Assembly (NCBI GenBank): GCA_937928545.1
Contig: CALGJQ010000005.1
Span: forward strand, 62,001 to 126,000
From: an uncultured Verrucomicrobiales bacterium
GTDB lineage: Bacteria > Verrucomicrobiota > Verrucomicrobiia > Verrucomicrobiales > Akkermansiaceae
Length of the DNA stretch: 64,000 nt
Direction of reading: 5' to 3'
A model generated the notes under the pieces. That model was not told the origin of the DNA. It was given only the letters and a program-made list of their open reading frames with translations, and did not search any database. Both the position numbers and the translations under genes were made by a program. Shown in pieces: positions 1 to 64,000 of this stretch; positions within the stretch are counted from its first letter, which is position 1, and every line of letters begins with the position of its first letter.

Positions 1-59
1 GGAATCCAGTCATATTCCTCGGTGTTGTAGGACCATAGGTGATGGTGCGTGTCGAGCAT
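1..59 (-). CDS. Amidohydrolase family protein, N-terminal fragment (cut by window edge)
   Basis: Reading leftwards from an ATG at 57-59 gives MLDTHHHLWSYNTEEYDW and then runs off the window. The HHHLW motif directly after the start is the typical N-terminus of the amidohydrolase_2 family (metal-dependent TIM-barrel hydrolases such as L-fuconolactonase or dicarbolactone hydrolases), where the first two histidines of an HxH pair bind the metal. Only 19 full codons are visible, so the substrate cannot be told. It is divergent from the polyphosphate kinase gene, and the 116 bases between them should hold both promoters. I see no good Shine-Dalgarno site. Confidence 0.75.
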   Translation of the reverse strand, partial: MLDTHHHLWSYNTEEYDWI

Positions 60-175
60 GAGAGGAATTTGTCAGACAGCTGGATTAAGGTCAAACTTAC
101 AGATTTGGGATCTCCCGAAGATGAGTGGGAGAGAAAGATTTTTAATGTTTTGCAAACTCTGTCTAGAGTCCCCCC

Positions 176-1063
176 ATGAGTAAGAAAATCTCCCTTGATG
201 ACTATCGTGTGGATGGATCTGAGCCCGTCAATCTGGCCAATCGTCCCAATTCCATCGCTCCGCTGTATGAAGATAAATCTGACTACAAAAAGCAGATCAA
301 GAAGTCGCGGGAGACCTTAAACGATCTCCAAGAGATGATGTATGCACACGACCGTTATAGCTTGGTGTGCATTTTTCAGGCAATGGATGCGGCGGGGAAA
401 GACGGGACAATTCGCGCGGTGATGTCGGGAATCAATCCTCACGGGGTTTCGGTTTTCTCCTTCAAGCGGCCGAGTGAGGAGGAGATTGATCATGAATTTC
501 TGTGGCGCAGTCAGGAGCATCTTCCTCGTCGTGGGCATGTTTCCATTTTTAATCGTTCGTATTACGAGGAGGTTCTCGTGGTGAAGGTTCATCCTGAAAT
601 CGTGACCAAATATCAGCGGCTTCCAGAAGAAAGCTTCGATAAGGTTTGGGAAGGGCGATACGCCTCGATTCGCGACCATGAGGCTCACTTGGCGCGGAAT
701 GGTACGAGGGTTTTGAAGTTCTTTTTGAACCTCAGTAAGGATGAGCAGCGGGATCGTTTTGTCTCTCGCATTGATGAGCCGGAGAAGAATTGGAAGTTCA
801 ACTCAGGCGATGTCAAAGAGCGTGGCTTTTGGGAGGAGTATCAGAAGGCTTACGAGACCGCGATTGACGAGACTGCGACGGCGGACGCTCCGTGGTTCGT
901 GATTCCAGCGGATGATAAGAAGACGATGCGACTCATCGTTTCTGAAGTGATCAAACAGGAAATGGAATCGATGAAAATGAGTTATCCTGAGCTGTCTGCC
1001 GATGAGAAGGCAGAGCTGCAAGGATACCGAGACCAGTTGATGGGCGAGGGTGGAGTCGTTTGA
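176..1063 (+). CDS. ppk2: PPK2-family polyphosphate kinase / polyphosphate:nucleotide phosphotransferase
   Basis: This 295-residue protein has the P-loop kinase fold of the PPK2 family, which moves phosphate between inorganic polyphosphate and nucleotides in the cytoplasm. The Walker A motif AMDAAGKDG lies near residues 69-77. The PPK2 signatures GINPHG (85-90), RGHVSIFNRSYYEEVLV (119-135) and the later lid-region arginines follow in the expected order. The length fits a single-domain PPK2. The subclass (ADP, AMP or GDP acceptor) cannot be fixed by eye. The start ATG follows a run of cytosines with no Shine-Dalgarno site. The gene converges on gpsA with only 2 bases between the stop codons, so there is no room for a separate terminator. 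Confidence 0.93.
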   Translation: MSKKISLDDYRVDGSEPVNLANRPNSIAPLYEDKSDYKKQIKKSRETLNDLQEMMYAHDRYSLVCIFQAMDAAGKDGTIRAVMSGINPHGVSVFSFKRPSEEEIDHEFLWRSQEHLPRRGHVSIFNRSYYEEVLVVKVHPEIVTKYQRLPEESFDKVWEGRYASIRDHEAHLARNGTRVLKFFLNLSKDEQRDRFVSRIDEPEKNWKFNSGDVKERGFWEEYQKAYETAIDETATADAPWFVIPADDKKTMRLIVSEVIKQEMESMKMSYPELSADEKAELQGYRDQLMGEGGVV

Positions 1064-1065
1064 GC

Positions 1066-2067
1066 TTACTCACCTTCCTTACGCGGGGTGCGGCGGAAGA
1101 GTCGGTCGAGCGCCTCGGCGGGAGGGACGTCTTGATAAAGCATCGCGTAGACGACATCGAGAATGGGAGTGCGAGCTTCGACGCGGCGAGCGGCTTCGTA
1201 AATCGAGCGGGTGTTGGGGACGCCTTCGGCAACCATGCCAAGATCTTCGACCGCTTGCTTGAGGGTTTTTCCCTGACCAAGGGCGAGTCCTACTTTGTGA
1301 TTCCTAGAATGAATGGAAAAGCAGGTGGCGATCAGATCACCGAGTCCTGAGAGGCCGGGGAAGGTGTCGGGATTCCCACCAAGAGCGGTGCCGAGGCGGG
1401 TCATTTCAGCTAAGGCTCGGGGGACAAGTGCCGAGACGGCATTGTCTCCCAGCTTGAGGCCGCTTGAAACTCCCGCGGCGATGGCGAAGACGTTTTTGAT
1501 CGCTCCGCCGAGTTCGATACCCGCGATGTCTAGGTTGGTGTAAGAACGGAATCGTTCGTTGGCGAAGACGTCTTGGAGAGCTTCACCAACTTCCTCTTGC
1601 AGGCAGCCGATGACGGCGGCGGCGGGGAGGCCTTCGGCAATTTCTTCGGCATGGTTGGGGCCGGAAAGCACTGCGATGCGATTTTCTGGGAAGCTGTCGG
1701 CGATGATTTGAGACATGCGCTTTCCGCTGTCGAGTTCGATCCCTTTCGAGCAGGAAAGAAGAACGGCGGATTCGGGGATGCCCAGAGCGGCGAGCTTCTC
1801 GGCGGTGGCGCGAGTGGCGGAAGTCGGGACGACAAAGAGGACGAGATCGGCCGTTTTTACGACGTTTTGATCAGTGGTAGCGATCAGGTTTTCGGGGAGA
1901 GTCGACTTGGGGAGATAATGCTGATTGCAGTGAGTCTCATTGATCGCGTCGGCAGCCGCTTGGTCTCGGCCAAGGAGATGAACTTGCGGGCACTTACGAG
2001 CGAGGAAGATGGCAAGGGCGGTGCCCCAAGATCCTGAGCCGATGACGACCGGGTTTTCAAATGTCAT
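1066..2067 (-). CDS. gpsA: NAD(P)-dependent glycerol-3-phosphate dehydrogenase
   Basis: This 333-residue protein makes sn-glycerol 3-phosphate from dihydroxyacetone phosphate for phospholipid synthesis. The N-terminal Rossmann motif is GSGSWGTALA (residues 10-19). SKGIELD and later NVFAIAAGVSSGL carry the conserved catalytic lysine region and the start of the C-terminal helical domain. SGLGDLIATC and SRNHKVG are family signatures near the nucleotide/substrate cleft. The ATG overlaps the stop of plsY in an ATGA (2064-2067), so the two steps of phosphatidic-acid precursor synthesis are translationally coupled. The length is normal for GpsA. Confidence 0.95.
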   Translation of the reverse strand: MTFENPVVIGSGSWGTALAIFLARKCPQVHLLGRDQAAADAINETHCNQHYLPKSTLPENLIATTDQNVVKTADLVLFVVPTSATRATAEKLAALGIPESAVLLSCSKGIELDSGKRMSQIIADSFPENRIAVLSGPNHAEEIAEGLPAAAVIGCLQEEVGEALQDVFANERFRSYTNLDIAGIELGGAIKNVFAIAAGVSSGLKLGDNAVSALVPRALAEMTRLGTALGGNPDTFPGLSGLGDLIATCFSIHSRNHKVGLALGQGKTLKQAVEDLGMVAEGVPNTRSIYEAARRVEARTPILDVVYAMLYQDVPPAEALDRLFRRTPRKEGE

Positions 2068-2708
2068 GAGGTGGCCTCCTTCTTTTTTTGTCCGATTTTA
2101 TTTTCAGTTCCATTGCGGAGCCGGACGATATTTGCGCGATGTTTCCAGATCGCGAGACTTCCAGCGATGAGGGAGAAAATGAAGAGAGGTTTGTTCCAAG
2201 TGCCGTCTGCGATTTTTCCGTGAGAATAGGAACCGTAGATGGTGAGGAGCGGGAGAGCGATGGCCGTCGCGATGCTCCCGACCGAAACGTATTTCGTAAT
2301 GAAGGTCACCACGATGAAGATGAGGACGAGAAGGATCAAGGCGACGGGCGGCATGATGGCGGCGATCGCTCCAGCGCTCGTGGCAATTCCTTTGCCTCCT
2401 TTGAAGCCGATCCATGGTGAATAGTTATGTCCTAAAATAGCGGCGAGGGCGGTGCCGACGGCGATGCTTTGGCCTACAGTGCTTTCTGGAACGTAGTGCT
2501 TACAGATTAGGACGGGAATGAAGCCTTTGCAGAAGTCGAGGAAGAGGCAAAGGATGCCTGGTTTTTTACCCAAGGTTCGGAAAACGTTGGTCGCGCCAAT
2601 ATTTCCGGAGCCGTGTTCGCGGATGTCGATTCCCTTGAGCTTGCCAAGAAGGAGGCCAAAAGGAATAGAGCCCAGAAGAAAACTGAGCGGGATGAAGAGC
2701 CAGAGCAT
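2064..2708 (-). CDS. plsY: Acyl-phosphate:glycerol-3-phosphate acyltransferase
   Basis: This 214-residue inner-membrane protein puts the first acyl chain on glycerol 3-phosphate using acyl phosphate. Five or so hydrophobic segments are visible, starting at the N-terminus. The three PlsY motifs are present: GSIPFGLLLGK (loop 1), HGSGNIGATNVFR (glycerol-3-phosphate site) and GFKGGKGIATSAG (acyl-phosphate site). It is upstream of gpsA in the same operon and overlaps it by 4 bases, so enzyme and substrate supply are made together. A lysine-rich C-terminal tail follows the last membrane segment. Confidence 0.95.
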   Translation of the reverse strand: MLWLFIPLSFLLGSIPFGLLLGKLKGIDIREHGSGNIGATNVFRTLGKKPGILCLFLDFCKGFIPVLICKHYVPESTVGQSIAVGTALAAILGHNYSPWIGFKGGKGIATSAGAIAAIMPPVALILLVLIFIVVTFITKYVSVGSIATAIALPLLTIYGSYSHGKIADGTWNKPLFIFSLIAGSLAIWKHRANIVRLRNGTENKIGQKKKEATS

Positions 2709-2718
2709 AAAGTGGTGA

Positions 2719-3369
2719 TTATTGATCAGGAGCGGCGCGGCGAATCGACTTGATGAAGACCGGCTCGACTGGGACGTTCGCGGCGGTGGCGACTTGATAA
2801 AGATTGCCGTCGAGGTTCAGCATTGGAGCGGCGTGGGTTTTGACCTTCTTGATTTGGTCGACGACTTCCATGCCTTCAATGACTTCTCCGAAGACGGCGT
2901 AACCGCCACCATTGTTTGGAAAATCGAGGTCGGGATTGTCTTTGACGTTAATGTAAAATTGGTTGGTGGCACTGTTGGGGTCAGAGGTGCGAGCCATCGC
3001 AAGAGTGCCACGGGTATTCTTACGGGTCTTTTTGCTCTCGTTTCGAATGGCCGCGCGGCTCATTTTTTCTTTGGGAGTGCTGCCAGGAATCTCGAAGCCG
3101 CCGCCTTGAATCATGAAGTCGGGCATGACGCGGTGGAAGATGGTGTTGTCGTAAAAACTCTCGTCGACGTAGCTCAGAAAATTATCAACGCTGAGGGGCG
3201 CGGTTTTCTCATGCAGCTGTGCTTTAATCGGGCCCATGCTGGTCTCGATGATTACGATGGGCCCGCTTGGAGGCGCGGAGGTTTTTGCTTCTGGGGCCGC
3301 TTCCTCCTCAGGCTTTCCTTTACAGGAGACCAGAAAGAGGGTGGCGAGAAATAGAGCGAGGAGCTTCAT
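2719..3369 (-). CDS. Cyclophilin-type peptidyl-prolyl isomerase, lipoprotein
   Basis: This 216-residue protein begins with a lipoprotein signal (MKLLALFLATLFLVSC, lipobox LVSC, Cys16). A charged and alanine-rich linker follows, then a single cyclophilin domain from about residue 38. Core motifs are FHRVMPDFMIQGG, RGTLAMARTSDPNSATNQF and GGYAVFGEVIEGMEVVDQI, which hold the usual arginine and the Q/N-rich peptide-binding residues. It should speed proline isomerisation in proteins at the membrane face of the periplasm. The adjacent upstream gene, 12 bases away, is a close paralogue with an ordinary signal peptide, so this is a tandem duplication in one transcription unit. Confidence 0.92.
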   Translation of the reverse strand: MKLLALFLATLFLVSCKGKPEEEAAPEAKTSAPPSGPIVIIETSMGPIKAQLHEKTAPLSVDNFLSYVDESFYDNTIFHRVMPDFMIQGGGFEIPGSTPKEKMSRAAIRNESKKTRKNTRGTLAMARTSDPNSATNQFYINVKDNPDLDFPNNGGGYAVFGEVIEGMEVVDQIKKVKTHAAPMLNLDGNLYQVATAANVPVEPVFIKSIRRAAPDQ

Positions 3370-3381
3370 GAGTGAGGAGGC

Positions 3382-4017
3382 TTACTTTGCTTTGACGCGG
3401 GAGATCGACTTGATGGTGATCGTTTCCACAGGAACATTGCGCATGCCGTTGCTTCTGGTTCCGGTCTCGACGGCTTTGATCTTGTTCACCACTTCCATTC
3501 CTTTGACCACTTTGCCAAAGGTCGCGTATCCACCGCCATTGTTTGGGTAGTTTAAGGCGTCGTTATCAGCGACGTTGATGAAGAATTGATTGGTCGCGCT
3601 ATTAGGATCTGAGGTGCGGGCCATCGCAATGGTGCCGATTTTATTTGCAGGGGTGCTCTCGCTTTCGTTTTTGATGGAAGGACGAGTCTTCGATTTTTTG
3701 AAGTTTCCGGAGTCCATTTTGAAGCCGCCTCCTTGAATCATGAATCCGTCGATGACGCGGTGGAAGATGCTTCCTTCGTAATGCTTGGCATCGACATACT
3801 TGAGGAAGTTTTCGACCGTTACTGGCGCGAATTTGGAATCGAGCTGGATGTGAATGTCGCCCAGCGAGGTTGACATGAGGACGGTGACTTCTTGAGTTTC
3901 TTTTTTTACCTCTTTGACGACTTCCTTTTTCTCTTCGACTTTGGGTTTCGCTGGTTCTTGAGCGAATGAGAAGGAGGTCAGGAATCCGATGAGAGTGAGT
4001 TTTGCAATGGAGTTCAT
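3382..4017 (-). CDS. Cyclophilin-type peptidyl-prolyl isomerase, exported
   Basis: This 211-residue protein has a hydrophobic N-terminus ending in SFAQEP, read as a cleavable signal peptide (no lipobox cysteine). A lysine/glutamate-rich linker (about residues 20-45) precedes a single cyclophilin domain. Motifs IFHRVIDGFMIQGG, GTIAMARTSDPNSATNQF and GGYATFGKVVKGMEVVNKI match the lipoprotein paralogue just downstream almost word for word. It is expected to be a periplasmic folding helper. It lies 23 bases downstream of polA on the same strand, probably only by gene order. Confidence 0.92.
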   Translation of the reverse strand: MNSIAKLTLIGFLTSFSFAQEPAKPKVEEKKEVVKEVKKETQEVTVLMSTSLGDIHIQLDSKFAPVTVENFLKYVDAKHYEGSIFHRVIDGFMIQGGGFKMDSGNFKKSKTRPSIKNESESTPANKIGTIAMARTSDPNSATNQFFINVADNDALNYPNNGGGYATFGKVVKGMEVVNKIKAVETGTRSNGMRNVPVETITIKSISRVKAK

Positions 4018-4040
4018 ATCTGGTCGAATTGTAGAGGATC

Positions 4041-6809
4041 TTAGTGGGCTTGCAACCAGTTGTCGCCAAATCCGGTATCGATTTTTATGGGCACATCATT
4101 CGGGAGAGTGATGGCGGATTCCATGGCGGTTTTGATGAGAGCTGGGAGTTCGTCGCGCTCGTCTTGATGGAGGTCGAAGAGGAGTTCGTCGTGGACTTGG
4201 AGAATCATTTTGGATTTCCGCCCCTGCATGAGTTCGTGAATGCGGACCATCGCGATTTTGATCATGTCGGCTGAGCTTCCTTGAATGGGGCTGTTGATGG
4301 CGGCGCGCTCAGCATTGGCGCGGACGGTGCCATTGCTGGAGGTGATCTCTTTGAAGTAACGACGTCGCCCGCTGATGGTCTCGGCGTAGCTCTTTTCTTT
4401 CACGCGTTCGATGGTGTCCTCCATGAACTGTTCGATGGCGGGGTATTGTTCGAAGTAGGTTTTGATGATCTCAGAAGCTTCGCCGCGCGGGATGCCGAGG
4501 CGTTGGGATAATCCGAAAGCGGAGATGCCATAGATGATGCCAAAGTTGACCATCTTGGCGGTGCGGCGCATTTCGGGGAGGACCTCGTCATTGCTGACGC
4601 CGAAGACTTTGGCCGCGGTGGCGGTGTGGATATCGAGGTCGTTTTGGAAGGCCTCGATCATGGTAGGATCTCCAGAGAGAGCGGCCATGACGCGGAGTTC
4701 GACTTGGGAGTAGTCGGCTGCCATGAGAGTGAATTCCTTGCCACGAGGGACGAAGGCGCGGCGCAACTCACGGCCCATTTCGGAGCGCACGGGAATGTTT
4801 TGAAGGTTGGGGTCGCTGGAGGCGAGTCGGCCAGTGGTGGTGAGGAGCTGGTGAAGGTGAGTGTGGACCCGCCCGCTGTGTGGCGCGCGGTGGTTGGGAA
4901 GAGCGTCGACGTAGGTGGACTTCAGTTTGCTGGCCTCGCGGTAGCTCAGGATGTTGGCGACGATGGGGTGCTTTGGAGCGAGGGTGGAGAGGGTTTGTTC
5001 GTCGGTTTTAAACTGGCCCGTTTTGGTTTTCTTGGGCTTTTCGACGAGCTTCATCTCGCCAAAGAGGATTTCGCCGAGCTGTTTTGGAGAGTTGAGATTG
5101 AAGGATTTTCCCGCGGATTTTTCGATGTCGATGCTGAGGGTTTCGATCTTTGCGGCGAGGATTTTTCCGACGTCATCGAGGACTTGCTGATCCATCGAGA
5201 TCCCCTCGGCTTCCATTGCGACGAGAACGGGGAGGAGGGGAGCCTCAATCTCATTCATCACTTCCTTGACACCCATTTCCTCGAGTTGGGGGTGGAGTTT
5301 TTCGTAAAGCTGGATCGTGACGTCCGCATCTTCGGCGGCGTATTCGGCGAGGGTTTCGACTGCGATTTCTGAGGGATCGAGTTGCCCTTTCGAAGCCTTC
5401 TTTTTGGCTGCGGCCGCGAAGAGATCTTCTTCCTCATCTTGTTGTTCGGTAAAGAGATCAACGAGTTTGATGGGGGAATAGCCGAGAAGGTTTTCCGAGA
5501 GGGCATCCATGCTGTGCTTTTGATCCGGTGCGATGAGGGTGTGCGCGAGCATGGTGTCGAAGAAGGGGGCACTCACTTCGAGCTCGTGCGAGAGCATGAT
5601 GGCGAGGTCGAACTTGAGGTTATGTCCGATCTTGAGCGCGCTGGATTGGAAGGCGGGTCGCAAGATTTTCCGCTGCTTGTCCCAGTCGGTGATGGGGAGG
5701 TAGGAGGCTTCTCCGGCTTTGGTCGAGAAGGCGATGCCGAGGAGCTTGGCTTGGAAACGGTCAAGCGAGTTGGTCTCGACGTCGAAGCAGAAATGATCGG
5801 CGGCGAGAAGTTCTTTGACGAGAGCTTGAAGCTGATCGTCACTCTCGATCAGTTGGTAATTGTGAGGGACGTCTGCGAGAGTTTTGAGACTTTCGAAAAC
5901 GGGGGTCGGGCTATCTTCCTCGCTTGTTTCGGAGGTGCCGAAGACGCGCTTGGTGAGGGTGCGGAATTCCCAAATTTCGAAGAGGCCGCGGAGGGTTTCT
6001 TCATCGGGTTCTTGGCGGATTAATTCATCGAGGCTTTCGGCGACGGGGACGTCGAGGATGATGGTGGCGAGTTCTTTCGAGAGGCGGGCTTGCTCGGCGA
6101 AGTTTGTGACGTTCTCCTTCTGTTTTCCTTTGAGCTTATCAATGTTGTCGAGGAGCCCTTCGACTGAACCGTAAAGGCCGACGAGCTTTTTTGCGGTCTT
6201 CTCACCAATGCCGGGGACGCCGGGAATGTTATCGGAGGCGTCGCCCCAGAGACCGAGGATGTCGATGACTTGCTTCGGGTCTTCGATTTCCCAGTTTTTG
6301 AGAATGGTGGGGAGGTCGAGGACTTCGTGATCCGCGCCTTGGCGTCCGGGTTTCCACATCGAGGTGCGGGGAGCCACGAGCTGGGCGAAGTCTTTGTCCG
6401 GGGTCACCATGAAGGTGTCCATCGTTCCCGTTTTTTCAGCACGATGTGCGATGGTGCCAATGATGTCGTCCGCTTCAAAGCCGTCCATCACGATGAGGGG
6501 GATGTTCATCGCTTTGCAGAGTTTTTTGACCTCAGGGATGGCGGCGGCGAGTTCCTCGGGCATGGCTTCGCGCTGGGCCTTGTATTCAGGATAGGTGATG
6601 TGCCGCGAGGTCGGGGCGGAGGTATCGAAGGCGACGGCGAGGTGCGTGGGCTTCTCTTTTTCGATGATGGTAAGGAGAGTATTCGTGAATCCAAAGATGG
6701 CGGAGGTGTTGACGCCTTGGGAATTGGTAATGGGATTGCGGATGAAGGCAAAGTGGGCGCGGTAAATGAGGGCCATGCCATCAAGAAGGAACAATCGGGT
6801 CTCTGCCAT
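4041..6809 (-). CDS. polA: DNA polymerase I with proofreading and 5'-nuclease domains
   Basis: I place the start at the ATG at 6807-6809 (MAETRLFLLDG), giving 922 residues. An upstream in-frame start would add 20 residues that do not belong to the family. The N-terminal FEN-type 5'-nuclease covers about 1-300 (acidic cluster FEADDIIGT, GIGEKTAKKL helix-hairpin-helix). The 3'-5' exonuclease (about 325-510) keeps its active acids: DVET near 340, NLKFD, and YAAEDAD. The polymerase domain has motif A DYSQVELR (about 697), motif B RRTAKMVNFGIIYG (about 750) and motif C HDELLFD (about 873). All three activities therefore look intact, unlike PolA of some phyla whose exonuclease site is dead. Role: Okazaki fragment processing and repair. 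Confidence 0.96.
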   Translation of the reverse strand: MAETRLFLLDGMALIYRAHFAFIRNPITNSQGVNTSAIFGFTNTLLTIIEKEKPTHLAVAFDTSAPTSRHITYPEYKAQREAMPEELAAAIPEVKKLCKAMNIPLIVMDGFEADDIIGTIAHRAEKTGTMDTFMVTPDKDFAQLVAPRTSMWKPGRQGADHEVLDLPTILKNWEIEDPKQVIDILGLWGDASDNIPGVPGIGEKTAKKLVGLYGSVEGLLDNIDKLKGKQKENVTNFAEQARLSKELATIILDVPVAESLDELIRQEPDEETLRGLFEIWEFRTLTKRVFGTSETSEEDSPTPVFESLKTLADVPHNYQLIESDDQLQALVKELLAADHFCFDVETNSLDRFQAKLLGIAFSTKAGEASYLPITDWDKQRKILRPAFQSSALKIGHNLKFDLAIMLSHELEVSAPFFDTMLAHTLIAPDQKHSMDALSENLLGYSPIKLVDLFTEQQDEEEDLFAAAAKKKASKGQLDPSEIAVETLAEYAAEDADVTIQLYEKLHPQLEEMGVKEVMNEIEAPLLPVLVAMEAEGISMDQQVLDDVGKILAAKIETLSIDIEKSAGKSFNLNSPKQLGEILFGEMKLVEKPKKTKTGQFKTDEQTLSTLAPKHPIVANILSYREASKLKSTYVDALPNHRAPHSGRVHTHLHQLLTTTGRLASSDPNLQNIPVRSEMGRELRRAFVPRGKEFTLMAADYSQVELRVMAALSGDPTMIEAFQNDLDIHTATAAKVFGVSNDEVLPEMRRTAKMVNFGIIYGISAFGLSQRLGIPRGEASEIIKTYFEQYPAIEQFMEDTIERVKEKSYAETISGRRRYFKEITSSNGTVRANAERAAINSPIQGSSADMIKIAMVRIHELMQGRKSKMILQVHDELLFDLHQDERDELPALIKTAMESAITLPNDVPIKIDTGFGDNWLQAH

Positions 6810-6913
6810 GGGTGGAGACTTGCGCCGATCTGAAGAAAAGGTCAAATCCTCACTTTGACGGCGTGACAAGTCGTCTTCTCTCTCCTATTTTCCTAACACA
6901 CTTCCGATCAGCT

Positions 6914-7771
6914 ATGAAATACGTCAAATTTGTTGTTGTTGTCTTCGTTCTCTATTTCTTGGGATATGTCCTAGGCCCTACAATCGCGCCGCATTTGGTG
7001 AAGGAGCGAAAGGCTGAAGATGATTCGACCGCGATCGTGGAATACAAAGGGGCTCAATACACCATCAATCTCGCTGAGTATCGGGATGATGCCCTTCCTC
7101 AGACCGTTAAAATTACGAAAGCGACCAAAATCCCGACTTTGAGCGGCGAAGGTGCCGTTCTTCTGAAGGAAGGTGATATGGTGACTCTTTTGAATCGGGC
7201 TGATGGCGGTTTGATTGTTGAGAAAGCAGCGTCAAACGGAAAGGGGACGATCAAGGCTTCTGACACTGATCTTTTCGCGCAACTAGCGAAGCAAATCTAT
7301 GACAAGGAAGCTGGGAATGGAGGAGCAGCGGTTGCGGTTGCTCCACCGGTGCCGAATCCAACTCCCGCGCCTGGTCCTTCTCCGACCCCGGCGCCAGGCC
7401 CAACACCTGTCGTGACTGCGGATCCTGCTCCGATGCCAACTCCAACTCCAACCCCTGAACCCATGCCGGAGCCTACTCCTGAACCTGAACCTGGGCCAAC
7501 TGCCGGTGCTGCTCTGAGTGATGAAGAAATCGTGGCGCTGATGCAGGAAAGCATCAAAGGTGGTGCCGTGAAGGAATTCACCTTCGATCAGGTCAAGGGC
7601 TGGAAAGTTAATGGAGAAGAGACCATCGATGGTACTGATTACCAGACCGGTCTTGCGGCCTATGAAGCGGCGACCATCTTTGGGGTTCGTCCGGTGCAGG
7701 CGAAAGCGTTGATTAAAGGTGGGAAGATTGAGCGCTGGGTTTACGCGAAGAGCGGGATGGAGATTCAGTAG
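6914..7771 (+). CDS. Exported or membrane-anchored protein with Pro-rich linker, unknown function
   Basis: I do not recognise this gene. From the ATG at 6914 it encodes 285 residues. An in-frame start 34 codons upstream adds unlikely sequence over the polA promoter. The first 25 residues (MKYVKFVVVVFVLYFLGYVLG) form a signal anchor. A small domain follows to about residue 145, then a proline-rich linker (about 148-203) built of PTPAPGPSP, PTPTPTPEP and EPTPEPEPG-like repeats that resembles cell-wall or periplasm-spanning linkers. A second small domain of about 85 residues ends the protein; it has LSDEEIVALMQESIKGG and a GWKVNGEETIDGTDYQTG stretch. It is divergent from polA. The two-domain, flexible-linker layout suggests a periplasmic tether or binding protein, but this is only inference. 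Confidence 0.8.
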   Translation: MKYVKFVVVVFVLYFLGYVLGPTIAPHLVKERKAEDDSTAIVEYKGAQYTINLAEYRDDALPQTVKITKATKIPTLSGEGAVLLKEGDMVTLLNRADGGLIVEKAASNGKGTIKASDTDLFAQLAKQIYDKEAGNGGAAVAVAPPVPNPTPAPGPSPTPAPGPTPVVTADPAPMPTPTPTPEPMPEPTPEPEPGPTAGAALSDEEIVALMQESIKGGAVKEFTFDQVKGWKVNGEETIDGTDYQTGLAAYEAATIFGVRPVQAKALIKGGKIERWVYAKSGMEIQ

Positions 7772-7785
7772 ATGAAGGTCGGCGA

Positions 7786-8052
7786 TCAGTCGTAAATATC
7801 ACGGCGATGTCCAGCTTTCACGACTAGGATTTCTAATTCCTGGTCTTCGATCCGGCAGATGATGCGATATTGACTGGTTCGGTATCTCCAAAATTCGCCT
7901 AGGTCTCCCTTAAGCCCTTTTCCGAATGAGCGGGGATCGTCGCAGTCGGTGATATTGTTATCGAGGTAAGCGATAATGCGCTTACTACCCTCGGCTCCGA
8001 GTTTGCGCAGCTGCTTCAATGCTTCATCACTGATCCTATAATCCCAACTCAC
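7786..8052 (-). CDS. RelE/ParE-superfamily toxin (mRNA interferase type)
   Basis: This 88-residue protein starts at a GTG at 8050-8052. It has the compact RelE fold pattern: an N-terminal strand WDYRISDEALKQLRKL, a helix, FWRYRTSQYRIICRI in the central strands and the C-terminal VVKAGHRRDIYD. The arginines of the central strands and the terminal HRR are the residues RelE-type toxins use to cut ribosome-bound mRNA. Its start overlaps the antitoxin gene by 17 bases, so the pair is translationally coupled. The antitoxin is made first, as usual for this family. Confidence 0.9.
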   Translation of the reverse strand: MSWDYRISDEALKQLRKLGAEGSKRIIAYLDNNITDCDDPRSFGKGLKGDLGEFWRYRTSQYRIICRIEDQELEILVVKAGHRRDIYD

Positions 8053-8242
8053 GCTTCGCTTCTTCTGGGGTATAACTGCGCTTGCTCTTCTCTAAAGATT
8101 GAGCGGCAAGGTAATAATCCTCTAAGTCTTCGAGGTGTTGCTCGATGGCTTGACGAGCGTAAAAGGTCTTGGTCCGCCCAGTTTTCTCCGCCAATTTGGT
8201 GAGGCGTTCCTCCATTTCGGGTTTGAGGCGAATCGCTAACAT
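8036..8242 (-). CDS. Ribbon-helix-helix antitoxin (RelB/CopG type)
   Basis: This 68-residue protein begins MLAIRLKPEMEERLTKLAEKTGRTK, a classic ribbon-helix-helix DNA-binding module: a short beta strand followed by two helices. The C-terminal part (AAQSLEKSKRSYTPEEAKREL) should wrap the partner toxin. It sits directly upstream of the RelE-type toxin gene with a 17-base overlap. The perfect palindrome at 8259-8274, 17 bases before its ATG, is the expected autoregulatory operator. Confidence 0.9.
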   Translation of the reverse strand: MLAIRLKPEMEERLTKLAEKTGRTKTFYARQAIEQHLEDLEDYYLAAQSLEKSKRSYTPEEAKRELGL

Positions 8243-8258
8243 GTCTGAACTTAGACTC

Positions 8259-8274
8259 GCTATACATGTATAGC
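8259..8274. promoter_or_regulatory. Palindromic operator of the toxin-antitoxin operon
   Basis: GCTATACATGTATAGC is a perfect 16-bp palindrome lying 17-32 bases upstream of the antitoxin ATG. Ribbon-helix-helix antitoxins bind palindromes at this place to repress their own promoter. The function is inferred from position and symmetry. Confidence 0.7.
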
Positions 8275-8425
8275 AAGACGGTAGTTTATTTTGTTGGATC
8301 TGATTCTGCGCTCACGAATTACCTACCGTTGATTTGTTGTAATTCGAAACAGTGAGTCATTTGAACGTAAAACATGCTCGAGTAAATTCGCCGATAAGGA
8401 CTGAAGTGGTAAGCAGTGGCGTCAG

Positions 8426-8938
8426 TTAATTCCATTTTGGATTGGAGACTGGAATGTTGAGATTCCTAAATAGTGATGCCAGCTTGCCCAAGTTGAATAT
8501 TTGGGCAAATCCAACTGGTTCTTTTCGGTAGTTGGAGCACCTGAAGCAAATATCGATGTGACCGACAATGTTTTCTTGATCGTCGTAAAATACAAAAGCG
8601 TGATGAGGATTAAAGCATCCAGCGGCTGGATGATCCGGATGGCTGCCGGTTACGGCCTCTCGTAACAGGGAGATTTGGTCTAGATTCAAGTTGATTCCAT
8701 TTTTTGGAATTCTTGAACGGTTGAGTTTGTTCTTCTCCCCAACGAGACCATTTGATGCATCTTCGTCAGTCCAGTTCATGCGGTAAGCCTTTACTTTTGA
8801 AAATTGAATGAAGCCCCAATCCTGACGCGTCTGAGTTAGTGAAGTAAGGTTGTCCTGATCGGGCTCTTTTGATGTTGTGCAGCCGCAAAAAGCGGTAACC
8901 AATACTGTTCCTAAAAAAATAGTCTGAAGGTAGGGCAT
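8426..8938 (-). CDS. Putative lipoprotein of unknown function
   Basis: The start at 8936-8938 gives 170 residues beginning MPYLQTIFLGTVLVTAFCGC, a lipoprotein-like signal with Cys20 as the likely lipid site. An upstream in-frame start (9025) adds a basic, non-signal stretch and is less likely. The mature part has ISLLREAVTG, then CFNPHHAFVFYD followed by HIDICFRCSNY. This 'C-NP-HH ... I-I-CF-C' pattern resembles small conserved proteins of unknown function that I recall from several bacterial phyla; the paired cysteines could bind metal. It stands alone, divergent from ilvD. Confidence 0.75.
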   Translation of the reverse strand: MPYLQTIFLGTVLVTAFCGCTTSKEPDQDNLTSLTQTRQDWGFIQFSKVKAYRMNWTDEDASNGLVGEKNKLNRSRIPKNGINLNLDQISLLREAVTGSHPDHPAAGCFNPHHAFVFYDDQENIVGHIDICFRCSNYRKEPVGFAQIFNLGKLASLFRNLNIPVSNPKWN

Positions 8939-9091
8939 GTTACAGTTAAAGTTATCTTTCGCCGGCTGACGGGAAATATAGTTTTTCAGGTTTCGCAAAA
9001 CTGACGCGACTCCTTTCCAAATCAAGGGGAATCGCTCACAAGTAGTGATGAGACTTGAAAAGTCGGCTTAAGCTGAAAAAGTCCCAATCTC

Positions 9092-10783
9092 ATGTGCGAC
9101 AATCCAAATATGCGCGAGTTTTCCTCGAAGGTTCTCGATGGTCCAGACCGGGCTCCTAGCCGGGCGATGCTTTATCCTGTCGGTTTTGATAAAGAAGATT
9201 TTAAGAAGCCGAAGGTCGGGGTGGCTTCGACTTGGAGTCAGGTGACTCCTTGTAATTTCCACATCGATGCGCTGGCCAAGGATTCCGCGAAGGGAGTCGA
9301 TGCGGCGGGCGGTAAGTCGGTCATTTTTAATACGATTACGATTTCAGACGGGATCTCGATGGGAACCGAGGGGATGAAGTATTCGCTGGTGAGTCGTGAG
9401 GTGATTGCGGATTCGATTGAGACCGTGGTGGGCTGTGAGGGAATGGATGGCTATGTCGCGATTGGTGGTTGTGACAAGAACATGCCGGCTTGCATTATTG
9501 CGATGGCGCGGATGAACCGACCTGCGGTCTTTGTTTACGGGGGAACGATCCTCCCAGGATGTGCCACTTTGAAAGGGGAAGAGAAGGATCTCGATATCGT
9601 TTCGGTCTTCGAGGCGGTGGGGAAGCACGCCAGTGGTGAGTTTTCGGACGAGGAACTACAGATGGTCGAAGAGAAAGCGATCCCAGGACCAGGTTCTTGC
9701 GGCGGAATGTACACCGCGAATACGATGGCGAGTGCGATCGAGGCTCTCGGGATGAGCTTGCCCAATAGCTCGGCTCAAGCGGCGATCAGCGATGATAAAA
9801 AGCGCGATAGCTTTGATGCGGGCGCGGCGGTTTTGCATCTTCTCGAGAAAGGAATCAAGCCTCGCGATATCATGACGCGGAAGGCCTTTGAGAATGCCAT
9901 CACCGTAGTGATTACGCTCGGGGGATCGACCAATGCGGTTCTTCACCTTCTTGCGATGGCTCATGCGGCAGACGTTGAGCTGCACATCGATGACTTTACA
10001 GAAATTGGCAAAAGAGTGCCGGTTCTCGCGGATCTCAAGCCAAGTGGGAAATACGTGATGGCTGAACTGGTCAAAATTGGGGGTCTTATTCCGCTGATGA
10101 AACTTCTCCTGAAGGAAGGTCTCATTCACGGCGACTGCCTGACTGTTACCGGGAAAACGATTGCGGAAAATTTGGCCAATTCACCTCTGGAGTTTCCGGA
10201 AGGGCAGGATGTGGTTCGGCCGATTGATAACCCAGTGAAGAAAGATAGCCACTTGCGCATTCTTTATGGGAACCTTGCTCCGACTGGATCGGTGGCGAAG
10301 ATTTCAGGTAAAGAGGGGCTTTCGTTCACGGGCCGTGCTCGCGTTTTTGATTCTGAAGAAGATGGAATGACGGCGATCCTGAGTGGAAAGATCGAAGCAG
10401 GGGATGTCATCGTCATTCGTCGAGAAGGACCCAAGGGTGGTCCGGGAATGCGGGAGATGCTTGGGCCGACTGCGGCGGTGATGGGGCGTGGACTAGGCGA
10501 CAAGGTGGCCTTGATCACGGATGGTCGATTCTCCGGAGGAAGCCACGGTTTCGTGGTGGGACATATTACCCCCGAGGCTCACGAAGGTGGCCCGATTGGA
10601 CTTCTTGAGGAAGGTGATACCATCACGATCGATGCTGAGAACAACGCGATTTCGACCGATGCCGATTTGGAATCTCGTCGCGCCTCTTGGGTGCAGCCTG
10701 AGCCGCGTTATACGCGCGGAGTTCTGGCAAAGTATGCTAAGCTTGTCACCAGCGCCAGTGAGGGTGCGGTGACGGATAAGTAG
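9092..10783 (+). CDS. ilvD: Dihydroxy-acid dehydratase
   Basis: This 563-residue enzyme removes water from dihydroxy-acids in valine, isoleucine and leucine synthesis. It is an iron-sulfur protein of the IlvD/Edd family. Cluster and substrate motifs are visible: [32 protein letters not shown], and the C-terminal [15 protein letters not shown]. The start is either the ATG at 9092 or a second one at 9110 (MREFSSK); neither has a clear Shine-Dalgarno site. Just upstream, the direct repeat GAAAAGTC (9057-9064) and GAAAAAGTC (9075-9083) flanks a GCTTAAGC palindrome and could be an operator. It stands alone, with a tRNA-like element 17 bases after its stop. Confidence 0.96.
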
Positions 10784-10800
10784 CGAAACAATTATAATTT

Positions 10801-10913
10801 GCTCTGAGAGGCGCTTGGACAGCCAGATGAACAAAAAGTTCATTGGAGTCGATCTTTCTGGAGAACGACCGGCCACTTCGGTGGCTCTGCGGGTTCGATT
10901 CCCGCTCAGAGCA
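10801..10913 (+). tRNA. tRNA-like gene with extra arms, identity unresolved
   Basis: The ends fold exactly like a tRNA: GCTCTGA (10801-10807) pairs with TCAGAGC (10906-10912), A10913 is the discriminator, and the T arm is GCGGG-TTCGATT-CCCGC (10889-10905) with a perfect T loop. A D-arm-like GGC/GCC stem (10810-10824) with TTGG in its loop follows. The middle is abnormal. Hairpin ATGAAC/GTTCAT (10827-10843) has loop CAAAAAG if read as a 5-bp anticodon stem, with A instead of U at position 33. Two further hairpins follow (10848-10869 and GCCAC-TTCG-GTGGC, 10872-10885). At 113 nt it is too long for an ordinary class II tRNA. The acceptor can also be drawn as 8 bp with a 4-bp T stem. CCC, not CCA, follows. 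Confidence 0.55.
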
Positions 10914-10931
10914 CCCTTTTGAAGAGAGCTA

Positions 10932-11585
10932 CTACTCTTCCTCTTTCTTCGGAAGAGGAGGGGCTCCGTCCTTGATGTCGTTGAAGAGGGAGATGTCTCC
11001 CTTGCGTCCGGCATTCTCTTGCTTGTTCGCGTAGCTGTTATTCATGCCTGCGTATAAGGCTAAGACTCCACAAACAAGAAGCCCGACAGTGTAAAGGAAG
11101 CCATTGTCTTCGCTGCTGGAAGCGAGAACGGGTTGGGCCGCTGCGACGGGGCGAGCGGGGGTTGTGACGACATTCGCCTTGGGCTTTTTCTTTGGCTTGG
11201 GCTTTTTGTCAACTTCGGGCTCATCGCTCACTTCAGAGGCCTTTTTGGCATGAGGGACGAACTCCTCTTCGTCGAGATCGTCCAATTCCTCATCGCTTAA
11301 GGTGTAAGCGAACTCAACATCACCAACGCGGATCTCGCTATCATTGCGAAGATCGATGATGGCCATTTCGTCCTCGTCCAAGGTGATGCCATTGGTCGAA
11401 TTCCGATCTCGCAGGATGTAGCCGCCTTCGACGCGCTCCATGGTGCAGTGAGTCGAAGAAATAGAAGGGCAATCGATAATGATATCGTTATCTGAGCTCC
11501 GTCCAATGCTCACTTTCTTGCGATCGAGTTGGAAACGGTAGGGCTGAGAGTTCTTTCCGGGAATGGTGATGCTTACGCGTGGCAT
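10932..11585 (-). CDS. FHA-domain membrane protein
   Basis: The ATG at 11583-11585 (MPRVSITIPG) gives 217 residues; an upstream in-frame start adds 21 residues of no clear origin. Residues about 1-95 are a forkhead-associated domain that binds phosphothreonine peptides: VSIGRSSDNDIII, SISSTHC and RDRNSTNGI hold the GR, S..H and N.G residues. An acidic and lysine-rich linker (about 100-165) follows, then one membrane segment near the C-terminus (FLYTVGLLVCGVLALYAGM). The FHA domain would face the cytoplasm. The partner kinase is not in this window. The gene is divergent from the ABC importer operon. Confidence 0.88.
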   Translation of the reverse strand: MPRVSITIPGKNSQPYRFQLDRKKVSIGRSSDNDIIIDCPSISSTHCTMERVEGGYILRDRNSTNGITLDEDEMAIIDLRNDSEIRVGDVEFAYTLSDEELDDLDEEEFVPHAKKASEVSDEPEVDKKPKPKKKPKANVVTTPARPVAAAQPVLASSSEDNGFLYTVGLLVCGVLALYAGMNNSYANKQENAGRKGDISLFNDIKDGAPPLPKKEEE

Positions 11586-11697
11586 AAAAAGAGAAGTTTG
11601 TTTCCAAAACTTGACCATAGCTGGGCTTCCTTGGCGATGAGAAAACACAATTCTGTTGGGCTTGCCTTTTTTTCAGGAAAATCAAGCATGTAGCGGT

Positions 11698-12753
11698 ATG
11701 GAAGAAATTCGGGCCGATGGGATCACCAAGAGATTTGGCGAGGTGACCGCTCTTAAGAACGTCTCTTTGAAAATTGCGAGCGGGGAGCTCTTTTTCCTCC
11801 TTGGTGGGAGTGGTTGTGGAAAGACGACTCTCCTGCGCTGCATCGCCGGCTTAGAAACGCCGACCGAAGGGCGGGTCTTTTTTGGAGATCGTGATGTCAC
11901 CGAATTGCCGACTCACAAGCGCGAGGCCGCGATGGTTTTCCAATCCTATGCGCTTTGGCCGCACATGACGGTGGGACAGAACATCGCCTTTGGCTTGGAA
12001 GAGCGGAAAGTGGAGAAGAAGGAGATTAAGAGGCGGGTTGAGGAGGCGCTCGCGATGGTGAAGTTGGAAGGATACGCGAAGCGTGGGATTGATCAGATGT
12101 CGGGTGGTCAGCAGCAGCGGGTTTCTTTGGCGCGTGCTCTGGTGGTGCGACCAAAATGCCTTTTGCTCGATGAGCCGCTTTCTAATCTCGACGCGCAGCT
12201 TCGGCTGGAGATGCGCGCGGAGATTCGTCGCATCGTGAAAGAGAATAACCTCACCGGAGTTTACGTGACGCACGATCAAGCCGAGGCGCTCTCGATGGCC
12301 GATCGAATGGCTGTGATGGATGCGGGTGAAATTGTCCAAGTCGGGCCGCCGGAGGAAATTTACCGCCAACCGTGTTCGAGTTATGTGGCCGGATTTATCG
12401 GCGAAACAAATCTCATTAAAGGAACGGCGGGCGAGGGGAATCTCGTGGAGACCGCGGTAGCTTCGCTGCGAGGGACTCCCGGTGTGGAGAGTTTTCAAGC
12501 CGTCAATGGCTCGCCGGTGGTGTTGTCGATTCGTCCTGAGGCGATTGATATCGTGAATCCAGCGGGCGTCGCTTTGACCGGCAAGATCATCGATCGGATT
12601 TATCTCGGGAGCATCATTCAATATACCGTGGAGTTGGCGGATGGCTCGGTGATGCAGGTGACGGAGCAGAATCCAAAAATCATCCGCTCGCCGGGGGAGG
12701 AGTTAGTCGGTCTGCAAGTGGCTCCTGAAGACGTGACCCTTTTAGAACGATGA
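11698..12753 (+). CDS. ABC importer ATPase, ferric-iron/FbpC-like
   Basis: The ATG at 11698 gives 351 residues. It has Walker A GGSGCGKTT (residues 36-44), the Q loop FQSYALWP, signature MSGGQQQRVSLARAL, Walker B LLLDEPLSNLD and switch YVTHDQAEALSM, followed by a C-terminal TOBE-type domain of about 110 residues. This layout is that of the CUT1/Fbp class of import ATPases (iron, thiamine, putrescine or sugar uptake). It overlaps the binding-protein gene in ATGA (12750-12753). Iron or an organic iron complex is my best guess for the substrate because the permease is the fused FbpB type, but the sequence does not prove it. Confidence 0.9.
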   Translation: MEEIRADGITKRFGEVTALKNVSLKIASGELFFLLGGSGCGKTTLLRCIAGLETPTEGRVFFGDRDVTELPTHKREAAMVFQSYALWPHMTVGQNIAFGLEERKVEKKEIKRRVEEALAMVKLEGYAKRGIDQMSGGQQQRVSLARALVVRPKCLLLDEPLSNLDAQLRLEMRAEIRRIVKENNLTGVYVTHDQAEALSMADRMAVMDAGEIVQVGPPEEIYRQPCSSYVAGFIGETNLIKGTAGEGNLVETAVASLRGTPGVESFQAVNGSPVVLSIRPEAIDIVNPAGVALTGKIIDRIYLGSIIQYTVELADGSVMQVTEQNPKIIRSPGEELVGLQVAPEDVTLLER

Positions 12754-14225
12754 AGGGAGCTTGGAAAAAATACTTGGGCGTCTTTGGGCCGATGGCTCTG
12801 GTGATTGCCGCGCCGATGATCCTGCGTGACGATGAAGCGGCGGCGATCAGCAAGGCGGAGCTGCGACTCGATATCATCACGCCGCACAACGAGTTGATCC
12901 GGCGTGAATTTGGTGAGGCTTTTTCGGAGTGGTATAAGGCGGAGAAAGGGGAGGACGTTTATGTCAATTGGCGCACGCCCGGAGGAACGAGCGAGATCAA
13001 GCGGGTGCTCGATAGCGCCTTTGGCTCGGCTGCAGATAACAATAAGGAAGGGATTGGGCTGGATCTCTTTTTTGGTGGGGGAGTTTTTGATTTTCAACTG
13101 CAGGCCAAGGAAGGTCGCTTTCAACGGCTTGCGATTTTCGAGACGGCTCCTGAGCTCTTTGCGGAGGATGTTATTCCGGAGAGCCAGAGCGGAGAGACCT
13201 ACTATCCTGAAGAACGCGATTGGTTAGGGGTCTGTCTCTCGTCCTTCGGGATTTGCTACAATACCGATAGTCTCGCGCGTCTTAAGATTCCTGCTCCTTC
13301 GACTTGGGATGAGTTGGGGAATCCTGAATACAATCGTGGGATTGCTTTGGCAGATCCGACGAAGAGCGGATCGGTCGCCAAGGCCTTCGAGATGCTGGTG
13401 CAGCAAAAAATCCATGTTCATCTCAAAGCGGGAATGGCACGAGAGGAGGCTTGTGCCAAGGGCTGGGTCGAGGGACTCAATTTGATTCAGCGCATCGGGG
13501 CGAACGCGCGTTACTTTACCGATAGTGCTTCTAAGGTTCCTCACGATGTGGCGCAGGGAAATGCAATCGCGGGAATGTGCATCGATTTCTACGGGCGATC
13601 CTTCAATGAAACGCTGAAGAAGGAAGATGGTTCTTCGCGCATCACCTTTATTTCTCCAGTGGGAGGGACTTCGATGAGTGTCGATCCGGTCGCGATTTTA
13701 AGAGGCGCGCCGCATCCTGAGTTGGCGCAGGACTTTGTCCGTTTCCTCTACACCAAGCATGGGCAGATGCTTTGGAATGCGAGGCCCGGGAGTGAAATGG
13801 GACCAAAGATGCGCGGCTTGCGGCGTCTCCCGATTCGTCGTGATCTGTATCAAGAACCTTATCTCTCGGAGATGGTCGATGCCGATGTCATGCCCTATGA
13901 AACGGCGAATGACTTCATCTACGAATATGACCTTACTGGACGTCACTTCACTCCGCTGCGGAATATCATCCGGGCGATGTGTATCGATTCTCATAACGAA
14001 ATGAAGGCGGCTTGGGCGGCTTTGATCGAGGCCGACTTTCCTCCCGAAGCGAGTGCCAAGTTTTTCGATGTCACGCCGGTGGGTTATGAATTGGCCCTCA
14101 CTGAGATTAAGAAGACGCTCAAGTCTGACGATAAGGTCGATTCGGTTCGCATGATGAATCGTCTCGGCAAGCACTTCCGCGATAACTACCGCGCTGCCGA
14201 AACCCTCGCTCAAGAAGCCCGATGA
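12750..14225 (+). CDS. Extracellular solute-binding protein of the ABC importer
   Basis: This 491-residue protein has an uncleaved-looking or atypical N-terminal hydrophobic segment (YLGVFGPMALVIAAPMIL) and then a periplasmic-binding-protein fold: LRLDIITPHNELIRREFGEAF, GFGICYNTDSL-type hinge sequence (read here as SSFGICYNTDSLARLKIP), STWDELGNPEYNRGIALADP, and a C-terminal lobe. It is longer than FbpA-type proteins (about 340 residues). The last 120 residues are an extra helical region. ATGA overlaps on both sides tie it to the ATPase and permease. It is expected to deliver the ligand to the membrane permease. Confidence 0.85.
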   Translation: MKGAWKKYLGVFGPMALVIAAPMILRDDEAAAISKAELRLDIITPHNELIRREFGEAFSEWYKAEKGEDVYVNWRTPGGTSEIKRVLDSAFGSAADNNKEGIGLDLFFGGGVFDFQLQAKEGRFQRLAIFETAPELFAEDVIPESQSGETYYPEERDWLGVCLSSFGICYNTDSLARLKIPAPSTWDELGNPEYNRGIALADPTKSGSVAKAFEMLVQQKIHVHLKAGMAREEACAKGWVEGLNLIQRIGANARYFTDSASKVPHDVAQGNAIAGMCIDFYGRSFNETLKKEDGSSRITFISPVGGTSMSVDPVAILRGAPHPELAQDFVRFLYTKHGQMLWNARPGSEMGPKMRGLRRLPIRRDLYQEPYLSEMVDADVMPYETANDFIYEYDLTGRHFTPLRNIIRAMCIDSHNEMKAAWAALIEADFPPEASAKFFDVTPVGYELALTEIKKTLKSDDKVDSVRMMNRLGKHFRDNYRAAETLAQEAR

Positions 14226-15919
14226 ATACCAAGCTCGCTTACTCGCTGACTGCCTTTGTGGGACTGTTCTTTGCGGTCTTCTTTCTCTATCCCGCCGTGG
14301 TGGTCTTAAAGGAGGCCTTTTACGTGGAAGGGGAGGGCTTCACCTTTTCTTTCGTCGGAGAGGTTTTCAAAAACCCCGTTTACACTGAGGGTCTTTGGAA
14401 TGCCTTTGCGCTTGGGGTCACGAGCACCCTAGCCTCCATCGTGATTGCCTTGCCGCTTGCGATCATTGGGCATCGCTATCTCTTTCCTTTTAAGAAGTCG
14501 CTCTCGGCTCTCATTCTTATTCCTTTGGTCCTTCCTCCCTTCGTGGGAGCGGTTGGGGTGAAGCAAATTCTCGGGATTCAAGGCGCGCTCAATGCGGTCC
14601 TCGCGGAGTTTGGGTTGATCGACCCCGCGATGCCGATCGACTGGCTAGGTGATGGTCGATTCTGGGGGGTGGTCATCATGAATGCCCTCCATCTCTATCC
14701 CATTCTTTACATGAACATTGCGGCCTCGCTGTCCAATATCGATCCTGCGATGGAGCAAGCCGCTCAGAATCTTGGTTGCCCGCCTTGGCGTCGTTTCTTG
14801 CGGATCACGCTTCCGCTCACCACCCCGGGGATCTTCGCGGGAGGAGCGATTGTCTTTATTTGGTCCTTCACCGAGTTGGGCGTTCCCTTGGTCTTCGACT
14901 ACACCCGCGTCGCGCCGGTGCAGGTTTATGACGGGATCAAAGACCTTGGCTCCAATCCTTTCCCTTACGCGCTGGTGGCGATCATGCTGGTGGTTTCAAC
15001 CTTGGTCTTTCTCCTCTCAAAAGCGGTGCTGGGACGATCAAAACTGGGCACCGCTCCTCGTCCGAAAGGGAAGAATGTCGAGGTCCGTCCCAAGGGCGGA
15101 AAGGCTTGGCTCTGCACCTTCTTTTTTGTCGGAGTCTTCTTCATCGCTTCGCTTCCCCATGCCGGAGTGGTGATTCTTTCGCTCGCGCACGATTGGTATG
15201 CTTCGATTCTCCCGGAAGCTTGGACGACTGCGCACTATGAGGAGGCCTTGAGTCATCCGCTGGTTGTTCCTTCGATCCAAAACAGTCTCTTCTATGCCTC
15301 GATGGCCACGTTGGTGGATCTCATTTTAGGAGTGGCGATTGCTTGGGTGATCGTCCGCAGCAGCATTCGTGGTCGTGCTTTCCTGGATGCTCTGGTGATG
15401 CTTCCTCTGGCGGTGCCGGGCTTGGTGATGGCCTTTGGCTATCTCGCGCTTTCGCAAGATGGCGAGGCCTTCCGCTTCCTCGTGCAGGGAGCGAAGGAGA
15501 ATCCCACGTGGCTCCTCGTCGTCGCTTATGCGGTGAGACGATTGCCTTACGTCGTGCGCTCGGCGGTGGCGGGTTTGCAGCAGAGCAATATCGCACTGGA
15601 AGAAGCGGCCCGCTCGCTCGGCGCAACGCCTGCGCGGACTTTGAGACGGGTTTCCTTGCCTCTCTTGGGGGCCAACTTGATCGCGGGAGGAATCTTAGCC
15701 TTCGCCTTCGCAATGCTGGAGGTGAGCGATAGCTTAATCCTCGCCCAGCAGTCGGAACACTTCCCAATCACGAAAGCGATTTACTCGCTCATCAGCATGC
15801 TCGGAAACGGCTACGAACTGGCCTCCGCCCTCGGGGTTTGGGCCATGGTGTTCTTGGGGATTTCCATCATCGGGGCGGTGGTGCTAGGAGGGAAAAAGGG
15901 CGGGCTTTTCAGGATGTAA
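14222..15919 (+). CDS. ABC importer permease, two fused FbpB-like halves
   Basis: This 565-residue inner-membrane protein has about 12 hydrophobic segments and two binding-protein-dependent transport domains in tandem. Each half carries an EAA loop that docks on the ATPase: EQAAQNLGCPPWRRFLRITLP in the first half (shortened: EQAAQNLG) and EEAARSLGATPARTLRR in the second. Such single-chain, duplicated permeases are typical of ferric-iron and related importers. It is the last gene of the three-gene operon and starts inside the stop of the binding-protein gene (ATGA, 14222-14225). Confidence 0.9.
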   Translation: MNTKLAYSLTAFVGLFFAVFFLYPAVVVLKEAFYVEGEGFTFSFVGEVFKNPVYTEGLWNAFALGVTSTLASIVIALPLAIIGHRYLFPFKKSLSALILIPLVLPPFVGAVGVKQILGIQGALNAVLAEFGLIDPAMPIDWLGDGRFWGVVIMNALHLYPILYMNIAASLSNIDPAMEQAAQNLGCPPWRRFLRITLPLTTPGIFAGGAIVFIWSFTELGVPLVFDYTRVAPVQVYDGIKDLGSNPFPYALVAIMLVVSTLVFLLSKAVLGRSKLGTAPRPKGKNVEVRPKGGKAWLCTFFFVGVFFIASLPHAGVVILSLAHDWYASILPEAWTTAHYEEALSHPLVVPSIQNSLFYASMATLVDLILGVAIAWVIVRSSIRGRAFLDALVMLPLAVPGLVMAFGYLALSQDGEAFRFLVQGAKENPTWLLVVAYAVRRLPYVVRSAVAGLQQSNIALEEAARSLGATPARTLRRVSLPLLGANLIAGGILAFAFAMLEVSDSLILAQQSEHFPITKAIYSLISMLGNGYELASALGVWAMVFLGISIIGAVVLGGKKGGLFRM

Positions 15920-15944
15920 AAGTGCGATTTCCTTGCTGCTCTAC

Positions 15945-16175
15945 TTACTTGTTTCTGGAATCTTTTTTTAGCCCAAGTAGGAAGCCCAAGATAAACCCGA
16001 TGATCGCCCCAGCCGGAAGTAAGATGATGACAATGATCGAGACGCTTGCAGCACTTGGGTCTGAGGGGGTTCTAAAAACATGAATCGCGGTCAATGTGTA
16101 GGCGGCGGCAGCGCTAAGGCCCGCTCCCACTAGGGAGAGTCCAAAGGCCCACGAGATGATTTTTAGGAAGCGCAT
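15945..16175 (-). CDS. Small membrane protein, unknown
   Basis: This 76-residue protein has two hydrophobic segments (FLKIISWAFGLSLVGAGLSA and the later VSIIVIILLPAGAIIGFILG) and a short basic tail LKKDSRNK. The second segment carries several glycines. It has no family that I recognise. It lies 25 bases after the importer operon on the opposite strand and starts an accessory patch that runs to the Abi-alpha gene. Confidence 0.6.
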   Translation of the reverse strand: MRFLKIISWAFGLSLVGAGLSAAAAYTLTAIHVFRTPSDPSAASVSIIVIILLPAGAIIGFILGFLLGLKKDSRNK

Positions 16176-16434
16176 CTAGATTTCACAGAAAGATTACAGA
16201 TTCTCAGAGCCATTTTTGGAATTCGCTGCCGATACTGAAAGAGATGTCCAAGACAGATGGTGGTTTTCCGGATCAGAGATATAGGGTTTAGCTAGGTCAA
16301 GCCAAGGATGTATTGAGCCATGACGCGTTATCTCCGCTCCAAATTCGGTGCTCATGAATGCTTGATCAGGTGAAACGCCAGCCCGTCCGATGTCGAGCCG
16401 GTTTGTCTTATCCTGTTTGCCCAGTCAGATTAAC

Positions 16435-16734
16435 TCATTTTGATTTAACCTTGGCTGTATTCTTCTTACGTTTCAGAGAGAGAAGGTGCGCAAGATCTGC
16501 CCAAATGCTGGATGTCGGTTCGTGCGGTGCTTCATACTCAGAAATACGACGCTTGTAATGGGCGCAAGCTACATTCTTTTTCTTCACTTCTTTCTTGAGG
16601 GTTTTGATTATTTTTCGCTGAGGAATCACCTGGTCGTAGCAACGCTGCGCATTGCGTTGAAGTGAAGATGCCCATGCGAGCCACTCTTCTCTGCTAGCTC
16701 CATCAGGAGGAGTCTGATCAATTAACTGTTGCAT
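16435..16734 (-). CDS. Small hypothetical protein, basic and helical
   Basis: The ATG at 16732-16734 gives 99 residues. A TTG 11 codons further upstream is also possible. The protein has EEWLAWASSLQ, a lysine-rich helix KIIKTLKKEVKKK that could form a coiled coil, and a basic C-terminus LSLKRKKNTAKVKSK. It has no signal peptide or membrane segment and no family I know. The roughly 260 bases upstream on its 3' side (16176-16434) show no gene. It lies 145 bases from the Abi-alpha gene on the same strand, which may be its only meaningful context. Confidence 0.55.
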   Translation of the reverse strand: MQQLIDQTPPDGASREEWLAWASSLQRNAQRCYDQVIPQRKIIKTLKKEVKKKNVACAHYKRRISEYEAPHEPTSSIWADLAHLLSLKRKKNTAKVKSK

Positions 16735-16879
16735 ATTGATTAGGGTTTGTGGTGACCGCAGTTTCAAGTTTTCTATTTATTTAACAAGTGTTAGGGAGGA
16801 AGCGAGACGGAGTGAAGAGTAAAACTGTGAATTCAAATACAAATTTCTGAAGCGAAAGTCGTCTATATCCAGCGATTTG

Positions 16880-17740
16880 TTAATCCTTGTGGCATGCTTG
16901 GATTAGCTGTGATCCGAAGTCAGATACATCAAATTTTTTGCGTTTTAAAAATGGTTTCATAATCCCTCCTATATTTGCAGCTTCGATAGCCATCTTGACT
17001 AAATCACTGCTTTCAAGTTCCTCATACAACGGTGCATTGAGCGTGTGGTCTCCAGCAAACTGGATGACGCCCAACCGCTCAAGATTATCAATATAGGCGG
17101 GTGTGTTCTCTGGGTGTGCACATTTCGCTTTAAGCCCGCAAAGCGAAAGATTTCTGCTGGAAACAGCAAAAGAAGATGGATTGGTGACTTCCGCTGGCAC
17201 CACAGCACCTTCTGGGAGCTTTGATTCAAGTGCTTCAATATCTAAACGTGAACGGACATCGACGATAGGCCACGTCTCCCTCTTCTTAAAGTGCTTTATC
17301 AAGCGGGCTTCGTCTGAGCAAAGACTCTTAATAATGCCTACGAATCCAGGATGCGCTGTATGGGCAATCTCCTTAGTCATTGAAGTTGCAAGAAGACTAG
17401 CAAAGAGGTCGGATAAGTCATCTTCGTCTCCACAGTACCGGACGGCCTCGATTGCAGGCACTGCTACAGAAAGCTTTGGTGCCACTATCTGATCTTCGGG
17501 TATGCCTTCCAGCCTCGTTGCAACTTTTTCCTCGAGCCAGTTTTGAAATTGCTCGTAGCCCCAGACTAAACCTGTCAGCGGGCTTAGCACGGCATTGACG
17601 GTGCGACCAACTGTCCCTAACGCTTTTCCTGCCTCCTTGGCAACGGGACTAAGGGCGTCATCATATACAGTTTTAGCAACTTCAACTCCTGCTTTGAAAA
17701 GTTCACTTTTGGCATTTGAATCTTGGGTTTCATCTGGCAT
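16880..17740 (-). CDS. Abi-alpha (DUF4393) family protein, putative abortive-infection gene
   Basis: This 286-residue protein matches the DUF4393/Abi_alpha pattern: a helical N-terminus rich in alanine and valine (YDDALSPVAKEAGKALGTVG), LSPLTGLVWGYEQ, IPEDQIVAPKLSVAVPAIEA and DLSDLFASLLATSMT, all in the family order. The family is named from a plasmid abortive-infection protein and is often found in defence regions, but its mechanism is not known. There is no catalytic motif I can point to. The hydrophobic N-terminal third may touch the membrane. It sits alone, upstream (in its own direction) of a 99-residue unknown gene. Confidence 0.82.
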   Translation of the reverse strand: MPDETQDSNAKSELFKAGVEVAKTVYDDALSPVAKEAGKALGTVGRTVNAVLSPLTGLVWGYEQFQNWLEEKVATRLEGIPEDQIVAPKLSVAVPAIEAVRYCGDEDDLSDLFASLLATSMTKEIAHTAHPGFVGIIKSLCSDEARLIKHFKKRETWPIVDVRSRLDIEALESKLPEGAVVPAEVTNPSSFAVSSRNLSLCGLKAKCAHPENTPAYIDNLERLGVIQFAGDHTLNAPLYEELESSDLVKMAIEAANIGGIMKPFLKRKKFDVSDFGSQLIQACHKD

Positions 17741-17942
17741 GGCTTTTGGACTGAAGGTTTATTGGAGGGACACCGTCTTTCGGGGATTTTGTGTTTGGAG
17801 TTGGTTTCGCGACTAGATGGATTTCTCCTTTCCTCGATCTTTGGGAGACAAACAATTTCTAGTTTTGGGGACAAGTTCAAAGCTGGAATGATTTCCTTCG
17901 TTTCAGGGCTAAATAGATAGGAGCTTACTTTTAGAGATGAAC

Positions 17943-19178
17943 CTAGAAAGATCCACTCAGTCCAATGGAGAATATGTCGACGCTTCCTTCGATTTCTCCG
18001 AGGAAGGCTTCGGTGTTTCCGCCTGCGGATTTTGGGGCGAGGGAGAGGTCATCGGCGAAGACGTGAGTGTAGCCGAGGTCGAGGGTGTAGGTGTCGTTGA
18101 GGACGTAAGAGGCGCCGAGGGAAAGCCAGGTGCGGTCGGCATCTGGGATGCGGAGGGTGGCGTTGCTGGAATCGACGGGGCTTTCATCGTAGGCGACACC
18201 GGCACGGAGGGTGAGTCGGTCGTTGTGTTTGTAGGTGGTTCCGACGGAGAAGCGGAAGGCGTCTTTCCAGTTTTGCTCTTTGGAAAAGGCGGCATCGATC
18301 GCTGGGTTGACCTTGGGGTCGAGGCTTTGGAATTTACTCCAGTTGGTCCAGAGGACGTCAGCGTGAATGGCCCATTGTGGGTTGAGCTCGTGGTAGGCGC
18401 TGAATTCGAGGGTGTCCGGGAGTTCGACTTCGAGGAAGGCATCGTTGTAAGTGCCTGCGAAAGGTCCGAAGGCGGTTCCGACTTCGGCTTTGCCTTCGAG
18501 CTTTAAGTCGATGCTGGAACGATAGTGGAGACCAAAGCGGGTGCCTTCATTGAGTTCGAAGAGAACGCCAAGATTGTAGCCGAAGCCCCAATCATCGCCC
18601 TCGAGGTCGAAGAGGTTTGCGCCCCCGGCTTGAAGTGAGGTGAGATTGCCGTCGGTATAGAGGGCATCGAAACCGGCTCCGAGAGACCACTGCTCGTTCA
18701 CTTTATAGGAAAGGGCAGGGTTGAAGTTGACGGTGAGGAGGTCGCTGTAATTTGAGACGGCGGCGCTGGAGAAGTTGGTGGTGTAGTCAGACTTTAAACC
18801 GTAGGTGGTGTAGCTTCCGAAACCGATGGTGACTTGCTCGTTGAGCTTTTTGGTGAGGTAGGCGTAGGGGACGACGGCATCAAGAATCACGTCGCGGTTG
18901 CTAATGGCTCGGCCAGCAGGTGGGTTGTCGGCAAAGCCGCGGCCATTGGCATCGACATGAGGGAGGACGATGTTTGCTCCGACCGAGAATGACCAGTCGT
19001 CGAGCAAGCTCATGCCCGCGGGGTTCGAGCCGAGGATGGAGGCGTCATCACCGATGGCGGCTTCACCAGAGAAGGCGCGTCCGAGGCCGTTGCCGGAGCG
19101 CTCGGCGAGTTGATAGCCCGCGCCGTGAGCGGTCGAGGTGAGAAGGAGGGCTGAGAGGGAGAGTTTGAGCAGAGGCAT
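17943..19178 (-). CDS. FadL/OmpP1-type outer-membrane transport protein
   Basis: This 411-residue protein has a signal peptide ending LTSTAHGAGYQL. The mature N-terminus GAGYQLAERSGNGLGRA with SILGSNPAGMSLL is the FadL hatch signature (NPAG). A long array of alternating beta strands follows, and the protein ends in phenylalanine (LSGSF), as expected of an outer-membrane barrel inserted by BamA. The family takes up long-chain fatty acids or other hydrophobic compounds; the substrate here is unknown. Length is typical (about 400-450). It confirms a two-membrane cell envelope. Confidence 0.92.
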   Translation of the reverse strand: MPLLKLSLSALLLTSTAHGAGYQLAERSGNGLGRAFSGEAAIGDDASILGSNPAGMSLLDDWSFSVGANIVLPHVDANGRGFADNPPAGRAISNRDVILDAVVPYAYLTKKLNEQVTIGFGSYTTYGLKSDYTTNFSSAAVSNYSDLLTVNFNPALSYKVNEQWSLGAGFDALYTDGNLTSLQAGGANLFDLEGDDWGFGYNLGVLFELNEGTRFGLHYRSSIDLKLEGKAEVGTAFGPFAGTYNDAFLEVELPDTLEFSAYHELNPQWAIHADVLWTNWSKFQSLDPKVNPAIDAAFSKEQNWKDAFRFSVGTTYKHNDRLTLRAGVAYDESPVDSSNATLRIPDADRTWLSLGASYVLNDTYTLDLGYTHVFADDLSLAPKSAGGNTEAFLGEIEGSVDIFSIGLSGSF

Positions 19179-19257
19179 GAGAAGTCAATTGTGTGTGTGG
19201 TGTCGTGTGAGAACACCTTCCGACGAGACTGACTTCTTGCGCGGTTCCGTCAAGTTT

Positions 19258-20241
19258 TCAAGGAACCGGAACCCGGCCCATCAGGCGGACAATGATTTCA
19301 TCCGTGGTGACATTCTCCGCTTCGGCTTCGTAGGAAAGGAGGATGCGGTGGCGGAGGATCTCGGGCGCGAGTGATTTGACGTCGGCTGGGGTGACGAAGG
19401 CGCGGCCTTCGAGGAAGGCACGGGCGCGGGCGGCGCGGGCGAAGTTGATGGTGGCTCGCGGGGAGGCTCCGGCCATGATGAGATTTTTTAAAGAGCCTTC
19501 ATACTCGCCGGGAGTGCGGGTGGCTTGCACGAGGTCGACGATGTATCCGCGAACCGCGGAGTCGATGTAGATTTGATCAACGAGCAGTCGGCTGTGCGCG
19601 ATCGCTTCCGGGCTGGTGACGGCGCTGGTGGCCTCATTGGCTTGAGAGGAAGACATGCGGTCGAGGATATCGAGCTCTTCCTCGCGGCTGGGGTAATCGA
19701 CGGTGACCTTGAGAAGGAAGCGGTCGAGCTGGGCCTCTGGGAGCGAGTAAGTTCCTTCTTGGTCGATGGGGTTCATGGTCGCCAGAACGAGGAAGGGGCG
19801 GGGAAGGGCGTAGGTTTTATCGCCAATCGTGACTTGGCGTTCCTGCATCGCTTCGAGAAGGGCGGATTGGACCTTGGCGGGGGCGCGGTTGACTTCGTCA
19901 GCGAGGACGAGGTTGGCAAAGATGGGGCCGAGCTTGGGGGCGAAGGTCTTTTCATCCGGATGATAGATCATGGTGCCGAGAAGGTCGGCAGGGAGGAGAT
20001 CGGGAGTGAACTGGATGCGGGCGAATTGGGCTTGCAGGGAACCGGCGAGGGCTTTGACGGCGAGGGTTTTTGCAAGCCCGGGGACACCTTCGAGGAGAAT
20101 GTGGCCATGACTCAGGAGGCCGATGAGGAGCTTATCGATGAGGTTTTCTTGCCCCACGATGACGCGGCTCATTTCTGAGCGGATGTTGCCAACCCAGGCG
20201 CTGGACTCGGAGATTTGTTTTTGAAGTTCCTGTGGATCCAT
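19258..20241 (-). CDS. MoxR-family AAA ATPase
   Basis: This 327-residue protein has the MoxR Walker A EGVPGLAKTLAVKAL (about residues 54-68), Walker B ADEVNRAPAK, sensor 1 ATMNPIDQEGTYSLPEAQLD and the arginine-finger region RFLLKV. MoxR proteins act as chaperones, usually with VWA-domain and DUF58 partners encoded next door. Here the neighbours are fadL and phoD, so it is an orphan MoxR. A functional link with the DUF4175-like/squalene-cyclase-fold operon at 47-53 kb is possible, since such genes often occur together in this phylum, but that is inference. Confidence 0.93.
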   Translation of the reverse strand: MDPQELQKQISESSAWVGNIRSEMSRVIVGQENLIDKLLIGLLSHGHILLEGVPGLAKTLAVKALAGSLQAQFARIQFTPDLLPADLLGTMIYHPDEKTFAPKLGPIFANLVLADEVNRAPAKVQSALLEAMQERQVTIGDKTYALPRPFLVLATMNPIDQEGTYSLPEAQLDRFLLKVTVDYPSREEELDILDRMSSSQANEATSAVTSPEAIAHSRLLVDQIYIDSAVRGYIVDLVQATRTPGEYEGSLKNLIMAGASPRATINFARAARARAFLEGRAFVTPADVKSLAPEILRHRILLSYEAEAENVTTDEIIVRLMGRVPVP

Positions 20242-20292
20242 CAGTGCGGGGATGCTGGCAAATTCGGGAGGGCTTGAGAAAGAAAAATGAAT

Positions 20293-21300
20293 TTAACTCT
20301 CGGGGAAAAGGATCTTGGTCACGCTCTGGGCTTTTCCTTCCTTCGATTGCACGGTGAGGGTGACGGCGGGCGTCTTCTTGCCCCAGTCGATGTCGACTAA
20401 GCCGTAGTTTGTCGAGCGGGTGAAGGTGCCGGGGAGGCGGAGTGGGCCGGGGTCATCGGGTGCGCCGGCGTGGGTCATGCCGCTGGAGGTCATTTCGTAG
20501 AGGTCGTAGGAGAGTCCGCTTTGTTTTTTTTCCATCTTACTGACTTCAGCAAGGTGACGGTCACCGCTGAGGAGAATCGTGGGGCCGGAGTTTGTGTCCT
20601 TGAGGAGCTTGAAGAAGCGCGCGCGCTCATCGGGCATGTTGGCCCATTTTTCGAAGCGGTGAGCGGTGGCGAGAATTTGGATCGAGCTGACAATGACGCG
20701 GAGATCAGCCGGTTTTTTGAGTTCGGCGGCGAGCCATGCCCACTGAGCTTTGCCGAGCATGGTGGCTTCGGGGCCGTGTTGAGGGACGTAGACTTTGCGA
20801 CGACCTTCTTTGACTTGGGGAAGGACGCTGCGGAAGCTGCGGGTGTCGAGATTGATGATTTGAAGGCGCTTTCCATCGGGACCCATCATTTTGGAGTGAT
20901 AAATGCCGGGTGTCTTGCGGGCCTCGTGATCGGCGGGGAAGTCGAAGGCCTCGAAGAAAAGCTTGGCGGAGGTTTCCTTGAAGGGGAACTCGCGGCCGGC
21001 ATCGTTGAGGCCGTAGTCGTGATCATCCCAAGTGGCGAGGATGGGGACGTTTTTCTTAAAAGCGGCGTAGTCGGGCTGGGCGTTGAGGCGACGGTATTTT
21101 TCGGCCATCACTTTTTCGTCATCGGTGTCGCCGTAGATGTTGTCGCCCATGAAGAGGAAGAGCTGAGGCTGATCGGCGGCGATGACTTTGAAGAGTCCTT
21201 TATCGCGTTCCGGTTTGTAGCACGAGCCGCAGGCGAGGCGGGTAATGGGCTGCTCGGCGAGAAGCGGGGTGATGAGCAGGAGTGCGAGAAGGCGTTTCAT
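20293..21300 (-). CDS. PhoD-type metallophosphatase, exported
   Basis: The ATG at 21298-21300 gives 335 residues starting MKRLLALLLITPLLAEQP, a signal peptide. The mature enzyme has the PhoD metal-site motifs: RLACGSCYKPERD, LFLFMGDNIYGD, ATWDDHDYGLND and LSGDRHLAEV. PhoD enzymes are calcium/iron-dependent phosphodiesterases or phosphomonoesterases of the periplasm. A longer reading frame upstream would overlap recQ and lacks a signal, so I rejected it. Length is a little short for PhoD, with no N-terminal Fn3-like domain. Confidence 0.9.
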   Translation of the reverse strand: MKRLLALLLITPLLAEQPITRLACGSCYKPERDKGLFKVIAADQPQLFLFMGDNIYGDTDDEKVMAEKYRRLNAQPDYAAFKKNVPILATWDDHDYGLNDAGREFPFKETSAKLFFEAFDFPADHEARKTPGIYHSKMMGPDGKRLQIINLDTRSFRSVLPQVKEGRRKVYVPQHGPEATMLGKAQWAWLAAELKKPADLRVIVSSIQILATAHRFEKWANMPDERARFFKLLKDTNSGPTILLSGDRHLAEVSKMEKKQSGLSYDLYEMTSSGMTHAGAPDDPGPLRLPGTFTRSTNYGLVDIDWGKKTPAVTLTVQSKEGKAQSVTKILFPES

Positions 21301-21437
21301 GCCTTTTGTTCTAACGGCGTTTCTGGAGAATACTAGGAGCAGTTTTCTGGATGAATCGCGAATTCGTGCGAATTTGGGGTGAGGAGAAAATCTCGGATTT
21401 TTAGATTTAGAAATTCGGGTTTCTCTCGGAACGAGGG

Positions 21438-23390
<1,953 letters not shown>

Positions 23391-23405
23391 CCAAGAAAGG
23401 GTATG

Positions 23406-26400
23406 CTATGGATTGCGAGTTACAAAGACGCGATAGTAGTTCTCTTTCTGACTTCGGATGAAGGATGCTTCCATTTCGAGCGAAGTGGCGGTGACTCTCA
23501 CAGGAGGAAGTGCGACGGGTGACCAGTTGATGAGGTCGGGAGATTTTTGCAGGGTGACTTGGGCGTCATTGCGATCAAGGGGAAGAGAGAGGGAAAGCTC
23601 GACCGAAGTGTTCCTGAGAGTGAAGCCGAAGCCGGGAGCTGGATCGAAGGAATCTGGATCTAGGCCGAGGGCGTATTCGATGAGGTTGGAGAGACCGTCG
23701 CCATCTTCATCGCCGGACTCGCTGAGGCCGTTGGCCCAGTCGTCGAAGGTGTTGCTGACGGCGGCGGTTCCAGGCGAGGGGGCGAGAGCGGTCCAGTTGG
23801 CTGCGTCATTGCCATAGCTGTGTTCACTGACCTTAAGGAGCGCGAGGCCAGTGCCATCGGCATCGCTGGTCCAAGGAACCTCAGTCCCGTAGTTGACTCG
23901 GTCGATGCGGATAAATTTGGTTTCCATGAGGTCGTCGAGAAGGCCCGGCATTTCGAGTTGAATGGTTTCGCCAGAGTTGGAAAGGGCGCCATCCGTCCAA
24001 GTGAAGATCTGAGTTCCGGCGGGAGTCGAAAATTGGTTGCTGAAAGCCGTGGCATCGCGAGTGACAATGATCCTTTCGCGTGGAGCGATGGAGGAACCGA
24101 TGGGGAATTCAAAGCCGATGCCCTGATCGAGCTTCCAGCCACGATTGAAGGAGTTGTCGAAAAGCGAGACGGTGGAATTAGTGATGTTCAGGAGTTCGAG
24201 GTATTCGGCGTTTTCATCTCCATCGACGTTATACATGATCTCAGAAATAACGACGGGGCCGCTGATGGGAGGAGCGTTTTGAGATCCCATCGTAGGCGTT
24301 TCGAGGCGAACGAAGTTGTAGGTTCCGGTGCTGGGCTTGAAATAGAAGCCGATGGTTTCGCCGACTTGCGAAGCTCCGAAGTCTTCGGAGAAGCGATAGC
24401 CGGTGAGGTTGTTATCGACCGCTGAGCTGAGGTGGAGGGTTTCGCCAGTGTTGCTGAGTGCGAATGGCGTTACGATATTAGGATCGACACTTGAGGGGCC
24501 AAAATTGAGGTCTTCAAAAAATACGTGGTATCCTCCGGCGGCGATGATGGTGCCATCGGGAATACGGTATTTACTGAGGTCTGATCCATCATCGCTGAGG
24601 AACCAACCGCCGATGTCAATGTCGGCGTTGGTGCGGTTGTGGAGCTCGATCCAGTCTTCATCATTTCCGGAGTTGGCGAGGATTTCATTGATGACGACGG
24701 TATTAGAATTTTGAAAGGGGAAGTCGAGAGGTGAGAAGGTATAGGCAGCTCCCATATCGACCGTGGATCCGTCAGGATCGAAGGGGTGGTTAGGATCGCC
24801 TGTGTCGATGCCGGGGGAATCTGGCAAAAGACCGAAGTCGAGATTCAGGGGGTCGAGGAACCTGGGGTCGGTGTTGAGATTCGCGGTGCCGAAGAGGGGG
24901 AGGGTATCGCTTAGGCTATATGAAGTGGTGACAGTCGAGAGAGAGTCGACGGTGACAGGCTGATCACATCCCGAGAAAATAGTATTTGAAATCACCGCAG
25001 TGCCCCCGCCGGCTCCGAAATTTTTCTCAAAGACTGCGACGCCTTCAGCGCAATCGATAAAAGTATTTTGATCGACGAGCACCGAAGAACTTTCATCCTT
25101 AATGCCGACCCCTTGTAACGAACCTACGATAAGGTTTCGTCTCATTACCACGCTTGAACCTTGGCCCACTGAGACGCCTTTGTCAGAGTTATAAAAGAGA
25201 GTGTTGCCCTCAAGCAGGACATTGACACATTGTTCGCCAGTATCGATACCATCACTATTGAATCCGCGGAAATTGTAGATTCGACAATCGCGAATGATCC
25301 CGTTGATGACGCCGTCATAATCGATGGCATCAGTATCCGGTGCGTTATTTCCAGTGAAGGTGCATCGGATTGTTTCTGCGGCACCTTGCTTCACATTAAT
25401 ACCATCTCCGGTGAGAGGGATATCGATCATCGAGTCACGGAGGCTTAGGGAACCACCTCGGAAAAAGAGAGGGCCACGTGAGCCTCCGATGTCGAGAAAT
25501 TCTAAGTCGAGAGTGGCATTCAATCCCGAGATCGCTGAGGGGTAAACGACAGGATCATCACCCTGCGTCGCGTCACGAACAATGACATGAGAAAGGGAAG
25601 AGGTGGTTGTGGGGTTTTCAAAGGAAAGTCCACCCCAAGTATGTCCCAAGCGACCTTGGATTGTCACTTCATTGCCTTCTACGCCATTCACGATGAGTGT
25701 GCCCATGACGCGTATGTCCAAGTTTCTTTGCATCTCAAGGATGACTCCTTCTGGGATAGTGAGAGTGATGCCAGAAGGAATGATGAGGTCCTCTTCAATG
25801 GCGTAAATGGTGTCCGCTAAGAGCGTCGTATCTTCTCCAAGTTCTCCGCCGAGAGCTGGGGCATTTGTGGGGACGAACTTGGCAATGATGCCTCCAGATT
25901 GACTCAGATTAAAGGTTGTCTCTTGCGGTCCCTCAACGCCAACCCAGCAATCGAAACGATAGCCTGGAGCGGGTAGGGCTTCGATCGTTGTTTCGATGTT
26001 TGGGAATACCGAGAGCTGGCCGTCGGGAACCTCCACTCCTTGAATCCGGAAGGAACCTGCGCCTGTTGTGGCGAGGGTAAGTAGGATTGGGGAGTCTTGA
26101 TCGAGCTGATTCATGACTTCTGCGAGAAGGTTTCCTTCGCGTGAGCTGGCGTAGCTCTTCATACTCTCTAATGAGGAGAGGTACGTTGATTCAGAAGGAG
26201 CGCCACCCCAACGAGCACTTGTGCGATTCATTTCCTGACGAGGAACGGCACCGAGTTCGTCGATGATACTGTGAATTCTTTCGGATTTGAAGGTTGAGGC
26301 GTTGTGTGCTGCGAAGCGCTGAGCAAGTTTCCCTTTAAAGGAGTCGTTGGCGATGAGAAAGCGGAGAGTCTGCTCACGATTCATCATTGAGGAAAGAGTG

Positions 26401-28586
26401 CCACCACTTGCATTAGCAAAGGTGCGATCCATATCAGGAACAAACCACCGCCACTTTGAACCAGCACGGTGAGGTTTCCAAATTTCACGATTTCCGGTCC
26501 AACTCGAATTATTGCTCCAGCTCTCCGTGATCACGAAGTCCATGAAACTTTCGAGATCAATTCGAGATTCGACAAAGGCCCAGATTCCGGGATCGTTGAG
26601 GTCATTTGTCTGAATAAAGCTATGGAAATTTAACCACTCGTCCAAGCTGCCGTTTTCAAGAGTGGGAGTGCCACTTGTGCTTTCAAATCTCATATGGTCA
26701 TACTCACCATCGCTAACTCCGTAGTGTTGAAAGAACCAGTTATCGTCCCAGCGATCTCGGATGTTGTAGTGTCCCCAATATTCTCCGTTGATGAAGACGG
26801 TTGCAGCTCTCAGTTTGTTCGTTTCGACTTCTAGTCTATCCTTCGCGATCTCGTCGAAGATGGGGTCGGTGAGCCGAGCTCCGGTATAGTTGTCTCCACC
26901 TTCACGGATGGTGAGTGCCGTGAAAATTGGGATCTTAGAGCCAGGGAAAAGGTCATATTTTAATTCGTCATCCCCATACTTACCGCGAGTGACGAAGTTC
27001 ATCGCTCGTTGAAAATGGGCTGCCCAGTTGTTCTCTCCTCCCATGCGGATCCCACCATTCACTGAGAATCCCTCGCTTCCGTCATTGGGAAAAAATTCAA
27101 GATGTCCGGGAGCGTCTTTGCCTTTGTAAACTGCTGGACCTACTCCCACATTTGGCTCGTGTTGATTGAGGTAGATTCCAATGTCATCTCCGAAGAGCGT
27201 CTCGGGTTCGGCAGTGATCGAAAGCACTGGCATGCCATTGAACTCTTCACCAATTAGATAGGTCTGAGTGATGATCTTACCTGGAACTTTCCCACTCTCG
27301 AAAACCCGGGCACGAATGACGGTGGGCGAATCGATCGTGAGAGAGTCGGTATAAAGGAGATCATTTGATTGTGGTTCTCGGCCATCGAGGGTGTAGCGGA
27401 TCTGGCCAGCGCTCGTGCCCAAGGAAACTTCTTGGGCATCGGGATAGAGACCACCTTTTGGGGAAATCTCGACCACTGTGCTCGTGGCTCTGAGATCATT
27501 GACCGCGTTCCCTTCGTTTGCAGCTCCGGGGGTGCTTCGGTCGAGTTGAACCCAGACAGAGGGATCATCTGGTGACCGAGCTAGTGGCACATCGGTGATT
27601 TGCTGAGTGTAGGTGACTGAGTCGAGAGTAGAGACTTCGGTGAACTGAATTCCTTTCAGGCTGAGATCGAGACGCATATCCACTGAGGTTTGACTAATCT
27701 GGTGGACCTCTACCGCGAGAACATTGGTGCCCGAGATCAAAAAATCTGGGGGAAGATTGTAGTCGTTGAAGTAGGTCTCTTCTGGCTGAGCGGTGGCAAC
27801 GAGAGCTTCCGTGGATGAGCTTAATTCACCCTCGGGAAGGTTTCTCCGGACGATTTCGTTCCCGTTGAGGTAAATAACGGCGGAATCATCGACTTGAAGG
27901 CTAAGAAGGAGCGAGTCGAAGATGGCAGGATCTCCGACAGTGAAGTGGTGTCGGAAGTAGGAGGTTATGTGGCGGTTATCGTCATCACTACCGTAGGAGA
28001 TTTCAGTCACTTCCTCATCGCCGTAGCCGAGGGGCGCGGGACCAGAGGACCACAGGCTATCGTCGAAAAGTCGATCCCGCCATAGTGTAGATTGGGACGA
28101 GCCGTCGTCGAGATAGCTCCAAACACTTCCGAGATCGATGAGATCCGTAGTTTCGGTTGCTGTGACTGAGGTTAGGACCACTGATTCTCCGGCTGAAGAG
28201 AGGGAAAAGTTGCTATGGTATTTTTCGGTCGAGAAGTCTCTAGAGGGCCAGTAATCTCTTCGGTGAATTTCCCCAATGGCTGCATCATAACCATCCGCCA
28301 TGATTAAGAGATATCCGCCTGCCGGTATTGTGGCACCTGAGGGGATCGACCACTTGTAAGGTCTGGCAGGATTGTCACTTAAAAAGAAGCCGCCTATCGG
28401 GGCATCACTTGAATCAGAGTTATGAAGTTCAATCCAGTCTGGGTAATCCTCGAAGTCGGTAATGTCGGCAAAAGACCGCGTATTAGATGCCATCAACTCG
28501 TTGATACGAACTTCAGCGAAGGTCGGTAATGAGGAGATGAGAAGGAAGGAAGCAAAAGAGACACGCAGCACATAGTGAAAGAACAC
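23406..28586 (-). CDS. Giant secreted protein: lamin-tail, CotH-kinase, parallel beta-helix domains
   Basis: This 1726-residue protein starts at a GTG (28586, or 28571) with a signal peptide ending SLPTFAEV. In order I see: a lamin-tail domain (VRINELMASNTRSF, about 25-165), a beta-sandwich, a chitobiase C-terminal-type domain (about 372-445, IRYTLDGREP), a CotH kinase-like domain (about 450-800; WGHYNIRDRWDDNWF, WRWFVPDMDRTF), an InlB-like repeat (about 830-910), a right-handed beta-helix (about 960-1240), and two more lamin-tail domains (VVINEILAN near 1298; VVISEIMYN near 1443). The end has DEDGDGLSNLIEYALG (about 1623) and a beta-rich tail of the kind seen in verrucomicrobial secreted proteins. 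Role unknown; polysaccharide binding or spore-coat-like protein phosphorylation are possible. Confidence 0.9.
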   Translation of the reverse strand: MFFHYVLRVSFASFLLISSLPTFAEVRINELMASNTRSFADITDFEDYPDWIELHNSDSSDAPIGGFFLSDNPARPYKWSIPSGATIPAGGYLLIMADGYDAAIGEIHRRDYWPSRDFSTEKYHSNFSLSSAGESVVLTSVTATETTDLIDLGSVWSYLDDGSSQSTLWRDRLFDDSLWSSGPAPLGYGDEEVTEISYGSDDDNRHITSYFRHHFTVGDPAIFDSLLLSLQVDDSAVIYLNGNEIVRRNLPEGELSSSTEALVATAQPEETYFNDYNLPPDFLISGTNVLAVEVHQISQTSVDMRLDLSLKGIQFTEVSTLDSVTYTQQITDVPLARSPDDPSVWVQLDRSTPGAANEGNAVNDLRATSTVVEISPKGGLYPDAQEVSLGTSAGQIRYTLDGREPQSNDLLYTDSLTIDSPTVIRARVFESGKVPGKIITQTYLIGEEFNGMPVLSITAEPETLFGDDIGIYLNQHEPNVGVGPAVYKGKDAPGHLEFFPNDGSEGFSVNGGIRMGGENNWAAHFQRAMNFVTRGKYGDDELKYDLFPGSKIPIFTALTIREGGDNYTGARLTDPIFDEIAKDRLEVETNKLRAATVFINGEYWGHYNIRDRWDDNWFFQHYGVSDGEYDHMRFESTSGTPTLENGSLDEWLNFHSFIQTNDLNDPGIWAFVESRIDLESFMDFVITESWSNNSSWTGNREIWKPHRAGSKWRWFVPDMDRTFANASGGTLSSMMNREQTLRFLIANDSFKGKLAQRFAAHNASTFKSERIHSIIDELGAVPRQEMNRTSARWGGAPSESTYLSSLESMKSYASSREGNLLAEVMNQLDQDSPILLTLATTGAGSFRIQGVEVPDGQLSVFPNIETTIEALPAPGYRFDCWVGVEGPQETTFNLSQSGGIIAKFVPTNAPALGGELGEDTTLLADTIYAIEEDLIIPSGITLTIPEGVILEMQRNLDIRVMGTLIVNGVEGNEVTIQGRLGHTWGGLSFENPTTTSSLSHVIVRDATQGDDPVVYPSAISGLNATLDLEFLDIGGSRGPLFFRGGSLSLRDSMIDIPLTGDGINVKQGAAETIRCTFTGNNAPDTDAIDYDGVINGIIRDCRIYNFRGFNSDGIDTGEQCVNVLLEGNTLFYNSDKGVSVGQGSSVVMRRNLIVGSLQGVGIKDESSSVLVDQNTFIDCAEGVAVFEKNFGAGGGTAVISNTIFSGCDQPVTVDSLSTVTTSYSLSDTLPLFGTANLNTDPRFLDPLNLDFGLLPDSPGIDTGDPNHPFDPDGSTVDMGAAYTFSPLDFPFQNSNTVVINEILANSGNDEDWIELHNRTNADIDIGGWFLSDDGSDLSKYRIPDGTIIAAGGYHVFFEDLNFGPSSVDPNIVTPFALSNTGETLHLSSAVDNNLTGYRFSEDFGASQVGETIGFYFKPSTGTYNFVRLETPTMGSQNAPPISGPVVISEIMYNVDGDENAEYLELLNITNSTVSLFDNSFNRGWKLDQGIGFEFPIGSSIAPRERIIVTRDATAFSNQFSTPAGTQIFTWTDGALSNSGETIQLEMPGLLDDLMETKFIRIDRVNYGTEVPWTSDADGTGLALLKVSEHSYGNDAANWTALAPSPGTAAVSNTFDDWANGLSESGDEDGDGLSNLIEYALGLDPDSFDPAPGFGFTLRNTSVELSLSLPLDRNDAQVTLQKSPDLINWSPVALPPVRVTATSLEMEASFIRSQKENYYRVFVTRNP

Positions 28587-28660
28587 GAATGGGACATCCC
28601 CGTCAAATAAGGATTTAGCGGTCTTAAAAGGAGCTTATTGGCCATTTTTGAGACCTGCTA

Positions 28661-28690
28661 TTGAAGTTTGGCAGTGTTCCGATCTAGACT
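28661..28690 (+). promoter_or_regulatory. Possible sigma70-type promoter
   Basis: TTGAAG (28661-28666) and TAGACT (28685-28690) are 18 bases apart, 21 bases before the ATG of the 428-residue protein gene. Each matches four of six consensus bases. A Shine-Dalgarno-like GAAGGA (28701-28706) follows. Confidence 0.3.
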
Positions 28691-28711
28691 CTTTCGGGAA
28701 GAAGGATATTC

Positions 28712-29998
28712 ATGAGTGAAAAGAACGAAAATTTAGGAGCAAAGGACTCTGCTTTCGAAAAGAAAGAGACTCGTAAAGAGCAATCCGGTCGAAATGGTGG
28801 CTCGCTGTCAGGTCGGCCTTTTTCGAAAATTTTGATGGATGATGCGGCCTTAGAGCGAGAGATCCTGAATGATGATTTAGGCGATTTGGATGCCTTTGAT
28901 CAGATCGGAGATGGAGACTTTAGCTTTGTGCCAAAGGAGGATTCGACAGAGCAAGCGCACGCGGCGAGCAAAGCTTCCCAAGAGCCCCGAAAAGGGAGTG
29001 AAGTTTCTGGTGATGTTCCTTTTGGAGAAGCAGGTCCTTCTTCCCAGCGAGCGGTGCCTCAAGAAGTGGTAGGAGCTGGTTCAAAAGTGGTGTTTCGAGC
29101 TCCCAAAGTTCAAGTGACTCGAATTGATTCTTCTAAGGTCTATCCGAAATCTCTTACAGAAACCGATGGTGGTTCTTCTTCAAAAAAGGCTCAGCCTGTC
29201 GTGGAGGAAAAAGTTTCTTCCAATTCAGATTCTTCCTCGAAAGATGTCGAAGAAATGGAAGTGTTATCGGATGAAGAGAATGGGGCAACAGCGCTCGCTA
29301 AATCGTCTGAGCCAACAAAGGCGGTGAGCAAGTGGGCTTTTTGGAAGAGACCTTCTCGTCGTGACGAACAATTGGCCCGGATCTCTGATGGCTATATCGA
29401 GATGGTTGATTTGGTGCGAGCGATCCGTGGGCAGTTGGAGTCGCAGAATGAGAACAATATGATTCTCCGTGATTCTCTTGCGCATCTTCCGCAGGCGATG
29501 GACGGGCTCGATAAGTTTAGCAAGTCCCAGGAAGTGGTGGGCGAGGCCTTGGAGAAAATTAATGGGCAGCTGGAGCGCACGAGTCAGAAGGATAATAGGC
29601 TAGTCGATTCGATGGATGGCTTCAATGCAACCTTGCAAGGAATGGATGTCACGAATCGGGCCACGATGAAGACCTTTGATCGGGTTCAAGATCGCATGGG
29701 AGATTCCGACAAAAGGATGGAGACTCTTTTCGAGAATGTTCAAGAGACAGAGGAAAAAGTGAGCGAGTCGATGATTCGACTACAACGCAACATGGTCTTC
29801 ATGCAGGCGATTTTCTTGTTCTGTCTTTTTGTTGTGATTGGCGTGCTCATTTTCTTCGTCACGAAGAGTTTGGATAAGCCAAAAACGAGTCCGCAGGAGC
29901 CTCCTGCGAAAACGCAAAGCGCGGTCGAAGCTCTTTCTCCAACTGAAGAGGCTCCTCGGGAAGCCCGAGACGTAGTGATTCCTCTCACGGATGATTAA
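28712..29998 (+). CDS. Tail-anchored protein with long disordered acidic N-terminus, unknown
   Basis: I do not recognise this 428-residue protein. Residues 1-210 are charged, serine-rich and probably disordered (SSSKKAQPVVEEK, SSNSDSSSKDVEEMEV). Residues about 220-370 form long helices (QLARISDGYIEMVDLVRAI...MGDSDKRMETLFENVQE) likely to be a coiled coil. One membrane segment follows (FMQAIFLFCLFVVIGVLIFFV, about 371-391), then a short proline-rich tail. The topology is cytoplasmic body with a C-terminal anchor. It is one of few genes here with a good ribosome site (GAAGGA, 5 bases before the ATG). It is divergent from the giant CotH gene and converges on thiS. Confidence 0.8.
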   Translation: MSEKNENLGAKDSAFEKKETRKEQSGRNGGSLSGRPFSKILMDDAALEREILNDDLGDLDAFDQIGDGDFSFVPKEDSTEQAHAASKASQEPRKGSEVSGDVPFGEAGPSSQRAVPQEVVGAGSKVVFRAPKVQVTRIDSSKVYPKSLTETDGGSSSKKAQPVVEEKVSSNSDSSSKDVEEMEVLSDEENGATALAKSSEPTKAVSKWAFWKRPSRRDEQLARISDGYIEMVDLVRAIRGQLESQNENNMILRDSLAHLPQAMDGLDKFSKSQEVVGEALEKINGQLERTSQKDNRLVDSMDGFNATLQGMDVTNRATMKTFDRVQDRMGDSDKRMETLFENVQETEEKVSESMIRLQRNMVFMQAIFLFCLFVVIGVLIFFVTKSLDKPKTSPQEPPAKTQSAVEALSPTEEAPREARDVVIPLTDD

Positions 29999-30002
29999 CG
30001 AA

Positions 30003-30203
30003 TCAGCCGCCTGCGGCGATCGTGATGATCTCGAGTTGGTCGTGGTTCTTGAGCTGACGACTTAGGAATTCCGAGGGGGCAAGGGCTTCTTTGTTCAGCT
30101 CGACGACGACGGGCTTTTGATCGAGTCCAAGTTCTTGAAGCAATTCGGCGAGAGAAAGGGGCTCGCCGAAGTCTCGCTTTTCTCCATTGATTGTTAAAGT
30201 CAT
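30003..30203 (-). CDS. thiS: ThiS sulfur-carrier protein
   Basis: This 66-residue ubiquitin-fold protein ends in the required Gly-Gly (ITIAAGG), which is adenylated and loaded with sulfur for making the thiazole part of thiamine. SLAELLQELGL and VVVELNKEALAPSEF are family-typical. It overlaps the stop of thiH by 4 bases (30200-30203), so carrier and thiazole-building enzyme are coupled. thiF, thiG and thiE are not in the window. No TPP riboswitch is visible upstream of the operon. Confidence 0.93.
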   Translation of the reverse strand: MTLTINGEKRDFGEPLSLAELLQELGLDQKPVVVELNKEALAPSEFLSRQLKNHDQLEIITIAAGG

Positions 30204-31336
30204 GAGTTAGCTAGAATTGCGGGATCCCAGTCCTTCCACACTGGATCGAATCCCTGTTTTTGGATGAGACGGGCGATTTCGGCGACGGGACGTTTGTCAT
30301 CGATTTCAAATTGTCCGGTCGCGCGGTCGCAGGATGCGTTTTCATCGAGTTCCACCCGGCGACCTTTGACGGTGAGGTGAAGGTCCTCCGTGCCTGCTCC
30401 GGTGTAGCCGCCGGGGTCGGTTTGCGATCCCGCCGAGATGTGAGTGATGCCCAGACCAAAGAGAGAATCGCGAAGAGGGGCGGGCTCTCGGGTAGAAAGG
30501 ACGATGCTGACCTGAGGGAAACAGATTCGGAAGGCGGCGATCAATTGAACGAGATGACGATCGTCTAAAGAAAGTGCGGGATCGGGGGTGTATTGATAAT
30601 TTCCAGCATGTGGTCTCATTCGTGGAAAGGCGATGGAGAAGCTGGCCTTCCAGCAATGTCTCATTAGGTAGTCCAAATGAGTGGCGAGAGCGGTGGCTTC
30701 ATGTTGCCAATCAGCGAGGCCGAAAAGGGCTCCGATTCCGATGCGGCGAAAACCTCCGGCATAGGCTCGCTCGGGGCAGTCGAGTCGCCAGTGAAATTTC
30801 TTCTTAGGTCCAGCGGTGTGGAGAACTTCGTAAGTTTCCTGATGGTAAGTCTCTTGATAGACGATGAGGCCTTCGGCTCCGTGATCGACGAGTTCGCCGT
30901 ATTGATCGTCTTCCATCGGTCCCACTTCGATCCCGATGGTGGGGATCAGGGCCTTGAGGGCATCGATGCATTCCTGCAGGTAGCCGTCTGAGACGAACTT
31001 AGGGTGCTCTCCCGCAACCAGGAGGATATTGCGGAAACCAAGGTCGTGGAGGTGTTTTGCCTCCGCAACCACTTGAGGGACGGTGAGAGTGGTTCGCAGG
31101 ATGGGGTTGTCTCGGGAAAAGCCGCAATATTGGCAGTTGTTCACACATTCGTTAGAAAGGTAGAGCGGCGCGAAGAGCCTCATTGTTTTTCCGAAGTGCC
31201 GGCGGGTGATTCGCTGGCTTTGTTGAGCCATCGTTTCTAGCTGCCCGTCCGATTTGGGGGCGATCAAATTCCGAAATCGACGCATGAGAGGAGTGGGCTC
31301 CTTCATGAGTTGATCAAACTGGCTGGCAAAACTCAC
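30200..31336 (-). CDS. thiH: 2-iminoacetate synthase (tyrosine lyase), radical SAM
   Basis: ThiH cleaves tyrosine to dehydroglycine (2-iminoacetate) for thiamine thiazole synthesis, with a 4Fe-4S cluster and S-adenosylmethionine. The cluster motif is CVNNCQYC (CxxxCxxC) after PLYLSNE. The C-terminal region has ISAGSQTDPGGY, matching the family. I choose a GTG at 31334-31336 (VSFASQFDQL), giving 378 residues; a GTG five codons upstream and an ATG at 31306 are alternatives. It is the first gene of a thiH-thiS unit and divergent from a bactofilin gene 96 bases away. Confidence 0.92.
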   Translation of the reverse strand: MSFASQFDQLMKEPTPLMRRFRNLIAPKSDGQLETMAQQSQRITRRHFGKTMRLFAPLYLSNECVNNCQYCGFSRDNPILRTTLTVPQVVAEAKHLHDLGFRNILLVAGEHPKFVSDGYLQECIDALKALIPTIGIEVGPMEDDQYGELVDHGAEGLIVYQETYHQETYEVLHTAGPKKKFHWRLDCPERAYAGGFRRIGIGALFGLADWQHEATALATHLDYLMRHCWKASFSIAFPRMRPHAGNYQYTPDPALSLDDRHLVQLIAAFRICFPQVSIVLSTREPAPLRDSLFGLGITHISAGSQTDPGGYTGAGTEDLHLTVKGRRVELDENASCDRATGQFEIDDKRPVAEIARLIQKQGFDPVWKDWDPAILANS

Positions 31337-31432
31337 GAGGCAGAAGTTCACTGGGAGCGCGGCTTTGTCAAAAGCTTTCCCAAGAATGGCATTGCCAGCC
31401 CTTAAAAAAGCTGCTCAGATCCCGCCAACATT

Positions 31433-31753
31433 ATGGCCAACGCAACAAACGTGCTCACTCAAGGGATCGAAATCAATGGATCGATCAAGTTTTCCAATGA
31501 CATGATCATCGATGGGAAGATCGACGGGGAAATCGTTTCCGAAAAGGGCAAAGTGACCATCGCCGAGAATGCCAACATCAAGGGAGATGTGAAAGCGGGT
31601 GAAGTGAAGCTTTACGGAAGGGTCGAAGGCACCATTTCTTCTGAGCGCTGCGAGCTGAAAGAGAAGTCCTTCCTCAAGGGCGACATCAAAACAAAGACTC
31701 TCAGCATGGAAGAGGGCGCGACTCTTCAGGGAAGCACTCAAATCGGAAGCTAA
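31433..31753 (+). CDS. Bactofilin (polymer-forming cytoskeletal protein)
   Basis: This 106-residue protein is almost entirely the DUF583 right-handed beta-helix: repeated GxIxGxI-type turns such as IDGKIDGEIVSEKGKVTIAE, IKGDVKAGEVKLYGRVEGTI and LKGDIKTKTLSM. Bactofilins form nucleotide-free filaments at the membrane that help shape or divide the cell. It has no transmembrane part; membrane binding would rest on its short N-terminal tail. No M23 peptidase partner lies next to it. A strong intrinsic terminator follows. Confidence 0.9.
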   Translation: MANATNVLTQGIEINGSIKFSNDMIIDGKIDGEIVSEKGKVTIAENANIKGDVKAGEVKLYGRVEGTISSERCELKEKSFLKGDIKTKTLSMEEGATLQGSTQIGS

Positions 31754-31778
31754 GCTGCTGCTCCAATATTTTTCTGAA

Positions 31779-31806
31779 GCCGTGCTCCTCGGAGCGCGGC
31801 TTTTTT
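31779..31806 (+). terminator. Rho-independent terminator after the bactofilin gene
   Basis: GCCGTGCTCC (31779-31788), loop TC, GGAGCGCGGC (31791-31800) forms a 10-bp stem with a single G-U pair, followed by TTTTTT (31801-31806). It lies 26 bases after the stop codon and ends before the VapBC promoter. Confidence 0.9.
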
Positions 31807-31834
31807 GGTTTTCAGAAGGGCGGGCTTGATTGAC

Positions 31835-31864
31835 TGCATGCATTTTCGTGTTAAAGTGCATGCA
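31835..31864. promoter_or_regulatory. Paired TGCATGCA operator of the VapBC operon
   Basis: Two copies of the self-complementary octamer TGCATGCA (31835-31842 and 31857-31864) lie 22 bp apart, two turns of the helix. The second overlaps the first base of the antitoxin ATG. Spacing and position fit binding by a tetramer of the ribbon-helix-helix antitoxin and autorepression. A TTGACT (31830-31835) overlaps the first copy and could be the -35. Confidence 0.65.
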
Positions 31865-32121
31865 TGACACAGGTGACGGTGCGACGAATTGATGAATCTT
31901 GGGTGGCTAAGGCAAAGGCTGAAGCTGCGGAGAAAGGGGTGTCGATGAATCAGGTTTTGTTGGATGCGATTGGGCGTGGTTTGGGGGTCAGGCCGGCTCC
32001 GAAAAAAAATGGTTTGGAGAAATTTGCAGGCTGCATGCCGTTTGAATCGGAAGAAGAGCGGAAGCAGTGGGATGAACACATGAAAGATTGCGAACAGATT
32101 GATCCTGTTGATTGGAAATGA
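31864..32121 (+). CDS. vapB: Ribbon-helix-helix antitoxin for a PIN-domain toxin
   Basis: This 85-residue protein begins MTQVTVRRIDESWVAKAKAEAAEKGVSMN-like sequence: a short strand and two helices typical of Arc/FitA-type antitoxins. The rest (MPFESEEERKQWDEHMKDCEQIDPVDW) is acidic and aromatic, as in toxin-wrapping tails. Its stop overlaps the toxin start (ATGA, 32118-32121). The ATG is embedded in one half of the probable operator, leaving almost no leader in front of it, so the promoter must lie very close. Confidence 0.88.
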   Translation: MTQVTVRRIDESWVAKAKAEAAEKGVSMNQVLLDAIGRGLGVRPAPKKNGLEKFAGCMPFESEEERKQWDEHMKDCEQIDPVDWK

Positions 32122-32513
32122 TTGTGGTGCTGGATACGAATGCCTACTCGCAGTGGATACGAGAGGGACTTTGGTCGGAAGTGATCGAAGTCGCTACCTT
32201 GGTGGTCATTCCTGCTCCGGTTTTGGGTGAATTGCGGGAAGGGTTTTTGAAAGGGACCCGCGCAGTCGTGAATGAAAAGTCACTTAGGGAAGTTCTAGAA
32301 AGCAGTGTGGTCTCGGTCGCGAATGTGGGAGAGGAGACGAGCCATCACTATGCGAAATTAAAAAATGAGCTACGCAAAAAGGGGAGCCCCATTCCTATCA
32401 ATGATGTTTGGATCGCTGCTATCGCTCAAGAAGTCGGCGGAACATTGCTCACGAGCGATGGACATTTTCGCGAGATTTCTGGTTTGAAGGTGATCTTTCC
32501 AGAGACCGATTGA
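32118..32513 (+). CDS. vapC: VapC-type PIN-domain ribonuclease toxin
   Basis: From the ATG at 32118 this is 131 residues. The PIN-domain acids are present: VVLDTNAYSQW near the N-terminus, the GELREG segment, INDVWIAAIA and LLTSDGHFREI. These four acidic positions hold magnesium for RNA cleavage; VapC toxins usually cut tRNA anticodon loops or the ribosomal sarcin loop. It is coupled to the antitoxin gene by the ATGA overlap. The 142 bases after it contain no gene. Confidence 0.9.
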   Translation: MIVVLDTNAYSQWIREGLWSEVIEVATLVVIPAPVLGELREGFLKGTRAVVNEKSLREVLESSVVSVANVGEETSHHYAKLKNELRKKGSPIPINDVWIAAIAQEVGGTLLTSDGHFREISGLKVIFPETD

Positions 32514-32655
32514 ATGCGCTCGATATCCTTGGTGGCGCCAACAATGGCGTTGCGATTGATAATGTTTTCTATGGACCGTGGGTCGCTGGGACGGGCTGAA
32601 GAATTGGGTCGAGGCGGAACTGTGTGACCCGGCCTTCTGATTAGGGCGGCATGGC

Positions 32656-34896
32656 TTACCTTTCGAGGAGGTCAACGGCGAGGCGTTGGAAGGTGGCCGC
32701 GTCGAGAAGGAAGTAGTTGGGATTCTGGCTGGTGCGTCCGTAGAAGAGGCCGTTGGTTTTTCCAGCGACGATCTCGGAAAGTTGAAGGTCGCGGCGGATC
32801 TTTCCGCGTTCGATTCCGTCGTCGTCAACATCTTCGACGAGCACCGAAATTTCTAGGCTTGGGGTATCGAGGCGGAAAGCTGCTTCATCGGCGATGGGGC
32901 CGATCCAGTGTTGCACTTCGATGTTGGTGAGTTTCTTGAGAAGTTTTTCGGCCTTGTTTGGGTTGAGCAAAGCGGTGACATCCTTCCCTTGCTGGGTGGC
33001 GGACCAAACTTGCGTGTAAAAGTTGTAAGAGAGTTCAAGTGGGGGCTCGTTTCCTTTTTTGATGACGAGTCCGTTGATTTCGAAGCGGTTCACGTTCCAG
33101 AGGCGGACGCTGCGCCAGTGGTAGGCTTCCAGAGGCATTTTGTTGAGGCTCTCGGATGGGATCTCGACAACGTGGGGCGTGTGTTTGCCATCTTTATCGA
33201 GTTGGTTGACGAAGAAGGAACGGGTGCTGACCCGGCCGAGGTGGATTTCAAGGTCGTCGACAGTGACGACTTGGGGCTTGTCGAGGCCGAGGAGATCGAG
33301 ACCACTGGGAGCGGGGCTATTTTCGGCAGGGGGTTGAGTGACGATGCTTAGCTCTCGGTTTGGGATTCCTTTGAGGGCGGCTTGGTAAGCTTCTTCTGAT
33401 ATTTCCAAGGGGCGGCCTCGATCAGCGCGTCGGGCGTAGAAGCGGGGGCGGAGTTTTTCGCCAATCACGAAGTTGGCGATGCCGCCATCGGTGAGTTGGA
33501 CTTTGATGCGTCGGATGGGTTGGTCTAGCCCGTAGATTTTAGGGTCGGTGGAGGCATCGTTCGTGAAGCCTTGAACTTCATCTTTGAAGAGGGCTTCAAA
33601 CAGACGGGTGACCTGAAATTCGTTGGCGGGACCTCGGTAGGAACTGTTCGGGTTTCGGTCATCTTCGAGCCCCTTGACTTGGACTTGCCAACGTCTGGCA
33701 CGTTCGTGGGGATCGCGTTCGAGGGAAAGGTTGACACTTCTTCCCATGAAGTCGCTGATGGCAAGTTTTTGAACCTGCTTCACTTGGAGCGAGGTCATGG
33801 TGCGGCTGCGAAGGTCGTTGACCGAGCGTGGGAGTCCGGAAAGGAGTGAGCCGGTTCCTTGAGGGACCATCAGGATTGCGGAGCGCTTTTTATCGATTCC
33901 TTCGGAAATGATGACGGGGGCGACGGTGGCTTCCTCGTTCTCGGGAGGATAGAAGATCGCGGTGACGGGTGGGGTCAGCGTGCCGTCGGGCATGAAGTAA
34001 CGAATGCTGATGGAGTGATCGATATTCTCGGGGAGTGGCTCCGGGAGGTTGATGGCGTTTTCGTCGAGAACCTGAACTGCCGCGATTTGAGAGAGACCTC
34101 CGAGGAGTTGTTTGAGGGTGTCAGGGTTTGCGGCGAGTTCGAAGGGTTTTGAAATGACCCATTCAGCGTCCTTTTCAAGGGATGGACGTTGAAGGGTGAT
34201 TTCGGAGTTCTTTTCCGTGAGGGTGATCTCGGCAGCGGCTGCTGGTGACAAGTAGAAGAGCTGGTGGTCGCGGAAGCTGCGGAGCCCGTCTTTAAAGAAT
34301 TCGCGGATGGGATCGGTTCGGAGGGCTGGGTTCGCAAAATCTGAGCAGATGTAAAGGTGGTCTCTTTTGTCATCCTCGACGGGGCGGATAACGAGGGTTG
34401 GAAAGCTAGGGGGCTTTTGAGTCGGGTCCTCAAGTTCGATCGTGGGGTCAAAGCCACGCCAAGCGGTGTAGCGCCCCATCTTGAAATGGCAGAGATCAGC
34501 GCCTGATTTGTCAAAGAGCTGGATCTCGATTCGAGAGCTTCGAAGACCAAATTCCTCAAGCTCTTCGACCTCATCTCGCTTAATAACATCTTCGATCTGC
34601 AGGCGGGAGGCGAACTCGATGACGGAGCGGATGAGGCGAGCGTCGGCGTAGTCTTGCCATGGTTCTTCGATGACCCATGCGACGCCTTTCTTAACAATGG
34701 TCGCTCGCGTGCCATCATAGTTAAGAATATGAATGCGCCCGACTTCCGTGGGATCAATGTCATAAACGACGTCGCCAATTTCGAGGGGCGGAGAACCGAA
34801 GATGAAGTCGAGATTTCCTCGCACCTGTTGCATGACCACGAGTGCCACTAGGCCAATCGCGAGAATGGAGAAGAGGAAAGTGGGAATGACACGCAT
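32656..34896 (-). CDS. DUF4340 membrane-anchored protein of a Gld-like operon
   Basis: This 746-residue protein starts with one membrane anchor (PTFLFSILAIGLVALVVM) and then has extracytoplasmic DUF4340 sequence: VGRIHILNYDGTRATIVKKG, WVIEEPWQDYADARLIRSVI and LEEFGLRSSRIEIQL, with two or more repeats of the same lobe (VVTVDDLEIHLGRVSTRSFFV). DUF4340 proteins are found after GldG-like genes. It is the last gene of a four-gene unit, 25 bases after the gldG-like stop. Function unknown; probably works with the ABC complex at the cell surface. Confidence 0.88.
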   Translation of the reverse strand: MRVIPTFLFSILAIGLVALVVMQQVRGNLDFIFGSPPLEIGDVVYDIDPTEVGRIHILNYDGTRATIVKKGVAWVIEEPWQDYADARLIRSVIEFASRLQIEDVIKRDEVEELEEFGLRSSRIEIQLFDKSGADLCHFKMGRYTAWRGFDPTIELEDPTQKPPSFPTLVIRPVEDDKRDHLYICSDFANPALRTDPIREFFKDGLRSFRDHQLFYLSPAAAAEITLTEKNSEITLQRPSLEKDAEWVISKPFELAANPDTLKQLLGGLSQIAAVQVLDENAINLPEPLPENIDHSISIRYFMPDGTLTPPVTAIFYPPENEEATVAPVIISEGIDKKRSAILMVPQGTGSLLSGLPRSVNDLRSRTMTSLQVKQVQKLAISDFMGRSVNLSLERDPHERARRWQVQVKGLEDDRNPNSSYRGPANEFQVTRLFEALFKDEVQGFTNDASTDPKIYGLDQPIRRIKVQLTDGGIANFVIGEKLRPRFYARRADRGRPLEISEEAYQAALKGIPNRELSIVTQPPAENSPAPSGLDLLGLDKPQVVTVDDLEIHLGRVSTRSFFVNQLDKDGKHTPHVVEIPSESLNKMPLEAYHWRSVRLWNVNRFEINGLVIKKGNEPPLELSYNFYTQVWSATQQGKDVTALLNPNKAEKLLKKLTNIEVQHWIGPIADEAAFRLDTPSLEISVLVEDVDDDGIERGKIRRDLQLSEIVAGKTNGLFYGRTSQNPNYFLLDAATFQRLAVDLLER

Positions 34897-34921
34897 CGGA
34901 TCTGAAAAGAGAACTTAACGA

Positions 34922-36475
34922 TTAGGCTCGGCGCATGTTCCAAACGATCATGGCAATGAGGAAGAATCCGGCCGGGATGAAGAAGACGACGATATTATGC
35001 AAGAAGCTGACTTCTGATTTGATGAGATTGAGCTTTCGTCGCTCGACGCCTCGGGGCCCAATTCCGATGAGTTCTTCGCGTCCGAGGAGCCAGTGCGTGG
35101 AGTTTTTGACGAAGTCGAGTTGCTCGTTCCCAAGACGCTTGGGATCGAGGAAGTCGCTGGTGGAAAGAACGATCATCTTGGAGATATTCTCCGCGGTTTT
35201 ATCGTCGTTTGAGTTTCCGCGAATGACGGCAGCTCCGATGGCGAGAACTCCAAATTCGTCGGCGTCTTCGTCGTATTCGGGGTTGGGCTTTTTGTAGTCA
35301 GTTTCGCCCCAGAATCCGGGAGCGGCTTCGATGAGCGAGTAGCATTGGATGCCATTGCTAACTAGATCTTCGGCGCCTTCTCGGACTTCGAGGCTGCTGA
35401 CGCGGCCCTCGAAGGGGACTGATTTTGATTCGAGGGTGCCATTGATGCCGAGGCCGGCGGTGAAGGTGGCGAGGACTTGGCTCTCGGTGCGTCCGTTGCG
35501 GGTTCGCATGATGCGGTCATCGCGCGGCGTGACCCCATTTTTCCGAAGGAAGGCGCGGAGGTTGACGGGGCGAGTGTTGGGGGCGAGGTAGGCAATGATC
35601 GCGGAGGAAGGCCGGTTCCAATAGTTGGTGAGAATTTCGATTTCGTTTTCCTCGAAATCATATTCTGGAGCGACAATGACTAGGCCTTCGGCATTGTCGG
35701 GGATTTTATCGACCTGAGAGATCTTTATGGTTCTGAGTATGATGTTTTGTTTTTCGAGTGCTTCAGTGAGCACGAGCCATGGGGAGTTGGCGGCGCCGAC
35801 CTCGAGGTCGCTTTTATCTTCGACGAGATACATAATGCGCGACTGGCCTTCGATTGCGGACTGAATCGCGGAGCTGATCATATCTTCGTCTTGGTAACCG
35901 ATGATGCGTCGCTGTTTGTTTACGTCGGTGGCTTTGACGAGGAGGTCACTGACACGGAGGTAGCGAAGATGGCTGGCGATGGCGCTGTTCTTTTCCTCTG
36001 GAGTGGCAGCACTTCCTTGGCGGGCATCGATGATGAAGAGGTCTTCTTCAAAGAGCTTGTCAGCTAAGACATCGCCATAGTTGTTCATCACCTCGAGGGC
36101 GCGGTCGCCATCGCGGATGGGGTCGAGGAAATCGACCTTCACCTGACCATTGGATAGGCGTTCGTATTCATCGATGATGGGCTTGAGACGTTTGTAATGG
36201 GGGGAGCTTTTACGAATAGCGGCGATGACTTTCACCGGTTCTTCACGCTCCTGAACTGCAGAGGAAGAAAGGAGTTTCTGAGTTGCCTCAGAGAGAGTGA
36301 AAGTGCCACGCTCGGTGAGGTCCTTGCGCTCGAAGTATTTTCCAGCGAGGTAGAAAATACTGATGAGCGAGAGGAAGGCCAAGATGAGTTGGAGAACTGA
36401 GCGCAGGCCAAGGCCAAACCGCTTGATGGGGCGGGGTGGTGGTGCCATTTCGAAGTTGGAATCAGATTCGGCCAT
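34922..36475 (-). CDS. GldG-like ABC auxiliary protein
   Basis: This 517-residue protein has an N-terminal membrane segment (LQLILAFLSLISIFYLAG), a large extracytoplasmic ABC_transp_aux domain (SPHYKRLKPIIDEYERLSNG, VKVDFLDPIRDGDRA, GLVIVAPEYDFEENEI) and a C-terminal membrane segment (NIVVFFIPAGFFLIAMIVW). GldG belongs to the GldA-F-G ABC complex first linked to gliding in Bacteroidetes. In other phyla the same set occurs without gliding genes. It lies 12 bases after the permease gene. Confidence 0.88.
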   Translation of the reverse strand: MAESDSNFEMAPPPRPIKRFGLGLRSVLQLILAFLSLISIFYLAGKYFERKDLTERGTFTLSEATQKLLSSSAVQEREEPVKVIAAIRKSSPHYKRLKPIIDEYERLSNGQVKVDFLDPIRDGDRALEVMNNYGDVLADKLFEEDLFIIDARQGSAATPEEKNSAIASHLRYLRVSDLLVKATDVNKQRRIIGYQDEDMISSAIQSAIEGQSRIMYLVEDKSDLEVGAANSPWLVLTEALEKQNIILRTIKISQVDKIPDNAEGLVIVAPEYDFEENEIEILTNYWNRPSSAIIAYLAPNTRPVNLRAFLRKNGVTPRDDRIMRTRNGRTESQVLATFTAGLGINGTLESKSVPFEGRVSSLEVREGAEDLVSNGIQCYSLIEAAPGFWGETDYKKPNPEYDEDADEFGVLAIGAAVIRGNSNDDKTAENISKMIVLSTSDFLDPKRLGNEQLDFVKNSTHWLLGREELIGIGPRGVERRKLNLIKSEVSFLHNIVVFFIPAGFFLIAMIVWNMRRA

Positions 36476-36487
36476 GGGAAATTAGGA

Positions 36488-37240
36488 TCAGGGCTTCCAG
36501 CGACGGTAGTCCAGGAGGTGATGGGTGAGAAAGAGAACGAAGGTAGTGGAGCTGAGATAGTAGGCGATGGCGCGGGTATCGAGAAGCCCACGGGAGAAGT
36601 CTCGGAGATGGTTTTGTGAGGACACAAACTCGAAGAGAGGGGCGGCGGCAATTTGATCGCCGAAGAATGTGGTGACGAGCCCCAGAAGGAAGTGAACGAA
36701 GAGGATGCCCACGCAGACCACTCCCGCGATGATTTGGCTGGAGGTCAGAGCGGAGGCCAAGCAACCAAAAGAGGTGAAAAGCGCGCCCATGAGCATAATG
36801 ATGATCATGGCTCCATAGAGTTCGCCATTCGCGAAGGGTGGTGGGATGTCGGTGATGGTGGTGAAGAGCTTAAAGTGAATCATGGCCGGAATCCAAAGCA
36901 TCGCAAAGGCGGTGTAGCCGGCGCAGAATTTTGAAAGAACGACCTGCCAGGTGCGGACGGGCGCGGTGAGGAGCCCTTCTAAAGTGCCAGAGCGATTTTC
37001 CTCAGAGAAAAGGCGCATCGTGAGCACTGGAAAGAGGAAAAGGAAATAGAACCAGAAAAAGGGCGAGGTGAAATTCAGGTGAACGAGGCTCTCGGACTGA
37101 GCCTGATTTTCGAAGGCCTCAAGGGTGGTGGAGAGAATCAGTCCCTGCATGAGGGCCGCGAAGGCGAGGATCAACCACCCAAAAGGGGTGAGGAAGTAGG
37201 TCTTCAACTCTTTGAAGTAGAGGATTCGGAAAATACGCAT
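36488..37240 (-). CDS. ABC-2 type permease, GldF-like
   Basis: This 250-residue protein has about six hydrophobic segments, including PFGWLILAFAALMQGLIL, FFWFYFLFLFPVLTMRLF and YLSSTTFVLFLTHHLL. The LFSEENRSGTLEGLLTAPV stretch is the conserved ABC-2 coupling helix region, and the start (FRILYFKELKTYFLTPFGWL) is typical of GldF/NosY-like permeases. It lies between the ATPase and the GldG-like gene with 12-base gaps on both sides. Confidence 0.9.
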   Translation of the reverse strand: MRIFRILYFKELKTYFLTPFGWLILAFAALMQGLILSTTLEAFENQAQSESLVHLNFTSPFFWFYFLFLFPVLTMRLFSEENRSGTLEGLLTAPVRTWQVVLSKFCAGYTAFAMLWIPAMIHFKLFTTITDIPPPFANGELYGAMIIIMLMGALFTSFGCLASALTSSQIIAGVVCVGILFVHFLLGLVTTFFGDQIAAAPLFEFVSSQNHLRDFSRGLLDTRAIAYYLSSTTFVLFLTHHLLDYRRWKP

Positions 37241-37252
37241 GACGCTGGGTGT

Positions 37253-38185
37253 TTAGTCTTTGCGGGTGAGTTCTACGAAGACCTCTTCCAAGGTCCCGAC
37301 GCGGCGGCTGAGAGAGCGGAGTGGCCAATGTTTCTGATGAGCAAGATTTCCAAGCTTCACTCGGGTGTCGGTATTGGGTGCGACAAAAACGGTGAAGCGA
37401 TTCCAGCCGTCTTGGAGGGACTCGCTGGTGACCTTGGTCACTTCTTCAAAACTTGTGATCGCGAGTTCCGCATCAGGGATAGGGGCCTGCATTTCGACGG
37501 TGACTCGGCCGGCCCGTCTCATGGAATTGACAAGGTTTTGGGGGGTGTCGGCCGCTTTGACCTTGCCTCCATCGATGATGACGACCTTGTTACAGGTCAT
37601 TTCGACCTCGCTGAGGATGTGGGTGGAAAGGAGAATGGTGTGCTTTTCGCCAAGGTTCTGAATGAGCTTTCGAATGGCGCGGATTTGGTTCGGATCCAGG
37701 CCGTTGGTGGGCTCGTCGAGGATGAGGAGGTCAGGCTCGTGAATCAGGGCATCTGCAAGGCCCACGCGCTGGCGATATCCTTTTGAAAGGGTTTTGATCA
37801 TCTTGCGGCGAACATCGCTCAGGCCACAGGTTTCTAGGACCTCGCCCATCCGTTTGCGAAGCTGGCCTCCAGATAGGCCACGCAAGGCACCGCGAAAGCG
37901 AAGGTACTCTTTGACCCGCATCTCGGTATATAAAGGAACGTTTTCGGGCATGTAGCCAATCCGTTTGCGGACTTCGAGCGATTCGCGAAAAATATCCTTC
38001 CCCGCAATCCGGGCTGCTCCCGAGCTAGGAGGTAGAAAACCAGTCAACATTCTCAGCGTTGTTGTCTTACCGGCACCATTGGGGCCCAAGAATCCGACGA
38101 TCTCGCCTCGGGCGACTTCGAAAGAAATTTGGTCGACCGCTTTGTGGCGGCCATAATTTTTGCTGAGACTAGAAATCTCGATCAT
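37253..38185 (-). CDS. ABC-2 type ATPase, GldA-like
   Basis: This 310-residue ATPase has Walker A GPNGAGKTTTLRML, signature LSKGYRQRVGLADAL, Walker B LLILDEPTNGLDPNQ and the switch STHILSEVEM. The C-terminal 90 residues (AELAITSFEEVTKVTSESL, RRVGTLEEVFVELTRKD) are the extension found in ABC-2/GldA proteins. It is the first gene of the operon gldA-gldF-gldG-DUF4340. The likely promoter lies in the 130 bases shared with sucA, which is divergent. Confidence 0.92.
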   Translation of the reverse strand: MIEISSLSKNYGRHKAVDQISFEVARGEIVGFLGPNGAGKTTTLRMLTGFLPPSSGAARIAGKDIFRESLEVRKRIGYMPENVPLYTEMRVKEYLRFRGALRGLSGGQLRKRMGEVLETCGLSDVRRKMIKTLSKGYRQRVGLADALIHEPDLLILDEPTNGLDPNQIRAIRKLIQNLGEKHTILLSTHILSEVEMTCNKVVIIDGGKVKAADTPQNLVNSMRRAGRVTVEMQAPIPDAELAITSFEEVTKVTSESLQDGWNRFTVFVAPNTDTRVKLGNLAHQKHWPLRSLSRRVGTLEEVFVELTRKD

Positions 38186-38315
38186 GCGAATTTTTATGTG
38201 GAATCAAAGGTGCGCGATTGACTCGCGGAGGTGTGGGCATTAGCTAAATGCATAGTTCGTGTTCTTCCAAGCTCGAATCTCACTCATCCGCGAATAACGC
38301 CCTGCATCGACACCT

Positions 38316-41102
38316 ATGTCCTCCCATATCTCTTCACGGTTTAATGCCGCTCTTTTGGACGAAAAATTTGAGCAATGGAGCAATGACCCTCAGTCGGTTG
38401 AGGCAAATTGGGCGGCTTTCTTCGAGGGCTTTGAGCTAGGCTCGACTCTTCCAAAGAAAGGCGGTCCCAATGGCACTCCGGCCGTTGCGGCGGGTTCCAC
38501 CGCTCCCGATATGAGGCTTTCGGAGGAGCAACTCTCTTTTCGGGGTAAAGTGGTCAGCCTCATTTACAATTATCGGACTCTGGGTCACACGCAGGCTCAT
38601 ATTAATCCGCTCGAGGAATCGGGGCCGGTAAATCCACGTCTTCAATTGGAGAGCTTTGGCCTCACCGAGGCGGATTTGGATCGTGAGGCCGCGACGCAAT
38701 TCTTCCGCAAGGGGGAGCCCACTAAACTTCGTGATCTAGAGGCAGCGCTCAAAGAGACCTACTCAGGCCGCACCGGCTTTGAGTATATGCACATCCATAA
38801 TACGGAGGTGCGGAACTGGATTCGCCGTCGGGTTGAAGAGCGAGCTGGTCAACCTCCCATTAGCTCGGACGATCAGAAACAGGCATTGCGCTGGTTGATG
38901 GAGGCGGAGCTCTTTGAAAGCTTCCTCGGCAAAAAGTTTTTGGGAGAAAAGCGTTTTTCTCTCGAAGGAGGAGAGGGCTTGATGATTCTTCTTAATCGCA
39001 TCCTTGAAGGCTGTCCTGCCAAAGGGGTGCAGGAGATTGAGATGGGAATGCCGCATCGTGGACGTCTTAACGTTCTGGCGCACTTCGTGAAGAAGTCGAT
39101 CTCGACCCTTCTTTACGAATTCACTCCGAACTATGTTCCCGATCTTGTCGCAGGGGATGGTGATGTGAAATACCACCTTGGCTACGAGAAGGTTCGTAAG
39201 TTTCCTGACGGGGACGTCCGAGTGAGTCTGGCCGCCAACCCAAGTCACCTTGAAGCGGTGAATGCGGTGGTGGAAGGAAAAGCCCGCGCTCGCCAACGGC
39301 TGATTGGAGATGACGAGGTGAAGACGAACCGGAAGGTGGTTTTACCTCTCTTACTTCATGGTGATGCCGCATTTGCGGGGCAGGGACCGGTTGCCGAGGT
39401 TCTTAATCTGTCACAACTTGGGGGCTATCGCACCGGAGGGACGATTCATGTCATCGTGAATAACCAAATTGGTTTCACGACGATGCCTTCAGATGCTCGC
39501 TCATCAGCTTATGCCACGGATGTTGCGAAGATGATCGAAGCACCGATTCTCCATGTGAATGGCGAGCGTCCAGAGGAGTTGATTTGGGCTGCTGAGTTTG
39601 CTCTCGATTTCCGTCAAGTTTGGGGCCGCGATGTTGTCATCGATATGTATTGCTACCGTCGACAGGGCCATAATGAGAACGATCAGGCGGCGTTCACTCA
39701 GCCGCATATCTATCGCAAGATTGAGGGGCGTAAGACGGCAGGTCAGCTTTTCCGCGATGAACTAGTGGCTTCAGGGGTGATCACGGTTGGTGAAGGACAA
39801 GAACTGCATGATGAGATTTGGAATGGTCTCGATGCGGGCCTCGAAGCAATGCGCAAGCACGAGGAAGATGGAAACTTTGACGAATATACCGGCTCAACGG
39901 CAGAGGCTCAGCCGCCTTATTCGCATGATGCGGTCACCACCGGAATTGATCTCGATACGCTTCAGCATATTGGGAAAGTGCTGACCACCATTCCCGAAGG
40001 CTTCCGCCTACATCCCACCTTGGCAAAGCGCTTTGTGCCACGTCGGGCAGAAGCACTTCAAAATGGAGGGCCTTTTGACTGGGCCTTTGCGGAGGCTCTC
40101 GCCTTTGGCTCACTTTTGATTGAGGGATACCCCGTGCGTCTTTCCGGTCAGGATTGTCGCCGTGGAACCTTTAGCCAACGTCACGCCGTCTTCTACGATT
40201 ACGAAACGCGTGAGCGCTATATTCCGCTGCGTGAGATTAGTGATAATCAGGAACGTTTTTGCGTTTATAATAGTCTTCTTTCCGAAGCGGCGGTTCTTGG
40301 TTTTGACTACGGATACTCCTTGGGTTGCCCGAATATGCTCATCCTTTGGGAGGCTCAGTTTGGTGATTTTGTCAATGGAGCTCAGGTCATCATCGATCAG
40401 TTTATTTCATCGGCAGAATCGAAGTGGCAAACGCCAAGCTCAATGGTGCTTCTCCTGCCTCACGGATACGAGGGGATGGGGCCAGAGCACTCGAGCGCTC
40501 GCCTGGAACGTTTCCTTCAGCTTTGTGCGGAGAAGAATATGATTGTGGGAAATTTCACAACTCCGGCTCAGTATTTCCACGCCTTACGCCGTCAAAAACT
40601 TTCGCCGACTCGTAAGCCTTTGATCTTAATGACGCCAAAGAGTCTTCTCACTCACCCGCGGGCCGTTTCTCATATTGAAGACTTTTTGGACGAATCCAGC
40701 TTCCGTGAAATCTTGCCTGACCACTTTGAGTTCGAAAAGCCAGAGAACGTCACGCGCGTGATTTTCTGCTCAGGTAAGGTTTACTACGATCTCCTCACTT
40801 ACCGTGAAGAAAACGATATTAAGAATGCCGCGATCGTGCGCGTTGAGCAGATTTATCCACTTCACACCGAGGAGATTAAACAGGTGATTAGCCCTTACCG
40901 CTCGGCCAAAAAGTTCGTTTGGTGTCAGGAGGAGCCGCTCAATATGGGAGCTTGGTTCTTCATGCAGCCTCGTCTTGAAAATCTCACGCGCAGTCGCGTC
41001 CGTTACGCCGGTCGTGAGCGCGCCTCCAGTCCTTCCACCGGCTCCAAGGCCGTTCACAAACGCGAGCAAAAGATGCTCTGCGAAAAAGCTTTCTCAGTTT
41101 AA
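38316..41102 (+). CDS. sucA: 2-oxoglutarate dehydrogenase E1 component
   Basis: This 928-residue thiamine diphosphate enzyme decarboxylates 2-oxoglutarate in the TCA cycle. The N-terminal FNAALLDEKFEQW with NWAAFFEGFE is the E1o segment that docks on E2. Core motifs: MGMPHRGRLNVLAHF, LHGDAAFAGQG (thiamine-metal site), NNQIGFTT, and PHGYEGMGPEHSSARLERFL in the transketolase-like half. The C-terminal EEPLNMGAWFFMQPRL matches SucA. The sucB start is 6 bases after its stop. No lpd gene is nearby, so E3 must be encoded elsewhere. Confidence 0.96.
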   Translation: MSSHISSRFNAALLDEKFEQWSNDPQSVEANWAAFFEGFELGSTLPKKGGPNGTPAVAAGSTAPDMRLSEEQLSFRGKVVSLIYNYRTLGHTQAHINPLEESGPVNPRLQLESFGLTEADLDREAATQFFRKGEPTKLRDLEAALKETYSGRTGFEYMHIHNTEVRNWIRRRVEERAGQPPISSDDQKQALRWLMEAELFESFLGKKFLGEKRFSLEGGEGLMILLNRILEGCPAKGVQEIEMGMPHRGRLNVLAHFVKKSISTLLYEFTPNYVPDLVAGDGDVKYHLGYEKVRKFPDGDVRVSLAANPSHLEAVNAVVEGKARARQRLIGDDEVKTNRKVVLPLLLHGDAAFAGQGPVAEVLNLSQLGGYRTGGTIHVIVNNQIGFTTMPSDARSSAYATDVAKMIEAPILHVNGERPEELIWAAEFALDFRQVWGRDVVIDMYCYRRQGHNENDQAAFTQPHIYRKIEGRKTAGQLFRDELVASGVITVGEGQELHDEIWNGLDAGLEAMRKHEEDGNFDEYTGSTAEAQPPYSHDAVTTGIDLDTLQHIGKVLTTIPEGFRLHPTLAKRFVPRRAEALQNGGPFDWAFAEALAFGSLLIEGYPVRLSGQDCRRGTFSQRHAVFYDYETRERYIPLREISDNQERFCVYNSLLSEAAVLGFDYGYSLGCPNMLILWEAQFGDFVNGAQVIIDQFISSAESKWQTPSSMVLLLPHGYEGMGPEHSSARLERFLQLCAEKNMIVGNFTTPAQYFHALRRQKLSPTRKPLILMTPKSLLTHPRAVSHIEDFLDESSFREILPDHFEFEKPENVTRVIFCSGKVYYDLLTYREENDIKNAAIVRVEQIYPLHTEEIKQVISPYRSAKKFVWCQEEPLNMGAWFFMQPRLENLTRSRVRYAGRERASSPSTGSKAVHKREQKMLCEKAFSV

Positions 41103-41108
41103 TTGACC

Positions 41109-42479
41109 ATGTCCCAAGATATTATCATTCCCTCCGTCGGAGAATCGATCACTTCAGTTCTCGTCTCCCGTTGGCATCACGCTGATGGAGCGAGCGTTCA
41201 GAAAGGAGAGGTCGTTGCGACCCTCGAAACGGATAAGGTTTCGCCTGAAATCGAAGCCGCGGTTTCGGGAACCCTTTCAATCTCAGTTCCCGAAGGAGAA
41301 GAGGTTGCGATTGGCGCGGTCATCGGCGCAATCGCGGAAGGTGAAGTCGCCTCGAGTGCGGCTCCAGCAGCGGCAAGTCCAAGTCCGGAAGCAGCATCTC
41401 CGTCACCGAGTGGAGAAGTGGTCGATATCGTCATGCCAGCCGCTGGTGACTCGATCACCTCTGGAACCATCGCTGCGTGGGCGGTGGCTGATCAAGGTTT
41501 CGTGAAAAAAGGTGAGACCGTTTTGACCGTGGATACCGATAAAGTGTCGCAGGAAATCGAGGCCCAAAGCAGTGGGCTTGTCACCATTGAGGTTGCGGAG
41601 GGAAGCGAAGTAGAGATTGGGCAAAAGCTCGGGAGTATCGCGGTGTCAGAAGCGCCAGCGGAAGCCTCGACCCCTGCACCAGCTCCGTTTGCTGAGACTC
41701 CCAAGCAAGAGGCGACTTCTGCTCCTCAGGCAACTCCGGCTGCTCCCGTACCTGCGGCTAAGGCTCCCGTCAATGATGAGGGGCGTGTCACGCGTAAAAA
41801 GATGAGTCCGCTGCGTCGTAAGATTGCGCAGCATCTCGTTAACGCCCAACAGACGGCGGCGATTCTCACGACCTTTAACGAAGTCGATATGACGGCCGTG
41901 ATGGAGCTTCGGAAAGCGGTCCAAGAAGACTTTGTCGCAAAGCACGGGGTGAAACTCGGTTTCATGTCCCTCTTTACCAAGGCGGTGGTGCAGGCGCTCA
42001 AAGATGTTCCTTCAATCAATGCCAGCATTGAAGAAAACGAGATCGTTCAAAATCATTTCTACGATGTCGGAATCGCGATCGGAACCGAGAAGGGACTCAT
42101 CGTTCCCGTCGTTCGTGATTGTGATCAAAAGTCTTTTGCCCAGATCGAGAAAGACATCATCGGATACGCGACCAAGGCGAAGGAAGGAAAGATCGAATTG
42201 GCTGACCTCATGGGTGGTGTCTTTACCATCTCGAATGGTGGTGTTTATGGCTCGCTCCTTAGCACCCCGATTTTGAATCCGCCGCAAAGTGGAATCCTTG
42301 GGATGCACACCATTCAACAACGTCCGATGGCGGTGAATGGTGAGGTGAAGATTCGCCCGATGATGTATCTCGCGATGAGCTACGATCACCGACTGGTGGA
42401 CGGCAAAGAGGCGGTGACTTTCCTGATTAAGATCAAGGACTGCCTTGAGAATCCGACTCGGATGATGCTCGAAATGTAG
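41109..42479 (+). CDS. sucB: 2-oxoglutarate dehydrogenase E2 with two lipoyl domains
   Basis: The ATG at 41109 ([13 protein letters not shown]) gives 456 residues; a TTG two codons earlier is less likely. Two lipoyl domains stand in tandem, about 1-80 and 100-178, with lipoyl-lysine motifs ETDKVS and DTDKVS. An Ala/Pro-rich linker, an E3/E1-binding domain ([18 protein letters not shown] begins the core) and the acyltransferase core follow, ending with [14 protein letters not shown], the active-site DHRxxDG. Most E2o proteins carry one lipoyl domain, so the doubled one is a little unusual. sucA context fixes it as succinyltransferase. Confidence 0.93.
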
Positions 42480-42480
42480 T

Positions 42481-43932
42481 CTAGGCCAAGATCGGCTTCA
42501 CGACCTTGCCGTGCACATCGGTGAGGCGGAAGTGGCGGCCTTGGAACTTGTAAGTGAGGGCGGTGTGGTCGATTCCCAAGAGGTGGAGAATGGTGGCCTG
42601 AAGATCATGAACGTGGACTGCGTTTTCATCGTAGGCATGTTTGTCCGGTGAAATCGTCATTCCGTTTTGATCGACGAGATTGTAGCCATAATCATCGGTC
42701 TGGCCGAAGGACATCCCGGCTTTGATCCCGCCTCCAGCCATCCAGATCGAGAAACAGCGAGGATGGTGATCACGACCAAAGCCTCCGGGCGTGAGCTTGC
42801 CCTGCGAGTAGTTGGTCCTTCCAAATTCTCCTCCCCAGATGACGAGGGTATCATCGAGCATGCCTCTCCGTTTGAGATCAGAGACGAGGGCGGCGGAAGC
42901 TTGGTCGGTTTCCTTACATTGACGAGAAATGCCGCCCTTAAGTCCTCCGTGTTGATCCCATCCTTGGTGGTAGAGTTGGATGAACTTGACGCCGCGTTCG
43001 GCGAGTCGACGAGCCATCAAACAGTTTGCGGCGAAGGTTCCGGGGTTGCGGGAATCCTTTCCATAGAGTTCGTAAGTCTCGTCGGTTTCCTCGCTCAGGT
43101 CGGCGACTTCAGGGACGCTCGACTGCATGTTGAAGGCCATCTCGTATTGCTTGATGCGGTCTTGAATCGCGACATCGGGGCTCAGAGCATGTTGGTGAGA
43201 GTGTAGTTCAGCGAGGCGATCGAGAAGAAGGCGTCGGGACTTTTCCGAAACTCCATCGGGGTTGCTGAGATAAAGGACGGGATCTTTTCCAGAGCGAAAG
43301 CGCACTCCTTGGTATTCGGTGGGCAGAAAGCCAGACCCCCAAAAGCGGGAGAGAAGCGGCTGTCCGCCTTTTCCCTTGGTGTTGAGGACGACGAAGGAAG
43401 GGAGGTCATTGTTCGAAGTGCCGAGGCCGTATTGAAGCCACGCGCCGATGGAGGGACGGCCGGAAATTTGAGAGCCAGTTTGGAGGTAGGTGACTGCGGG
43501 GCCGTGGTTAATGGCCTCGGTGTACATGTTTTTTACGACACAGATATCGTCCGCAATCTTGGCGGTATACGGGAGGATTTCGGAGAACGATTGGCCGGAG
43601 TCGCCGTGCTGGGAAAATTCGAAAGGTGAGCCTGCCAGTGGGATCGAGGATTGGTTGCCTGACATACTCGAGAGGCGCTGGTTTCCTCGGATCTCATCAG
43701 GAAGTTGCTCGCCATGTTTTTTCTGAAGCAAGGGTTTCGGGTCGAAGAGGTCGATTTGCGAAGGACCTCCCGATTGGCAGAGGAAGATAACCCGTTTTGC
43801 TTTCGCGGGGATTTTTGACTTCCGGGAAAGGGGGCCATTTTCGGCATTTAGGAGATCGGCCAAAGCGAGGCCACCAAATCCGAGAGCAGAATTTCGGAGA
43901 ACATCGCGGCGGTTGAGGAAAGGAGAAGTCAT
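42481..43932 (-). CDS. DUF1501 protein, Tat-exported
   Basis: This 483-residue protein begins with a twin-arginine signal (LNRRDVLRNSALGFGGLAL). The mature part has FLCQSGGPSQIDLFDPKP, SFVVLNTKGKGGQP, KFIQLYHQGWDQHGG and IWGGEFGRTNYSQGK, all hallmarks of DUF1501, an alkaline-phosphatase/sulfatase-like fold whose substrate is not known. These proteins are massively expanded in Planctomycetes and Verrucomicrobia and pair with PSCyt1-DUF1549-DUF1553 proteins. Here its partner ends 6 bases upstream, so the two form one unit. Confidence 0.93.
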   Translation of the reverse strand: MTSPFLNRRDVLRNSALGFGGLALADLLNAENGPLSRKSKIPAKAKRVIFLCQSGGPSQIDLFDPKPLLQKKHGEQLPDEIRGNQRLSSMSGNQSSIPLAGSPFEFSQHGDSGQSFSEILPYTAKIADDICVVKNMYTEAINHGPAVTYLQTGSQISGRPSIGAWLQYGLGTSNNDLPSFVVLNTKGKGGQPLLSRFWGSGFLPTEYQGVRFRSGKDPVLYLSNPDGVSEKSRRLLLDRLAELHSHQHALSPDVAIQDRIKQYEMAFNMQSSVPEVADLSEETDETYELYGKDSRNPGTFAANCLMARRLAERGVKFIQLYHQGWDQHGGLKGGISRQCKETDQASAALVSDLKRRGMLDDTLVIWGGEFGRTNYSQGKLTPGGFGRDHHPRCFSIWMAGGGIKAGMSFGQTDDYGYNLVDQNGMTISPDKHAYDENAVHVHDLQATILHLLGIDHTALTYKFQGRHFRLTDVHGKVVKPILA

Positions 43933-43938
43933 AGAATG

Positions 43939-46890
43939 CTATTGCTTGGTGTTGACCTCGTTGAGGTTAAGGACGGCTTGAGCGAGGCTGGTCAGGGCGG
44001 CAAGTTCGGGAGTGGCGGATTTTGATTTACGATGGCCTTGGTCCATGAAGCTTTGAGCTTCTTTAGGGTGGGTTTGGAAGTGAGTGAGTTGCTCGGTGTA
44101 AATTTTCTCAAGAATCCCCATCTCGGTTTCATCCGGATTTCGAGAAGTTAGTCGGAGGTAGACGTCGGTGATCGTGGCCTTGAGGTCATCCGGATGTTTT
44201 TGGGAGGCACTCTCGGCGAGGTGACGAGAAGCTTCGACGAATTGAACACCGTTGAGTAATACGAGGGCTTGAAGAGGGGTGGAAGTGGAGTCTCGTTTTG
44301 CCGAGCAGACATCACGTTTCACCGCGTCAAAGGCCATCATGACTGGAGATGGTCCGGTTCGTCTCCAATAGGTGTAAAGTGAGCGGCGGTAGAGGCCTTC
44401 ACCTAAAGTGGGTTTGCTGGGTTTGAAAGATTCGGCGAGATCGTAAGGATGGACGGAAGGACCACCAATCTTGGGGACGAGAAGTCCCGAAGCGGCGAGA
44501 GCCTGGTCTCGGATTGCCTCGGCTGGCAGGCGATGTCTCGGGCCTCGGGCGAGAAATTTGTTGTCGGGATCTTGTTCGATCTCGAGCGAGTTGGCTGAGG
44601 AATCTTGTTGGTAGGTTTTTGAAGAAACGATCTCTTTGACGAGTGCTTTGACATCCCATCCGGAAGCGATGAATCGGGCGGAGAGTTCGTCGAGAAGTTC
44701 GCGATGTTCGGGTCGTTCGCCTTGGATGCCAAAGTCTTCAGAGGTGTTGACAAGGCCGCGTCCGAAAAAGGCCTGCCAGAGTCGATTGACGGTCACTCGC
44801 GCGGTGAGTGGGTGCTTGGGGTGAGTGAGCCATTTCGCGAGTTCAAGACGATTGGTGGCCTTCATCCCGAAGTCTGGCAGGAAAGCGGGAAGGGCGGCTT
44901 CGACAGGTTCTCCTCGCGAATCGTAAGCTCCACGGTTGAGGATGAAGGCCTGCTTTGGCTCGTCGAGCTCTGCCATGACCATGATCTCAGGAATGGAGTT
45001 CTGAAGCTTGTTGTGATCGGCGCGGGCCTTTTTGAGATTGGCGAGAGCTTCTTGGTACGAGGGATCTCGTAAAAGAGCGCTTTGCGGATCTAGAGGAGGA
45101 TCGACTTGCGGAGAGTGAAGCTGTGCGATTTCGAGTGGGCTGAGTTCACGATCGAAGACGTAGAATTCATCGACCAAGCCGTTCTTAAACCCGCGATCAC
45201 GCATTCTTTCTCCAATATGAATGTGCGGGTTACCTCCACCTTTGATGGGGCGGGTGAGTTTGTCGCGAACGATGCTCGTTTTCGCTTCTTGGCCGTTGAT
45301 GAAAATTTTGAGGCCTTCGGCGCGAGATGAGCCATCGTTGCTGACGGTGACATGAACCCACTCGCCGGGTTTGATCGCTTCATTGGTCTTGATTGAGATC
45401 GCATTGCCCGGCCAGAAGTGGATGAGCGACCATTGGAGCTGGTTCTCGAGAAGGAGGAGTTCGTAGCCCCGCGAAGCGGCATCATGCCAAGCTTTGGAGC
45501 GCGAGAAGACGACGGCGCGATCTTTGACGTCAGGGCTTTGGAGCCAGAGTGAAACGGTAAAGGGATGTTCCCGTGGAAAGTCTCCGACTTTGGTGGTGAC
45601 GGCGTCATCCCCGGTGAGTCTCAGAGCTTTACCGATCTTTCCGGGTTCGGGTTTATTTGCGCCATCGGGCTTGCTGTCCTCGAAGGTGAGATGAAGGAGT
45701 TGCTCGCTCAATGGGAGGAGCTTTTGACTCGGATCGACTTCGATCTCGCCGAGTGTTGTCAACTTTTGAAGAGCCTCGGCGCTTGCGAACTCTTTGTCTT
45801 TCAATTGCTGCTTCTGAGCCTCGCTGGGAAGCGAGATGGCGGGAGTGGGAGTGGCTTCAGGATTAAAATAGGAATAGAGGCCGGATTCATCGATGTCATC
45901 GAAGAAGGCGAAGAGCGAGTAGTAGTCTTTCGCGGTGGTGGGATCGTATTTGTGATCGTGACAGCGAGAGCACTCCATGGTTAGGCCGAGAAAAGTGGTG
46001 CCGAAGGTGTGAACTCGGTCGGCAATGTATTCGACGCGGAATTCCTCAGGGACGGAGCCGCCTTCAACTTTTTGTTGGTGAAGCCGCGAGAAGGCGGTGG
46101 CGATACGGGTCTCTTCGTTGGCATCGGGAAGCATGTCGCCTGCGACCTGTTCGTGAATGAAGCGATCGAAGGGCTTATTGGCGTTGAAGGAATTGATGAC
46201 GTAGTCGCGATAGGGCCAGACGCGACGGTCTTTATCCTGTTGGAATCCGTAACTATCGGCGTAGCGAGCGACATCGAGCCAAGGGGTCGCCATGTGTTCT
46301 CCGTAAGCAGGTGAGGTGAGGAGTTGATCGATGAAAGGGCTCAGGTTTTCTTCATCGAAAGATGAAATTTGTTTAAGGGTCGGCGGGAGACCGGTCAGAT
46401 CAAAAGTGAGGCGGCGAAGCAGTTGGTGAGGCTTGGTAGCTGGCTTTAACTTAAGGTCTCTTTTTGCGAGTTGAGTGGAAACGAGCTCGTCGATTGACTT
46501 TCCGTTTGAATCAGGAAGGGGGGTGAAAGCCCAGTGATCGGTGTATTCTGCTCCTTCCTGAATCCAGCGGGCGAGGAGGTCCTTTTGTTCCTGACTGAGT
46601 TTGCGGTGGGAGTCGGGCGGCGGCATGAGGTCCTCCGGATCCTTTGAGTGGATACGAGCGATCATTTCAGACTTCTCGGGTTTCCCTTCCACGATTGCTC
46701 CGGCGTCGAGAGCATCCTCGCGGAGATCGAGGCGGAGGTCTCCTTCCCGGTGCGAGGGGTCCGTCCCGTGACAATAGTAGCAGTTTTCAGAGAGAATCGG
46801 CTGAATGTCTCGGTCGAAGGAGATCTTTTCCTCCCCAAAAGTGGAAAGGCTCAAGATCAGAAAAAGCAAAGAGGAAAGGGCTTTAGACAT
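43939..46890 (-). CDS. PSCyt1-DUF1549-LamG-DUF1553 protein (Planctomycete-type cytochrome c)
   Basis: The ATG at 46888-46890 gives 983 residues with a signal peptide (ALSSLLFLILSLSTFGEE). The haem motif CYYCH (37-41) lies in a PSCyt1 domain. DUF1549 follows (DELVSTQLAKRDLKL, RRLTFDLTGLPPT, CSRCHDHKYDP with a second CxxCH). A LamG/concanavalin-like beta-sandwich is inserted around 430-600 (EWVHVTVSNDGSSRAEG, HIHIGERMRD), then DUF1553 (LTARVTVNRLWQAFFGRGLV, RGPRHRLPAEAIRDQALA). These proteins are thought to act in periplasmic degradation of complex carbohydrates or in surface electron transfer, but this is not proven. Confidence 0.92.
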   Translation of the reverse strand: MSKALSSLLFLILSLSTFGEEKISFDRDIQPILSENCYYCHGTDPSHREGDLRLDLREDALDAGAIVEGKPEKSEMIARIHSKDPEDLMPPPDSHRKLSQEQKDLLARWIQEGAEYTDHWAFTPLPDSNGKSIDELVSTQLAKRDLKLKPATKPHQLLRRLTFDLTGLPPTLKQISSFDEENLSPFIDQLLTSPAYGEHMATPWLDVARYADSYGFQQDKDRRVWPYRDYVINSFNANKPFDRFIHEQVAGDMLPDANEETRIATAFSRLHQQKVEGGSVPEEFRVEYIADRVHTFGTTFLGLTMECSRCHDHKYDPTTAKDYYSLFAFFDDIDESGLYSYFNPEATPTPAISLPSEAQKQQLKDKEFASAEALQKLTTLGEIEVDPSQKLLPLSEQLLHLTFEDSKPDGANKPEPGKIGKALRLTGDDAVTTKVGDFPREHPFTVSLWLQSPDVKDRAVVFSRSKAWHDAASRGYELLLLENQLQWSLIHFWPGNAISIKTNEAIKPGEWVHVTVSNDGSSRAEGLKIFINGQEAKTSIVRDKLTRPIKGGGNPHIHIGERMRDRGFKNGLVDEFYVFDRELSPLEIAQLHSPQVDPPLDPQSALLRDPSYQEALANLKKARADHNKLQNSIPEIMVMAELDEPKQAFILNRGAYDSRGEPVEAALPAFLPDFGMKATNRLELAKWLTHPKHPLTARVTVNRLWQAFFGRGLVNTSEDFGIQGERPEHRELLDELSARFIASGWDVKALVKEIVSSKTYQQDSSANSLEIEQDPDNKFLARGPRHRLPAEAIRDQALAASGLLVPKIGGPSVHPYDLAESFKPSKPTLGEGLYRRSLYTYWRRTGPSPVMMAFDAVKRDVCSAKRDSTSTPLQALVLLNGVQFVEASRHLAESASQKHPDDLKATITDVYLRLTSRNPDETEMGILEKIYTEQLTHFQTHPKEAQSFMDQGHRKSKSATPELAALTSLAQAVLNLNEVNTKQ

Positions 46891-47090
46891 CGGAAAGAAG
46901 AGGAAAGGCTGACCGTGATTTAAAAATTTGTATGACACGAGCTATCGTCATTCTACTCGATTTGAACCGTCAGGCTGTCACAAAAAAACAATCTGAGAGG
47001 ACTTCGTTTGAATCTTGTAGAAGAAAGACTCTCTCTAAAATCTCACTTTATCCTCGAAAGTCGGGGGTGATTAGCCGCGTAATCCTCTTC

Positions 47091-50000
47091 ATGTCCAAGG
47101 ATCTTCCCCCTGAGATCGAATCCGGTCTCGTATCGCTTCGCCGTCGTATTCGGCGGATTCAGCTCTTTCGTGGGCTTTTGAGAACGGCAGGGGTGCTTTT
47201 AGGCGGGCTTCTTTTGATCATCGCGCTGGACTACTTTTTGGCTCCTTTGCCTTCCTTGGCTCGAACCGCTCTTTTCTTCCTTTGGCTCGCCGCGATTCTT
47301 CTGGCGGCGGTGCTTTTTATCCTCCGTCCCTTGCTAGGGAAGTTACCTTTGGTCCGACTTGCTCGATGGCTGGAGGCCCGGCACCCGGAGACGGAGGAAC
47401 GGATTAGTACCGCCTTGGAGCTGGCAAATCATCCTGAGGGAGTTTCGCCAGAGCTTCTCGCAGAGCTTTCGAAGGAAGCGGCCTCCGATATCAACATGCT
47501 TGATCCCAATGAAGAGGTTCAGACCAAACGCATTCGCCGGTCGATGCTTCCAGTGGGCGCGGCCTTGGTGGCTTTGATTGCTTTGGTGGCAGTTTGGCCT
47601 CGTGAAATGGGGCGTTTGCTCACGCGTGCGGTGTCACCCTTTTCGGAGTTGGGAAATGCTGGGGCTTTTCGTTTTGAGATTCAGCCCGGGGATGTTGAGC
47701 TTTTAGAAGGCGATGAATTTGCCATCGATCTCACTTACACAGGTTCCTTGAATAAGGCGCTAGAGCTCGTGATCGAAAAGGATGGCAAGACGCTCACGGA
47801 GACGCTTCAGCCGACCAGCTCGGAAGGCGAAACTCATACTTATTCTTACAAAGTCCATTCGGCAGATCAGAGCTTTAAATATTTGGCAAGGGTTGCCGGG
47901 AGCGAAAGTGATCGCTTTGAGGCAAAGGTCTTTCCACTTCCTCGTTTGCTCGAGCCCGTGGTGACCTTGCAATATCCTCCTTATACCTCATGGCCTGATC
48001 GTGAAGTCTCATTGGGTAACGGAGTACAGGCACTCGCGGGAACGGAAGTGACGATTGAGGGCCGCTTTGATACTCCGCTTGAGAGCGCGGAGGTAGTGAT
48101 GGATTCCAGTGCCTTTGGCGAAGCGAGCCTCGAAGCTTCAGCACGCGGAACGACGATGTCTTGGTCTGGGACTTTCAAGCCTGGGGTCGATGCGGCGGCA
48201 ACCGTGAAGGTGAAGCATCGTTTGGGGCAGGAGTTGGATGCGGCGAAATTTCAACTTAAAGCAACGGAAGACCCAGCTCCCGTGGTGAAGATTTTGACTC
48301 CGGTTCAGCGTGAGTTTCGAGTGAAGCCAGATGAGCAAGTGATCATCACTTATGAAGTGAACGAGGCGATTGGCTTGGCGAAAGCCGAGATCGAGCTAGA
48401 GGTAAATGGGAAGCCGGTTGAAGCACTCTTAGAACTTTTACCCGAGCGGGTAGATGGCGAAGCGGGTCGACTTTGGGAAGGCGAAGCGATGGTCTTTTTA
48501 GGAAGCCTTGTGAACCAATACAAAGGCGCGCGCGAGTTTCGGATGCGCCTGGCTCTGAGCGATAATCGTCCCGCGGAGCTAGATGGACCGGGAGTGGGGC
48601 ATTCCGAGTGGTTGGAGTTCAAACTCGATCGAAATGCCGAATCGCTCGTTCGTCAGGAACTTCGTAAGCAGGACAGTGATATTCGCGAGACGGTGGATAA
48701 GGCGATTCGTGATATTGAGAAGGCGAAGCAGAAAATGCATCAGGCTAAAGGGCAGCTTCATAAAGAAGAAGTCAGTGAGTCGGCTGAAAAGGCGCTCGCC
48801 GAATCGAGAGAAAAGCTCAATGAGGCTCAGAAGGAACTCAGCGAACTCAGTGAGCGGATGAAGCAGGGAGTTCAGGAGCATCGCCGAGATGAGGTCGATG
48901 CGGTTGTCGCAAAACTTGAGGAGGCTAAGAAGTCTGTCGAAAACACGGCCCTCCAAGATACACCTGAATCTCGTCATTCCGAAATGGATCATGCTCTTCG
49001 TGAGAGCCAAGAAGCGGTGGAAGACCTTCGGGCTTTGCAGCAAGAGATTCAGAAGGATCAACCAAAGACCGATGACCTCGCTCGCCTGCAGGAGATGGCG
49101 CAGAAGCAAGAAGAATTGGCCCGTCAGGCCGCTGAGAAAGATCCTGATCAGGATTGGAAGAATAAGCAGCGCCAGATGCAGGAAGAGATTCGTCAAAAGG
49201 TGCAAGAGTCACCTGAGGCCAAAGCCGCGGCGATGAAGTCGCAAAGTGAGCGGGCTCTCGATCTCGCCAAAGAAGCTGAGGCTCTGCAAGAATCTCAAGA
49301 AGAATTGGCAAAGCTCGCTGAGCAGTCTGAGCCCGCGAGCCCAAAGATGGATGAGAACCAGCTTAAGAATGCGATCGCTCAAGAACAGCAAGATGTCGCG
49401 CGGGCTGCTCGCGAGGAATTGGCAGATGCTCGTCAGGATAAGGACGAAGCTCGGATGGAGGAATTGCCAAAAGCGATTGCTGAGGCGGAAAAAGCGGTGA
49501 ATGAAACGCGTCAGTCGAAGCCCGAAGAAGCGGCCAAATCGGCGCAAAAATCTGCCGAAGAATTGGCGAAAAGCGCAGACGAAAATCCTTCTCAAAAAGC
49601 GGTCCAAGAGAAGCAGGAGAAGTTAGCGGAAGCTCTAGAGGCGCTCGCCGAGGGCAACAATGAAGAAGCAGAGGCAGCGCTCGAAGAAGCGCAAGCAATG
49701 CTCGACCCTCGTGAAATCGCGCAAGCTCTCGCCAAAGAACAAGAGGAGGCTCTGAATCAGGCAAAGGAAGAATTGTCAGAGGCCCAAAAAGGAAAAGAGT
49801 CCCGAGCTGAAGATTTAGCGAAAGCCGTCGAGCAAGCGCAAGAGGCCATGAATGCCGCGAGGCAAAATAAGCCCGAGCAAGCTGCCAAAGCGGGGCAAGA
49901 AGCCGCTGATGAATTGGCGAAAGAGGCTGGTGAATCGCCCTCGCAAAAATCACTGCAGAAAAAGCAGGAGAAAATTGCTGAAGCCTTTGAAGCTCTTGCG

Positions 50001-51455
50001 GAAGGAAAGACGGAAGAGGCTCAAGCGGCCTTAGAAGAAGCGCAAGGAATCCCTGATGCCAATGAAGTTGCGGAGGCTCTCGCGGAAGCTCAAAAGGAAG
50101 TCTTAGAGGCGACGAAGGATGAATTGAGTGATGCGCAGAACGGGGAAGAGGCTCGTGCCGAAGATTTAGCCAAGGCAGTGCAAGAGGCCAGTCAGGCGAT
50201 GAATGCCGCGAATCAAAAGAAGCCAGAAATCGCGGCAAAGGAAGCTCAACAAGCCTCAGAAGAACTCGCAAAAGCAGCGGGCGAATCACCTTCACAAGAA
50301 GCCCTTCAAAAACAGCAGGAAGCACTTGCAGGAGCCTTTGAAGCACTCGCAGAAGGTGATGCCGAAGGAGCTCAGGCGGCTTTGGAGAAAATGCAATCGG
50401 AGCGAATTTCGGATGCTTTGGAGCAAGCTTTGGCTCGTGAGCAAGAAGCAGTTGTTGAGGGCGCGAAGGCTGAGTTAAGTGAAGCACGCGCGGCTCAAGA
50501 GGCCCGAGCCAATGATCTTCCGGAAGCTCTCGCGCAAGCTGAGGAAGCTCTCGAAGGAGCGCAAGAAGGTGACGCGCAAGCGGCGGCGGAAGCGGCTCAA
50601 CAAGCGGCTCGTGAACTGAGCAAGGGCGCCGAAGTTTCCGCTTCGCAAATGGCTCTTCAAGAGAAACAGCAGGAGATTGCCGAAGCTTTACAAGATTTGG
50701 CCGAAGGTCGTCCGGAGGATGCTCTCGCTGCGCTCGAAGAAATGCAGGCGGCTCGCTCGGCTGAGTTGGCCCAAGACATTCAAAGCATTCCTGAGGTTGA
50801 AGGAAATGCTCTGGGCCAAGCTCAACAGCAGGCCACGCAAGGGGCGCAAATGGCAAGCCAAGCTTCAAAAGCTCAACAATCGGGACAGGCCTCGCAAGCC
50901 TCACAGCAGCACGAACAAGCGGCTCAAAAATTTGAGCAGGCAAGTCAGTCCCTTGCGCAAGCCTCGAAGCAACTTGCCCAACGGGCCGAGCAAGCGGCTC
51001 AGCAAGCTGAGAATTCAAGAAATGCTCCCGCACCGGGGAAGGAAATGGCCGAGGCTTTGGAGAAAAGTTCTCAAGCGGCGAATGCGAGTGAAGCACAACA
51101 AGCAGCTGCCAGTGCGAAGGCTGCTGCGGAGGCTTTGCGGAAGGCGGCCAACGAGGCGAAGTCCAGTATGAAGCAAGGGGGCAAGCCGGGCGAAGAAATG
51201 GCGCAGGCCGATAAGGATGGTGAGCCTGGGCAGGGAGAACAAGCGAGTGACGAAGCGAAGGAAGGAATGCGTCAGGCGCAGGCCGATAAGGGGGTTCCTG
51301 CTGAGTTGGCAAAGTTGGGCATTAGCGCGTCTGATTGGGAAAAGATTCAAGCGACGATGAAAACTGATGTCAGTGGATCACGTCGATCCGTAGTCCCGGA
51401 AGATTACCGTGGGCTCGTCAAAAAATACTTCGAGCAAGTGACTAAAAAACGATGA
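47091..51455 (+). CDS. Giant membrane-anchored coiled-coil protein (DUF4175-like) with four tandem repeats
   Basis: The ATG at 47091 gives 1454 residues. Residues about 28-80 hold two membrane segments, with a third near 152-170. This N-terminus (LARWLEARHPETEERISTALEL) is that of DUF4175-like proteins. An extracytoplasmic Ig-like region (about 180-520) follows, then a very long Ala/Glu/Lys/Gln-rich helical region (520-1380) containing four repeats of 115-118 residues (753-1219). A glutamine-rich stretch and a short conserved end (LGISASDWEKIQATMKTDV, VPEDYRGLVKKYFEQ) close it. The last part resembles the C-terminal motif of verrucomicrobial 'VWA/DUF4175' partners. It overlaps the next gene in ATGA (51452-51455). 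Probably an envelope scaffold; function unknown. Confidence 0.88.
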   Translation: MSKDLPPEIESGLVSLRRRIRRIQLFRGLLRTAGVLLGGLLLIIALDYFLAPLPSLARTALFFLWLAAILLAAVLFILRPLLGKLPLVRLARWLEARHPETEERISTALELANHPEGVSPELLAELSKEAASDINMLDPNEEVQTKRIRRSMLPVGAALVALIALVAVWPREMGRLLTRAVSPFSELGNAGAFRFEIQPGDVELLEGDEFAIDLTYTGSLNKALELVIEKDGKTLTETLQPTSSEGETHTYSYKVHSADQSFKYLARVAGSESDRFEAKVFPLPRLLEPVVTLQYPPYTSWPDREVSLGNGVQALAGTEVTIEGRFDTPLESAEVVMDSSAFGEASLEASARGTTMSWSGTFKPGVDAAATVKVKHRLGQELDAAKFQLKATEDPAPVVKILTPVQREFRVKPDEQVIITYEVNEAIGLAKAEIELEVNGKPVEALLELLPERVDGEAGRLWEGEAMVFLGSLVNQYKGAREFRMRLALSDNRPAELDGPGVGHSEWLEFKLDRNAESLVRQELRKQDSDIRETVDKAIRDIEKAKQKMHQAKGQLHKEEVSESAEKALAESREKLNEAQKELSELSERMKQGVQEHRRDEVDAVVAKLEEAKKSVENTALQDTPESRHSEMDHALRESQEAVEDLRALQQEIQKDQPKTDDLARLQEMAQKQEELARQAAEKDPDQDWKNKQRQMQEEIRQKVQESPEAKAAAMKSQSERALDLAKEAEALQESQEELAKLAEQSEPASPKMDENQLKNAIAQEQQDVARAAREELADARQDKDEARMEELPKAIAEAEKAVNETRQSKPEEAAKSAQKSAEELAKSADENPSQKAVQEKQEKLAEALEALAEGNNEEAEAALEEAQAMLDPREIAQALAKEQEEALNQAKEELSEAQKGKESRAEDLAKAVEQAQEAMNAARQNKPEQAAKAGQEAADELAKEAGESPSQKSLQKKQEKIAEAFEALAEGKTEEAQAALEEAQGIPDANEVAEALAEAQKEVLEATKDELSDAQNGEEARAEDLAKAVQEASQAMNAANQKKPEIAAKEAQQASEELAKAAGESPSQEALQKQQEALAGAFEALAEGDAEGAQAALEKMQSERISDALEQALAREQEAVVEGAKAELSEARAAQEARANDLPEALAQAEEALEGAQEGDAQAAAEAAQQAARELSKGAEVSASQMALQEKQQEIAEALQDLAEGRPEDALAALEEMQAARSAELAQDIQSIPEVEGNALGQAQQQATQGAQMASQASKAQQSGQASQASQQHEQAAQKFEQASQSLAQASKQLAQRAEQAAQQAENSRNAPAPGKEMAEALEKSSQAANASEAQQAAASAKAAAEALRKAANEAKSSMKQGGKPGEEMAQADKDGEPGQGEQASDEAKEGMRQAQADKGVPAELAKLGISASDWEKIQATMKTDVSGSRRSVVPEDYRGLVKKYFEQVTKKR
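49347..50747 (+). repeat. Four tandem protein-coding repeats of about 350 bp
   Basis: In-frame units at 49347-49700, 49701-50051, 50052-50396 and 50397-50747 encode 118, 117, 115 and 117 residues. Each has the same landmarks in order: a helix A-EEL-A-, R-EDLAKA(V/I), a lone SPSQK or ASQM site, EKQEKLAEALEALAEG, and an ending EAALEEAQ. The units differ by point changes, so they are old, not recent, duplications. Confidence 0.85.
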
Positions 51456-52495
51456 AAGTTCTCTCTTTTCTCCTTCTCCTTTGTCTTTTCTCTTCTGCCC
51501 AAGAAGTTGCTCCGACCGTCTTTGCGAAGTGGAAGGAGAAGGTAGATCCTTCGGTGGATCGAGGCTTGCAGTACCTTGCTCGTGTTCAAAAGCAGGATGG
51601 AAGCTACTCGGGAAGCTATGGGGATTCTTGCGGTATTCCTGCTCTCGCTGGAATGGCCTTTCTCTCGCGCGGTCACATGGCAACCGAAGGACCTTACGCC
51701 AATTCCTTGAACAAGATCATCGATTTCTTGATCGGTCGACAAGATCGCGAGGGACTTTATACCGGTGGACAATATGGCAGTGGCCCGATGTATGGTCATA
51801 ATATCGCGACTCTCTTTCTCTCGGAGGTTTCAGGAATGGTCGATCCTGACCGTCAGAAGAAGATTAACGAAAGCCTTCCGCGTGCCCTTGCTCTTATTTT
51901 ACGGGCCCAGGCTGTGAAGAAAAGTGACCGTCATCAAGGCGGCTGGCGTTACCATGCCAATTCCCGCGACTCCGATACCTCGTGTAGCGGCTGGGCTCTC
52001 ATGGCCTTGCGCTCAGCAAAGTTAAACGGAGCGGAGGTTCCTGATAAAGCAATCGAAGATGCGGTGAAGTATCTCTACGGGAATTTTTCTCAGAAGAATG
52101 GCCACTTCGGCTACTCCAGCCCCCATAATCAAAAAAATTCTCTCACCGGAATGGGACTTCTTTGTCTCGAACTCTGCGGAGAACACGGGAAGCCATCGAC
52201 GATCAAAGCCGCCGATTTTATCCTCCAAACTTTCCGATCATTGGAAGGAGCGCAATTTGAATTCTACGGCAACTACTACAACGCGCAGGCCATGTTCCAG
52301 ATCGGCGGAAAATATTGGGAAACCTATGCGGATTGGATGTACGCCACTTACTTGAAAAAGCAGAAGGAAGATGGCTCCTGGTATAGTAAGGAGGCGGGGC
52401 AGGTTTATGGCACGGCTATGATGACACTCGCCTTTACCGTCCCATATCGTCAGCTCCCGATCTATCAGCGTGACGAAACGGTGGACGAAGAGTAG
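51452..52495 (+). CDS. Exported squalene-cyclase-fold (prenyltransferase repeat) protein
   Basis: This 347-residue protein has a signal peptide (VLSFLLLLCLFSSAQEV) and then an alpha/alpha-toroid with repeated QxxxGxW-like units: YLARVQKQDGSYSGSYGD, FLIGRQDREGLYTGG, HQGGWRYHAN, KNGHFGYSS and KKQKEDGSWYSKEAG. The catalytic DxDD of true squalene-hopene cyclases is not visible, so terpene cyclisation is unlikely. Such proteins are common in Planctomycetes and Verrucomicrobia next to DUF4175/DUF4159/MoxR genes and are taken as scaffold or inactive relatives. It is translationally coupled to the giant coiled-coil gene. Confidence 0.88.
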   Translation: MKVLSFLLLLCLFSSAQEVAPTVFAKWKEKVDPSVDRGLQYLARVQKQDGSYSGSYGDSCGIPALAGMAFLSRGHMATEGPYANSLNKIIDFLIGRQDREGLYTGGQYGSGPMYGHNIATLFLSEVSGMVDPDRQKKINESLPRALALILRAQAVKKSDRHQGGWRYHANSRDSDTSCSGWALMALRSAKLNGAEVPDKAIEDAVKYLYGNFSQKNGHFGYSSPHNQKNSLTGMGLLCLELCGEHGKPSTIKAADFILQTFRSLEGAQFEFYGNYYNAQAMFQIGGKYWETYADWMYATYLKKQKEDGSWYSKEAGQVYGTAMMTLAFTVPYRQLPIYQRDETVDEE

Positions 52496-52504
52496 CCTCG
52501 GCGC

Positions 52505-53080
52505 ATGTCCGAGATTGAGGAACTGTATGAGGCCCTAGAAGAAGCCCGCGAGGCTGACCAAGTCGCGAGCGCCTGCCTCATTTATGAGGAAATTCTCACC
52601 CAAGAGGATGTTGAGAACGTGCTCTCAACTCTTCTTTATGCGACCGACCTCATCGACTTTGGGAATTTTTCGCAAGCCGAGGCGACGCTCGAACGAATGG
52701 GCGAACTCTGTGACGATGACGAAGCGAAGGAACTTCTCCTATTCAACAAAGCGACTCTCTATGAAAAGACGGGCCGCTTTGCCGAAGCGGAAAAATGCTA
52801 CCGCGAAGCCCACGAAAAGAACACGGTCCGCGGAGAACTTCTCGTGATGGCCGCGAACATGGCCTTCCATCGTGGTGAGCCCGCAAAGGCAGAATACTTA
52901 GTTCGTGAAGCGCTCAAATACCAATGCGAGAAGGATGAGGTTTACGCAAATCTCGGCGGCTACCTCGCTAGTCAGCGGCGGTTTTCAGAAGCCCGCGAGG
53001 CCTTCCAAGAAGTCCTCAAAATCGATCCCGAAAACGAGCACGCGGCGGAGTGGATCGAGGATTTGGAGCAGGTCATTTAG
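52505..53080 (+). CDS. TPR-repeat protein
   Basis: This 191-residue protein is made of tetratricopeptide-like helix pairs: SACLIYEEILTQEDVENVL, FGNFSQAEATLERMGELC, EKTGRFAEAEKCYREAHEK, FHRGEPAKAEYLVREALKY, SQRRFSEAREAFQEVLKID. It has no signal peptide, so it acts in the cytoplasm, probably as a protein-binding adaptor. It lies 9 bases after the squalene-cyclase-fold gene, apparently the third gene of the operon. Its last 8 bases overlap the end of the convergent metallopeptidase gene. Confidence 0.88.
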   Translation: MSEIEELYEALEEAREADQVASACLIYEEILTQEDVENVLSTLLYATDLIDFGNFSQAEATLERMGELCDDDEAKELLLFNKATLYEKTGRFAEAEKCYREAHEKNTVRGELLVMAANMAFHRGEPAKAEYLVREALKYQCEKDEVYANLGGYLASQRRFSEAREAFQEVLKIDPENEHAAEWIEDLEQVI

Positions 53081-53798
53081 AGAGTGATCCCCAGTTGTCA
53101 GCACTGAGCGGGAGTTCGTTGAGCTCAGCGCGGGCTTCTTGCCATTGTGGGTGGTTTTTCTGGAGAAGGTCGATGAAGCGTTTGCTGTGGGTGGGTTCGA
53201 TGAGGTGGATCATTTCGTGAATGATGACATACTCGAGGAGTTCTTTGGGCTTTTTCACAAGCTCTGTGTTGAGTCGGATATTTCCAGATTGGTGGTTACA
53301 GCTGCCCCACTTAGTCTTCATGCGTTGCAGGAAATAAGCGGAAACTTTCACTTTGAGTTTCTTCTCCCATTGCGCGATGAGCGGAGGGATGGTCTTGTGA
53401 AGGAGGCTTTTGTGCCATTCGTGAATGACTTGCTCGCGTTTTGCTTGAGATGAGCCGGGGCGGACTGTCAGGTTGATTCGTTTGTGGTCGAGCTTGACGG
53501 AAGGTTTTGAGTTCTTCTGGGTGACGGTCATAAGGTAGCGCTTTCCCCAGAGGTGGTGACTTTCGCGTTCGATGAATCTGCGAGGCGTTTCCCGCGCTTG
53601 CTTCACGAAGTTTTCCTGCCGTTGACGAATCCAAGTGAGCTTGGAAATGGCGTAGGCGCGGGCGACATCGAGGCGAGTTTCGAGCGGAGCGGAAAGGGTG
53701 ACCCGGCCATCGGGTGGATGCACCGTGAGGTGGACATTTTTAATATCCTTTCGGGTGACTGTGATCGTGGTCTCTCCGAGCTTTAGGGATTCACTCAT
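53073..53798 (-). CDS. YgjP-type (DUF45/M48-like) metallopeptidase, last gene of the restriction operon
   Basis: This 241-residue protein has the zinc-peptidase motif HEMIH (194-198) with a third histidine at 204 (EPTHSKRF), preceded by KTKWGSCN (162-169), the family's signature. YgjP/DUF45 proteins often lie beside type I restriction genes; their target is not known, and control or clean-up of restriction subunits is one idea. Its ATG overlaps the hsdR stop by one base (TGATG), so it is coupled to hsdR. It converges on the TPR gene with an 8-base overlap. Confidence 0.9.
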   Translation of the reverse strand: MSESLKLGETTITVTRKDIKNVHLTVHPPDGRVTLSAPLETRLDVARAYAISKLTWIRQRQENFVKQARETPRRFIERESHHLWGKRYLMTVTQKNSKPSVKLDHKRINLTVRPGSSQAKREQVIHEWHKSLLHKTIPPLIAQWEKKLKVKVSAYFLQRMKTKWGSCNHQSGNIRLNTELVKKPKELLEYVIIHEMIHLIEPTHSKRFIDLLQKNHPQWQEARAELNELPLSADNWGSLSK

Positions 53799-56700
53799 CA
53801 GTAGTCGGGTTGATTTTTGATGATTTCGAAGATGTCGTATACAGCCTCGCGATCGTTTTTGAGGAGAGGGGCGATGGCGTTGATAACGGTGGCCTCGCGG
53901 GTTTGATCGCCTTTCCAGCCAGCTGGGGCTTTTTCGACTACAGCTCGATGAATTTTATTGGCCATGACCAGCTTTGGGTCGGCGAAGTTCGTGGTATCTG
54001 CGGCGAGGATGCCTGAATCGCTTGGTTCTGGTTCAAATAATCTCTCTGGGAGGTTGCGGTAAATGGCCGTCGCGCCGGGTTTTCCTTGCAGGGCTGCTGG
54101 GAGGTCATCGGCGGCTTGTCCGCTACCCATTCGCTTGATGAGGTCTTCTGCTCGCTTGAGGAAGTCCTCGTAGGAAACGGTTTCGGCGGCTTTTTTTGCG
54201 ATGAGATCTTCCAAGAGTTGAGACATTTCGGTGTAGAAACGAGGGTCGGTGAGTTGGTCTCGGATGATGGTCTTGCGGATATTATTGATGATGCCGTCTG
54301 CGATGGAATCTTTAGAAAGATTCCTTTTTGCGTTTAGTTTCTGGGCGATGGCATCGTGAATGCCAGTTTGGATGATGAGTTCGGAGAGCGAGTGGGAGTC
54401 TAGGTTCCCTAAGTCTTCGGCATGATCTGCTTGAATGTAGGTGTTGATGAGGTAGCGCATGTCCGCCTCGTAGGGCTTAATGTCTAGCTCTTCGCCAGCG
54501 TGTTTTTTGATGGCATTTCGGAAGTCGGCAAAGGCGGCGGTCTCGTTTTTGAGATCTGCGATTTCTCCGGCGGTGTAGCCTGCTTCGATCAGATCGGAGG
54601 CCATGGTGGCGTAGGCTCTGAGGAAGGTGACGACCGCTTTGTAGAATGAGACGCGGAGTTGTTCAGTTTCATCGAGGGCATTGGGGTCTTGGGAATCGCC
54701 GCAAAAGTAGTGCAGGTATTGCTCAATCTCTCGTGGCTCGTCAACGGGTTCGCAGAGGTAACGGAGGGCTTCGCGGGCGGCATCGAGTTTCTTTTTCCCT
54801 TCCTCGAGCCAGTCTTTGACGGTGATGTTTCCGTCAGTGCCGTCACTATCATCGATGTCGAGGTCGTCAGAAGTGTAGATTGCGATGGCCTCCTGGACAT
54901 TACTGAAGAGTTCTTTGAAGTCGACGATGTAACCGTAGTCTTTGTCGTCACCGTCGAGGCGGTTGGTGCGGCAGATCGCTTGGAAGAGGTTGTGATCGTG
55001 GATTTCATGATCGAGGTAGATGTAGGTGCACGAGGGCGCGTCGAAACCGGTCAGGAGTTTGCTGACGACGATGAGGAGTTTGCAGTTTGCGGGTTCCTTG
55101 ATGAAGCGCTCTTTTGTTTTGTCCTCGTAGTCTTTGGTTGTTTGGTCTTTTTCGAGAACGTGCTCGGTGTAGGTGTCGAATTTGTAGCGCTCATCGCTGT
55201 CAGTTGGTTTGCGTGAGATGGCATTGTGGTTGGGTTCAAAAGAGGTGATGATCCCGCAATGTTTGCCGAAGCTTGTGTTTTGAAAGAGACGGAAGTAGTG
55301 GCAGGCGTCGTAGATTGAAGCGGCGACGAGAATGGCGGTGCCGCGGTCGTTGTTGAGGCGGGAGACGAGCGAAAAATCTTGGATGATGCTTGCGACGATG
55401 CGCTGCTTGCGTTCCTCGGCGCTCATGAGTTCTTCGATGGTGGCCCAACGTTTGCGAAGGATGGCTTGTTGGGAGTTGTTGAGGCCGATGGTTTTTTGTT
55501 CAAACCAATCATCGATGGCCTGCTTTGAGGTCAGGCGTTGCGGGACTTTGCGAGGGCGGTATTTGAGATCGAGTACGACACCGTCGGCGACGGCTTGGTC
55601 AAACTTGTAGGTGTGAATGTATGTGCCGAAGGTGTCGCGGGTGGTTTTCTTATCTTTCTTGAGAAGAGGAGTGCCGGTGAAGCCGATGAAGATGGCATCC
55701 TTGAGCCACTTTTTCATCTGCTTGTTCATGTCACCTCCTTGGGTGCGGTGGCATTCATCGACGAAGACGTAGAGGTGGCCATGAACCGGGGGTGCGGGGC
55801 TTTTGAGATCGGGATCAAATTTATGAATGAGGGCGCAGAGGAGGCGGGGAGTTGGGGTGGAGAGTTTGGTGACAAAATCGGAGCGTGAAGTGATGCGGGG
55901 TGAGGGGGAGTTGCCGCCAATGACGCCGGCGTTTTTCATGACACCCTCGATCTGCTTATCGAGTTCATCGCGGTCGGTGATGATGAGGATGCGGCCCTCG
56001 GGGTCGTGTTCCAAGATCCACTTGGCGAGGAGAACCATGAGGATGCTTTTGCCGCTTCCTTGAGTGTGCCAGATGACTCCGCCTTCTTTTTTGACAATCC
56101 GATTTTGAGCTTCTTTGAGACCGAGGTATTGATGAACGCGGGGGACTTTTTTGGTTCCGGCGTCGAAGATGATGCAGTTTCGGATGAGGTCAAGGAGGCG
56201 TGATTTCTCGCACATTTGGGCGAGAGGGCGGTCGAGGAGGAAGTCGGCAGCGGGTGGGGACGCTTCTTCCTCCTTCCAAGAGAGGAAGTATTTTTCGGGC
56301 GTATCGGTGGTGCCGTAGCGGAGGCCTTGGGAATCGTTGCCAGCGAAGACGAATTGGACGGTGCTGAAGAAGCCTTTGTTAAAAATTTCCTCTTGGTTGG
56401 TGATGAGTTGGCGGATGCCTTCGGCAAGGTCTACGGAGCCGCGTTTGAGTTCGATGACGCCGATGGCTAGGCCATTGAGGTAGAGGATGAGGTCGGGGCG
56501 GCGTTGGTGCCCGCCCTTGAGGGTGACCTCCTCGGCTAGGGCGAATTCGTTGTTGTCGGGGGTTTCCCAATCGATGAGATGGACCGTCTCGTGAGCCTGA
56601 CCGGCGGCGATTTGGACGGGTACGCCATAGCGGAGGAGGTTGTAGGTCCGCAGGTTGGCTTGGTAGAGCGTGTCGCCGGTGGAGTCGGCGGCGACTTCGA

Positions 56701-56911
56701 GCTTTTGTAGAGCAGCGGAAATGTGGGTGCCTGAGTAGCCGCGTTTGCTCAAGTTTGCCCGGAGCAGGTCGGTTTCGATGCAGCGGTTTTTCTCTCGCTG
56801 GTGCCAGTCGCCGAGGTATTGGTAGCCCAAGTAATCGGGGTGGCTCTCGTCAGTGAATAGCTTGATGACCCGGTCCTGGGTCCGGCGTTCGGAGCGTGCT
56901 TGTTTGGTCAT
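53798..56911 (-). CDS. hsdR: Type I restriction endonuclease subunit R
   Basis: This 1037-residue motor-nuclease has the N-terminal PD-(D/E)xK nuclease (RRPD 137-140, IELKRG 153-158), helicase Walker A QGSGKS (284-289), the DEAD-box-like DECH (385-388), [10 protein letters not shown], and the C-terminal helical part (IERMGSGQ-like [10 protein letters not shown]). It pumps DNA through the complex and cuts unmethylated DNA far from the recognition site. Both ends are tightly joined to neighbours: 2 bases to the DUF4062 ATPase gene upstream, one base overlap with the peptidase downstream. Nothing suggests that it is broken. Confidence 0.95.
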
Positions 56912-56913
56912 CG

Positions 56914-58437
56914 TTAAGAGGAAGGGGGAGGGAGATGGGCGAGACCCTTCTCGGTGATTTGATATTTTTGGTTCCGGCTCGTTGGTTTGTCTGGGATGGT
57001 GCGGGTGACCCAGCCTTCTCGGAGGAGAAGGTCGAGGTAGTTTCTTTGGAAAGATTCCCGGTGTCTGATTCCCGCGATTTCCTGAATTTCTTTACTCTTG
57101 AGAGGGCTGTTTCGGCAGGCCTCCAGAACCGAGAAAATCCACGGCTCAACTTGTCCGGTATCTTGTCCGGTGACTTGTCCGGTTTTGGTGTCATCTTGTC
57201 CGCCATGCTGTCCGGTGACTTGTCCATTAGGCGCTCTAAGTTGTCCGGTTTTCCTAAAGATACGGACCATAAAGCCGTCGTTCAGGAGGAATTCGGGCTC
57301 TCGGAGTTCAACTTCAGAGCAGCGGCGGATCATGTCTCGGGTGCCGGTGCCGAGTCTCTCGACGTAGGAGGTGCGTGAAAGCGGGTCAGCGAGGTGAGGA
57401 TTTGCGGGGACCGAAATGTGGGGGCCGCGGAGGTCTTCAAGGGTCATCGAGGAAGGAAGAGTGCCGGGGTTTGAAATTTCCAGTCGGTCGGGGAAGAGCA
57501 TGACTTGGACACTGCCATTGCTGGCGTAATTCCGGTGAGCGACCGCATTGATGATGCCTTCGGCAACCACTTCACGGGGGATTTCATATTCGATGGGGGC
57601 CGTGACCCCATCGGCGCGGGTGCCGACACTCCGGTTGATCTTCGACATGACGAAGTCAACAGATTGCTCGATGAGATCAAAAACAGTGCCGCGATACTCA
57701 TGGGCGGAGGGGATGGGTTTGACGACTTCTAGGGTATGGAAGTGGGCACACTTCACGGTGGCGGAAATAAGGAAGCGTTGTGGATCCGTTCCAAAAAGAA
57801 GGATGGCGGCGTGGGTGGGAATTTGATCAGAAAGGAGATTGAGATGAGTGAGAACCTCAAGGGGGCTGGTGTCGAGGAGTCGATTTTGAAGAGTGCTTTC
57901 GGCGAACTGTTTGATTTTTGTCTCATCAAGATCGCTGAGGGTGGCTCCGGGGCAAGGGGCGGCATCGAAGGGGAGATTTTGGATGAGACCTTGTTCTTCG
58001 AGATATTGGACAAGGGCGGCTTCGAGAAGGCGGATGAGTTCCGCTTCCTCAACAAAGCGGCGGCGAATGAGTTGGTCGCTCGCTTCGTGAATGAGACCAC
58101 GCATCTTTTCTTCACGGAGCTCTTCCTCGTCTCCTTTGACAAAGATGAAGCGTTGTTTGTGGCGACGGGTGGCTTCTCTGAATTCTCGGTGAGTGGGAGA
58201 AAGTCCTTCTTCATCTTCCCAGCCGTATTCGTAGCCGAAGAGGCCGAGGTAGAGATCACACTCGGCAACTTGATCGAGATAAAGTTCATCGGCACGGATA
58301 TCGGAAGCGGGGACTTCTTCAAAGAGGAAGACCTCAAAGTAGCGGCTGAGGAGGCTGCTGCCCCGAACGTAATCGCGAACGCGAGCGCGCTCGACGGCGA
58401 GCTCTTTTTGGACGCTGCTGATGAAAATACGAATCAT
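56914..58437 (-). CDS. DUF4062 + HATPase_c_4-like ATPase with winged-helix tail, embedded in restriction operon
   Basis: This 507-residue protein starts with DUF4062 ([20 protein letters not shown], 4-23; [11 protein letters not shown], 63-73), a module common in defence NTPases. A middle segment (about 150-280) resembles AlbA_2-type linkers. The HATPase_c_4 part has [16 protein letters not shown] (289-304), [11 protein letters not shown] (315-325) and [11 protein letters not shown] (360-370). A linker with repeated TGQ (398-430) leads to a winged-helix-like C-terminus ([22 protein letters not shown]). Related proteins are called putative transcriptional regulators. It overlaps hsdS by 4 bases and is 2 bases from hsdR. 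It may control, or add a second effector to, the restriction system. Confidence 0.88.
57151..57249 (-). repeat. TGQ-coding short repeats
   Basis: On the plus strand TTGTCCGGT occurs at 57151, 57163, 57175 and 57241, and CTGTCCGGT at 57208. Spacings (12, 12, 33, 33) keep the frame, and the minus strand encodes TGQ each time. They form the flexible linker of the DUF4062 ATPase and are a natural place for slippage-driven length change. Confidence 0.75.
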
Positions 58438-59609
58438 GAGATCAGGCGGATGTTTCCGGTGAGGAGTTCTTGCATCATGCCCTGCTTCACCTGTCGGGCT
58501 TTGGCGAGCTTGGTTTCGAGGGCGGCGATCTCCGCGTCCATGTCGCTGAGGATGGTGGCGATGGCGGTTTGTTCGTCGGGTTGTGGAGCGAGGATTTCTA
58601 AGCTTTCGATCGTCGCCGCGTTGAGACTGGGAACGCCTGATGCCTCATTGTGTTGCCTCCAAGGGATGAGGCAGAACCGGTAGAATAGAAATTTCGCGTC
58701 ATTTGGTTCATGAATAATCGAGTAGAAAAGCGTATCGACCGACCAAAATGGGGTGTCCATGTATTGGGGGCGATCAATGGTTCCCTTGCGCCCGATGAGG
58801 ACAGTTGGCCGATCGTACAAATATTTGTTCGCCCGTCCGATCTGGCCACCTGTGGCGAGAATGGGATAGTCGCCAGATGAATCTTCAACTGCGTGTTGGC
58901 TCCGGCCATGTCCGATTGTCAGGAGTGCCCCCAGCGTTTTCACCTCCCACTCCCCGCTGAAGCCGGGGAGGCGTTTTTTGCCGGTGAGGAGTTCCTGCAT
59001 GGCGCCTTGTTTGATCTGACGCTTTTTGGCGATGAGTTGCTCCAGGGATTCGATGAGGGCATCCGCATCGCTCAAGGCCTCCGCGATCGCTTCTTGCTCG
59101 GCTTTGGTGGGGGGGAGTGGGATCGAGAACTTGCGAATACGAGTTAATGCCAGTTTCGGCTGGGCGCCAACGGTCTGGATCGAATCGATTACGTCCTGCA
59201 CCAACGGCGACATCAAAACGTAGAGAAGGAAGTCTCGGGAGCAGGTAATATCAGAAATCCGGTCAGCATTTTCTGTCAGATTTGCCCCGTCTATTTCTGC
59301 CGGAACTTTGCCGACCATTCCTAAAGATCCTGCTACTGAGATATAGATATCTTCTTTGTAGATCCGGTATTGCTTTATCGAAGGGAACACGTCTGCTGGG
59401 ACAAATCTGATCTCATCGAGGTCCACAGTTCCTCTACCCATGTCGGTCACGCGAATGTATGGGTGCGCTGTCTCCTGATCGGTTAGCGAACGACCGAGAG
59501 GTAACCTCTTTCCGCTAGTGATCGAGGAGACCGAATCAAGTTGGCTCAATTCCCAATCCTTCGGAATCACCCCCACCTCGCTCTGCTTGTATCCCTCCTT
59601 CAGTTCCAT
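58434..59609 (-). CDS. hsdS: Type I restriction specificity subunit S
   Basis: The ATG at 59607-59609 (MELKEGYKQSEVGVIPKDW) gives 391 residues. A longer upstream frame only reads the hsdM tail out of frame. Two target-recognition domains (about 15-175 and 220-345) are separated by matching helical spacers, EQEAIAEALSDADALIESLE with MQELLTGKKRLPGF and EQTAIATILSDMDAEIAALE with MQELLTGNIRL. This duplicated half-site design sets the split DNA target. The first domain looks richer in AT than the flanking hsdM gene, as is usual for swapped recognition domains. It overlaps hsdM by 10 bases and the ATPase gene by 4. Confidence 0.94.
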   Translation of the reverse strand: MELKEGYKQSEVGVIPKDWELSQLDSVSSITSGKRLPLGRSLTDQETAHPYIRVTDMGRGTVDLDEIRFVPADVFPSIKQYRIYKEDIYISVAGSLGMVGKVPAEIDGANLTENADRISDITCSRDFLLYVLMSPLVQDVIDSIQTVGAQPKLALTRIRKFSIPLPPTKAEQEAIAEALSDADALIESLEQLIAKKRQIKQGAMQELLTGKKRLPGFSGEWEVKTLGALLTIGHGRSQHAVEDSSGDYPILATGGQIGRANKYLYDRPTVLIGRKGTIDRPQYMDTPFWSVDTLFYSIIHEPNDAKFLFYRFCLIPWRQHNEASGVPSLNAATIESLEILAPQPDEQTAIATILSDMDAEIAALETKLAKARQVKQGMMQELLTGNIRLIS

Positions 59610-62410
59610 GCGAATCCCATGCGTTCGAGGTGAGCGTTGACCTTTTCCTCCAGCTCGGTGACGCGGTCGGTCATTTGTGGGAGGGGCGTTTCGTAGCGGT
59701 CGGCGAGTTCCTTGACCCGCTGGGTGAGCGCCTGACTGATGCGATCCATCTCGCCGTGGATGGCGGTTTCCAGGGTGGTGAGCCATTTGTCATCGACGAC
59801 GAGTGTCTTGACCTCGTCCTCACTGAGTCCGGGGTATTTGTCGTGGGCGAGTTGGTCGAGCTTTTCAATGAGTCCAGGGACCCGTTTTTTGTTTACCGTC
59901 TTACCGTTCAAGATTGTTTTGATCTCGGTCTCTTGGTCAAGGAGTTCGAGGTAGCGAGTGACGGCTTGGAGGTCGCGGAGGTTTTCGGGGAGCGGGTCTT
60001 CGTCGAGGCGGGCGACGAAGGCGGCCTCGACGGCGGCGAGTTGCTCCTTGGCTTCTTTGGCGGCGTCCTTCTGGGCTTTGTCGGTATCGAGGTAGCGGGT
60101 GAGGGTGTCGTGTTCCTCGCCTTCGCCGCTTTCTGAGAGGGCGGCGGCGCGGTCTTTGACGGCCTTGAGGGTGAGCTTGCCCTTGGCGTTCTTCAGCGGG
60201 GTGAGGTGATCGTGCTCGCTAAGTTCGCGGAGGCGGGCGGCGTGGTCTTTGGCCGATTCGGTGAGGGCGAGGTAGGCGGCGCAGGCGGGTTTGTCCTCGT
60301 CGTTCCAGAGGGCGACGATGGTCTGGGTTTGGGCGGTCTGGGCGTCGCTCTTGGTGGTGACATCCTTAAGCGCGCCTTCTTCGCCACCGTGTTCTTCTTC
60401 GAGCTCGGTCTTGGTGGTGACGACGGTTTCCAGTTCGGCCTGTTGGGCGTCGATGGCGGCTTGTTCCTCGGCGAAGTAGCGGGCAACCAATAAGGCTTTG
60501 GGAATTAAGTCTGATTTGAAGCGTCGCTTTCCTAGAAGAATATCATGGCTTTCGGGCCAAACCATCATGCCCTTTTTATTTTTGATCTGAAGAATCTCGC
60601 GAATCTTGTTTCCAGCTAACCAGCCGTCGGCGGCGATGAGATAGCAGTCGTCCTGCATGGTCGCGGCCCAGTAATCCATGAGGTGCTGGTAAACGGCGTA
60701 GGGGTCGATGAGGTCGCGGGCTTCCTCCAGTTCGTAGTGGGCGAGAAGGGACTCGGAGTGATCGTGGATGATATGCTTAGGCAGGCAGTCCACTTGCAGG
60801 TCGCGCAGGCCAGTGGCGGCGGTGTCTCGCCACTGGGTGAAGTGGGTGTTCATGCCTTCGATGAAGTCGGCGAACTGGGGGTGCTGGTGAATGGCGTTCT
60901 TAAGCTCGGTCTTTTCAACTGTGAGATCGGCATAGCCGGGGCGCTGATCGCTGAAGAGGCTGCTGCGGAGGTCAGGGCAGACCTGCCAGTAGTCGTCGAG
61001 GGCCTCAATGTCGCGGCTGGGGATGCCGCCGCGCAGGTGGCCGTCGATGTCCTGCTTGTCCTCGGCCTCGCGGGTGTCGATGTAGCGGGGGAGGTTGAGG
61101 TTGAAGTCGTTCTTCGGGTCGGCGATTTCGTCGTGCGGGACGAGGCGCGAGAAGCCGGAGTGTTCCTCAGCGTTGGTGAAGACATCGACAATTTTGTGAA
61201 GGTCGCGCTCGCGCAGACGGTTCTTGTTGCCGTCCTTCATGAAGCCCTTGCTGGCATCGATCATGAAGATGCCCTTGCGGGCGGTGGCGTTCTCCTTATC
61301 GAGGACGAGGATGCAGGCTGGGATGCCGGTGCCGTAAAAGAGGTTGGCAGGGAGGCCGATAATCCCCTTGAGGTAACCGGAGCGGACGAGCTTCTTGCGG
61401 ATGACGGCCTCGGCATTGCCCCGGAAGAGGACGCCGTGCGGGAGAATGCAGGCGCCTTTGCCCTCGCTCTTCATCGAGCGGATGAGGTGGAGGAGGTAGG
61501 CGTAGTCGCCCTGTTTGCCCGGAGGCTCGCCCCACTGGAAGCGCTGGTAGGGATCAGATGACGGGGTGAGGCCGGTGCTCCAGGTCTTGTCGGAGAAGGG
61601 AGGGTTGGCGACGACGTAATCGTAAGTGCGGAGTTGCTCGCCATCCTTGAACTTAGGATTGGAGAGAGTGTTTCCCGAGAGCACGTTGGCCGTCGGGAAG
61701 TCGTGCAGGATCATATTCATGCGGGCGAGACCGGCGGTGGTGACGTCCATTTCCTGCCCTTCGAGGGTGATGTGGGTGCCGGCTTCGGCGGCGACCTTTA
61801 GGAGGAGCGAGCCGGAGCCGCAGGTGGGGTCGTAGGCGGTGGTGGAAGCGATGGCATTGTCGGGCGAGATGCCGATAACCTTAGCCATGATGCGGCTGAC
61901 CTCGGACGGGGTGTAGAACTGGCCCTTGGACTTGCCGGATTCCGTGGCGAAGTGTCGCATGAGATACTCGTAAGCATCGCCGAGGAGGTCGTCGTTGTCG
62001 GCACGATGCTGGGAGAAATCGAGTTCTGGTTTTTCGAAGATGCCAACGAGGTTGGTGAGGCGGTCGACCATGGCCTTGCCTTCGCCGAGCTTGTTGGGGT
62101 CGTTGAAGTCGGGGAAGTCGCTGCGGGCGAGGCGTGAGTTGGCTTCGATGAGCGGCTGAATGACCTGGGTGTTGATCTTATCTCCGATGTCACTCTTGCC
62201 CTTTAGGGCGATCATGTCCTTGAAGCTGGCTCCCTCCGGAATCGTTACAGGTGGCGCGAAGTCATCGGAGTCGCCGTATTTATCGGAGACGTATTTGATG
62301 AAGAGCATGAAGAGGACGTAGTCCTTGTATTGGCTGGCATCCATGCCGCCGCGGAGTTCGTCGCAAGAGGCCCAGAGGGAGGAGTAGAGTTCGGATTTCT
62401 TGATGGCCAT
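59600..62410 (-). CDS. hsdM: Type I restriction methyltransferase subunit M, long form
   Basis: This 936-residue adenine methyltransferase has the N-terminal HsdM helical domain (1-150), FYTPSEVSRIM, SAM motif DPTCGSGSLL (194-203) and catalytic NPPF (269-272). The core ends near 480. The rest, about 450 residues, is an unusually long helical extension: a DUF-like part (WAATMQDDCYLIAADGW) and coiled coils rich in Glu/Ala (LARYFAEEQAAIDAQQAELE, KELADRYETPLPQM). E. coli-type HsdM is about 530 residues; long forms of this kind are known in other phyla. It is the first gene of the five-gene operon; its promoter should lie in 62411-62475. Confidence 0.94.
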   Translation of the reverse strand: MAIKKSELYSSLWASCDELRGGMDASQYKDYVLFMLFIKYVSDKYGDSDDFAPPVTIPEGASFKDMIALKGKSDIGDKINTQVIQPLIEANSRLARSDFPDFNDPNKLGEGKAMVDRLTNLVGIFEKPELDFSQHRADNDDLLGDAYEYLMRHFATESGKSKGQFYTPSEVSRIMAKVIGISPDNAIASTTAYDPTCGSGSLLLKVAAEAGTHITLEGQEMDVTTAGLARMNMILHDFPTANVLSGNTLSNPKFKDGEQLRTYDYVVANPPFSDKTWSTGLTPSSDPYQRFQWGEPPGKQGDYAYLLHLIRSMKSEGKGACILPHGVLFRGNAEAVIRKKLVRSGYLKGIIGLPANLFYGTGIPACILVLDKENATARKGIFMIDASKGFMKDGNKNRLRERDLHKIVDVFTNAEEHSGFSRLVPHDEIADPKNDFNLNLPRYIDTREAEDKQDIDGHLRGGIPSRDIEALDDYWQVCPDLRSSLFSDQRPGYADLTVEKTELKNAIHQHPQFADFIEGMNTHFTQWRDTAATGLRDLQVDCLPKHIIHDHSESLLAHYELEEARDLIDPYAVYQHLMDYWAATMQDDCYLIAADGWLAGNKIREILQIKNKKGMMVWPESHDILLGKRRFKSDLIPKALLVARYFAEEQAAIDAQQAELETVVTTKTELEEEHGGEEGALKDVTTKSDAQTAQTQTIVALWNDEDKPACAAYLALTESAKDHAARLRELSEHDHLTPLKNAKGKLTLKAVKDRAAALSESGEGEEHDTLTRYLDTDKAQKDAAKEAKEQLAAVEAAFVARLDEDPLPENLRDLQAVTRYLELLDQETEIKTILNGKTVNKKRVPGLIEKLDQLAHDKYPGLSEDEVKTLVVDDKWLTTLETAIHGEMDRISQALTQRVKELADRYETPLPQMTDRVTELEEKVNAHLERMGFAWN

Positions 62411-62475
62411 AAATCTTCTGAAGGAGAGATATCATTTGCCAAGGAGGGCGTCGAACCCGGAAGAGGGTGGTTTTT

Positions 62476-62613
62476 CTATTTTCCAGCTTTATCTAGAAAC
62501 TGGATCAAGAAGTCGATGCGCTTTCGGACCTCGGGTGTTTCTAGGAGGCGTTGTCGGTCGTTGGGGGCGTGGATGAATTGTTGGGCGATGGCGTCGGAGC
62601 AGGTTGCGGCGTC
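62476..62613 (-). pseudogene. Duplicated 3' fragment of the Lon-substrate-binding-domain gene
   Basis: Minus-strand codons here encode DAATCSDAIAQQFIHAPNDR and onward to KAGK-stop, matching residues 160-204 of the intact protein encoded at 63080-63700 with 39 of 45 identities. Only the last helix region is copied. The short open frame that begins MNSLEIMFISSEHL uses the neighbouring decayed gene's DNA in another frame, so it is not a true start. Confidence 0.8.
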
Positions 62614-63025
62614 CCTCAGCTGTTTCAAGTGCTCCGAGGAAATGAACATTATCTCCAAAGAGTTCATTATGAAGTTGCCAACGCTCTAAGTAGTCGATGG
62701 GTGAAGCTTGTGGCTCTTCGTCCTGCCGATGAATGACCTTCATCCCGAAATGATCGGGCCAAGTGGCCTTAAGAAAAGTGGCGCGCTCTTCGATGAATCA
62801 GACTTGGTGCTCGTTTCCCTCAGCAGTGGGAGCCAGCGCTAGCTCTGGGAGCGGCGAAGCGAGAAAGAGATCGTTTTCTTTGGAGTAGTTTCTGAAGAGT
62901 GCGACTTCTTCTGCGTGATAGGTTGTGCCTCCATAAAAACGCGCACTTGCTTCGCTGCTTTTTCGGAGCTGCGTAGCAAGTGTTTCGAGCGAGATTCTCG
63001 CAGTTTTTGGACGTCGATCACACAA
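62614..63025 (-). pseudogene. Decayed unknown gene with in-frame TGA, fused to the Lon-gene fragment
   Basis: One reading frame runs from about 63025 (TTG) through RISLETLATQLRKSSEASAR, FYGGTTYHAEEVALF and EGNEHQV, meets TGA at 62798-62800, and continues in the same frame with FIEERATFLKATWPDHFGMK, EEPQASPIDYLERWQLHNEL and FLGALETAEG until the copied Lon-gene fragment at 62613. The text on both sides of the stop reads like ordinary protein, so the TGA probably replaced a Trp codon. It may be the N-terminal part of a longer protein of a family I have seen in Verrucomicrobia but cannot name with confidence. No ATG is found at the beginning. Confidence 0.65.
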
Positions 63026-63079
63026 AGAACTTAGGCGGTTTGGAGTTTATTTAAAGGGTAAAGATGCCGTGGGTTCGCT

Positions 63080-63700
63080 TCAGTCTTGCTGGCCGGCTTT
63101 CTTGAGAAACTGGAGGAGGAAATCGATGCGTTTTCGAACCTCGGGTGTTTCGAGGAGGCGTTGGCGGTCGTTGGGGTCGTGGATGAATTGTTGGGCGACG
63201 GCATCGGAGCAGGTGGCGGAGTCGCCGGCTTTATCGAGGGTGGCATTGACCTGTTCGTTGACCTCAGAGGGGAAGTTGGAGAGGGCGCGGTTGATGGCGC
63301 GGCGGAGGCGGTCGAGGCTCTCTTTTTCTTCGGCTGCGGGGAGGGTGGTGTCGAGGACGGGGCGAATGCTGGCGTAGGGGTAGGGTTTGTCATCATGCCA
63401 TTCGTCGAAGTAAACGCGGAAGATGCCGTGGAGAAGGAGGTTGGAGGTGCCTTCCTCTGATTCACGCGATGCGCGGATGAGTCCGATGGTCCCGACGGGA
63501 GCGGCGCAGCGGTCGGGATCGTTGCTGTCGTCGCCGATGAGGTTGCCGATGCAGAACATGCAAGTTCCCTCGAGGGCGTCTTCGAGCATCTGGCGGTAGC
63601 GAGGCTCGAAGATATGAAGGGGCATGCCTCCGTGAGGGAAGAGGACGGTGTCAGGTAGGAGCATGACGCCGCACTTTTCAGGGATTTCGAGCGAGTTCAC
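63080..63700 (-). CDS. LON peptidase substrate-binding-domain protein
   Basis: This 206-residue protein contains the N-terminal (LAN) domain of Lon protease but no ATPase or peptidase: VMLLPDTVLFPHGGMPLHIFE (12-32), EPRYRQMLEDAL, and GTIGLIRASRE. The C-terminal third is helical (RLRRAINRALSNFPSEV, RLLETPEVRKRIDFL). Stand-alone LAN proteins are common in bacteria and may bind unfolded proteins; no activity is proven. Its 3' end is duplicated about 600 bases downstream at the edge of the restriction island. Confidence 0.92.
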   Translation of the reverse strand: MNSLEIPEKCGVMLLPDTVLFPHGGMPLHIFEPRYRQMLEDALEGTCMFCIGNLIGDDSNDPDRCAAPVGTIGLIRASRESEEGTSNLLLHGIFRVYFDEWHDDKPYPYASIRPVLDTTLPAAEEKESLDRLRRAINRALSNFPSEVNEQVNATLDKAGDSATCSDAVAQQFIHDPNDRQRLLETPEVRKRIDFLLQFLKKAGQQD

Positions 63701-63744
63701 TAGTTTGGTGTCGGGAGTAGGTTGGTGGTTGTGAGACCTAGCGG

Positions 63745-63804
63745 TTGGCTTTTAGCTTTTGGCTCGGGGGCTAAGAGCTAAAGGCTAAGCGCTAATTGCT
63801 AAGT
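63745..63804. repeat. Heptamer array forming an inverted repeat
   Basis: Three heptamers TTGGCTT, TTAGCTT, TTGGCTC (63745-63765) are followed, after a run of G, by five heptamers GCTAAGA, GCTAAAG, GCTAAGC, GCTAATT, GCTAAGT (63770-63804). The second set is the inverse complement of the first (TTAGC core), so a long hairpin can form. It fills the gap between a Lon-domain gene and an upstream sulfhydrylase gene. Confidence 0.8.
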
Positions 63805-63831
63805 GGTTCGGAGGCCCTTCGACTGTGCAGC

Positions 63832-64000
<169 letters not shown>

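What the first reader, a model, noticed from the sequence alone, without database searches (positions are those of the whole stretch)
10801..10913. tRNA-like RNA with two extra hairpins 17 bases after ilvD
Acceptor stem, T arm and D-like arm fit a tRNA exactly, yet the central part holds three hairpins, a loop of five A residues where an anticodon would sit, and no U33. The total of 113 nt exceeds class II tRNAs. The acceptor/T branch can be read as 7/5 or 8/4; 8/4 branches are known from unusual serine, cysteine and selenocysteine-like tRNAs. It might be a regulatory tRNA mimic, a processed 3' end of ilvD mRNA, or a decayed tRNA.
Basis: partly seen in the sequence, partly recalled or inferred. 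Interest (0 to 1): 0.6.

Follow-up and report, generated by a model that had tools for sequence, protein, structure and literature searches.

The report
Conserved anticodon-less three-hairpin tRNA-like RNA
Behind a metabolic gene sits a small RNA gene that copies the top half of a transfer RNA but has three other hairpins where the code-reading part should be; four distant relatives keep the same fold with matching base changes, so it is a real RNA family not in the public RNA catalogue, of unknown job.

Summary
Window 10801-10913 folds into a tRNA acceptor, D and T arm with three hairpins in place of the anticodon arm. It is neither a tRNA nor, by the evidence, a decayed one. A covariance model found four more full-length members in Akkermansiaceae (one in the window's genus, two in a second genus, one in a third), 51-88% identical to each other. 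Over these five, 99.4% of the pair cells stay paired and 18 of 34 pairs change on both sides (0 of 500 shuffles reach this). Hairpin 3 swaps UNCG for GNRA tetraloops. No anticodon, discriminator base or neighbour gene is shared; position 8 is A or G, not U. Two congeners carry broken copies (one clear, one probable) at the same place after ilvD. The family is rare (5 of 260 genomes of the family), absent from Rfam 15, and seen nowhere else in the collections searched. Best reading: a dispensable non-coding tRNA mimic that keeps the tRNA elbow and acceptor for maturation and protein binding and carries a three-hairpin module with another task. Conservation is shown; transcription, processing and target are inferred.

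The parts
10801..10807 (+). acceptor stem, 5' strand (GCTCTGA)
   Evidence: pairs with 10906-10912; 5 of 7 pairs have two-sided changes in five members, 100% of cells paired
10808..10809 (+). positions 8-9: GA here, AA in the other four; ordinary tRNAs of this genome have U8 (43 of 45)
10810..10824 (+). D-like arm: GGC, 9-nt loop GCTTGGACA with the G18G19 pair, GCC
   Evidence: stem and loop GG invariant in all five members
10826..10844 (+). hairpin 1 (place of the anticodon arm); outer G-U pair, loop AAAAA
   Evidence: 5 of 7 pairs with two-sided changes; outer G-U pair in all five; loops AAAAA, UUCAU, UUCAU, UUGAUU, UAUGAG
10845..10848 (+). linker GGAG (GNAG in all five)
10849..10868 (+). 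hairpin 2
   Evidence: 5 of 7 pairs with two-sided changes, 96.8% of cells paired
10872..10885 (+). hairpin 3 (place of a variable arm), UUCG tetraloop
   Evidence: 100% of cells paired; loops UUCG, UACG, GGAA, GAAA, UUAAG
10889..10905 (+). T arm, 5 bp with canonical loop TTCGATT
   Evidence: TTCGA invariant; one pair with a compensatory change
10906..10912 (+). acceptor stem, 3' strand (TCAGAGC)
10913..10916 (+). discriminator A followed by CCC; no encoded CCA
   Evidence: discriminator A, U, G, U, C in the five members; CCA encoded only in G137; 39 of 45 ordinary tRNAs here encode CCA
10769..10798 (+). sigma-70-like promoter GTGACG-N18-TATAAT, partly inside the ilvD end; start would fall near 10805, inside the acceptor stem
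   Evidence: 10 of 12 matches, 0.1 expected by chance; no such site near the other members
9092..10783 (+). ilvD, dihydroxy-acid dehydratase; its stop lies 17 nt upstream
   Evidence: PF00920 1.7e-127 and PF24877 1.3e-73
10932..11648 (-). convergent FHA-domain gene
   Evidence: PF00498 4.5e-14

Best explanation
10801-10913 is a gene for a non-coding tRNA-like RNA of a previously uncatalogued family in Akkermansiaceae. Its top half is a true tRNA mimic: 7-bp acceptor, T arm with canonical loop, and a D-loop G-G that can form the elbow. The anticodon arm is replaced by a three-hairpin module, so it cannot decode. Proposed working: the precursor (read through from ilvD, or started just upstream) is cut at its 5' end by RNase P and CCA-tailed like a tRNA, which stabilises it. 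The mature RNA then acts in trans, the elbow/acceptor end docking on a tRNA-binding enzyme or the degradation machinery while the hairpin module contacts a second partner, as a tether, decoy or carrier. Shown: homology, conserved fold, lack of anticodon, lack of a shared neighbour, patchy presence, broken copies. Inferred: transcription, RNase P and CCA processing, trans action, partners. The confidence given is for this whole reading; that it is a real, conserved, structured, non-decoding RNA I hold at about 0.95.
For: Five full-length members at 62.8-127 bits against a tRNA-Ser background of at most 36.6 bits (model R1), again at 95-110 bits with the five-sequence model R2. Covariation on the hand-made alignment: 99.4% of cells paired against 34-47% for slid controls; 18 of 34 pairs with two-sided changes, 0 of 500 shuffles. 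RNAalifold run on the same alignment without a given structure finds the same six helices. Pairwise identity 51-88%. Tetraloop exchange UNCG/GNRA in hairpin 3. G18G19 and TTCGA invariant. Hairpin-1 loops share no anticodon, and position 8 is A or G against U in 43 of 45 ordinary tRNAs here. Different surroundings in each genome except the two of one genus, which share an upstream tRNA-Gly. Ordinary tmRNA present in all carriers. Rfam 15 finds only the T arm.
Against: No expression data. The window copy's own minimum-energy fold is an alternative about 6 kcal/mol below the cloverleaf. Only five members, two of them 88% identical. The alignment was padded by hand to fit the structure, which favours it in the pair counts. 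A clear deletion copy in G004 and a probable remnant in G026 show the gene is dispensable and being lost in this genus. No partner gene found; variable loops and discriminator give no hint of a fixed target. The window promoter-like site would start transcription inside the acceptor stem.
Confidence: 0.55

Rival explanations
1. An aminoacylated non-decoding tRNA: charged by a synthetase that ignores the anticodon (Ser-, Ala- or Leu-type), giving its amino acid to a non-ribosomal reaction such as cell-wall or peptide modification.
For: Intact acceptor and T arm; hairpin 3 stands where class II tRNAs have the variable arm that SerRS reads; the best background matches are class II tRNAs, Ser and Leu.
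Against: Discriminator A, U, G, U, C and first pair G-C, A-U, C-G across members, so no single identity; CCA not encoded in four of five; no shared neighbour gene.
Confidence: 0.13
2. A class II tRNA gene that gained insertions and is decaying neutrally (pseudogene).
For: The syntenic copy in G004 is broken (hairpins 1 and 2 lost, acceptor mismatch, changed T loop) and that in G026 probably; nearest congeners lack it.
Against: Compensatory changes in five of six helices across genera, 0 of 500 shuffles; the genome's tRNA-Leu and tRNA-Ser sets look complete without it.
Confidence: 0.06
3. A cis-acting 3' element of ilvD mRNA (terminator, stabiliser or regulator).
For: Lies 17 nt after ilvD in the window, with broken copies at the same place in G004 and, probably, G026.
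Against: G137, G286 and G034 members lie elsewhere and G024's contig holds no ilvD next to it; most congeners have ilvD without it; no T-run terminator at its end in the window.
Confidence: 0.07
4. Part of a mobile unit, or an RNA that moves by itself, which would explain scattered sites and patchy presence.
For: Different sites in each lineage; 5 of 260 genomes; in G137 it sits between two near-identical terminators beside tRNA-Gly, as if duplicated in.
Against: One copy per genome; no transposase or integrase seen beside it in the ORFs listed, by eye; no phage or plasmid match; broken copies at the ilvD place speak for long residence.
Confidence: 0.1
5. A bacterial Y RNA (YrlA type) bound by a Ro60/Rsr protein.
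For: YrlA also carries a tRNA-like domain (PMC7790460, citing Chen et al. 2014); weak Rfam hit limited to the T arm.
Against: No Ro60 (TROVE) protein found in four of five carriers, a weak one in the fifth. In the Rfam YrlA model the matching T arm is at positions 31-47 of 114, near the 5' end, whereas here it is near the 3' end and the ends close the acceptor stem.
Confidence: 0.02

Closest known systems
Transfer RNA (Rfam RF00005), class II type (Leu, Ser)
   Same: 7-bp acceptor, 5-bp T arm with TTCGANT, D-loop GG, arm in the variable-loop place
   Different: No anticodon arm or anticodon, two extra hairpins, A/G at position 8, D-stem GGC/GCC with a 9-nt loop, 106-112 nt without the 3' tail, not found by ARAGORN or the tRNA model
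tmRNA tRNA-like domain (RF00023)
   Same: tRNA top half without anticodon; T arm sequence identical to the tmRNA consensus
   Different: No tag reading frame or pseudoknots, a third of the length; ordinary tmRNA is also present in every carrier
YrlA / bacterial Y RNA (RF02553)
   Same: Small bacterial RNA with a tRNA-like module
   Different: Order of arms differs, ends form the acceptor stem, Ro60 missing from most carriers
Allo-tRNAs and other non-canonical tRNAs (8/4, 9/3; review PMC7609411)
   Same: Unusual tRNA-shaped genes in bacterial genomes
   Different: Those keep an anticodon (from general knowledge); this family is 7/5 and has none

Membership tests
tRNA (RF00005) | 7-bp acceptor stem and 5-bp T arm with TTCRANY loop | tested here: met
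tRNA (RF00005) | anticodon arm with 7-nt loop and U33 | tested here: not met
   hairpin-1 loops of 5-6 nt without a shared anticodon
tRNA (RF00005) | U8 | tested here: not met
   A or G in all five; U in 43 of 45 ordinary tRNAs of the genome
tRNA (RF00005) | score over the Rfam cut-off or an ARAGORN call | tested here: not met
tRNA (RF00005) | aminoacylation and use by the ribosome | not testable with these tools
   needs biochemistry; the variable discriminator speaks against it
tRNA-Sec or 8/4 allo-tRNA | 8/5, 8/4 or 9/3 acceptor branch conserved | tested here: not met
   A8 in four of five members; 7/5 conserved
tmRNA (RF00023) | tag reading frame and pseudoknots, over the Rfam cut-off | tested here: not met
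   only T-arm hits at 13-17 bits against a cut-off of 47
YrlA (RF02553) | Rfam match and a Ro60/Rsr protein in the genome | tested here: not met
   12.3 bits against 69; TROVE not found in four of five carriers
tRNA-like non-coding RNA (broad kind) | tRNA elbow and acceptor mimicry without decoding, kept by selection on structure | tested here: met

The most novel reading that the evidence does not exclude
A new class of bacterial tRNA-like RNA: a six-helix molecule that keeps the tRNA acceptor and elbow but has swapped the anticodon arm for a conserved three-hairpin module. It would act in trans through tRNA-binding enzymes, with a role not known from tmRNA, Y RNAs or viral tRNA-like structures.
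Probability: 0.6. Interest if true: 0.85.

Novelty: new variant of a known kind. Interest (0 to 1): 0.72.

Why it matters
Anticodon-less tRNA mimics in bacteria are few: tmRNA and the Y RNAs come to mind. A compact third architecture, with the tRNA top half intact and the lower half rebuilt, would widen what the tRNA scaffold is known to be used for. It would give a natural test of which tRNA enzymes (RNase P, CCA-adding enzyme, T-loop modifiers, EF-Tu) act on the top half alone. It also shows that tRNA finders and Rfam miss such genes: ARAGORN and the tRNA model were silent on all five. The covariance model, with its five members, can now be run on other genome sets.

Tried and rejected
Plain DNA similarity over 58 relatives gave only T arms of ordinary tRNAs and short chance matches. 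The gap pattern over 84,980 GTDB species gave 51 places, of which only L186, the same record stretch as G024, is a member; the others score under 29 bits and those inspected are chance or ordinary tRNAs. Model R2 over 387 genomes of the phylum gave only scores up to 41.5 bits outside the known members, and the six tested are tRNA-Leu. Viral contigs, phages and plasmids: none. A replacement of tmRNA: rejected, tmRNA present in all carriers. Ro60 partner: rejected. A missing tRNA that it might replace: none seen among Leu and Ser (the assembly is 92% complete). A UCA (UGA-reading) anticodon in hairpin 1 of G137 and G286 (GUUCAUC): not shared by the other three. Hairpin 1-hairpin 2 kissing loops: checked by eye, no consistent pairing. 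Kin in the odd tRNA array on contig 65: the model gives at most 22 bits. Literature: no description found with the terms used, in a library that lacks most subscription journals.

Full report
The thing itself. Window 10801-10913 begins 17 nt after the ilvD stop codon and ends 18 nt before the end of a convergent FHA-domain gene. Read on the + strand it has a 7-bp acceptor, two bases (GA), a 3-bp D-like arm with a 9-nt loop containing GG, hairpin 1 (7 bp, loop AAAAA), GGAG, hairpin 2, CCG, hairpin 3 (C-UUCG-G), UCU, a perfect T arm, and ACCC. Its folding energy lies 3.75 standard deviations below dinucleotide shuffles. ARAGORN, Rfam at gathering scores, and the tRNA model at E <= 10 all miss it.

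Finding relatives. DNA similarity fails because the sequence drifts fast. The places after ilvD in 22 congeners (23 loci with the window's own) gave one clear homologue, in G004, reduced to 62 nt. A short pattern from these two D halves over 387 genomes of the order found a full-length relative in another genus, G137. A covariance model of the window and G137 then found three more, G286, G024 and G034, at 63-89 bits, against 36.6 bits or less for tRNA-Ser, the best background. A five-sequence model scores all five at 95-110 bits and finds no further member in 260 genomes of the family or in 387 of the phylum (six of the best background places tested are tRNA-Leu). A pattern scan of 84,980 GTDB species returns only the G024 record, titled Akkermansiaceae bacterium MAG-47. 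The genome search scores only a few candidates per genome, so weak members may be missed.

Selection on structure. On the structural alignment the six helices hold 99.4% of cells paired; sliding partners by 1-3 columns gives 34-47%. Eighteen of 34 pairs have two-sided changes and no shuffle reaches the observed values. The alignment was built by hand with N as padding to fit the structure, which favours it; but RNAalifold, without a given structure, recovers the same helices on it, with 19 doubly changed pairs, and members are only 51-88% identical. Hairpin 3 carries UUCG, UACG, GGAA, GAAA or UUAAG loops: tetraloop exchange typical of a structural hairpin. The acceptor changes in five of its seven pairs. 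D-stem pairs never vary and so say nothing. The window copy alone prefers a different fold by about 6 kcal/mol, which is not shared by the relatives.

Why not a tRNA. The hairpin in the anticodon place has loops AAAAA, UUCAU, UUCAU, UUGAUU and UAUGAG with no shared anticodon. Position 8 is A or G, whereas 43 of 45 distinct tRNAs of the window's genome have U8. The discriminator base is A, U, G, U, C and the first pair varies, so no synthetase identity is visible; CCA is encoded only in G137, where the 3' flank matches the neighbouring tRNA-Gly terminator. The 8/4 branch is a peculiarity of the window copy.

Setting and history. Surroundings differ: ilvD/FHA in the window; downstream of tRNA-Gly in G137 and G286, which are one genus; between unrelated genes in G024 and G034. 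No shared neighbour argues for action in trans. In the window's genus the ilvD place holds an intact copy (G000), a deletion copy in G004 with hairpins 1 and 2 gone, an altered T loop and an acceptor mismatch, and probably a decayed copy in G026 (7 of 1000 shuffles as good against G137, but 57 of 1000 against the window). G004 and G026 are sisters in the ilvD tree; the two nearest relatives of the window, G012 and G018, lack it. This fits an old resident lost several times, though transfer cannot be excluded.

Mechanism. Shown: a conserved tRNA top half joined to a conserved three-hairpin module. Inferred from general knowledge of tRNA enzymes: RNase P and the CCA-adding enzyme read mainly the acceptor/T half and could mature it; elbow-binding proteins could hold it. 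The module then tethers, decoys or carries. I cannot name the partner. Ro60 and a tmRNA replacement are disfavoured.

Novelty. Rfam 15 has no family for it and the literature searched held no description. It works like a tRNA mimic but fails the defining tests of tRNA, tmRNA, YrlA and 8/4 tRNAs; hence 'new variant of a known kind', the kind being tRNA-like non-coding RNA.

Noticed in passing
G000:C65:22579-23747 (L088; L220 8579-9747): An array of at least six divergent tRNA genes (Glu, Pro, Lys, Cys, Gly, Met) plus further tRNA-like stretches not called by ARAGORN, on one strand; the Cys and Gly members carry G8 and A8 instead of U8, like the RNA family described here.
   Followed up: partly
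G000:C39:25510-25665 (L087): A second tRNA-Gln(TTG) and tRNA-His(GTG) pair with unusual bodies, beside ordinary copies elsewhere in the genome.
   Followed up: no
L027, first 125 bases after ilvD: Probable decayed copy of the tRNA-like RNA in the sister species of G004; both ends recognisable, statistical support modest.
   Followed up: yes
L031, 86 nt after ilvD (G001): An ordinary tRNA-Arg(CCT) gene sits after ilvD in this congener, unrelated in sequence to the tRNA-like RNA.
   Followed up: no
window 10845-10852 and 10896-10903: GGAGUCGA can pair perfectly (one G-U) with UCGAUUCC of the T arm, giving an alternative fold about 6 kcal/mol lower than the cloverleaf; not conserved in relatives, possibly a switch or a sign of early decay.
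   Followed up: partly
L106 1476-1495 and 1610-1631 (G137): Near-identical terminators follow both tRNA-Gly and the tRNA-like RNA, as if a tRNA-plus-terminator unit had been duplicated; the tRNA-like RNA starts right at the T-run of the first.
   Followed up: no
window 11656-15919: Beyond the FHA gene lies an ABC-type operon: ATPase (11656-12753), substrate-binding protein and a fused double permease, by reading of the ORFs resembling an iron(III) transporter.
   Followed up: no
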